A DNA stretch of 33,621 nucleotides from Fimbriimonadaceae bacterium (GTDB lineage: Bacteria; Armatimonadota; Fimbriimonadia; Fimbriimonadales; Fimbriimonadaceae). Location: contig JAHBTC010000020.1 of assembly GCA_019638835.1 (NCBI GenBank), positions 1 to 33,621 on the forward strand, read 5' to 3'. This document shows positions 1 to 33,621 of the stretch, one piece after another. The translations under genes were made by a program, and so were the position numbers. Positions within the stretch are counted from its first letter, which is position 1. Every line of letters begins with the position of its first letter. The notes beneath the pieces were generated by a model that ran no database searches, had not been told where the DNA came from, and saw only the letters and a program-made list of their open reading frames with translations.

Positions 1-248
1 ACAATACAGGTGGGGCCGATCTCTATGAAGATGGCAAGGAGGGGTTCATTGTGCCGATTCGCGATGCCGATGCGCTCCGAAACCGCCTCCAGCAACTGTC
101 TGAAGATCACGATCTACGCAATCGTATGGTGAACGCAGGTCTGGAGAGAGTGAAAGCGATGGCAGGTTGGGACCAATACGGAGATCGAGTCTGCGCAGAG
201 ATTTCGGCTCTGGTGGCGCAAGGTAAATTTACGGAAGGGACATCTTGA
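1..248 (+). CDS. Glycosyltransferase family 4, C-terminal end (5' partial)
   Basis: The reading frame enters the window open at base 3 and ends at TGA 246-248, so only the last 81 residues are seen. The start lies outside the window. The fragment reads as the end of a GT-B fold glycosyltransferase: the segment GGADLYEDGKEGFIVPIRD resembles the usual 'G.....G..G.LVP..D' nucleotide-sugar binding end of GT4 enzymes. A DADALRNRLQQL-type helix follows, as is common after that motif. The next gene starts inside its stop codon, so the two are probably co-transcribed and translationally coupled. Family membership is inferred from this short stretch only, and the donor and acceptor sugars cannot be told. 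Context suggests assembly of the exopolysaccharide repeat unit on the cytoplasmic side of the inner membrane. Confidence 0.75.
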   Translation, partial: NTGGADLYEDGKEGFIVPIRDADALRNRLQQLSEDHDLRNRMVNAGLERVKAMAGWDQYGDRVCAEISALVAQGKFTEGTS

Positions 249-1813
249 CAACGATTTCGCGAATTGAATCAGCCGAAGCCGCTCCGAAGAGTTTCGGTGT
301 GCTCTACTGGATGATCGTCTCAATGGTGGCGTTCCTCTTGTTCGGTATCCAGATCGCGATGGGAACGCAGCTTGAGTATGCGGCCCTGGTCTTGTCCTTT
401 ACTCTTCTTGCCGCTGGTACTTTTCGGGCGGCAGGCGGATTCAAATCATTCATTGGATTTATCACTTTCTTCCTCGCGATGCAGCACATCATCTTCTCCC
501 AATGGGTGAAGGTGTTTTTCCTTCAGCGTCCAGACGTAATCATGTACGTCCCCGTTTCTACGATGACTATGTACAACGTAGGGATGCTTGGCTTGCTGAT
601 TGGCGTCTACATACTCAAGTTCCTAAAGATTGGATCCTGGGGAAGAATCCTTCCCACGCCCGACGACCCGGAGAAGTTACTGCTGATCGCCGTAGCACTC
701 GTGTTACTGTCCGTCATTCGCGGCTATATCGTCAGTCGCTACGGAATTGTTGAACAGGGCGGTCTCTATATCGGTGGATTCGTCGGGTTTTGGCGTAACC
801 TTCAGTTCGTCCAGTTCATGTCCGTCGCGGCGGCGACCGCATATGCGATCATAAAATCCGATGGAAAAAAGTGTTTTAACTTCCTCAACCTAACGGCGCT
901 TGCGGTCGCGTTCGGTGTCGGAATTATCTACGGGGTCAGAAATGACATCGTATTCGCCTCGCTCACTTTTGTCACGACATGTCTGGCCTACGGATTCCGA
1001 TTCGGCGTTCGGCATTACGTGTTTCTCGGACTGCTAGTCTTCCTCTTCCTTCGCGTCATTTCGCCGTATGCGTTGTATGCCCGATCCGAAGGAAATGTCC
1101 GCGTTGGAAGCGCGGAAGAACGAGTGACCTCCGCAATCAGCGCCATCGGCGAAGTCATTCTTGAACCGAACCGTTATCGCAAGGTTGACGAGTCGATCGA
1201 AACCGGTGCCTTGCCACAAGAGAAGTTGATGACCAAGTATTACGGCATCAACAATAACATTCTTGAGCGTTTTGCGGTCGTGTGCTGGAGCAGTTCAGTT
1301 GTATACAACACTAACCTAAAGGGAACGACCGGTGACTCACGAATCGTGCATGGGTTCCAAATGATCTTGCCCCGTGCGATTGCCCCTGACAAGCCGGCCA
1401 TTGGAACCGCGAATTTGCTCGCGCAACAAGGCATCGGGTTGGTCAACTCCACCGACGATTTCACGCAGATTGTCCTTGGGTTCATGGTCGACGCGTACAA
1501 TTCATTCGGCATTTATTGTACATTCCTAACCTCAATCCTCGTCATGATCTTTATTGGTTGCGTGATGGCGCTTACCTTTGGCGTGGATGTCCGAAAGAAC
1601 TTCCTGGTTTGCGGAGTATTTTGGATGTTCGGCGAATCATTCAGTGAGGGAACGATCGCCCAGATCATCGTAACCTGGACGTTTGAGACGGTTCCGGCGG
1701 TAGTCATCATGCTGTTCCTCATCCTGACGGCCAATGCATTTACCCGCCGAAGTCGGGTTGCGACTCACGTGTACGAGCACGATCGCGGCGCGGTCCGCGA
1801 GATTGGCGCCTGA
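245..1813 (+). CDS. Wzy-like polysaccharide repeat-unit polymerase, multi-pass membrane protein
   Basis: This 522-residue integral membrane protein has roughly ten or more hydrophobic segments (for example residues 17-40, 45-60, 69-92, 109-126, 143-160, 211-280 in several spans, and 420-500). One long hydrophilic loop lies at about residues 281-415. Many helices plus one large late periplasmic loop is typical of O-antigen or exopolysaccharide polymerases (Wzy/EpsG-like). These join lipid-linked repeat units on the outer face of the inner membrane. Sequence in this family is poorly conserved, so the call rests on topology and on the flanking glycosyltransferases and chain-length protein. The start is TTG 245, overlapping the previous stop as TTGA. 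A ligase of the WaaL type is the main alternative. No flippase gene is seen nearby, although the distant MATE-fold gene at 27186 has the same general fold class. Confidence 0.7.
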   Translation: MTTISRIESAEAAPKSFGVLYWMIVSMVAFLLFGIQIAMGTQLEYAALVLSFTLLAAGTFRAAGGFKSFIGFITFFLAMQHIIFSQWVKVFFLQRPDVIMYVPVSTMTMYNVGMLGLLIGVYILKFLKIGSWGRILPTPDDPEKLLLIAVALVLLSVIRGYIVSRYGIVEQGGLYIGGFVGFWRNLQFVQFMSVAAATAYAIIKSDGKKCFNFLNLTALAVAFGVGIIYGVRNDIVFASLTFVTTCLAYGFRFGVRHYVFLGLLVFLFLRVISPYALYARSEGNVRVGSAEERVTSAISAIGEVILEPNRYRKVDESIETGALPQEKLMTKYYGINNNILERFAVVCWSSSVVYNTNLKGTTGDSRIVHGFQMILPRAIAPDKPAIGTANLLAQQGIGLVNSTDDFTQIVLGFMVDAYNSFGIYCTFLTSILVMIFIGCVMALTFGVDVRKNFLVCGVFWMFGESFSEGTIAQIIVTWTFETVPAVVIMLFLILTANAFTRRSRVATHVYEHDRGAVREIGA

Positions 1814-1817
1814 TCGG

Positions 1818-2975
1818 ATGCGAATCCTACACGTAATCCGCTCGGTAAATCCGAAGGATGGTGGCCCGATTGAAGGTCTACTACAGCGTGGCGAAGCTCT
1901 CAAAGAGATGGGAATTGTTCCGGAGATTCTCTCGGCGGATGATCCATCGGCAGACTACGTCCGAAACTGCTCACTGAAAGTGCATGCCGTCGGGCCCGCC
2001 CCGGGAATCTATGGAAGATGCCCAGCGATGACTGAATGGTTGCGAAAGAGGCGCCTTGATTTCGATCTCGTAACGGCTCACGGCATTTGGCAGTTTCCGC
2101 CCGTCGCAGTCCGCAATGCTCTGAAAGGAACGTCAACGCCCTACTTCGTTTTTGTCCACGGCATGCTTGATCCATGGTTTGACTTGGACAAGGCCAAGCG
2201 ACTAAAGAAGCAAGTGTACTGGCTGACCAACCTCGGCGCGGTCATGCGCGATGCTCGGTTTGTGATGTTTACGACGGAGGAAGAGCGACGGTTGGCTCAC
2301 AACCGTTTCCTGCCTTATAAAGTAACGGAACGGGTTGTCGCGTACGGAACGAACGGTCTCACGATAGATGCTGAGGTTGCTCGGGAGCACTTCGAATCCG
2401 CATTTCCTCAACTCGCTGGGAAGCGATTCCTTCTATTCCTCAGTCGGATTCATCAAAAAAAGGGTTGCGACCTCTTAGTCCAGGCTTTTGCTCAGGTGTA
2501 CGGTTCCGATCGGGAAATGCATTTGGCTCTGGCAGGCCCCGATCAAGTCGGGTGGCAAGCCGATCTTGAGGCGATAGTGAAGCAAGCGGGAGTCGCGGAC
2601 CGCGTGCATTTTCTCGGCATGGTTGGCGGGGAGAAGAAGTGGGGGGCCTTCGCTTCGGCAGATGCATTCGTTCTTCCTAGTCACCAGGAGAACTTTGGAA
2701 TCGTCGTGGCCGAGGCGCTTTCGGCAAAGTGTCCGGTTTTGATCAGCAACAAAGTGAACATCTGGCGAGAGGTGCTTGACGGTGGAGGCGGACTCGTCGC
2801 TCCGGATGATCTCGCCGGAACAATCAACTTGCTGACTCGATGGAAGTCAATATCGGATTCTGAGAAAGACTCAATGCGGGAAGCCGCCCGCGCGACCTTC
2901 GAAAAGAACTTCTCCGCGATGCAGTCGGCGGTCAGTTTGATGGAAGCCGCCAAAATCGCCATGGCGACAAAGTAA
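1818..2975 (+). CDS. Glycosyltransferase family 4
   Basis: This 385-residue protein has a GT-B fold. The N-terminal acceptor domain begins MRILHVIRSVNPKDGGP, with the nucleotide-loop GG. The C-terminal donor domain contains FLSRIHQKKGCDLLVQAF, then the EX7E retaining-glycosyltransferase motif at E291-E299 (ENFGIVVAE). ATG 1818 is chosen because it lies 4 nt after the upstream stop and begins exactly at the first beta strand. An open frame back to 1734 would add 28 unlikely residues inside the upstream gene. The protein should transfer a sugar from an activated nucleotide donor to a lipid-linked EPS intermediate in the cytoplasm. The specific sugar is unknown; GDP-mannose is plausible because manC, gmd and fcl are in the window. 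A strong terminator follows directly. Confidence 0.9.
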   Translation: MRILHVIRSVNPKDGGPIEGLLQRGEALKEMGIVPEILSADDPSADYVRNCSLKVHAVGPAPGIYGRCPAMTEWLRKRRLDFDLVTAHGIWQFPPVAVRNALKGTSTPYFVFVHGMLDPWFDLDKAKRLKKQVYWLTNLGAVMRDARFVMFTTEEERRLAHNRFLPYKVTERVVAYGTNGLTIDAEVAREHFESAFPQLAGKRFLLFLSRIHQKKGCDLLVQAFAQVYGSDREMHLALAGPDQVGWQADLEAIVKQAGVADRVHFLGMVGGEKKWGAFASADAFVLPSHQENFGIVVAEALSAKCPVLISNKVNIWREVLDGGGGLVAPDDLAGTINLLTRWKSISDSEKDSMREAARATFEKNFSAMQSAVSLMEAAKIAMATK

Positions 2976-2977
2976 AA

Positions 2978-3003
2978 CCCCCGTTTCTGAACTGAAACGG
3001 GGG
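2978..3003. terminator. Bidirectional hairpin terminator between convergent genes
   Basis: This is a perfect 10-bp inverted repeat (2978-2987 with 2994-3003, CCCCCGTTTC/GAAACGGGGG) with a 6-nt loop. It starts 3 nt after the stop of the GT4 gene. The AAAA run at 2974-2977 gives a U-run for transcripts from the minus strand, so it can end the beta-helix gene coming from the right. The TTT inside the right arm is on the other strand, and termination of the plus-strand transcript is less canonical. Confidence 0.85.
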
Positions 3004-3021
3004 TGATGGCGAACCGAATTC

Positions 3022-5232
3022 TTAGGGACGCCAGACTTGGAACGATTGGTAGATTTGACTACCAACATCTCCCAGATCCGGACCGGGGCTACCGGGGAAT
3101 CCGCTGCCAAGGCCGAGGTTCCCCAACGGTGCACCTGGCTTCAACCGGAAGTCGTTGGCTCCCGGATTCACGAACTGAGACTCGTCGGTTGTCTCGACGT
3201 TTAGGTCCATTGTGTTGCGTTCCGGCATAGTTGAAAGGTTGTTCCAGATCTGGAAGTGTTTGGTTCCCCAGTTGCTGGCTACCTCGGAAACGGGACGCGG
3301 ACTCAAGACAATGTTTCGTGCAAGGTCGTTGCCCATCGGCAGACGTCGGGCCTGTGGGTCTGTGTTCGTCAAGAGGGCGAAGAGATCCGGGAACCGAGTC
3401 TGCCACGCGGTGTTCATCCACGTAACACTGTTTGCTTCATTCATCAATGTGTTGTGGAATCCCTCGTTGCCGGTCAACACATCATTGATTTTGAAGCCCA
3501 CGTTGGTTCGATAGAACACGTTGTCCGTGACAACGTTATAGTTGCCACCCAAGACATCGACTCCAATCATGTTATTACGAAAGACGTTGTGTCGAATCGT
3601 GACGCCACTCGCGGCACCGTCAAGATAGACTCCGCTGTTCGGGAATTGGCTCGGGATGTTACGGCGCACATTCTCGATCACGTTGTTCTCAATGCGGGTA
3701 CCCCAATCCGTCCATGAATGGGCAAGGTAGATGGCACCGGCGTCGCTGGAATCAAGACACACGTCCTTGATGAGGTTGTTTTCCACGACTAGGTCATTCC
3801 CCTTCATCGTTACCGCCGAATGGTCATTTTCGCGAAGACTTGAGTTAGCCAAAGTCATCCCAACTCCTTTCATGAAGACCATCGGCTGGCCCATTCGACG
3901 AACTCGTGATGTTCGTCGGATGTCGCACGAATCAATGGTGAAGTTTGCCGGTACCAGGAGGTTTCGATTTCCGCCTTCCATATGGACACCGGTTCCGCCC
4001 GTGTCCCGGATAGTTGAATTTGTGACGGACACATTGCTCCCTCCCAGAACCCGGACGCCTGCATTACCGACATTGAGCACGGTTATGTTGTGAAGCGTGA
4101 CGTTGCTTGAGTTCGTCACTTTCGCACCGTCATGGCGAGTGCGCTGCAGAACGAAGCCTTCAACCTTTACATTTGATGCGTCCTCAATGCCGATGATGGG
4201 TGCTTGCATAAGCGACATCGCGACTTGGCGGCGGTTCGCGGAATTCTTGACCCAAGCATAGAGGATTCGGCTCGTCCGGTCGATGTAGTATTCGCCGGGT
4301 TCATCCAACTCGTAAAGCGAGTTGACGATTTGAAAACGACCCTTCGCTTGTGGATTGTTGTCAGCATATGTGACTTCGGGGTGTCGCGTTGGGTGGTTGC
4401 GATACTCTCCCGTGAGTTCAAGCGACACCTCACCTGTTGTCGGATTGAGGTTCGCGACCTTTTCCATTACCTCGGCGAAGAACTTCGTCTTGTGCATGCC
4501 GACGAACCAAACATCGCTTGCCCCTGCCGGTGTCTTGATGCCTGGCAGGTTGGCGACGATCGCCGGATTGTTGAAGGTATTCCGGTCGCTGATTCTTTCC
4601 ATCTGCGCATATCCCGTGTTGGGATATCGAGCAAGGGTCATGCGCTGGTCGCCTTCGAAGACTTCCGGAGCAGTAGGTTGACGGTTCGCGATTTCGTCGT
4701 TCTCCGAGTTCCAATCCGAGAGTTGCCCTAAGTTAGGGAACACGGTTTCACTCAGCGGAGCGGCCCATACATATGGGCGTGCCTCACGACTGATCTTCGC
4801 CGCCGAGGGACCGAACACTCGGAACCATCGGGTCAGCGTTTGCGCGCCATCGAGGATCGCGGTACCGGCAATCTCCGCGCGAATCACGAGTGGCGCGTTA
4901 GCCGTACCGCTATCGGCCGTCGTGAGCGAAATGCCGTTCTCACGAAGGTTATAGATTCCGGGTCGGACAACAATCTCCGCGCCGTCCCCCGCCACTTGAT
5001 TACGGCTTCGGAGGTCACGAATCGCCAAAAGTGCGCTATTGACAGTTCTCTTTGGACCGTTTGGTGCGCTGATTACTGTACTGGTGCCCGTCCAAGAGTC
5101 GTTGCCATTTGTGGCCACGTAAATCGTGGTTTTTGCCGGAGCTAAGCCAATGCCCGCAATCGCCACCGTCATCGCTGCGACTGTTCGAACACCTTTTGCA
5201 GTCGTCATGAGTGAGGGAAACGAGTTCGCCAT
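3022..5232 (-). CDS. Secreted right-handed parallel beta-helix protein (pectate-lyase-like fold)
   Basis: From ATG 5232 this encodes 736 residues with an N-terminal signal peptide (hydrophobic TVAAMTVAIAGIGLAP, then small residues). The mature part opens IYVATNGNDSWTG, a usual start for secreted beta-helix proteins. It then has a long run of short repeats of the type 'G..V...N....N.I......GV...G...V.N..I' (about residues 360-620), which is the parallel beta-helix pattern. Such proteins are mostly polysaccharide lyases, hydrolases or C5-epimerases. No catalytic residues are assigned here. The gene sits inside the EPS locus on the opposite strand, so it may trim or modify the exported polymer. 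An upstream ATG at 5304 is in frame and has a TANNNT box 11 nt before it, but it would add 24 charged, proline-rich residues before the signal peptide. ATG 5232 has an AGGG about 12 nt upstream. Confidence 0.85.
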   Translation of the reverse strand: MANSFPSLMTTAKGVRTVAAMTVAIAGIGLAPAKTTIYVATNGNDSWTGTSTVISAPNGPKRTVNSALLAIRDLRSRNQVAGDGAEIVVRPGIYNLRENGISLTTADSGTANAPLVIRAEIAGTAILDGAQTLTRWFRVFGPSAAKISREARPYVWAAPLSETVFPNLGQLSDWNSENDEIANRQPTAPEVFEGDQRMTLARYPNTGYAQMERISDRNTFNNPAIVANLPGIKTPAGASDVWFVGMHKTKFFAEVMEKVANLNPTTGEVSLELTGEYRNHPTRHPEVTYADNNPQAKGRFQIVNSLYELDEPGEYYIDRTSRILYAWVKNSANRRQVAMSLMQAPIIGIEDASNVKVEGFVLQRTRHDGAKVTNSSNVTLHNITVLNVGNAGVRVLGGSNVSVTNSTIRDTGGTGVHMEGGNRNLLVPANFTIDSCDIRRTSRVRRMGQPMVFMKGVGMTLANSSLRENDHSAVTMKGNDLVVENNLIKDVCLDSSDAGAIYLAHSWTDWGTRIENNVIENVRRNIPSQFPNSGVYLDGAASGVTIRHNVFRNNMIGVDVLGGNYNVVTDNVFYRTNVGFKINDVLTGNEGFHNTLMNEANSVTWMNTAWQTRFPDLFALLTNTDPQARRLPMGNDLARNIVLSPRPVSEVASNWGTKHFQIWNNLSTMPERNTMDLNVETTDESQFVNPGANDFRLKPGAPLGNLGLGSGFPGSPGPDLGDVGSQIYQSFQVWRP

Positions 5233-5364
5233 GCGTGTGTCGTTCCCTAGATTCAGACGCCTCGGACACGGATCAAATACGGGTCTCGCCGGAACACAGG
5301 TCATTTACGGGTAGCAATCTATGTGGGCATATTGGACAAACCGGGTGCGCGTGGGGTGGATTTT

Positions 5365-5481
5365 GGGTTCAAATCAGTGAAGACCCTGGTAGACTTCACC
5401 GACAATAAAGGCAGGAAATGGGCCCGGCCCGTTTCTTGCTGAGTCAGTCCGGGGTTCAAATCCGTCTGACGGAAGTAGGAT
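5365..5481 (+). promoter_or_regulatory. Complex control region of the wzc-like gene: repeated box, palindromes and TANNNT boxes
   Basis: The 11-mer GGGTTCAAATC occurs twice, at 5365-5375 and 5452-5462. Each copy is followed by a TANNNT hexamer 24-25 nt after its first base (TAGACT 5390-5395 and TAGGAT 5476-5481), so the boxes sit near the -35 position of two possible tandem promoters. Two odd-centred perfect palindromes are also present: GGGCCCGGCCC (5420-5430) and TCCGTCTGACGGA (5461-5473). The second abuts the downstream box and could be an operator. The downstream TAGGAT ends 10 nt before the ATG at 5492. The repeats and palindromes are seen directly; promoter and operator roles are inferred. 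Confidence 0.5.
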
Positions 5482-5491
5482 TGCGCAGAGC

Positions 5492-7558
5492 ATGAGGAAG
5501 GATCGACCGTTTACCGCGAGTCTCAGTGACCTGACTTTTCAGGATCTCATTGGAATAGCCAAGCGCCAGAAATGGTGGATCTTGGGGGCCCTACTGCTAT
5601 TTATCGGGTTGGCTTCCTTGTTTAGCATTCTGCAAAAGCCGGGATATCAATCCTTCGCCCAGTTGCGACTGGAGGGCGATACGCAATCCAGTGTTCGTCG
5701 CAACGATGGCACTGGCCTGTCGGTGATCACTGACCCAGTCAACAATATGGACGTATTGACGCAGATTCAGATGCTGCAGTCGTCCAACGTCTTCTTCAAG
5801 GCACTCCAAGCTGTCAATATCCCGATCCCCCAAACCGCAAAGGACATCGAAAACCTTCCCGAAGTCCGGGTCAATCAGATCGGTACGACGCAAATCATTC
5901 AGCTTGCCGTTATTGCTGAGGATCCTGATACGGCTCGCGCTCTGACCACGGCTTTGGTCAATTCGTATAAGACACAGCGTGAGGCGGATCAACGTGAGCG
6001 GATTACTCGCTCGTTGGCGTTCGTCGCGGCCCGACTGAGAGACGAAAACGAGGCCATGACCAAGTTGCAGAACGACCTCGCTTCCTATCGTCAGCAGAAT
6101 CGGATCGTTGACATCCAAACGGAAACTTCTTCGCGACTGCAACAGAAGCAGATTGCTGACAATCAGTTGGCGGAAGCGCAAAACGAAGCGGTTGCCGCCG
6201 AGCAGGCCTACAACTCGATGGTTGCAACCTACAATGCAACTCCTCAAGTCCGCACGATTGTTACGAATCAACCGAACCGCGAGCAACTTGAAAGTGAGAA
6301 GACAAAACTCGCTGAGTTGAAGAACATTCGCGAACGAAGTCTCGCTGTCTATCTACCTGAGGCTCCGCAGATTCGGCAACTGGATGCGCAAATCGCTGAG
6401 CAACAACGGCGCATTGACAGTCTTGAACAAGCTTTTGAAACTACGGTCACGACCTACAATACGCAGCGCGACGTTTATGCGCAAGACGTAATGCGGGCGC
6501 AAGCCAACATGACAGGTGCTCGAGCGAGGGTGCAGCGTGCCCAAGCGAACGTAGCCCAACGCGCCCAAGAACTCAACGCATTGGCTCCGCTGATTGCTTC
6601 GCTAACTTCGCTTGGAAGGCAGATGGAAGATCGCCAACAGAGTATCGTCCGACTGACTGCGACCCGAGACGAACTTCAGCTTCGTAACAACGAGTTGAAG
6701 ACCCTCGTGGACGAGATCACGCCCGCCCAGCCTTCCCGCAAGATTCGTCCCAATTGGGGCATCAACTTGGCACTTGGCTCAGTCCTCGGACTCCTTGCCG
6801 GTTTACTCCTTGCGATCACTTTGGACATTGCGAAGGACAAGGTCAACACGGCAGAGCAAGCGACTTTCGTCACGGAGAAGGACATCTTGGCTCGCATTCC
6901 GATGCGGTCGCGCAACGCTCATCCGCTGATCAGCGACCCAACGAGGGCCCGCGCGTTCGAGGCTTATCGGCTTCTTCGATCTTCGGCTCTCCTAGCGACG
7001 GCGGATGAACACGTCGGCTCGTTCCTCGTGACGAGTTCGAAGTCAGGAGAAGGCAAATCGGTGGTGGCGAGTAACTTCGCGGTTGCACTTGCCTTGGAAG
7101 GCAAGCGAGTCATCCTCGTAGATAGCAACCTGCGTACTCCGATCCTTCATAAGATTTTTGGTCTGAAGGACGAGAAGGGTCTCACTCATGCCATTGAGGA
7201 TCCGACCCTGCTCGATGAGATTTTGCAAGACACGCAGTTCGACAGCCTAAAGGTCATCACTGCAGGCGAACGAGTGGCAAATCCAACCGAACTCCTCGGT
7301 GGCCCGCAAATGGCGAAACTCGCGGAAGTGCTCAAGAGCAAGGCGGACTTCTTGGTGTTCGATTCTCCGGCAGCCTTCAACTATGCGGACGCTCAGTCAT
7401 TGGTCGGAAGCGTTCCCACGGTGTTGTTCGTCACCGACCTTGGTACTCCGAACAAATCCGAACTTCGCGAGTCGGTTGCCATGTTGGACTACGCTCATGC
7501 AAACGTTCTTGGCCTCGTCATCAACAAGGATCGATCGGCCGCCAGCCGACTGGCGTAA
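5492..7558 (+). CDS. Polysaccharide co-polymerase with BY-kinase domain (Wzz/Wzc-type)
   Basis: This 688-residue inner-membrane protein has the Wzc/CapAB layout. The first membrane helix is at about residues 30-50 and is followed by a Wzz periplasmic domain. A long, Gln/Ala-rich coiled coil spans about 160-395. The second helix is at about 421-445, and a cytoplasmic BY-kinase P-loop domain runs to the end. Walker A is S516KSGEGKS523, Walker A' is VILVDSNLRTP and Walker B is FLVFDS. Proteins of this kind control chain length and export of exopolysaccharide through phosphorylation cycles. The chain stops right after the last core strand (NKDRSAASRLA) without the C-terminal tyrosine cluster that Wzc-type kinases autophosphorylate. 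Kinase activity or its target may therefore differ. ATG 5492 is preceded by the control region at 5365-5481, and a terminator follows at 7576. Confidence 0.92.
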   Translation: MRKDRPFTASLSDLTFQDLIGIAKRQKWWILGALLLFIGLASLFSILQKPGYQSFAQLRLEGDTQSSVRRNDGTGLSVITDPVNNMDVLTQIQMLQSSNVFFKALQAVNIPIPQTAKDIENLPEVRVNQIGTTQIIQLAVIAEDPDTARALTTALVNSYKTQREADQRERITRSLAFVAARLRDENEAMTKLQNDLASYRQQNRIVDIQTETSSRLQQKQIADNQLAEAQNEAVAAEQAYNSMVATYNATPQVRTIVTNQPNREQLESEKTKLAELKNIRERSLAVYLPEAPQIRQLDAQIAEQQRRIDSLEQAFETTVTTYNTQRDVYAQDVMRAQANMTGARARVQRAQANVAQRAQELNALAPLIASLTSLGRQMEDRQQSIVRLTATRDELQLRNNELKTLVDEITPAQPSRKIRPNWGINLALGSVLGLLAGLLLAITLDIAKDKVNTAEQATFVTEKDILARIPMRSRNAHPLISDPTRARAFEAYRLLRSSALLATADEHVGSFLVTSSKSGEGKSVVASNFAVALALEGKRVILVDSNLRTPILHKIFGLKDEKGLTHAIEDPTLLDEILQDTQFDSLKVITAGERVANPTELLGGPQMAKLAEVLKSKADFLVFDSPAAFNYADAQSLVGSVPTVLFVTDLGTPNKSELRESVAMLDYAHANVLGLVINKDRSAASRLA

Positions 7559-7575
7559 CGAGAAGTTGGCAAACG

Positions 7576-7610
7576 AAAGCGGCGTCACCCCCCAAGGGAG
7601 ACGCCGCTTT
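7576..7610 (+). terminator. Rho-independent terminator after the wzc-like gene
   Basis: A perfect 11-bp stem (7576-7586 AAAGCGGCGTC with 7600-7610 GACGCCGCTTT) encloses a 13-nt loop that itself has CCC/GGG pairing potential. It is followed by GTCATTTT. It lies 17 nt after the stop at 7558 and separates the wzc-like gene from the phosphatase gene, which argues that the latter needs its own promoter or depends on read-through. Confidence 0.9.
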
Positions 7611-7616
7611 GTCATT

Positions 7617-8141
7617 TTGAGAAGAGGTTGTCCAGGTATTGCGGGTCGAGCGAAGCCTCGTGGCCCCCAAAAGCCAGCCATCTTTTTTGACCGTGACGGG
7701 GTACTCAACGTTGACCACGGCTATGTCGCGAAGATGCGCGACTGGGAATGGACGCCGGAAGCGATTCGTGCGATCCGGTACATGAAGCGGAAAGGCTACC
7801 GAGTCATCGTGGTCACGAATCAGAGCGGGATTGGCAGGGAACTTTACACCGAAGAAGAACTTCTCGTGCTGTCAGAGTTTATGTTGCGCGAAGCGCCAAT
7901 CGACGCAATTTACTATTGCCCTCACCATCCCGACGAGAGGTGCCCTGCACGCAAGCCCGGCACATCTATGCTTGAAGCGGCGAAAGCAGACTGGGATTTG
8001 GACTTAACTAGATCGTTTTTGATTGGAGATCGAGACACAGACATCCAGGCCGCCGAGCGGTTCGGTATTCCAGGATTTTCCTATAGGGATGGCAGCCTCT
8101 ACCAGTTCTGCAAAGATGCGGTTAGAAGAGCCTCAACCTAG
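7617..8141 (+). CDS. gmhB: HAD-IIIA phosphatase, D-glycero-D-manno-heptose-1,7-bisphosphate 7-phosphatase-like (GmhB/HisB-N family)
   Basis: Motif I is D25RDGVLN (nucleophile D25, acid/base D27), followed by VVTNQSG, then RKP and finally IGDRDTDIQAAERFGI, all in HAD-IIIA order. The enzyme class removes the C7 phosphate of heptose bisphosphate to make ADP- or GDP-heptose precursors; related members act in histidine synthesis. The zinc loop reads C101-P-H103 ... C109-P-A111-RKP, so the last Cys of the usual C.H...C.C set is Ala. The start is uncertain. No ATG lies between the terminator and motif I; TTG 7617 gives 174 residues, the usual family length, but there is no clear Shine-Dalgarno. TTG 7566 would start inside the terminator region. 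An EPS or LPS heptose role is inferred from context. Confidence 0.8.
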   Translation: MRRGCPGIAGRAKPRGPQKPAIFFDRDGVLNVDHGYVAKMRDWEWTPEAIRAIRYMKRKGYRVIVVTNQSGIGRELYTEEELLVLSEFMLREAPIDAIYYCPHHPDERCPARKPGTSMLEAAKADWDLDLTRSFLIGDRDTDIQAAERFGIPGFSYRDGSLYQFCKDAVRRAST

Positions 8142-8152
8142 TGGCGCATAAA

Positions 8153-9199
8153 TCAGGTGAGCCGCTTGACGTCTTGGCTTCGATCCCGTGGACACACCAA
8201 AATTTCGTCGCCCGTCACAACTACGCAGAGATCATCCACTCCGAGTAGATTCACCCTCACCGCCGACTCCTCGTTGTAAATAACGCACTCGTTGGCATCG
8301 TCGAACCGGGCGCGGCCAATTGAGACGTTGCCCTCGGTGTCGCGGGGCAGACTGCGAGAGATCGAGTCCCAAGTCCCCAAGTCATCCCATTGGAAAGTCG
8401 CGGGAACAACCGCCACCGATTTGGCTCTCTCCATGAGGGCGATGTCTACTGGGTCGGAATCAAGTTCACTAAAGATCGCCACGGCGGCACCGGAATTCTG
8501 GCTGTGCATTTCCTGAACGATTCGGTGAAGGATCTCATGCATACCCGGTTGGGCTTGAGCGAGTTCGCGGTCAAATGCGTCGAGTGTGAAAAAGAACATC
8601 CCCGAGTTCCAGTAGAAGTTGCCTTGGTTGATGAACCCTTCTGCAGTTTCTCGATTCGGCTTCTCGCGGAATCGCTTGACTTTGAACCCGCCTTCAATAG
8701 CGGCTCCCGTCTCAATGTAACCGTATCCAGTGTCCGCGCGGTCCGGCTTTATGCCGATCGTCACGATCGTTTGGTCGCGGGAAGCGATTTGGAAAGCGGT
8801 CTCTACCGTCTCCAAGAACATTTCCATCGGCGCAATCCGGTGGTCAGCGGTCAGGATTCCAATTTCAAGTTTGCGCCACTCATCACCGCTGCTCGCCATG
8901 ATGCGGGCCATTGCCCAAATGATCGCGCCCATCGTGTTGCGCACGGCTGGCTCGGCATCGATTTGCTCCCCATGGAGTTCTGGCAGTTCTTCTCGGGTCG
9001 GCGTGATCAACCCGGGCGTCGTTTGGATTGATACGTGTTCTTTGCCCGCGATCCGCTCGGCGCGTTCGTAAGCCTGCTGAAGGAGTGATTTCTCAGGGTC
9101 GGCGAGGCGTAAGAATTGCTTCGGACGCTCCGGGCGAGAAACGGGCCAGAAGCGCTGTCCAGTGCCTCCGGCGATGATGACGACTCTGCGATCACTCAT
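8153..9199 (-). CDS. manC: Mannose-1-phosphate guanylyltransferase (GDP-mannose pyrophosphorylase)
   Basis: This 348-residue cytoplasmic enzyme makes GDP-mannose from GTP and mannose 1-phosphate. The N-terminal nucleotide-binding signature is G11GTGQRFWPVSR followed by RPKQF (K27). Later family features are GYGYIETG, FREKPN, YWNSGMFFF and WDDLGTWDS. At this length it is a single-function enzyme without the phosphomannose isomerase domain of bifunctional ManC/AlgA. Its product feeds mannosyl transfer and, through Gmd and Fcl encoded at 24945-26981, GDP-L-fucose. The gene ends 11 nt from the phosphatase gene, tail to tail, and shares a 75-bp intergenic start region (9200-9274) with the divergent nth gene. 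No Shine-Dalgarno is obvious before ATG 9199. Confidence 0.95.
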   Translation of the reverse strand: MSDRRVVIIAGGTGQRFWPVSRPERPKQFLRLADPEKSLLQQAYERAERIAGKEHVSIQTTPGLITPTREELPELHGEQIDAEPAVRNTMGAIIWAMARIMASSGDEWRKLEIGILTADHRIAPMEMFLETVETAFQIASRDQTIVTIGIKPDRADTGYGYIETGAAIEGGFKVKRFREKPNRETAEGFINQGNFYWNSGMFFFTLDAFDRELAQAQPGMHEILHRIVQEMHSQNSGAAVAIFSELDSDPVDIALMERAKSVAVVPATFQWDDLGTWDSISRSLPRDTEGNVSIGRARFDDANECVIYNEESAVRVNLLGVDDLCVVVTGDEILVCPRDRSQDVKRLT

Positions 9200-9274
9200 A
9201 AAAACGCGATATTGGCGGATGCGCCATCATGTAAGACGTTGTCCACTCCAACCCGCGCCGCGAAGGGTACCTCT

Positions 9275-9934
9275 GTGAGTTCGAAGGAGATTGACGTTAG
9301 GGACCTGTTACTTCTTCTAGAAGAGCATCATGGACAGGCCCGATACGTCCCCCGTTTTGACCCCATGGAGGAGTTGATTAGCTGCATCTTGAGTCAGCAC
9401 TCTTCGGACGCGGCATCATTCCCCGCTTTCACTCGATTGCGAGAAACCTTTCCTGAGTGGTCCTCGATGGCGAAAGCAGACCCGGTAGCGATCGCCGATG
9501 TGATTCGCAAAGCGGGACTTGCGAACCAGAAATCAAAGTCCATCATCAAGGTTTTGGGCGCGATCCACGATCGGTTTGGCGAATACTCGCTCGATGGATT
9601 GGTCGCAATGACGGATAAAGAGGCTGAGGCTTGGCTCTTGAGTTTGCCTGGAGTCGGGCCAAAGACAGCCGCGATCGTCCTTTGCTTCGCCCTTGGGCGC
9701 CACTCTGTGCCGGTGGACACCCATGTTTCGCGGGTCAGTAAGCGACTCGGCATTATTCCGCCAAAGATGACAGACGCTGCCGCGCACGTTTATCTCAAAG
9801 AACGTGTCCCTATCGGTCTTGCGTTTCGCTTTCACCTCGCACTCATCCAGCACGGGCGCAAAATCTGTCAGGCCAAGAAGCCTCAGTGTGAACTTTGCAA
9901 TCTAAGTCAAGTTTGTCCGGAGGCGAGAGTCTGA
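9275..9934 (+). CDS. nth: Endonuclease III (DNA glycosylase/AP lyase)
   Basis: This is a base-excision repair enzyme for oxidised pyrimidines, 219 residues from GTG 9275. The helix-hairpin-helix reads LPGVGPKTA with catalytic Lys130. The catalytic Asp148 follows in VDTHVSRV; the 18-residue spacing equals that of E. coli K120/D138. The C-terminal [4Fe-4S] cluster ligands have the classic C-X6-C-X2-C-X5-C spacing (CQAKKPQCELCNLSQVC). GTG 9275 is chosen because AAGGG lies about 8 nt upstream. The longer open frame to 9116 runs back into the manC coding region and adds a low-complexity leader. The stop overlaps the next start (TGATG), so nth heads a long coupled operon. Confidence 0.95.
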   Translation: MSSKEIDVRDLLLLLEEHHGQARYVPRFDPMEELISCILSQHSSDAASFPAFTRLRETFPEWSSMAKADPVAIADVIRKAGLANQKSKSIIKVLGAIHDRFGEYSLDGLVAMTDKEAEAWLLSLPGVGPKTAAIVLCFALGRHSVPVDTHVSRVSKRLGIIPPKMTDAAAHVYLKERVPIGLAFRFHLALIQHGRKICQAKKPQCELCNLSQVCPEARV

Positions 9935-12447
9935 TGGAGTGGAAGTCCTCGGCAGGGGGAGCCAAGTTGGTCGGTGAACTGGAAGCTTGCCGTGCCGACA
10001 TGAACGCAGCTTTGGGGGCCGTAGAGCGTTGGTTGCAGGGTCTCGCGAGCCCTGAGAATGCGTTATACGGTTTGGAAGCGTTTCCCGGCGGCGCGAAGGC
10101 TTTGGCAACAATTGTCGCGAACAGCCCCGCGTGGACCGATGTATTGATCCAAAACCCCGAGTTCGGCATGATCATGACGGACCCTTCTATGATCTGTGCT
10201 CCGGTGCAGGCCTCGGCCATCGAGGCCGAAGCGGCTAGGCTTGCCGAACTGAGCGTTTCGTACTCGCATGTTCTTGATCGAATCCGGTATCTGCGACAGA
10301 GGGAGACATTCCGTACGGTCGCGAACGAACTTTGCGGTTTTTGGTCGCCGCCCGAAGCATGGGCGGCCCTAAGCGAACTCGCCGACGGACTGATCCGTGC
10401 GGTTGTGTCCCGTCTCCCGGATGCTCCATCGGCACCGATAACGGTTGTCGCATTCGGAAAGCTAGGCGCGAACGAACTCAACCTTTCATCGGACATTGAT
10501 CTCGTCTACGTGACCGAAGACGATGCCCCTGATGGTGACGAAAAGAAAACCGAGAAGTGGGCCGGCGCCTTGGGGCGGGCGCTCAGTGACCGCATGGGGC
10601 GCGGCGCGGTGTACCGAGTGGACACTCGTCTCCGGCCCTTTGGTCGCTCGGGGCCGCTTGTTCCGAAGTGGCGCAGCGTCCGACGATACTATCGCGACTA
10701 CGCGGAAGCATGGGAGCAAATGGCCATCATCCGGAGCCGAGTAGTCGTTGGCCCCGGAGCCGAAGAGTGGGAAGCGATCCGGCAGGAGACCGCATTCCGG
10801 GGGGTGCGGGGCGAATGGGTGCTCGACGAGTTACGTTCGATGCGCCAGCAACTTGACACGTTCCGAGGTGAAAACGACCTGAAGCGAGCCCCCGGCGGAA
10901 TCCGGGACATTGAATTCGCAGTTCAGGTGCGTCAACTTTTGTTTGGGGCCGGAAACCCTTACCTGCAAACGCGCCGTACCCATGATGCGATTGACGCCCT
11001 GGCCTCTATCGGGCAAATGAGCGTGGAGACGGCGGATCGCCTAAAGCGCGCTTATGAACAGCTTCGCCATTGGGAGCATGGACTGCAATCCGTGGCGGAC
11101 AGCCAAACCCACGACTTACCGACAACGCAGGCGGCATGGGAGCGGCTGGCGGCGGCATGCCGGGTCGCCGACGGTGACACGCTGAAGGGGCAAGTAGACG
11201 AGACGAGAGCCGAGGTGCGCGTTCTTTACGACGAGTTGATGTCGCCGGGGGCCATACGATCACCCGTGAACACGCGGTCGCTTGTGCTTGGGAGCCTTGG
11301 CGAGAAGCGTCCTAACGCGGAACGATGGTTGGAAGCAATGACCGATCCCGGCCCGATCTATCAAGCTCTTGCCGAGAATGAGAGCAGTCTTCTACGAGTA
11401 CAAACCGTCCTTGAGCGCGCGCCAATTTTAGCGCCGGAATTAGGAGGGCAGCCAGCCCTGACCGAACTGATTGTATCGGGCGAAGTTATGGAGCCCGATG
11501 TACTGACTTCAGGGGGAGACTGGTCGCCTGACCGCTTGAGACGGGCTTGGCTGACGGCGGCGGTTCGATGGACGCTCGGAGTATCGGATTTCGGTCATGA
11601 ATGGTCCGTGGCGATGGACGCGGCATTTGCGAGGCTGAGCGAGCCGTTCGGATTGTTGGCGCTTGGTAGTTGGGCGATCCGCACGCCGGGGCTACGGTCC
11701 GATGCCGACGCATTTCTTTGGGCAGCAGAGGGCGTGACTGAATCCGATGCGCAGCGTGTGCTTCAAGGAGCGCAAAAGTGGCGAAGTGGAGGATGTCCTG
11801 TAACGCTGGATCTTCGATTAAGGCCGGAAGGGCGGCAGGGTGCCCTTGCGGTGACCGAGCCAATGCTTCGCCGATATCGAGAAACCCGCATGGAGCCTTG
11901 GGAAAGGATGGCGCTGGCCCGGTTCCGAGCCGTTGCTCGTGCAGATGAGGCGTCAGCCGCCATACTCAATGTTGTTCTGTCTGATCCCCTGACCCCAATG
12001 GAGTCAGCCTCACTCGCTTCCATGAAGCATCGTATCGAAACGGAGCGAGCAAGCGGCGCGCATCGCATGCGTCATCTAAAACATTCGCCCGGTGGACTCG
12101 ACGACATTGAGTGGATCGCTTTCCTTGGCGTATTGCATCATCCCGAAGTTCGCGAGGTTGGGCCCGAACTGCCGGCACTCCTCACACGCCTCGCAGGAGT
12201 GGGTTGGCTCAACGTTGTGGAATCGGCGGCCCTCACAGTAGCACACGCCCAACTGCACAACGTTCGGTTGACGATTGCCCTGCAAGGTTTTACGGACGAT
12301 GTGATCCCCGAAAACCCAGATAAACTGTCGGTCTTGGCGCACCAGTTTGGGGCGTCCGACGGAAACGCTTGGCTTGAACAAATGGAAGCCAATCGCAAAG
12401 AAGTTCGGGCGATCTTTGACGATGTCACCAAGCGATCGGCGAACTGA
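9934..12447 (+). CDS. glnE: Glutamine synthetase adenylyltransferase/deadenylase (GlnE family)
   Basis: This 837-residue bifunctional regulator of glutamine synthetase has two nucleotidyltransferase halves. The first half has the full motif G175KLGANELNLSSDIDL and a RAPGGIRDIEF helix motif. The second half keeps SPGGLDDIEW and LRLRPEGRQG, but its active-site motif is G578SWAIRTPGLRSDAD592. Only the glycine and the S-D-x-D part survive of GxLGxxELxxxSDxD. In the family the N-terminal half removes AMP and the C-terminal half adds it, so the changed half would be the adenylylating one. The protein is about 100 residues shorter than the E. coli enzyme. ATG 9934 overlaps the nth stop and has GGAGG 10 nt upstream; the open frame to 9895 lies inside nth. 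No glnA or glnB is in the window. Confidence 0.93.
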   Translation: MEWKSSAGGAKLVGELEACRADMNAALGAVERWLQGLASPENALYGLEAFPGGAKALATIVANSPAWTDVLIQNPEFGMIMTDPSMICAPVQASAIEAEAARLAELSVSYSHVLDRIRYLRQRETFRTVANELCGFWSPPEAWAALSELADGLIRAVVSRLPDAPSAPITVVAFGKLGANELNLSSDIDLVYVTEDDAPDGDEKKTEKWAGALGRALSDRMGRGAVYRVDTRLRPFGRSGPLVPKWRSVRRYYRDYAEAWEQMAIIRSRVVVGPGAEEWEAIRQETAFRGVRGEWVLDELRSMRQQLDTFRGENDLKRAPGGIRDIEFAVQVRQLLFGAGNPYLQTRRTHDAIDALASIGQMSVETADRLKRAYEQLRHWEHGLQSVADSQTHDLPTTQAAWERLAAACRVADGDTLKGQVDETRAEVRVLYDELMSPGAIRSPVNTRSLVLGSLGEKRPNAERWLEAMTDPGPIYQALAENESSLLRVQTVLERAPILAPELGGQPALTELIVSGEVMEPDVLTSGGDWSPDRLRRAWLTAAVRWTLGVSDFGHEWSVAMDAAFARLSEPFGLLALGSWAIRTPGLRSDADAFLWAAEGVTESDAQRVLQGAQKWRSGGCPVTLDLRLRPEGRQGALAVTEPMLRRYRETRMEPWERMALARFRAVARADEASAAILNVVLSDPLTPMESASLASMKHRIETERASGAHRMRHLKHSPGGLDDIEWIAFLGVLHHPEVREVGPELPALLTRLAGVGWLNVVESAALTVAHAQLHNVRLTIALQGFTDDVIPENPDKLSVLAHQFGASDGNAWLEQMEANRKEVRAIFDDVTKRSAN

Positions 12448-12452
12448 CGAAC

Positions 12453-13115
12453 ATGCACTGGCTCTTGATCCTCGCATCTTTCCTCATCGGTTCGCTACCG
12501 TTTGGGTTTTGGATTGGCCTGCTCTACGGCAAAGACGTCCGTAAGATTGGCAGCGGCAATACCGGTGCAACGAATGTCATTCGTGCTCTCGGCTGGGGGC
12601 CGGGCCTGTTTGTCTTCTTCTTGGATGTAGCAAAGGGCGCGGTCGCGAGTGCCGGAGCGCTCTGGTGGCAGAACCAGCCTGGACAAGCACCATTTCTTGG
12701 CATGCAACCAAGCGACTTTGCGTTGCTCTGCGGGGTTGTGGCGGTGGTCGGACATATGCTCAGTCCGTTTCTGGGTTTCAAAGGAGGCAAAGGGGTCGCG
12801 ACAGGTCTCGGTGCGATGCTCGGGGTAGCACCCGTCGTCGGTGGCATTGGGTTCGGAGGCTTCCTCGTGGTACTTGCGCTGACGCGTTACGTCAGCTTGG
12901 GAAGCGTGATCGGGGCTTGGGCGGCGTTTGCCACCGCCATTGCTACAGGGCAATCACCGCTCCTTCTCGGCGTATTCGGTCTTCTTTGTGCGTACATCAT
13001 CTATCGCCATGTCCCGAACATGAAGCGCTTACGTGAAGGAACAGAGCCTAAGCTTGGTCAAAAAACGCAACCTTCCACACCTGATGAGCCGGAAGAAGAG
13101 GTAGCGAAAACTTGA
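12453..13115 (+). CDS. plsY: Acyl-phosphate:glycerol-3-phosphate acyltransferase
   Basis: This 220-residue inner-membrane enzyme transfers an acyl chain from acyl-phosphate to the sn-1 position of glycerol-3-phosphate, the first step of phospholipid synthesis in bacteria that use PlsX/PlsY. The family signatures are present: IGSLPFGFWIG at the N-terminus, KIGSGNTGATNVIR (phosphate-binding loop), and FKGGKGVATGLGA in the middle. There are about five hydrophobic spans. The C-terminal 35 residues are a polar, Glu/Lys/Pro-rich tail beyond the usual end. The start is 5 nt after the glnE stop, and the stop overlaps the next ATG, so it belongs to the nth-lptD operon. PlsX is not in the window. Confidence 0.96.
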   Translation: MHWLLILASFLIGSLPFGFWIGLLYGKDVRKIGSGNTGATNVIRALGWGPGLFVFFLDVAKGAVASAGALWWQNQPGQAPFLGMQPSDFALLCGVVAVVGHMLSPFLGFKGGKGVATGLGAMLGVAPVVGGIGFGGFLVVLALTRYVSLGSVIGAWAAFATAIATGQSPLLLGVFGLLCAYIIYRHVPNMKRLREGTEPKLGQKTQPSTPDEPEEEVAKT

Positions 13116-13933
13116 TGGAGATGCTTGCGCTCGGGAACAAGATTGCGAGCAACACCGACTCATTTTTCTTAGGTTGTTTGATTTGGATTCCAATCGGGAT
13201 TTGGATCCTGCTGTTGATCAGACAGATGGTGGACCAGTATCTCAGCTTTCTGGTCGGCTTTATTGCGATGGCGGTCTTGGTTGGCCTCGGATGGACGGTA
13301 GCGAACATCTGGCATCCTATCCTTGCATGGGTGGTTTTTACCGTGGTGACCGCACCTCTCATCTTGCTGCCGATTATTGTCCTGCTCTTGCACCAGAGGG
13401 ACATCCATGCGGTCGAGGTCGAGGCTCTGGAAAGCGGGTACGCGATGCTTGGTTTACAGCCAACAAACACAATCGCCAAGTTCAAAGTCGCGGAAGGGGC
13501 GTGGAATTGCGGTTATCAGGGACACGCCATCGCTCTTGCCGATCTTGCCCTGACCGGGCAGAAACGTGATCTGTTTCGATGGGAGATTGCGGCCGTGGAG
13601 CGATGGAAGGATCAAGACTTGAGTGCGAACAAGTGGGCCGAGTTGCGATGTTTGCGATGTAACACGGGCGTCGCGCCTGGGCCAGCGTTTTGCCCGTCCT
13701 GCGGTGCGCCGTATTTGGCGGATCACGCTCGCGGCAGGCTCAATCCAACGTTGAAGGGGCAGAAATGGGTTGCCTCGTGGACGGCCGGAGCGTTGCTTGT
13801 GGTGGGGATGCCGTACGTAAGCATGTCGAATCTATCGAACGAATTCAAGGTGGGATCAATCCTTCTCATGTCTGTGCTGGGAATTGTCGCTTTGATTGCG
13901 GCATTCAAGAGGGGGCCGACACCCACTACCTGA
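13115..13933 (+). CDS. Membrane protein with central zinc ribbon, unknown function
   Basis: The 272-residue protein is not one I recognise. Three hydrophobic spans lie in the first 100 residues (about 12-32, 45-66 and 72-95). A soluble middle part resembles helical-repeat packing (residues ~105-165). Next comes a CxxC-X10-CxxC zinc ribbon (CLRCNTGVAPGPAFCPSCG), and two more spans close the protein (about 214-235 and 245-268). The ribbon is probably cytosolic. It is fused by stop/start overlaps to plsY upstream and to the LptF/G permease downstream (both TGATG). That suggests a role in envelope lipid or LPS handling, or regulation of it, but this is inference from position only. ATG 13115 is preferred over TTG 13112 because AGAGG lies upstream and the overlap matches the neighbouring junctions. 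Confidence 0.8.
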   Translation: MEMLALGNKIASNTDSFFLGCLIWIPIGIWILLLIRQMVDQYLSFLVGFIAMAVLVGLGWTVANIWHPILAWVVFTVVTAPLILLPIIVLLLHQRDIHAVEVEALESGYAMLGLQPTNTIAKFKVAEGAWNCGYQGHAIALADLALTGQKRDLFRWEIAAVERWKDQDLSANKWAELRCLRCNTGVAPGPAFCPSCGAPYLADHARGRLNPTLKGQKWVASWTAGALLVVGMPYVSMSNLSNEFKVGSILLMSVLGIVALIAAFKRGPTPTT

Positions 13934-15006
13934 TGCGCCAGATCGATCGCTACATTGTCAAGGAGATGATGGTTCCGCTCTTCACCGGCACCATCGTCAT
14001 TGCCATGCTCTTTATGGCGAATGACTTAATCGCGATCTTCAAGAATCTGAATACGGCAAACATGACGTGGGTGATGGTTGCGCAACTTGTTTTGCTCAAG
14101 TTTCCTGCATGGTTGAGTTTAACGATTCCGGTTGGTCTTACGATGGGTGTCAGTTTGGCACTCGCGAGGCTCACTCGTGAGAACGAAGTCACTGCGATGC
14201 GATCGGCGGGGATCCCGATTCGACGGTTACTTCGTCCAGTGGTTCTGGTCGGTTTATTGATGACGGTTGCGAACTGGTTTGTGGTTGAGAAACTGATGCC
14301 GCCCTCGGCGGCCCGTTTTCGAGAGTTGCAAACGCAGGTTGCGCTCCTTGCGACAGGGCCGGAGTTCGTATCCAACAAGATGATGTCGCTGGATCGCTAC
14401 ACCGTAAGGATGGGCACCGTGATGCGGCAACCGAACGGTGATGTCGAGATCCTCGATGTCCTCGCCATCGAAAACCCCCAGCCGAACACTTACTATATGT
14501 ATGTTTCAAAGCGAGGAACATACGATGCTGGAGTTTGGACATTTGAAGCCCCGACGGTCTTCGTGATTGAGAATGACCTGCCCTCGATCATTAAAAGTGG
14601 CAAACCGCTCACGATAAACGAGCCAATTCGAATCGCAGACGTGTTTGGACCGCCAATGGCGGAAGAGATGACCGCCGAGGACTTGAAGACGGCGATTGAC
14701 CAGGCTGCTGCTCGGGGCGATTCCAATCGAACATTGGAAGTCGCCTATCACTTCAAGTTCTCATTGCCGGCCTCGTGCGTCGTCTTTGCCATCGCGGGAG
14801 CGATGGCTTCGATACGCTACGCACGCACCGGAGCATTTGCCGGAGTGCTGATTAGTTTCGGACTCGTCGTTCTGTACTACAACTTGTTTGTCATTTGTCG
14901 GGAAATCATTGGACGTAACGGGTGGCTCCCGCCAATCGGGGCAGCGTGGTTGCCAAACCTGATCTATCTTGCGTTCGCGATTATTCTTGCTCGGAGGATT
15001 GAGTGA
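13933..15006 (+). CDS. LptF/LptG-family LPS export permease
   Basis: This 357-residue inner-membrane subunit of the Lpt transporter works with LptB to lift lipopolysaccharide from the inner membrane into the periplasmic bridge. It has the YjgP/YjgQ layout: an N-terminal start MRQIDRYIVKEMMVPL, three membrane helices in the first ~110 residues, the conserved RLTRENEVTAMRSAGIP coupling segment, a periplasmic beta-rich domain (about 115-260) and three C-terminal helices. ATG 13933 overlaps the previous stop; the much longer open frame back to 13690 lies inside the previous gene in another frame. Only one LptF/G-type gene is seen here, although the transporter normally uses two. The second may lie elsewhere, or the protein may be a homodimer. 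It is followed by lptD with a GTGA overlap. Confidence 0.93.
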   Translation: MRQIDRYIVKEMMVPLFTGTIVIAMLFMANDLIAIFKNLNTANMTWVMVAQLVLLKFPAWLSLTIPVGLTMGVSLALARLTRENEVTAMRSAGIPIRRLLRPVVLVGLLMTVANWFVVEKLMPPSAARFRELQTQVALLATGPEFVSNKMMSLDRYTVRMGTVMRQPNGDVEILDVLAIENPQPNTYYMYVSKRGTYDAGVWTFEAPTVFVIENDLPSIIKSGKPLTINEPIRIADVFGPPMAEEMTAEDLKTAIDQAAARGDSNRTLEVAYHFKFSLPASCVVFAIAGAMASIRYARTGAFAGVLISFGLVVLYYNLFVICREIIGRNGWLPPIGAAWLPNLIYLAFAIILARRIE

Positions 15007-17348
15007 GGGGCTTCGTCGCCGCATTGGGATGTCTTTTGGGTTCAGCGGTCATTGCGGCCGACTACGGCACGATGCTCGCTGAGACCTTGAAACTCCTTCC
15101 TACATCGCCCACACCCGATCCCACAACCTCGCCTCCCGACAAACCCCGGGTGGATCCAGGGGTTCAGATTCGCTCGGCCGGGAATACCACGATGCGGGGC
15201 GACGTAATCGTCCTCGAGAACGGTGCTGTGGTCGAATTTCGGGAAAGGACTCTTACGGCTGAGCATATGGAGATCAATTCACGGAACCGAACGGCGATTC
15301 TGACGGGGCAAGCGAACGTCGTTGGTCAAGGCGATGAGTTGACCGGCGAAGAGATACGCCTAGATATGCGGTACCGAACCTATAGTCTTCGGAACGGTGT
15401 TTCTCGAGTCTCTCCCGCGTGGTTAGAAGGCCGCGTGGTTACCCCGGTCTTCATCAACGCTGCCGATTTGCGCGGGCAGCCGGAACGGATTGAGGGGCGG
15501 GCCGTGCGCGTGACCACGTGCGATCACGAGGATCACCCCCACTATGACTTTGGGGCGGGCGGACTGGACGTGTTGCCCGGCGACCGAATCATTTTGCGCG
15601 GCGCAAGGATTCGCGCACTTGGGCGGACGATCCTACGTCTGCCAACCATCACGATCCCCTTGATTGAAGATGGAGATCGCTACTTGCCTGAGGTCGGTCA
15701 GAGCCCTGACGAGGGCTACTATATCAAGGCGCGGTTTTCGACGGAAGTGGGCACTGAAATTGTTGACTTTCTCACCGACTACATGACGAAACTGGGTTTG
15801 GGATTAGGATCGGAGTATCGCAACTCTCATGGCCTCACACGATTGTACGGAATCTTAGGTAGAGACCCGACCCTTACGGCGAGCCAAACCTATAGCGGAA
15901 ATGTTGGTCCAGGATTCCTCAACTTTGACGGACTCTATCAGAAGTCTGCTTACCAGTTTGCCCCGGAAACAACTGTTACTTCCGCTCGACTGAGTTATGC
16001 CCTGAATGGCTCGCAAGGGAACACCCTCCTCACGGCTTTCCGTAGCGGAACGGCTACGGGAGGTTTTACTTCGGCTGCCGAATCAGTTTCGATTTCAGAC
16101 CGTAGGACTTGGGGCGGTGGACCACGCATTGGCACAAGGCCATCGGTGCCTCGGCGTGAAGAAGTTTTGAGTCAAGACCCCAAGCCCACGGCTAGGAGTT
16201 CTCGTCCCCAGGGGCCACTAACGACGGACGTGAACTTTACGTGGAATCGATCGAGTTCTCAGTTCACGGGAGGCGGAACCGAAGCGGAGCGGCTCGACGT
16301 CAAGTTCGGTGCAAGGCAGAGTTTCTCAATGGCCGACGCGGAGTTTGCGTATGAAAGGAGCATTCCAATTTCCCAGACGACTAACTTCTTTGGCAATCGA
16401 GACCGAACACCTTTTCTCAGTCTTAGTTCAGATGCCGTAAGGTTAGGTTGGCTGACGAATAACGCTCCATTTCGAATGGATTTCGATACGAGCATTGGCG
16501 AACTCATAGATCCGACTCGGCGACGTCCTATCACCCGCATGACGTTTGAAACGGGTCTCCAAGGGTCTCCGCGATTCGATCGTAGCAATCCTTGGACCTT
16601 CAACTACTCGGGACGCTTTCTTCAAGGAATGTATTCGGACGATACGGCGCAATATATCCTCCGGTATGACGCTCGAGTGGGATATCGAGTGGGTTCGAAT
16701 TCATCTCTCGGTATCAACTATCGGACGAACAAGCCAGTTGGATTTACACCACTTGCAATAGACCGTCAAGGGCGATTTGATTCGGCGGGTTTCGATGCTC
16801 AGTTCAACTTCCGCAATGGACTGCAATTTCAAGCACAGACGGGATACGACTTTCTTGCGGGAATGCGGGGCATCGTGCCGTGGCAACAGGTGTCCTTCCA
16901 ACTGAATTATCTGCCAAATGATCGTTTACGCATCCGTACAAACGCGAACTACGATACATTCAGCCAGGTGTGGGGGTTTGTTCGGATGGACGCCGACTTC
17001 TGGATCTCAGATACGAGGGTTGTAACCGCAGTTCGGTATGACGCGCGACGATCGGTTTGGGGCGGGATCAGCGCCGTCGTTGAGGGCTTCCGGCTTGGCA
17101 AACTTGGTGGCAACTTCGGCGTGGACTACAACGGCTACACGCGGAGAATCGAAGCGCAGCAGTACGAACTAACGTACGATCTGCACTGCACTGAGGCCGT
17201 TCTGACGTTCTCGGAAACTCGCGCTGGATTCCGAGCGGGTCGGCAGATTGCGTTCTTTATCCGGATCAAGGGTCTGCCAGGAGGTAGCCCATTTGGAACG
17301 GGCAATCGAGGTCAAAACCTCTTCGGGGTGGGCGGGGCCGGATTCTAA
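15003..17348 (+). CDS. lptD: LPS-assembly outer-membrane protein, LptD-like
   Basis: This 781-residue protein has a signal peptide (FVAALGCLLGSAVIAA, cleavage before DYG) and a proline-rich linker (about 33-48). Next is an OstA/LptA-like beta-jellyroll (about 60-140), then a large beta-strand-rich barrel to the C-terminus. Two cysteines at family-typical places, C173 (TTCDHED) and C729 (DLHCTEAVLTF), could form the inter-domain disulphide known in LptD. The protein inserts LPS into the outer leaflet of the outer membrane, usually plugged by LptE, which is not seen here. GTG 15003 has GGAGG 5 nt upstream and overlaps the permease stop. Its presence together with the LptF/G permease is the main evidence that the organism is a diderm with LPS-like lipid. 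It ends in a 4-nt tail-to-tail overlap with the next gene. Confidence 0.92.
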   Translation: MRGFVAALGCLLGSAVIAADYGTMLAETLKLLPTSPTPDPTTSPPDKPRVDPGVQIRSAGNTTMRGDVIVLENGAVVEFRERTLTAEHMEINSRNRTAILTGQANVVGQGDELTGEEIRLDMRYRTYSLRNGVSRVSPAWLEGRVVTPVFINAADLRGQPERIEGRAVRVTTCDHEDHPHYDFGAGGLDVLPGDRIILRGARIRALGRTILRLPTITIPLIEDGDRYLPEVGQSPDEGYYIKARFSTEVGTEIVDFLTDYMTKLGLGLGSEYRNSHGLTRLYGILGRDPTLTASQTYSGNVGPGFLNFDGLYQKSAYQFAPETTVTSARLSYALNGSQGNTLLTAFRSGTATGGFTSAAESVSISDRRTWGGGPRIGTRPSVPRREEVLSQDPKPTARSSRPQGPLTTDVNFTWNRSSSQFTGGGTEAERLDVKFGARQSFSMADAEFAYERSIPISQTTNFFGNRDRTPFLSLSSDAVRLGWLTNNAPFRMDFDTSIGELIDPTRRRPITRMTFETGLQGSPRFDRSNPWTFNYSGRFLQGMYSDDTAQYILRYDARVGYRVGSNSSLGINYRTNKPVGFTPLAIDRQGRFDSAGFDAQFNFRNGLQFQAQTGYDFLAGMRGIVPWQQVSFQLNYLPNDRLRIRTNANYDTFSQVWGFVRMDADFWISDTRVVTAVRYDARRSVWGGISAVVEGFRLGKLGGNFGVDYNGYTRRIEAQQYELTYDLHCTEAVLTFSETRAGFRAGRQIAFFIRIKGLPGGSPFGTGNRGQNLFGVGGAGF

Positions 17349-18130
17349 CTGCTCGCGCTCGTGTAGCTGCGGAGCGCGTGAAACCAGAACCAACGCGAGA
17401 ATAAAAGAAGTCCAACCGCCCACGCGCAACTAAGTGCGAGGTCCGAGATGGTCGCCCCGTGAATCAGTTGACGGGCGGGAATCGTGCCGATAACGGCCAA
17501 TGGAAAAACATAGAGTAAGAATCTTTGGGCCGCAAGGCTGTAGATATTCACCGGGTAGCGGGCGACCGTCATCATGGTATCGCCAAGCACCCACAGGTTG
17601 TCGACGCGTACGAAGTAGATGCCAAGAGTCATCATCGTCATTTCAATCCCGTAATAGATGAAGAGACCATTGACGGTGCAGAGGAGGTAAGCGAGCCAAT
17701 CAATGAGAGCCGGGCTAAGACCGCCGTTCAGCACTCCGTAGATCAACATGATAATGCCGGCCAAAGTCGCTCCGACTTGATTGAAGTTAAACCGTCTCAC
17801 ACTTACCCAGAACTGGCTGTCAATGGGGCGAGTCATGATGAAATCCAGCGTTCCCCGACGCACGTGCTCCGGAATCTCCTTGAGCGAAGAAAAAAACGCA
17901 TCGGTGAGAGCCATCAGGAGGAAAACCGTACTGGCAAGGACAAATGCCTCGCCACGGTTCCATCCGACGATTTCCGGTTTGTTCGCATAAATGACGGTTA
18001 CGAGCAGGGCGAAGAACACCGTCCAAATGATGTTTTCGATTACTTTCGCGAAGAAATTGGCACGAAATTCTAGCTCCCGCACGAAGGAACTGCGAAAGAA
18101 GACACCGTAGATTTGCGCCAAGCGTCGCAC
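17345..18130 (-). CDS. ABC-2-type transporter permease without an adjacent ATPase
   Basis: This 261-residue, six-span membrane protein belongs to the ABC-2 permease group in which two permeases pair with an ATPase (ABC2_membrane_6-like). A cytoplasmic start (RRLAQIYGVFFRSSFVREL) is followed by helix 1. The conserved segment IPEHVRRGTLDFIMTRPID after helix 2 is typical of this group. The start is probably GTG 18130, since upstream the open frame runs back through the divergent gene. TTG 18121 is an alternative. A TAGCCT box ends 8 nt before the GTG. No ATPase or second permease is adjacent on either side, so it appears to be a single-gene unit whose partners would be encoded elsewhere. The substrate is unknown. 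Confidence 0.85.
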   Translation of the reverse strand: MRRLAQIYGVFFRSSFVRELEFRANFFAKVIENIIWTVFFALLVTVIYANKPEIVGWNRGEAFVLASTVFLLMALTDAFFSSLKEIPEHVRRGTLDFIMTRPIDSQFWVSVRRFNFNQVGATLAGIIMLIYGVLNGGLSPALIDWLAYLLCTVNGLFIYYGIEMTMMTLGIYFVRVDNLWVLGDTMMTVARYPVNIYSLAAQRFLLYVFPLAVIGTIPARQLIHGATISDLALSCAWAVGLLLFSRWFWFHALRSYTSASS

Positions 18131-18138
18131 CGGGCTTG

Positions 18139-18167
18139 AGGCTACCCTTCGTCGTATACTATGACGA
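18139..18167. promoter_or_regulatory. Back-to-back divergent leaderless-type promoters
   Basis: On the plus strand TATACT (18155-18160) ends 7 nt before ATG 18168. On the minus strand TAGCCT (18144-18139) ends 8 nt before GTG 18130. Transcription would then begin at or next to each start codon. The two start codons are only 37 nt apart, so the -35 regions overlap the opposite promoter and the two genes may compete for polymerase. No good -35 match (TTGACA) is seen for either. The boxes are seen; their activity is inferred. Confidence 0.5.
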
Positions 18168-20096
18168 ATGCTGGGCGGCCTCCTGACCTTGCTATTTGTC
18201 GCCGGGTTGGCCATCGGTTTTGGATCCATCGTCGTGCGCCGACGGCCGGATTTCGATCCATTGGAGGCGATCGGAGTCGGCGGACTTCTTGGCTTGCTCA
18301 CCGTGGGCGTCCTGACCTTTTTCTTGGGGATGCTTGGACTCCTGTCTGTCCCGGTGGCGGGCGTCCTCTTTATCGCCTCGCTGGTATGGGGAGGGGTAAG
18401 CGCGCGGCAGTGGGCCTTCGGCAAGATATCCGGTCGCGACGCCGGCGCGATTGCGGCGATCGGCATTGTCGCCCTGCTCGCTTGGGTTTCGGTCATCACC
18501 CCGACAACGGAATGGGATTCGCTCGCTTATCACTTGGCGGTTCCAAAGTTGTGGCTGGAAGCGGGTCGCATCAACCCGGTCCTCGCGATTCACCACAGTT
18601 ACTTCCCATTTGCGGCGGACAACTTGTTCATATGGGGTCTCGCTTGGGGCGGCGAATATGGTGCGAAGGGGTTTAGCCTTGGGTTCTTCCTGCTTGGTTC
18701 GCTTGCCATCTACGGCTTGGCCCGGCGATGGTATGGACAGGACGCAGGGGTTTGGGCCGGACTTATCTTCGCAGGTTGCCCAGTGGTGGCTTGGGAGTCA
18801 GGAACGGCGTACATCGACGTTGCACACGGTTTGTTTGCGGGGCTCGGGATCCTATACGCTGTATCCGAGTTCTTGGACGAAAGCCGAGGAATTCCCTGGT
18901 TGCCAGTTGCGTTGCTTGGTGGGGGGCTAGCTACCAAACATACGGGACTACAGATTCTTGCTGCCGTCGCGGTGGTGATCGTCGTGGCTGGTTTTCTACG
19001 TAAGAAACCGGCGGTAGGAGTGAGGTTCGGATTCAGTTTGGTGCTTGCGGTCCTTGTCGCACTCCCTTGGTACGCCAGAACATCTGCCCTGCAAGGGAAC
19101 CCCGTCTACCCATTTTTTTACAGCATTCTGGGGGGTAACGATTGGGATCAGTGGCGATCAGAGGTCTATTCGAATGAACAAGCATCGTTCGGCGTGAAGC
19201 AGACCGTCGGCTTGACAAAGAATCCTGGTCATGCGGTGCTCGGGATGGGATACCAGCCAGGGCGCTACACCAACCCGATGCAAACCGAGGGCGGCGGCTT
19301 TCCGAGCGGAGCCGTCGGGGCGACCGTAATTGTTGTCGGGTTGGCGGCTGCCGCGCTAAGGGTTGGAGGTCGCCGCGAGCGGCTTGTATTGGCAACGGTA
19401 GGAGTTGCGCTCTTGGCGTGGTATCTGCTCAGTCAACAGACTCGTTACCTTACGGTGATCGCCGTTCCAATCGCGTTGGTTGGGTCAGACGCTCTTTCTA
19501 GCATCCGCAAAAGAGAGTTCGCGACCGTCGCGCTTGCCGTTGTCGTAGTAGGGCAGTGGCTTTATACGGTTGGCATGGTCTATAAAATGGAGACCGAAAC
19601 ACGTATGCTCGTGGTAACGGGGCAAGCGAGCCCGGTCGCATATCGCAATGCCTTCATCCCCTTCGCAGAAGATGCGGAAAAGCTCAATCAGTTGCCAGAA
19701 ACCAGCAAGATCGCGCTGTATGACGAGGTGTTTGGGTTCCTTCTTGATCGACCCTACATGTGGGCAAATCCGGGTCACAGCAAGACGATTCCGTACGACC
19801 CCCTCAGCTCGGGTGAAGAATACGCGGATGCGATGCGTGGTCTTGGGTTCACGCATATCTATCTTTCGCTTCGCTTGACTCCGCCGGAGGAGCGACAGAA
19901 GTTCCTTGCGACCGCAGGGCTGGCTGCGGGACAGCCTTACTCTGATCAAGAGCGAACGGAAATGAACGCCAATCTTGATCGCAAGTGGCGACTCCTGCTT
20001 GCTGATGCTATTCGCGAAAACGCGTTGGGTTCTATCTCGCAGGGCAAAGGTGCGCTGATCATCGAAGTTCCCGGCACATCCACCCCCCAGCGGTAA
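18168..20096 (+). CDS. GT39/PMT-like integral membrane glycosyltransferase family protein
   Basis: This 642-residue protein has about a dozen hydrophobic spans in the first ~470 residues and a soluble C-terminal domain of about 170 residues. The first large loop holds a WDSLAYHLAVPKLWLEAG segment, where the acidic residue and its neighbourhood match the catalytic loop of GT-C enzymes (ArnT/PMT-like, 'D.....Y'). It is followed by HHSYFPFAADNLF. Enzymes of this fold use polyprenyl-phosphate sugars on the outer face of the membrane. The exact acceptor (protein, lipid or polysaccharide) is unknown. ATG 18168 lies 7 nt after a TATACT box. ATG 18161 is out of frame and would give an unrelated shadow product. 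The gene starts an operon that continues for six genes to 24950. Confidence 0.75.
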   Translation: MLGGLLTLLFVAGLAIGFGSIVVRRRPDFDPLEAIGVGGLLGLLTVGVLTFFLGMLGLLSVPVAGVLFIASLVWGGVSARQWAFGKISGRDAGAIAAIGIVALLAWVSVITPTTEWDSLAYHLAVPKLWLEAGRINPVLAIHHSYFPFAADNLFIWGLAWGGEYGAKGFSLGFFLLGSLAIYGLARRWYGQDAGVWAGLIFAGCPVVAWESGTAYIDVAHGLFAGLGILYAVSEFLDESRGIPWLPVALLGGGLATKHTGLQILAAVAVVIVVAGFLRKKPAVGVRFGFSLVLAVLVALPWYARTSALQGNPVYPFFYSILGGNDWDQWRSEVYSNEQASFGVKQTVGLTKNPGHAVLGMGYQPGRYTNPMQTEGGGFPSGAVGATVIVVGLAAAALRVGGRRERLVLATVGVALLAWYLLSQQTRYLTVIAVPIALVGSDALSSIRKREFATVALAVVVVGQWLYTVGMVYKMETETRMLVVTGQASPVAYRNAFIPFAEDAEKLNQLPETSKIALYDEVFGFLLDRPYMWANPGHSKTIPYDPLSSGEEYADAMRGLGFTHIYLSLRLTPPEERQKFLATAGLAAGQPYSDQERTEMNANLDRKWRLLLADAIRENALGSISQGKGALIIEVPGTSTPQR

Positions 20097-20107
20097 CCTG
20101 AACGGAA

Positions 20108-21073
20108 ATGCAATACCGGAGGCTGGGACGGAGCGGAGTTCGAGTGAGTGCGGTCTCCCTCGGGGGATGGCTCACCCACGGTCGGACACTGGAAGACAAC
20201 GAGACAACCAGCATTGTTCGGCGGGCCTTCGAACTGGGCATCAACTTCTTTGATTCCGCCGACGTTTACAACTTAGGCGAAGCCGAAAAGGCACTGGGAT
20301 TAGCCGTCAAAGGGATGCGCCGAGAGGATCTATTCCTCGCCACAAAGTGCTTCTTTCCGTTCACGGATGCGCCAAATGATCGCGGTTTGAACCGCAAGCA
20401 TATTGTCGAAAGTGTGGAGAATTCCCTCCGCCGCTTGGGCACCGACTACATTGATTTGTTTCAGTTCCATCGGTTTGACCCTGATACTCCAGTGGAAGAG
20501 ACCGTCCGCGCTGTGGATGACTGTGTGCGACAGGGCAAGATTATCTATTGGGGCACAAGTTGTTGGAGTGCGGCCCAGATCACAGACATGGTTCACACCG
20601 CTTTTGACTGGCGATGCACCCTGCCCGTGAGCAATCAACCGCCTTACAACATGTTTCAACGAGACATTGAGCGAGATGTAATCAGCACATGCGAACAAAA
20701 AGGGCTCAGTCAAGTCGTGTTTTCTCCCCTGGCACAAGGGGTTCTGACCGGAAAATACAAACCCGGTCACCAGTTTCCGGAAGGCTCTCGGGCCGCAGAC
20801 GAGAAGAGCAACCAGTTCATGGGGCGATACATGACGGACGAAGCCCTCACTAAGGTAGCGGCCATCGGTGAGATCGCCAAGGAGTTCGGCTTGACAACCG
20901 GACAGTTCGCACTGGCTTGGTGTCTGCGACAGCCGAACGTAGCAAGCGTGATCGTCGGCGCAACGAAAACGAGCCAAATCGAAGAGAATGCGGCCGCGGC
21001 CGATGCCGTTGTTTCCGATGAGGCATGGGGAAGAGTTGAGCAGATTCTTTCCGGGGACGATCACGATGAGTGA
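20108..21073 (+). CDS. Aldo/keto reductase
   Basis: This 321-residue NADPH-dependent oxidoreductase has a TIM-barrel fold of the Kv-beta/YghZ-like subgroup. The start MQYRRLGRSGVRVSAVSLGG is typical. The catalytic tetrad is visible in order: Asp and Tyr in FFDSADVYNLGEAEKALG, Lys in LATKC, and His in FQFHRFD. The C-terminal cofactor region SVIVGATKTSQIEEN is also characteristic. The physiological substrate is not predictable. It lies 11 nt after the GT39-like gene, and the next gene starts inside its end (ATG 21066 against the stop at 21073), so it is co-transcribed. A TAACCT box covering the upstream stop ends 8 nt before ATG 20108 and might allow extra initiation here. Confidence 0.93.
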   Translation: MQYRRLGRSGVRVSAVSLGGWLTHGRTLEDNETTSIVRRAFELGINFFDSADVYNLGEAEKALGLAVKGMRREDLFLATKCFFPFTDAPNDRGLNRKHIVESVENSLRRLGTDYIDLFQFHRFDPDTPVEETVRAVDDCVRQGKIIYWGTSCWSAAQITDMVHTAFDWRCTLPVSNQPPYNMFQRDIERDVISTCEQKGLSQVVFSPLAQGVLTGKYKPGHQFPEGSRAADEKSNQFMGRYMTDEALTKVAAIGEIAKEFGLTTGQFALAWCLRQPNVASVIVGATKTSQIEENAAAADAVVSDEAWGRVEQILSGDDHDE

Positions 21074-21605
21074 TTCGACGATCCGCCCCGAACCGTTGCG
21101 TCAGGACGCCGCTTCCGAATATCGGATGCCGGACGCCATCAAGGAAACTGAGTTTGAAAAGCCGCGCGGAATCAATCGGGTTGAGGTCCGGAAAGGTCTC
21201 GCACGCGTTCACGTTTCGCGATTATCTGAACCACTTGCGGAGCACCGACTCCTAGTTCTACGAGCGGTGGCGGACGCTCAGATTAGCATTGACTTCCTGA
21301 AGTTCACGCCGACAGGGCTGTCCTTTATCGTGCCAATTTCGGGTGCAGAAGTGGTGGAAACGGCATTGCGCGACCGTGGTTGGACGTACAGTTTGAAGCC
21401 GGATCGAAGTGTTGTCCTCGTTCATGCCGTGAACATGCGGGACGAGGTTGGGTTGATGGCACAGATTATTGCCGAGGCGCTCACGGGAGACGCGGTGTTG
21501 GAGCACTTAGGCGATATGCACGATCGGCTCCTCGTGGTGTTGCCGGATGACGAAGCCGAAGCACTTGCCGAGCGACTTCGCGCTCAGATCGGAGGTGAGG
21601 CTTGA
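21066..21605 (+). CDS. Stand-alone tandem ACT-domain protein next to aspartate kinase
   Basis: The 179-residue protein has a polar N-terminal ~35 residues followed by two ACT-like modules. The first (about 38-112) has the pattern LRAVADAQISIDFLKFTPTG then LSFIVP. This matches the 'V...L...GI.ID.I......ISF.V' rhythm of aspartokinase regulatory domains. The second (about 115-175) reads VVLVHAVNMRDEVGLMAQII ... RLLVVLPDDEAE. No catalytic domain is present. The next gene, aspartate kinase, starts with a TTGA overlap at its stop, so both are translated together. The likely role is a separate regulatory subunit binding lysine, threonine or another amino acid, but this is inference. ATG 21066 is chosen because it starts the polar leader and overlaps the upstream gene by only 8 nt. 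The frame open to 20988 lies within the reductase gene. Confidence 0.8.
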   Translation: MSDSTIRPEPLRQDAASEYRMPDAIKETEFEKPRGINRVEVRKGLARVHVSRLSEPLAEHRLLVLRAVADAQISIDFLKFTPTGLSFIVPISGAEVVETALRDRGWTYSLKPDRSVVLVHAVNMRDEVGLMAQIIAEALTGDAVLEHLGDMHDRLLVVLPDDEAEALAERLRAQIGGEA

Positions 21606-22936
21606 AAGTCGTTGTCTTGAAGTTCGGCGGCACCAGTGTTCGATCGAAAGAGAATCGCATGAAGGCAGCCCTTCGTGTCGTGAGCGCGAAGGAAGCGGGC
21701 TATCACCCGGTGGTCGTTGTCAGCGCGATCGGCCGCCGAGGCGAGCCCTATGCCACCGACACGTTGGTGGGCTTGCTGTCGGAGATTGACCCTGTTATAG
21801 AGCCGGATTCCCGTGAGATGGACCTGATGATGGCGTGCGGGGAGATTATCTCTTCGGCCGTTTTCGCCCACACGTTGAAGTCGCTCGGTCATCCCGCGAT
21901 GGCGATGCGCGGGGGACAAGCAGGTATTCGTACCGATGGCTCGTATGGGAGCGCGAGAATCTTAGGGGTGAACCCGATCGGTCTTTACGAGGTGTTAGGG
22001 AGGGGAGCGATCCCGGTTGTATGTGGGTTCCAAGGTGTGTGGACGGACGGCAAACTTCCGGGTGCCGAACTCACAACCTTGGGGCGTGGCGGCAGCGACA
22101 CAACAGCGGCGGCGATCGGGGCCGCACTAGGTGCCGAGCGGGTCGAGATTTACACCGATGTGGACGGCGTCAAGACGGCCGATCCTGACTTCGTTCCACA
22201 CGCGCCGACGCTTCCAAAGGTTTCCTATGATGAAGTGGCGGAGATTGCCCACCTTGGTGCGAAAGTTTTGCACCCCCGTGCGGCGGAAGTGGCGATGCGA
22301 TTCGGAATCCCGTTATGGGTGAAGAACACATTTTCTGATGCCGCCGGTACCGAAGTCGTCCACCGCGATGGAGTAGATGGAAGGCGCGTCACCGGCGTCA
22401 CCCACTCTGGCAAGTTGGTCTACCTCCAAATGGACTTGAGCGGGGTAGAGGAGAGCGCTCGCCGGGCCGTAATGCGGATGGTATATGAAACCCTTGGGCA
22501 ACACAGTTTCAATCTGTACATGGTGAATCTGAGTCCGACAAGTTTTGGATTCGCCGTACCGCGCGATCAATACGGCACATTCATGCTTCTGTTTGACGGC
22601 CTTGTCTTCCCCATCAATGGTTCGTTGATCATGCTTCAGGTCGGGGACGAAGCAACCCCCGAAACGCGGACGCAGTTACGCCTGCTTGGCGACGTACCCC
22701 TTGTCAAGATGACAGTTACCGAAGGTTGCACGATGGTTTCGCTCGTGGGGCAAGATTACATTCAGCAACCCGGTGTCTTCCATTGGGTCTTGGACACCTT
22801 GATCCAAGCACAGGTACCCGTCTTGCAAACATCGGACAGCGACTTCAGCGTTAGCCTGCTAGTGCCCGAGTCTGAGTTGCACCGAGCGGTACATGCACTC
22901 CACGATCAATTCTTGCCGCCCCCGGTTGTTGCATGA
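21602..22936 (+). CDS. Aspartate kinase
   Basis: This 444-residue cytoplasmic enzyme phosphorylates aspartate, the entry step to lysine, methionine, threonine and diaminopimelate. The kinase domain starts KFGGTSVRSKENR (K7). It also carries GRGGSDTTAAAIGAALGAE and YTDVDGVKTADP, which are diagnostic, and HLGAKVLHPRA. The C-terminal ~150 residues form the regulatory ACT pair (for example VEESARRAVMRMVYETLGQ and VSLVGQDYIQQPGVFHWVLD). TTG 21602 has GGAGGTGA close upstream and overlaps the ACT-protein stop. The enzyme thus has its own ACT domains plus a separate ACT protein encoded just before it. The symbol (lysC or another isozyme) is left blank because the allosteric type cannot be read. The stop overlaps the folP start as ATGA. 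Confidence 0.95.
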   Translation: MKVVVLKFGGTSVRSKENRMKAALRVVSAKEAGYHPVVVVSAIGRRGEPYATDTLVGLLSEIDPVIEPDSREMDLMMACGEIISSAVFAHTLKSLGHPAMAMRGGQAGIRTDGSYGSARILGVNPIGLYEVLGRGAIPVVCGFQGVWTDGKLPGAELTTLGRGGSDTTAAAIGAALGAERVEIYTDVDGVKTADPDFVPHAPTLPKVSYDEVAEIAHLGAKVLHPRAAEVAMRFGIPLWVKNTFSDAAGTEVVHRDGVDGRRVTGVTHSGKLVYLQMDLSGVEESARRAVMRMVYETLGQHSFNLYMVNLSPTSFGFAVPRDQYGTFMLLFDGLVFPINGSLIMLQVGDEATPETRTQLRLLGDVPLVKMTVTEGCTMVSLVGQDYIQQPGVFHWVLDTLIQAQVPVLQTSDSDFSVSLLVPESELHRAVHALHDQFLPPPVVA

Positions 22937-23754
22937 GTTTTGTCCTTCCGTCGGGTCCGTGCTGGATGGGCGTGCTGAACGTCACTCCGGATTCGTTCAG
23001 TGATGGAGGCAATTACTTAGATGCTTCGCGAGCAATAGAGCGAGGACTGGCTCTGGTTGAGGATGGAGCGCACCTGGTTGATGTGGGCGGGGAAAGCACC
23101 CGACCCGGCGCGGAACCCGTTCAGGAACAGGATGAGATCCGCCGCGTCTTACCCGTGGTGTCCGCTCTCGCTGAACAAGGGATTGCGGTTTCAATAGACA
23201 CCATGAAGCCCGTCGTGGCACGAGAAGCGATCGCGGCGGGTGCCAAAGTAGTGAATGATGTGACCGCACTGCGGGATCCGGCGATGCGGGCGGTTTGTGC
23301 GGAAACTGGCGTGACGGCCTGTCTCATGCACATGCAGGGAGAACCTCGAACGATGCAGTCGTCGCCAACTTACACCGATGTGGTGAGTGACGTTCACAAA
23401 TCTCTCGTCGAATCCGTACGAGTCGCCAAAGAGGACGGAGTAAGAAAAGTGTGGATTGATCCGGGAATTGGATTTGGCAAGAATCTTCAGCACAACTTAT
23501 CGTTGTTGCGAGGTATCAATCAGTTTGTGGCCACAGGATTGCCCGTCTTGGTGGGGGTGAGCCGTAAATCCTTCATCGGACGATTGGTTTCGGATACTGA
23601 TGAACCTGCGCCTTTGGAACGACGGGAAGAGGGAACCTATACGGCGGGCGTCTGGGCGTTGAGCCAAGGGGCACGGATTTTGCGAGTGCATAACGTTGCG
23701 GCGCAGCGCAGGGCTTGGACAATGTGGGAAGCAATCGGAAGAGGAATCAAATGA
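22933..23754 (+). CDS. folP: Dihydropteroate synthase
   Basis: This 273-residue TIM-barrel enzyme joins p-aminobenzoate to dihydropterin pyrophosphate in folate synthesis and is the sulfonamide target. All signatures are visible in order: GVLNVTPDSFSDGG, VDVGGESTRPGAEPV, SIDTMKPVVA, VVNDVTAL, CLMHMQGEPRTMQ, WIDPGIGFGKNLQHN, VGVSRKSFIG and RVHNV. Its length is normal. ATG 22933 overlaps the kinase stop, and the downstream glycosyltransferase starts inside its stop (ATGA), so it sits mid-operon. No other folate gene is nearby, so the clustering probably reflects shared transcription rather than a pathway. Confidence 0.97.
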   Translation: MSFVLPSGPCWMGVLNVTPDSFSDGGNYLDASRAIERGLALVEDGAHLVDVGGESTRPGAEPVQEQDEIRRVLPVVSALAEQGIAVSIDTMKPVVAREAIAAGAKVVNDVTALRDPAMRAVCAETGVTACLMHMQGEPRTMQSSPTYTDVVSDVHKSLVESVRVAKEDGVRKVWIDPGIGFGKNLQHNLSLLRGINQFVATGLPVLVGVSRKSFIGRLVSDTDEPAPLERREEGTYTAGVWALSQGARILRVHNVAAQRRAWTMWEAIGRGIK

Positions 23755-24950
23755 GGATCATGGTGCACGACTTCGGAGGTCATGCGTTTACGGCAACGCT
23801 TAGCCGAGAATTGGCCCGCCGAGGACACACGGTCGCTCACTGCTTTTCAGGAAGTTTCTTAACCCCCCAAGGGTCAAACCAGGTTTTGCCTGACGACCCA
23901 GATTCGCTAACCATGCATCCGATTGTCTTGATCCAAGACATTGATAAAAGTGATCTGCGTAAGCGACACCAAGGCGAACTAGAACACGGACGAGGCGTCA
24001 TCGAAGTCGTCAGGGAGTTCAAGCCCGACGTGATTCTCAGTGGAAATGGTCCACTGGACGTGCAGCGAATGCTTCTGGAAGAGATGCACCAACGCAACGG
24101 GCGATTCGTTTTTTGGGTGCAAGACTTGGTGGGGCAGGCGGCGGTTCGGTTATTGAAACTCAAGATTCCGTTTGTGGGGGGGATAGTCGGCGGCTTCTAC
24201 CTTCGGATGGAACAACGGCTATTGGAGAAGAGCGACGAGGTCGTGGTGATCAGCAACGATTTTCGGGCCCACATACCGCCTTCCGTTCGCGTCCGGGCCC
24301 ACGTGATTGAAAACTGGGGGGTGCTTGAAGACCTTCCCCTACACCCACGAGGAAATCGCTGGCGGCGAGAACAAGAGTTGGGGGATGGACTGGTGTTTCT
24401 TTATTCCGGCACACTGGGAATGAAGCATAACCCCGAACTCTTGGTGCAAATGGCAGTTGCGCTCAAGGAGATCCCCGATGCCAAGGTCGTCGTGATCTCT
24501 GGAGGTGCTGCGCTGGAGTACCTCCAGAAGCGGGTTGTCGAATTAGGCTTGCACAATCTGAAGACGATGAGTTTTCAGCCGTTTGAACGGTTACCTGAGG
24601 TGTTGGCGACCGCCGATGTTTTGATGGCGGTGCTGGAGCCTGATGCCGGAGTATTCAGCGTACCGAGCAAGGTGTTGAGTTATCTCTGCGCGGGCCGACC
24701 GATGCTGACGGCGATGCCGTTGGAGAACCTTGCCGCCCGAACCATACAGTCGGCAGGGGCCGGGGTAGTCGTGGATCCCAAGGATGTCGAAGGATTCGTC
24801 GCCGCCGGGTTGGAGATGGCCAAGGACCAGTCGAGGCGCGAAGCGATGGGGGCCGCCGGCCGAAGCTATGCCGAGCGAACCTTTGATGTCAAAGCGATTG
24901 CTGACCGGTTTGAACCTATTCTGAAGGGAGAGAAGCCAGCAACCCTATAG
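23751..24950 (+). CDS. Glycosyltransferase family 4 (WbuB-like)
   Basis: This 399-residue GT-B protein has the N-terminal domain MRIMVHDFGGHAFTATLSRE with a glycine-rich start. The donor domain has FLYSGTLGMKHNPELL, VVVISGG, MSFQPFERLPEVLATADV and VPSKVLSYLCAGRP. The last motif holds Ser where many GT4 members have the second Glu of EX7E (KVLEY). This variant occurs in the WbuB-like branch as I remember it. ATG 23751 overlaps the folP stop and has AGAGGA upstream; the frame open to 23715 is inside folP. The gene closes the operon and meets fcl tail to tail with a 6-nt overlap. The substrate is unknown, though GDP-fucose or GDP-mannose made by the neighbouring enzymes are candidates. Confidence 0.9.
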   Translation: MRIMVHDFGGHAFTATLSRELARRGHTVAHCFSGSFLTPQGSNQVLPDDPDSLTMHPIVLIQDIDKSDLRKRHQGELEHGRGVIEVVREFKPDVILSGNGPLDVQRMLLEEMHQRNGRFVFWVQDLVGQAAVRLLKLKIPFVGGIVGGFYLRMEQRLLEKSDEVVVISNDFRAHIPPSVRVRAHVIENWGVLEDLPLHPRGNRWRREQELGDGLVFLYSGTLGMKHNPELLVQMAVALKEIPDAKVVVISGGAALEYLQKRVVELGLHNLKTMSFQPFERLPEVLATADVLMAVLEPDAGVFSVPSKVLSYLCAGRPMLTAMPLENLAARTIQSAGAGVVVDPKDVEGFVAAGLEMAKDQSRREAMGAAGRSYAERTFDVKAIADRFEPILKGEKPATL

Positions 24951-25883
24951 CTCTGGATGCTCTCGCTGAAAAGCGTCATATGCAAGCTTCACGCCCTGCT
25001 CAAGCGTGCGACCGGGCGACCAGCCGAGGGCACGTAACCGGCTTACATCATTTGTCTTTTCCGGAAATCCGTCCGGTTTGCTCGTATCCCACACAATCTG
25101 ACCCTCGTGCCCTACGACGCGTTGGACAAGTTCGCTCAGTTCGCGAATAGAGATGGATGTGCCGGTTCCTACGTTCACCATGCTGGGCACCGTCTCTTGC
25201 TTCATCAAGAAGACGATGGCATCGGCGACGTCGTCGCTGTACAAAAACTCCCTTCGCGGTGACCCGGTTCCCCATGCCGTCACGTCGGAATTCCCTTGCT
25301 TCCTCGCCGTGTGAAACTTGCGGATGAGTGCTGGTAGAACGTGGCTGTTCTCCAAGTCGTAGTTATCACCTGGGCCATACACATTGGGTGGCATGACCGT
25401 GAAGTAGTTGCGACCGTACTGCTTCTGAATCGCGTCACACAAGACTAAACCGGCAATCTTTGCCACGGCATACGGAGCGTTTGTGGGTTCCGGCGGCCCA
25501 GTAAGCAACGCCGTTTCGGGAATCGGTTGCGGCGTCTCGCGGGGGTAAATGCAACTGGAGCCGAGGAAGGCAAAGTTCGGCACGTCTGCGAGATGCGCAC
25601 CCCAGATCAGGTTCGATTCAATGACTAGATTGACACCAATGAACTCCGCCGGATAGGTTGAGTTTGCTCCGATACCCCCGACCTTTGCGGCGGCCATCAC
25701 AATCCAGTCGGGTCGTTCGTTCCTGAGAAATTCACTAACGGCCGCTTGGTCTTCAAGATTCAGTTCATCGCGAGTCCGAAGTACAAGATTGCCAAAACCG
25801 TTCGCCTGAAGTTGCCGAACGATTGCCGACCCAACAAGCCCTCGGTGGCCCGCCACAAAAATCCTTTGGTTGGCGGTCAGCAT
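24945..25883 (-). CDS. fcl: GDP-L-fucose synthase
   Basis: This 312-residue short-chain dehydrogenase/reductase catalyses epimerisation and reduction of GDP-4-keto-6-deoxymannose to GDP-L-fucose with NADPH. The Rossmann motif GHRGLVGSAI is at residues 12-21. The catalytic serine region is FLGSSCIYP, and the Tyr/Lys pair is in PYAVAKIAG. MPPNVYGPGDNYD and SPRREFLYSDDVADA are further family signatures. It begins 3 nt after the gmd stop, so the two form a transcription unit that makes fucose donor from the GDP-mannose supplied by ManC. The stop overlaps that of the convergent glycosyltransferase by 6 nt, with no terminator between. Confidence 0.96.
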   Translation of the reverse strand: MLTANQRIFVAGHRGLVGSAIVRQLQANGFGNLVLRTRDELNLEDQAAVSEFLRNERPDWIVMAAAKVGGIGANSTYPAEFIGVNLVIESNLIWGAHLADVPNFAFLGSSCIYPRETPQPIPETALLTGPPEPTNAPYAVAKIAGLVLCDAIQKQYGRNYFTVMPPNVYGPGDNYDLENSHVLPALIRKFHTARKQGNSDVTAWGTGSPRREFLYSDDVADAIVFLMKQETVPSMVNVGTGTSISIRELSELVQRVVGHEGQIVWDTSKPDGFPEKTNDVSRLRALGWSPGRTLEQGVKLAYDAFQREHPEL

Positions 25884-25886
25884 GGA

Positions 25887-26981
25887 TTACCGGTTTTCCT
25901 CGGCGCTTTGATAAACATGGAAGCCGCCTTTTTGCACCAAGGTGTCGCGTTGGGCTGCTTCCAGATCTGACTTCACCATTTCGTCAATCAATTGGTGGAA
26001 AGAGGTTCTTGGCGTCCAACCCAACTTATCTTTGGCTTTTGTAGGGTCGCCGAGCAACGTTTCGACCTCAGTAGGGCGATAGTATCGTGGGTCAACGCCA
26101 ATCACTTCGAGGCCGTTGGCCGTGTTAATGCCGACTTCGTTTTCTTCTGAACCGCGCCACTCAATTTCGATTCCAACCCCTCGGAATGCAAGTTCGCACA
26201 ACTCACGAATGGAGTGTTGCTCGCCCGTGGCAACGACAAAGTCTTCAGCGCGGTCTTGTTGAAGCATCAACCACATCGCCTCAACATAGTCGCGCGCATG
26301 ACCCCAGTCGCGCATCGAATTCATGTTGCCAAGAAACAGCTTCTTCTGGAGACCAAGGCTAATTTTGGCGGCAGCGCGAGTCACCTTGCGGGTGACAAAC
26401 GTTTCGCCACGAAGCGGGCTTTCATGATTGAAAAGAATGCCATTACAAGCGTAAAGATTGTACGCTTCTCGGTAGTTTACGACAATCCAATAGCCGTACA
26501 GTTTTGCTACCGCATAGGGTGATCGGGGATAAAACGGTGTCGTCTCCTTCTGCGGAATCTCTTGCACCAGTCCGTACAACTCGCTGGTCGAAGCCTGATA
26601 GAACCGAACTCGATCGGTCATGCCAAGTATGCGGATGGCTTCAAGCATCCGAAGAGTGCCGAGTGCGTCCGAGTTTGCCGTGTATTCGGGTTCTTCAAAG
26701 GAGACTTTGACGTGACTCTGCGCACCCAAATTGTAGATTTCGTCGGGCTGAACTTCTTGGATCACCCGGATCAGCGACGTGGAGTCGGTGAGGTCGCCGT
26801 AGTGCAATTGAAAAGGAAGTCCCTCTTCGTGCGCATCGTGATAGAGGTGGTCAATTCTCTGTGTGTTGAAGAGCGAGGTGCGACGCTTGATGCCGTGGAC
26901 CGCGTACCCCTTTTTGAGGAGTAGTTCAGCCAGGTAGGCACCGTCCTGGCCTGTGATTCCGGTGATCAACGCGGTTTTCAT
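25887..26981 (-). CDS. gmd: GDP-mannose 4,6-dehydratase
   Basis: This 364-residue extended SDR enzyme converts GDP-D-mannose to GDP-4-keto-6-deoxy-D-mannose, the first step to GDP-L-fucose and GDP-rhamnose-type sugars. The cofactor motif is [15 protein letters not shown] (residues 7-21), followed by GIKRRTS. The catalytic segment is [10 protein letters not shown], and the Tyr/Lys pair is in [35 protein letters not shown] is diagnostic. ATG 26981 has no clear Shine-Dalgarno. A CATAAT hexamer on the minus strand at 27029-27024, 42 nt upstream, is a possible -10 element but lacks a good -35. Confidence 0.97.
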
Positions 26982-27185
26982 AAGAAAGCAAACGGGAAAC
27001 GCGCGGCTGGCGTGCCCGATTAGATTATGGCGACTAGGGCCGTGGGGCTCAGTCTAGCTTCGGGATAAGCGGGCTATTCTTCTGGGAGTTGCCGGGATCA
27101 TTTCTGCGCCGGACGTAAGTTGTGATCGGTTTCCAAAATCTGATCACCCAAAGGCGCCTGACCAATCTCAAGTGAATGATACGGA
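26982..27185. other. Intergenic region with nested inverted repeats between MATE gene and gmd
   Basis: The 204-bp gap separates two genes on the minus strand. It holds an outer 5-bp pair (GCGCC 27106-27110 with GGCGC 27153-27157) enclosing a 6-bp pair (GTGATC 27122-27127 with GATCAC 27142-27147). This could fold as an extended hairpin that ends the MATE transcript, but no U-run follows, so terminator function is doubtful. The CATAAT box at 27029-27024 may serve gmd. No coding potential is seen. Confidence 0.35.
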
Positions 27186-28595
27186 CTAGACACGCGCGGT
27201 TTTCCAACGACCTTGCTTGAACAAGGCCATCGCGAGGATCCCGTTCACGGATTGGCTGACCGCCATTGCAATCCACACACCGTCGCTACCCATTTTTAGG
27301 CCGATGGCTAACACCCAAGCAATCGGAATTCTCACGATCCACAACGAGATCAGGCTCATCCAAAATGGTCGGGCGGTATCTCCCGCACCCTGCATCGCGC
27401 CGACTAAGACCATTCCGTAGCTAAACAGCGTCTCGGTGATCAAGACAATCTGCGCATATCGAACAGCGATATTGATGGTCTCGGCCGGTTGATCGGGGAT
27501 CAGCATTTTCACGACTGGGCCCGCAAAGACCAACATCAGCAACGAGACTACGGTGACAACGACTGCCGAGTGGTGGGCTGCGAGCCAGCCCAGTCGCGCC
27601 GCCCGGTCGGGTTTACCCATACCCAAACTTTGACCAACGAGTGCCTGCGCGGAGATCATCAAAGCAAAGGCAGGCATGAACGCGATGGACTCCATTTGAA
27701 TCCCAACCCGCATCGCGCCGAGAGCATAGGTGTGCTCATTAGGAACTCGGCTAAGAATAGCGACGAGTAACGAAAAAGACCCCACCCGAAGGATCGCCAT
27801 TCCAGCAGCCGGTGCGGCGATTCTTGTCAATCGTTGAATCCATTCGCGATTGGGTAGTTCCGGGCGATCCAGTTGTAAAGCGGATCTGCGGACCCAAAGG
27901 ATGTAAATCACCAGGGCGAGGTACGCGCTGAATGTCATTGCCATTGCCGCTCCCCGCACGCCGAGTCCAGCACCCGGAACGTGAACGCCCAAGATCGTTT
28001 GGCCGGGCAAGATCAACACCAGGTTCAAGCAGATGTGAAGGAGAATCTGAATCCCGCTGATCACGAGTGGACTCTTCGCATCTCCCGTGGCTCGCAAACA
28101 CCCTGCGATGGTCTGAATCCCGTAAAGCGCCGGTAACGACAAACAGACGATGCCGAGATACTCCGACATCAGAACTCCGACACGTGGAGCGTCGCTTGGG
28201 ACAAAGCTTGCTCGGGCGAAAGGAAGGATGAGAAATCCAATTCCAATAAACAGGGAACCGGCCAAGAGGCTATAGCCCAGGCTAATGCGGCTAGCGTGTT
28301 TGACCTCGTCGGCATTCTTGGCCCCATAGGCGCGGCTAACGATCGCCGTGGGAGCAGTGCCAAGGGCCATGCCAATGCTGAAAAACAGGAAGAGCACCGA
28401 CATGCTCGCGGCCACAGCCGCCAATACCGCGTCGTCGGCCCTGCCGTTGTATTGGATGCGGGCAATAAAGCTTGTGTCTAAGAATCCGTTGATCGTCTGC
28501 AACACATTGAGCATGACAGCGGGGCCAGCGAGTTGCCAGACCACGCGGTTAGGATTCTCGTCGGCGGCCTGAATGGATTCAGCGACCGTAGACAC
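27186..28595 (-). CDS. MATE-family efflux transporter
   Basis: The 469-residue protein has about twelve membrane helices in two homologous halves. It opens with NRVVWQLAGPAVMLNVLQTINGFLDTSFIA. The conserved helix follows (ALGTAPTAIVSRAYGAKNADEVK), and the second-half counterpart reads MISAQALVGQSLGMGKPDRAARLGW. MATE proteins export cationic drugs or metabolites using Na+ or H+ gradients; the same fold superfamily includes lipid-linked oligosaccharide flippases (MurJ, Wzx). The motif pattern here is NorM/DinF-like rather than Wzx-like, so a drug/metabolite exporter is the first choice. The start is GTG 28595, with a minus-strand TAAAGT box ending 9 nt upstream. The gene is divergent from the AIM24 gene. 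Confidence 0.92.
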   Translation of the reverse strand: MSTVAESIQAADENPNRVVWQLAGPAVMLNVLQTINGFLDTSFIARIQYNGRADDAVLAAVAASMSVLFLFFSIGMALGTAPTAIVSRAYGAKNADEVKHASRISLGYSLLAGSLFIGIGFLILPFARASFVPSDAPRVGVLMSEYLGIVCLSLPALYGIQTIAGCLRATGDAKSPLVISGIQILLHICLNLVLILPGQTILGVHVPGAGLGVRGAAMAMTFSAYLALVIYILWVRRSALQLDRPELPNREWIQRLTRIAAPAAGMAILRVGSFSLLVAILSRVPNEHTYALGAMRVGIQMESIAFMPAFALMISAQALVGQSLGMGKPDRAARLGWLAAHHSAVVVTVVSLLMLVFAGPVVKMLIPDQPAETINIAVRYAQIVLITETLFSYGMVLVGAMQGAGDTARPFWMSLISLWIVRIPIAWVLAIGLKMGSDGVWIAMAVSQSVNGILAMALFKQGRWKTARV

Positions 28596-28604
28596 GACAA
28601 AACT

Positions 28605-28658
28605 ACTTTACGGATTTGCGACTAGGCGACTCCTCCGTGGACCTATCAGCGGTAGTCT
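28605..28658. promoter_or_regulatory. Divergent leaderless-type promoter pair (MATE / AIM24)
   Basis: On the minus strand TAAAGT (28610-28605) ends 9 nt before GTG 28595. On the plus strand TAGTCT (28653-28658) ends 6 nt before ATG 28665. Neither start has a good Shine-Dalgarno, and no clear -35 hexamer is found. The arrangement matches the one at 18139-18167. The boxes are seen; function is inferred. Confidence 0.45.
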
Positions 28659-28664
28659 TTTGCG

Positions 28665-29333
28665 ATGCGATACGAAGTAATGCACGGCCCCGCGTTTGCC
28701 GTCGCGAAGGTCGTTCTGGGTCCAGGGGAAACGGTTCGAGCCGAGAGTGGCGCCATGGCTTCGATGAGTCCAACCATTGAGATCGAAACCCAGTCGGGCG
28801 GATTGGGCAAGATGTTTGGACGACTTCTCACCGGAGAATCGCTCTTCCAGACCAAGTTCACCGCAAGCGGTGGCGGAGGCGAAGTCATTCTTGCGCCCAA
28901 GGGGCCGGGTGAGATCGCGGGCATTGACCTCGTTCAGCCGGGCCTTATGATTACCAGCGGTTGCTTCCTCGCGTGTGATCCCTCGGTGGAACTCAACACC
29001 AAAGCGGAGTGGAAAGGCATGTTCTCCGGCGAGGGCCTTTTTATGATGCATGCATCGGGAGCGGGCACCGTGTTGGTCAGCACCTTTGGGGCGATCCGTA
29101 CGATTGACCTTCAGCCCGGCGAGCAGTACATCATTGACACCGGGCATCTCGTGGCCTTTACGGCCGGGATGCAGATGCAAGTGAAGAAATCCGCGCGTGG
29201 ATTCTTCGCCTCGGTGGCCAGTGGCGAAGGGTATGTGATTCACCTTTCGGGGCCGGGGCGAGTGCTGATGCAGACGCACAACGCTAGTTCTCTTGCTTCG
29301 ATCATTGCTCCGTTCATTCCGTCGCGCGGTTGA
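28665..29333 (+). CDS. AIM24 family protein (TIGR00266-like)
   Basis: This 222-residue, all-beta, glycine-rich protein of the AIM24/TIGR00266 family has the characteristic opening 'YEV...PAF....V.L..GE.V.AESGAM..M'. Here that is PAFAVAKVVLGPGETVRAESG followed by MASMSPTIEIET. Later it has GGLGKMFGRLLTGESLFQTKFTA and the LQPGEQYIIDTGHLVAFT segment. The family occurs in bacteria, archaea and mitochondria (yeast Aim24, linked to cristae organisation); its bacterial function is not established. There is no signal peptide or membrane helix, so it is probably cytosolic or peripheral. ATG 28665 lies 6 nt after TAGTCT. The stop overlaps the next gene (TGATG), so the two are coupled. Confidence 0.92.
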   Translation: MRYEVMHGPAFAVAKVVLGPGETVRAESGAMASMSPTIEIETQSGGLGKMFGRLLTGESLFQTKFTASGGGGEVILAPKGPGEIAGIDLVQPGLMITSGCFLACDPSVELNTKAEWKGMFSGEGLFMMHASGAGTVLVSTFGAIRTIDLQPGEQYIIDTGHLVAFTAGMQMQVKKSARGFFASVASGEGYVIHLSGPGRVLMQTHNASSLASIIAPFIPSRG

Positions 29334-29734
29334 TGCTCTGGCGCGAGGGATACAAACCGGAAGTATCGCGCGGCTGGCAACCGGCTGGCCCCGCCCTCAC
29401 TCCGGTGTGGCCGTGCCCCACCATCCTCGTCCCTGACGAAGACGACTGGCAAACCGCCGAAGTCTGGTGGCGACTCCTGGAAGCCGGGGCCCCCGGGCAA
29501 GCCGTTCTGGTCGGCGTGGGGTGGGAATGGAGCGAACTGCGGCAGGTGGTCGCCCCGAGCCGCCGGGCGAGAACTTATGTCTGCACAAGCAATGAGGCCG
29601 AGGCATTCGCCGGGTCACAAGTGACACGAACGATCTCCGTATGCCCCGGCCTCAAAGTGTTAGGTCCTCCTACGGAAGAGGTGTGGGAAGAGTTCCTGAA
29701 TCGGTTACGGGCCGACGGATTCGCCGCCCAATGA
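29333..29734 (+). CDS. Small conserved-looking protein of unknown function, coupled to AIM24 gene
   Basis: The 133-residue soluble protein has no family I recognise. It is unusually rich in Trp (residues 3, 16, 27, 41 and several more in WW/WEW pairs) and Pro. It shows an alternating helix/strand rhythm: QAVLVGVGWEWSELRQVV, ARTYVCTSNEAEAF, TISVCPGLKVLGPPTEEVW and a closing amphipathic helix WEEFLNRLRADGF. This would suit a small alpha/beta domain. ATG 29333 overlaps the AIM24 stop; TTG 29330 is the only other candidate. The last 30 nt overlap the 3' end of the convergent secreted-protein gene. Codon use looks like its neighbours, so it is probably a real gene. Confidence 0.65.
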   Translation: MLWREGYKPEVSRGWQPAGPALTPVWPCPTILVPDEDDWQTAEVWWRLLEAGAPGQAVLVGVGWEWSELRQVVAPSRRARTYVCTSNEAEAFAGSQVTRTISVCPGLKVLGPPTEEVWEEFLNRLRADGFAAQ

Positions 29735-30463
29735 GCGAGAACCGGGCGGCGGGATAAAGGTGAAGTTCGCCCCCGCAAATACGGTTCCGGCATGGACCGT
29801 AACGGGCCAAATATCTTCCTTGTACACCGTACCGTTGTTCACTTCGCGGTGCGTAACCCCAACCCATTTGCCTGCTAAGTCAAGGTGGTAGCTGGTTTCG
29901 CGCCACCAAGGATTGTTCGTCCGGACGATTACGTTATTGAGGTCGTCATGGCGAGTACCCGTGGAGAGATAAGGTGCCCATCGGGTTCCGCCGCGCTCAA
30001 AAACGTCGCTGCCCATTGCGGCGAGGAACGCCACAGGTGCAGGTGAACGGCGACGAAGCGCAAGGAACGCGCGCGTGAGGTGGTCGGGGAGTTGTCCGCT
30101 CGCATCCACCGTGCCGTAGCGGATAGAAGTGTAGGTGTTCTTGAGCGCGTCGTAAGTGATGAAAAACTGACCGTCGCCCACAATCCGATGAGTTCGAACC
30201 CCGTTCTCAAAATTCTCGGCTTCGAATCGCCAAACCGGATAGCCGGCGCTGATGTCCAACTGGATGGAAAGGCTCGCGACCACGGGGATCGTGGTGCTAC
30301 CAACCTGACGCGTACCGTCAAGGCCGAGGGCGAGTTCACCCGTTGAGCGGATTGCATCAATCGATGTGCGCAACTTGGATTCGGCAGTCTGGGCCGTACT
30401 CATTGCCGCCACCGCGAGGGTCGCGGCGAGCACGGCAATCCGTGTCCGGAACTGGACGGGCAT
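29705..30463 (-). CDS. Secreted protein of unknown function
   Basis: The 252-residue protein has a clear signal peptide: MPVQFRTRIAVLAATLAVAA followed by a small-residue stretch ending near Ala24-Gln25. There is no lipobox cysteine. The mature part has an alternating strand pattern: SLSIQLDISAGYPVWRFEAE, then HRIVGDGQFFITYDALKNTY, then WWRETSYHLDLAGKWVGVTH. This resembles LolA/LolB-like or DUF2092-like periplasmic beta-sheet proteins, but I cannot place it in a family with confidence. A TACGGT box ends 10 nt before ATG 30463 on the minus strand. The 3' end overlaps the preceding plus-strand gene by 30 nt. The gene borders the Rhs accessory segment. Confidence 0.75.
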   Translation of the reverse strand: MPVQFRTRIAVLAATLAVAAMSTAQTAESKLRTSIDAIRSTGELALGLDGTRQVGSTTIPVVASLSIQLDISAGYPVWRFEAENFENGVRTHRIVGDGQFFITYDALKNTYTSIRYGTVDASGQLPDHLTRAFLALRRRSPAPVAFLAAMGSDVFERGGTRWAPYLSTGTRHDDLNNVIVRTNNPWWRETSYHLDLAGKWVGVTHREVNNGTVYKEDIWPVTVHAGTVFAGANFTFIPPPGSRSLGGESVGP

Positions 30464-30541
30464 ACGGAGTTAGACCGTACCTGATGCCGCCGGGTTCCAA
30501 GGGGCATTGGAGAAGAGGAATCTTGACCGGCGCCTTGTCGG

Positions 30542-30547
30542 TAGAAT
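30542..30547 (+). promoter_or_regulatory. TANNNT box before the Rhs fragment
   Basis: TAGAAT ends 6 nt before ATG 30554, with a TTGACC at 30523-30528 upstream. The 13-nt spacer is too short for a normal sigma-70 promoter. Position and form match the other leaderless-type starts in the window. The CAAGG directly before the ATG is too close to act as a Shine-Dalgarno. Activity is inferred. Confidence 0.35.
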
Positions 30548-30553
30548 CCAAGG

Positions 30554-31744
30554 ATGGCGGCGTGTCTTGCACTCGCGGAGAAGGCAATGCCGCATTTGCG
30601 CCTCGTGCGCGGCGACCCCGCAGGCAACCGCATCGAAGACTCCATGCGCGGCAACGACTGGGATTACGATCTGCTCAACCGCATAACCGAATCCCCGACC
30701 GCGACGCACACCTACAACGCCGTCGGCGATCGCGTGGGCGACTCTTACACGGGCGGGACCAACACCTACACCTGGCGGCTGGGGATGCTGACGAAGTACG
30801 AAAGTTCGGCGGGCTCGGGGCTCGAAGTGGTCAACCTGTTCCGTGCGGACGGAATGCGGGTGTGGCGTCGTTCGACGGCGGGTTCGACGGTCCTCGTGAC
30901 GCGCACCGACTACGACGGGCAGATGCCGGTATACGAGCAGCAGTTCCAGAGCGGGGTGCATACCTGGAAGCGGTGGAACGCCCTGGGTGCTCGCGGGATT
31001 GACGCCTTCTACAACTCGACTTCCTCTTCTTGGCTGTATCCCATTTACGACGTGCATGGGAACGTGAAGGCGACGCTTACTCGTTCTGGAGGCACGGGCT
31101 ACGCGACGGCGAACTGGAAGCAGTACGATGTTTGGGGCGGGGAAAGATCGTCTACCGGCTCCGGTTCCATGTTCGGCTACTGCGGCAACCTTGGACATCC
31201 CACGGACCCTGAGAATGGCCTGATCTACATGCGGGCTCGGTTCTATGAGCCGTGGACGGGGAGGTTCTTGAGTGAGGATGAGGCAACAGATGGTTCAAAC
31301 TGGTATGTCTATTGTTCAAGTGCGCCTACGACCAGGTCTGATCCTGATGGAAATCTATCTATCCCAATTTACATGCCTTTGAACACAATTCTTCAGATGC
31401 TGGCATTCGTCTTCGGGGCCCTTCTAATGAACTGGGACATGAACTATGGGGCGGCATTCGAGCGGATTGGAAGCCACATGATGCAGATCACATCAATGAT
31501 GAGGGCAGGGCTTATGGACAAATCTGAAGGTATGGACGACTTGATGAGGATGCACAAGGATTTGCAGAAAGTGAGGGGTTCTTGGAATCGGGCTCAATCC
31601 CTCAATCGTGTCAAAGCAAAAACCTCTCTTTCCGTGATTGGTAATTCTCTGGTTCTGAGGGCCCTACTGATGGATATAGAGTACGGCATAAATCGAAGCG
31701 GGCTTGATATTCTTAGTGAATATTATGTAAACAACGCCAACTAA
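30554..31744 (+). CDS. Truncated Rhs/YD-repeat protein: core end plus variable C-terminal tip (candidate orphan toxin)
   Basis: The 396-residue product begins in mid-repeat (DPAGNRIEDS, YDLLNRI, THTYNAVGDRVGDS). It continues to the hallmark Rhs-associated core end, with YDVHGNVKATL, NGLIYMRARFYEPWTGRFLSED and then DPDGN at 263-267. Full Rhs proteins carry an N-terminal delivery domain and many more repeats; all of this is missing, and a stop codon lies 9-12 nt upstream of the ATG. Residues 268-396 are the variable tip. A hydrophobic segment (about 276-294, TILQMLAFVFGALLMNW) is followed by a Met-rich helical stretch and the tail IEYGINRSGLDILSEYYVNN. No nuclease, deaminase or ADP-ribosyltransferase motif is recognised. 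Composition shifts from GC-rich in the core to AT-rich in the tip. The following gene, 5 nt downstream, is the candidate immunity gene. It could equally be a decaying remnant. Confidence 0.8.
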   Translation: MAACLALAEKAMPHLRLVRGDPAGNRIEDSMRGNDWDYDLLNRITESPTATHTYNAVGDRVGDSYTGGTNTYTWRLGMLTKYESSAGSGLEVVNLFRADGMRVWRRSTAGSTVLVTRTDYDGQMPVYEQQFQSGVHTWKRWNALGARGIDAFYNSTSSSWLYPIYDVHGNVKATLTRSGGTGYATANWKQYDVWGGERSSTGSGSMFGYCGNLGHPTDPENGLIYMRARFYEPWTGRFLSEDEATDGSNWYVYCSSAPTTRSDPDGNLSIPIYMPLNTILQMLAFVFGALLMNWDMNYGAAFERIGSHMMQITSMMRAGLMDKSEGMDDLMRMHKDLQKVRGSWNRAQSLNRVKAKTSLSVIGNSLVLRALLMDIEYGINRSGLDILSEYYVNNAN

Positions 31745-31749
31745 GCAAC

Positions 31750-32121
31750 ATGACAACATGGCCGTGCCCAATACTCTCAATAAAGGATCGCAAGATTTAT
31801 CATCTTATCGATCACATGCGTCAAAAGCAACAGATTCTGTTTAATAAATTTATGACACCAGATGTCAGGGCCAGGCAAGACCCGCTTGTTGTTGACGCAT
31901 TTTTGGAAATCGCCAGATCAACACGAAGTTTGCTAGTCTTACCAGTGCCTATGCTTAAAGTCTTTGCAGTCGGGAAGCCAGCCATGCCGTACTTCCTATC
32001 TGGACCAGTTTCATCTATTCCGAGAGAAATGGTGATAGCTTATTGTGACGACGATGAGCTAGTTGCACTATTTTTGGAAATTTATGAGACTGATGATAAA
32101 ATACACGATCTCATCAGTTAG
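31750..32121 (+). CDS. Small AT-rich gene, candidate immunity protein for the Rhs tip
   Basis: The 123-residue protein has no recognised family, signal peptide or membrane span. It has a helical N-terminal half (DRKIYHLIDHMRQKQQILFN, VVDAFLEIARST) and an acidic C-terminus (CDDDELVALFLEIYETDDKI). Small size, acidic tail and position directly after an Rhs tip are what is known for immunity proteins, which bind and neutralise the cognate tip in the cytoplasm. This assignment rests on synteny alone. Base composition differs strongly from the host genes: 20 of the 60 bases at 31801-31860 are G or C, against 35 of 60 at 30661-30720 in the Rhs core. This points to horizontal acquisition of the tip-plus-immunity module. 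No Shine-Dalgarno precedes ATG 31750, so translation may be coupled to the Rhs stop. Confidence 0.7.
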   Translation: MTTWPCPILSIKDRKIYHLIDHMRQKQQILFNKFMTPDVRARQDPLVVDAFLEIARSTRSLLVLPVPMLKVFAVGKPAMPYFLSGPVSSIPREMVIAYCDDDELVALFLEIYETDDKIHDLIS

Positions 32122-32150
32122 ATGGACAGCGCACGGGTACTAGATAAACA

Positions 32151-32179
32151 TTGACGTGTTAATCTGAATACTGTATACT
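32151..32179 (+). promoter_or_regulatory. Near-consensus sigma-70 promoter with no evident gene downstream
   Basis: TTGACG (32151-32156) and TATACT (32174-32179) are separated by exactly 17 nt, the best sigma-70 match in the window. Transcription would start near 32186. Downstream, the only open frame with an ATG soon after is a 12-codon peptide at 32218-32256, without a Shine-Dalgarno. A hairpin follows at 32286-32308. The product could be a small RNA, or the promoter may be left from acquired DNA. Confidence 0.6.
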
Positions 32180-32285
32180 TTTATCAACGACGACAACTAC
32201 ATAGTTTACGACCAAGAATGAGGATACTTGCGCTTTGCATGAAGCTACCTCATTGACTTGTGATGGCTTCCATGCGATTGTAACT

Positions 32286-32308
32286 CCTCAACCCTCGCCG
32301 GGTCGAGG
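32286..32308 (+). other. Stem-loop downstream of the orphan promoter
   Basis: CCTC-A-ACCC (32286-32294) pairs with GGGT-C-GAGG (32300-32308) around a 5-nt loop, with one A/C mismatch. It lies about 100-120 nt after the expected start of the 32151 promoter, but no U-run follows. It could be the 3' structure of a small RNA or the flank of the repeat array. Confidence 0.35.
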
Positions 32309-32352
32309 ATAGCGTGAACGACGTGGATTATGCCCGGCTTGCCCCGCAATCC

Positions 32353-32637
32353 CGAGCCTTGCGTCAACTTCGTTTCCGCTCCCCCTCTTCTTTTCTCCCC
32401 CGCTGCCCGCTTCGCTCGGCGGGGGAGAGCTAGGGTTTTGGCACGCCTTGCGATGACGAGGCTTGCGTCAACTTCGTTTCCGGTCCCCCTCTTCTTTTCT
32501 CCCCCGCTGTCCGCTTTGCTCGGCGGGGGAGAGCTAGGGTTTTGGCACGCCGCGAAATGACGAGGCTTGCGTCAACTTCGTTTCCGCTCCCCCTTTTCTT
32601 TTCTCCCCCGCTGTCCGCTTTGCTCGGCGGGGGAGAG
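32353..32637. repeat. Tandem 104-bp intergenic repeat, 2.7 copies, each with a 10-bp hairpin
   Basis: Copies lie at 32353-32456, 32457-32560 and 32561-32637 (partial). The period is exactly 104, measured on TTGCGTCAACTT at 32359, 32463 and 32567. Each has the inverted repeat TCTCCCCCGC/GCGGGGGAGA around a 15-nt loop (32394-32403/32419-32428, 32498-32507/32523-32532, 32602-32611/32627-32636). Copies differ at only a few positions. This looks like a REP-type, non-coding repeat. The open frames that cross it (32330-32560, 32542-32748, 32567-32857) are products of the repeat, not genes. Confidence 0.9.
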
Positions 32638-32669
32638 ATCAGGTCAAGAATGGACCGGGGCCGCGCGTC

Positions 32670-32699
32670 GCGAGGAAGCCCCATCCCAACCTTCCTCGC
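32670..32699. repeat. 9-bp inverted repeat beyond the tandem array
   Basis: GCGAGGAAG (32670-32678) pairs with CTTCCTCGC (32691-32699) around a 12-nt loop. It lies in GC-rich DNA between the repeat array and thrS. No U-run follows. It may be a further repeat element or a transcript barrier protecting thrS from upstream reading. The rest of 32700-32853 shows nothing else I can support apart from the thrS ribosome site. Confidence 0.5.
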
Positions 32700-32853
32700 T
32701 GGCGGGCGGGGAGGATTTAGGTGGGGCACGGCGGTGGAGCGGATATAGAGAGTCAGGAAAACTTGATTCCTCAATCCTCTTCCCAGTCGAGCGAAATCAA
32801 AGCAAAGTAAACTTCAACCGACAACTGAATCGCGTTGTACGCGAGGTATTTCC

Positions 32854-33621
32854 ATGAGCTACGAACAATCACGCCTGTACGCCCTTCGCCACTCGGCCGC
32901 CCATCTTCTTGCGCAGGCGTTGACGGAGATCTATCCCGGAGTCAAGCTTGCCATTGGGCCACCGGTCGAAAACGGCTTCTATTACGACGTAGACCTCGAC
33001 GAGCCCCTGAAAGAAGAGGAACTCGCCCGCATCGAAAACAAGATGCGCGAACTCGCCAACCTCAAGCAACCCATTGTGCGTCGCGAAGCCGCAGATCGCG
33101 AGGATGCCAAGCGCATCATCCTTGAGGAAACGACGCTGGGCCAGGGCGAAGCAACCGCGCTTTACAAGCTTCAGTTGCTGGAGGCGATCCCCGAAGGCGA
33201 TCCAATCACGTTCTACGAGCAAAGAGCGACGGACAAGCAAGGCAAAGAACATGTGTTCATTGATCTTTGTCGCGGGCCACATATTGAGAATACCGAGGTA
33301 CTCAAGCACTTCAAGTTGATGTCGATTGCCGGTGCGTACTGGCGCGGCGACGTGAAGAACAAGCAACTCACCCGCGTCTACGGAACGGCTTTCGAGACGA
33401 AGGAAGAACTTGCGAACTACCTCAACTTCCTCGAAGAAGCCAAGAAGCGTGACCACCGTGTCCTTGGAAAGGAGTTGGGATTGTTCATGTTCAGTCCTCG
33501 TGTCGGTGCTGGGTTACCGCTATGGCTGCCGAAGGGAACGGTGCTCCGCGAGACGCTGAATGACTTCTTGCGCGAAGAGCAAGTAAGGCGTGGATACAAT
33601 GGAGTTGTTACGCCAAACATT
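32854..33621 (+). CDS. thrS: Threonyl-tRNA synthetase, N-terminal part (3' partial), lacking the TGS domain
   Basis: The frame stays open to the window end, giving 256 residues. It charges tRNA-Thr. The protein starts directly in the N2 editing domain. HSAAHLLAQAL (residues 13-23) supplies the HxxxH pair, and GVKLAIGPPVENGFYYD and the DLCRGPHIENT motif (Cys/His of the editing site) follow. The catalytic core then begins with DHRVLGKELGLFMFSPRVGAG and GLPLWLPKGTVLRETL. The usual ~60-residue N-terminal TGS domain is absent. No in-frame extension upstream is likely, because ATG 32854 has a proper GAGGT site 7 nt before it. No T-box-like leader is recognised. Confidence 0.95.
   Translation, partial: MSYEQSRLYALRHSAAHLLAQALTEIYPGVKLAIGPPVENGFYYDVDLDEPLKEEELARIENKMRELANLKQPIVRREAADREDAKRIILEETTLGQGEATALYKLQLLEAIPEGDPITFYEQRATDKQGKEHVFIDLCRGPHIENTEVLKHFKLMSIAGAYWRGDVKNKQLTRVYGTAFETKEELANYLNFLEEAKKRDHRVLGKELGLFMFSPRVGAGLPLWLPKGTVLRETLNDFLREEQVRRGYNGVVTPNI

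What the first reader, a model, noticed from the sequence alone, without database searches (positions are those of the whole stretch)
32151..32308. Best promoter in the window drives no visible gene: possible small RNA
TTGACG-17 nt-TATACT is close to consensus, while genes in this window generally lack recognisable -35 boxes. Downstream there is only a 12-codon frame and a hairpin at 32286-32308 before the repeat array. Its place just after the Rhs/immunity pair suggests a small RNA, an antisense-acting regulator elsewhere, or a relic promoter of acquired DNA.
Basis: partly seen in the sequence, partly recalled or inferred. Interest (0 to 1): 0.55.

Follow-up and report, generated by a model that had tools for sequence, protein, structure and literature searches.

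The report
Stranded promoter behind an acquired Rhs module
A textbook-looking promoter sits in a stretch of acquired bacterial DNA and faces no gene; the evidence fits a leftover or accidental start signal better than a new small RNA, which is not excluded.

Summary
In detail: TTGACG-17-TATACT (32151-32179, +) is the best sigma70-type site in the window and in 317 kb of its genome, and no gene starts within 675 nt. The small-RNA reading gains little. (1) The 2.4 kb between a divergent gene and thrS is an insertion: 9 of 24 relatives have the two genes 61-123 bp apart. (2) The segment has no DNA relative in 290 other genomes of the phylum, so covariation cannot be tested. (3) Promoters of this clade have a -10 but no -35, so the good -35 is foreign in style; Rhs arrays hold -10 words at the chance rate (45 seen, 46.1 expected), the genome at large depletes them (26 against 47.2). 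(4) The 32286-32308 hairpin belongs to a dispersed REP-like palindrome family (17 sites here) and is no terminator. A strong 73-nt hairpin (32218-32290, z -5.5) keeps a small RNA possible (about 15%). By-product: thrS leaders here carry a tRNA-Thr anticodon-arm mimic on the ribosome-binding site.

The parts
32151..32156 (+). -35-like hexamer TTGACG
   Evidence: such -35 boxes are absent from 27 clade promoters
32174..32179 (+). -10-like hexamer TATACT; predicted start near 32186
   Evidence: start site is inferred, not observed
32218..32256 (+). 12-codon frame, no homologue sought
32218..32290 (+). strong imperfect hairpin (-28.3 kcal/mol, z -5.5)
   Evidence: 16 of 13,719 windows from 8 stretches score lower, collapsing to about 10 places; most of these lie at or between gene ends
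32286..32308 (.). palindrome CCTCAACCC-N5-GGGTCGAGG, member of a dispersed family; this copy lacks the GTAG tag
30554..31744 (+). truncated Rhs core tip plus C-terminal toxin-like domain
   Evidence: TIGR03696 62.5 bits; core hits in 50 of 61 genomes; C-terminal domain homologue in G024
31750..32121 (+). putative immunity gene, no homologue found
   Evidence: the weak G040 hit is antisense to an ECF-sigma-like gene
32336..32647 (.). three 104-bp tandem repeats, each with a GC-rich hairpin
   Evidence: two partial copies elsewhere in the genome
29705..30463 (-). divergent gene X, next to thrS in relatives (left side of the insertion)
32854..33621 (+). thrS (threonyl-tRNA synthetase), runs off the contig
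32808..32813 (+). candidate -10 of thrS (TAAACT)
   Evidence: position matches -10 hexamers of relatives' leaders
32830..32844 (+). thrS leader hairpin with tRNA-Thr anticodon-like loop (GUUGUAC)

Best explanation
A promoter-like sequence stranded in acquired DNA. A low-GC Rhs C-terminal/immunity module, with its tail (32122-32285), was inserted between gene X and thrS. The TTGACG/TATACT pair belongs to that tail. It is either a fortuitous sigma70-like match of the kind common in AT-rich acquired DNA, or the relic promoter of a following gene or Rhs module lost at the repeat-rich right border. If RNA polymerase uses it, it makes a non-coding transcript running into structured DNA: the hairpin at 32218-32290, then a REP-like palindrome, then the 104-bp repeats. 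Shown: the insertion, the lack of relatives of the segment, the -35-less style of clade promoters, the chance-level -10 content of Rhs arrays, the dispersed nature of the 32286 palindrome. Inferred: that it has no dedicated product.
For: Insertion: X and thrS are 61-123 bp apart in the 9 of 24 relatives with a recognisable X, 2390 bp here. GC falls from 0.62 (Rhs core) to 0.42-0.45 in the C-terminal part, immunity gene and gap, then rises to 0.63 in the repeats. No DNA relative of the segment: 0 of 60 other relatives, 0 convincing in 290 other genomes of the phylum, none in plasmids or phages. Host promoters lack a -35 (22 thrS leaders: median best -35 score -1.9 against -0.9 at random positions; 5 tRNA genes alike). 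TATAAT/TATACT is depleted in the genome at large (26 seen, 47.2 expected) but not in 148 kb of Rhs arrays (45 seen, 46.1 expected); the island is expected to hold 1.16 and holds 1. In those arrays 6 of the 11 intergenic -10s lie at most 21 nt before the next same-strand frame, so promoters between modules have precedent. The second-best site in the 317 kb overlaps a hairpin between convergent genes, so a high score alone predicts little.
Against: Both hexamers at the right spacing are rarer than the -10 alone: 16 of 1000 shuffles of the island, top of 317 kb. In this genome TATAAT/TATACT outside genes usually marks promoters: 18 of 26 sites are intergenic on 8.6% of the bases, and 15 of the other 17 intergenic ones have a same-strand frame within 262 nt. 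A strong hairpin stands about 32 nt after the predicted start. In about 150 kb of Rhs arrays several sites scored 12.0 or more, but none reached 13.16.
Confidence: 0.65

Rival explanations
1. A real small-RNA gene of about 100-125 nt riding with the Rhs module: start near 32186, body the 32218-32290 hairpin, end at or after the 32286-32308 hairpin.
For: Best promoter score in 317 kb; hairpin z -5.5 alone and -3.7 for the whole stretch, 0 of 200 shuffles each; rank 17 of 13,719 windows; none of the other 17 intergenic -10s in the sample is shown to be so far from a frame (two could not be judged at stretch ends).
Against: No relative anywhere, so no covariation. No Rfam match, also at relaxed threshold for 32000-32860. 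No U-tract terminator. Strong hairpins recur at gene ends in this genome and the stretch folds on both strands. The 73-nt window was chosen after folding, which inflates its z.
Confidence: 0.15
2. A distal promoter of thrS: the insertion separated thrS from its old upstream region, and this site now feeds thrS through a roughly 670-nt leader.
For: Same strand, no gene in between; the insertion did separate thrS from gene X. The thrS -10 candidate here, TAAACT, is weaker than that of many relatives.
Against: The conserved leader hairpin and a -10 at the usual distance remain directly before thrS; several strong hairpins lie between.
Confidence: 0.08
3. The relic promoter of a specific lost neighbour, the next orphan Rhs module of an array (a special case of the best explanation).
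For: Rhs modules stand in arrays in many relatives; 6 intergenic -10s directly precede the next frame there.
Against: No remnant of an Rhs core after the immunity gene.
Confidence: 0.12

Closest known systems
Spurious promoters in AT-rich horizontally acquired DNA (Warman et al. 2020, PMC7229825; abstract and section list seen)
   Same: A -10-like match in DNA of lower GC than the host, facing no gene.
   Different: Here a -35 match is present too, and the host is not an enterobacterium; no transcription data.
REP palindromes and RAYT (Y1) transposases (PMC3733652; three passages seen)
   Same: The 32286-32308 palindrome belongs to a multi-copy extragenic family; 8 of 15 own-genome copies carry GTAG; copies flank Y1_Tnp genes in G008, G015 and G052.
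   Different: The window copy has no GTAG tag, and no Y1_Tnp gene was found in this genome.
Rhs orphan C-terminal/immunity modules (kind recalled; no paper read)
   Same: Rhs core tip, divergent C-terminal domain, small downstream gene, low GC.
   Different: Single truncated module between X and thrS; immunity gene without homologues.

Membership tests
Sigma70-type promoter | -35 and -10 hexamers near consensus, spacing 16-18 | tested here: met
   10 of 12 positions, spacing 17
Sigma70-type promoter | resembles promoters of its own clade | tested here: inconclusive
   the -10 does, the -35 does not: 27 clade promoters lack one
Sigma70-type promoter | transcription starts there | not testable with these tools
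   no RNA data
Small RNA gene | conserved structure with compensatory changes | tested here: inconclusive
   no relative to align
Small RNA gene | intrinsic terminator at the end | tested here: not met
   no U-tract after 32308; none called there
Small RNA gene | match to a described RNA family | tested here: not met
   Rfam 15, none at gathering score; relaxed search only weak hits outside the segment
REP element | short palindrome, many extragenic copies in the genome | tested here: met
   17 sites, control pattern 0; nearly all copies viewed lie between frames
REP element | GTAG/GGAG-type tag at one end | tested here: not met
   window copy has AACT and ATAG on its two sides; 8 of 15 other own copies have GTAG
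REP element | RAYT (Y1_Tnp) gene in the genome | tested here: not met
   0 in G000; present and flanked by the palindrome in G008, G015, G052
Rhs protein | Rhs-associated core domain | tested here: met
   TIGR03696, 62.5 bits, cut-off 32.5

The most novel reading that the evidence does not exclude
A small structured RNA gene travels as a third part of the Rhs toxin/immunity module, with its own promoter, and acts on the module's mRNA or on the recipient, making it a mobile RNA component of a contact-dependent competition system.
Probability: 0.1. Interest if true: 0.65.

Novelty: new member of a known kind. Interest (0 to 1): 0.3.

Why it matters
It shows that a near-consensus E. coli-type promoter is a poor guide in a clade whose own promoters lack a -35, and that acquired Rhs DNA is not yet cleared of -10-like words as the rest of the genome is. 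If the small RNA were real, Rhs modules would have an unrecognised RNA part. The thrS leader noticed on the way may matter more: it suggests that anticodon mimicry for control of thrS exists far from E. coli.

Tried and rejected
Rejected: (a) 32286-32308 as the terminator of a small RNA: dispersed palindrome, no U-tract. (b) An immunity homologue in G040: it is the antisense of an ECF-sigma-like gene. (c) An immunity homologue in G008: BLASTP none, shuffle test 353 of 500 at least as good. (d) A regular promoter after immunity genes of Rhs arrays: sites scoring 10.5 or more fall on both strands and in varied places. (e) Similarity of the segment to flanks of own palindromes: the first score (50) came from masked N matching N; the corrected best was 29, equal to the largest of 100 shuffles, not pursued. 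(f) Rfam families, integron attC site, retron: no Rfam match; the latter two only by eye. (g) Related loci of the immunity protein and of the C-terminal domain in genome contigs: none.

Failed or partial runs: one search timed out and was repeated smaller; one search printed its table and then crashed before an expectation, which computed. The whole-window shuffle used 100 shuffles only. A tblastn of the C-terminal domain and immunity protein against the fetched loci gave nothing; the G024 homologue rests on the shuffle test. Frames are a crude longest-frame choice, not annotation. One search used 8 of the 21 stretches.

Full report
What was checked. Dinucleotide shuffles reach that score in 7 of 100 cases for the whole window, 16 of 1000 for the low-GC island and 5 of 1000 for the gap. 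The site is therefore unusual, but one such match somewhere is not astonishing. No same-strand frame of 90 codons or more starts for 675 nt; the 12-codon frame is at 32218-32256.

Where it lies. Gene X (29705-30463, minus strand) is found beside thrS in 9 of 24 relatives whose thrS flank I read, 61 to 123 bp from the thrS start. In the other 15, X was not recognisable. Here the distance is 2390 bp. The extra DNA holds a truncated Rhs core tip (TIGR03696), a low-GC C-terminal domain, a small gene in the place of an immunity gene, the segment in question, a palindrome and three 104-bp repeats. This is best read as an insertion in the lineage of this genome. The exact borders are not resolved.

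Conservation. The segment has no match in 60 other relatives, and in 290 other genomes of the phylum only short hits, many of them on the palindrome 32286-32308. BLAST at DNA level would miss a strongly diverged RNA. The C-terminal domain has a homologue in G024 (score 71, 0 of 500 shuffles) and G024 resembles G008 (0 of 500), while the window against G008 directly is not significant (42 of 500). The immunity gene has no homologue.

The hairpin of the finding. The palindrome CCTCRACCC-N5-GGGTYGAGG with up to one mismatch has 17 sites in this genome, 17 in G008, 8 in G019 and 5 in G015; in all 10 of 61 genomes have it, and the reversed control gives none in those four (one control site each in G010 and G021). 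Of 15 own copies looked at, 8 are preceded by GTAG and 3 by TTAG. In G008, G015 and G052 the palindromes stand on both sides of a Y1_Tnp gene. This is the picture of REP elements and their RAYT transposases (PMC3733652, passages). The window copy has no tag and the genome has no Y1_Tnp hit, so I call it REP-like, not a REP.

The stronger hairpin. RNA of 32218-32290 folds at -28.3 kcal/mol (z -5.5, 0 of 200 shuffles). The stretch was chosen after folding. Against 13,718 other windows of 73 nt from 8 stretches, 16 score lower after correction for GC, which fall into about 10 places; most of these lie at or between gene ends. The whole stretch 32186-32330 has z -3.7, and both strands fold. It is a real outlier of the kind often found at gene ends.

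Is it a promoter of this organism? The leaders of thrS give promoters supported by comparison. In 22 leaders the median -10 score at the expected place is 5.7, while the best -35 has a median of -1.9 against -0.9 at random upstream positions; none reaches 4 (one is 4.0 after rounding), against 4.3% of random positions; 5 tRNA genes look alike. Four of the 22 have no good -10 in the searched interval (L024, L025, L026, L027). The site has -35 6.0 and -10 7.1. So its -10 is of local style, its -35 is not. In the genome sample TATAAT/TATACT occurs 26 times against 47.2 expected, 18 of the 26 between frames, and 15 of the other 17 intergenic ones have a same-strand frame within 262 nt. This speaks for a working promoter. 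But in 148 kb of Rhs arrays (23 loci, 22 from relatives) the same words occur 45 times against 46.1 expected, 34 of them inside frames: such DNA has not been cleared of them, and the window site lies in such DNA (expected 1.16 in the island, seen 1). In 6 of the 11 intergenic cases there the -10 lies at most 21 nt before the next same-strand frame, so a relic promoter of a lost next module is a concrete version of the best explanation.

Verdict. A promoter-like site stranded in acquired Rhs DNA, fortuitous or relic, at 0.65. A small RNA gene stays possible at 0.15. The literature on spurious promoters in AT-rich acquired genes (PMC7229825, abstract) covers the kind. A search for 'Armatimonad', 'Fimbriimonas' and 'small RNA', two of three terms needed, listed 15 of 54 papers, and none of those 15 held the words 'small RNA'. 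That these genomes are Fimbriimonadia-like Armatimonadota is a guess from memory; no call named the organism.

By-product: thrS leaders. In 22 of 25 thrS upstream regions (window included; missing in G001, G002 and G040) a 4-bp hairpin with a 7-nt loop lies on the ribosome-binding site. My pattern fixed U33, G35 and U36; position 34, left free, is U in 10, G in 8, C in 4 and A in none, so the loops read UGU, GGU, CGU, the threonine anticodons. All 88 cells of the stem pair; two of four pairs change on both sides (UA to CG in 3, CG to GC in 4), 0 of 500 shuffles reach the covariation score, though the count of pairs with double changes is reached in 123 of 500. With the loop dinucleotide left free, hairpins of this form in all fetched DNA have GU 33 times and any other pair at most 4 times (loci overlap in part and the thrS leaders are among them). 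A model of the leader finds the place directly before thrS in G052 (E 2.4e-8) and G039 (E 0.004), neither used to build it, and not in most other genomes outside the family. In E. coli free ThrRS binds two hairpins of its mRNA and blocks the 30S subunit (PMC3858243, passages); that one of them mimics the anticodon arm is recalled. Here one hairpin contains part of the Shine-Dalgarno sequence itself. The searches listed no paper whose title or abstract start describes this for these bacteria. One result against: the single-sequence fold of 32810-32853 in the window prefers another structure.

Noticed in passing
window 32807-32849; L023-L045: thrS leader with a tRNA-Thr anticodon-arm mimic overlapping the Shine-Dalgarno sequence: 22 of 25 thrS upstream regions, loops UGU 10, GGU 8, CGU 4. 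Suggests ThrRS autoregulation by mimicry outside the E. coli lineage.
   Followed up: partly
22 thrS leaders and tRNA genes in L145, L147, L152, L155, L157: Promoters of this clade show a -10 but no -35 above random; TATAAT/TATACT is depleted in the genome and concentrated between genes.
   Followed up: partly
L060, L063, L104 and G000 loci L096-L103: A REP-like palindrome family with GTAG-type tags and Y1 transposase genes flanked by it in G008, G015 and G052; G000 has the palindromes but no Y1_Tnp hit.
   Followed up: partly
window 32336-32647: Three 104-bp tandem repeats with GC-rich hairpins upstream of thrS; partial copies at G000:C197 33365 and 18634.
   Followed up: partly
L096-L098: Some own palindromes follow GGAGGTTACAATATGAGTCGGGGTAG, so a ribosome-binding site and a 13-codon frame run through the hairpin in those copies.
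   Followed up: no
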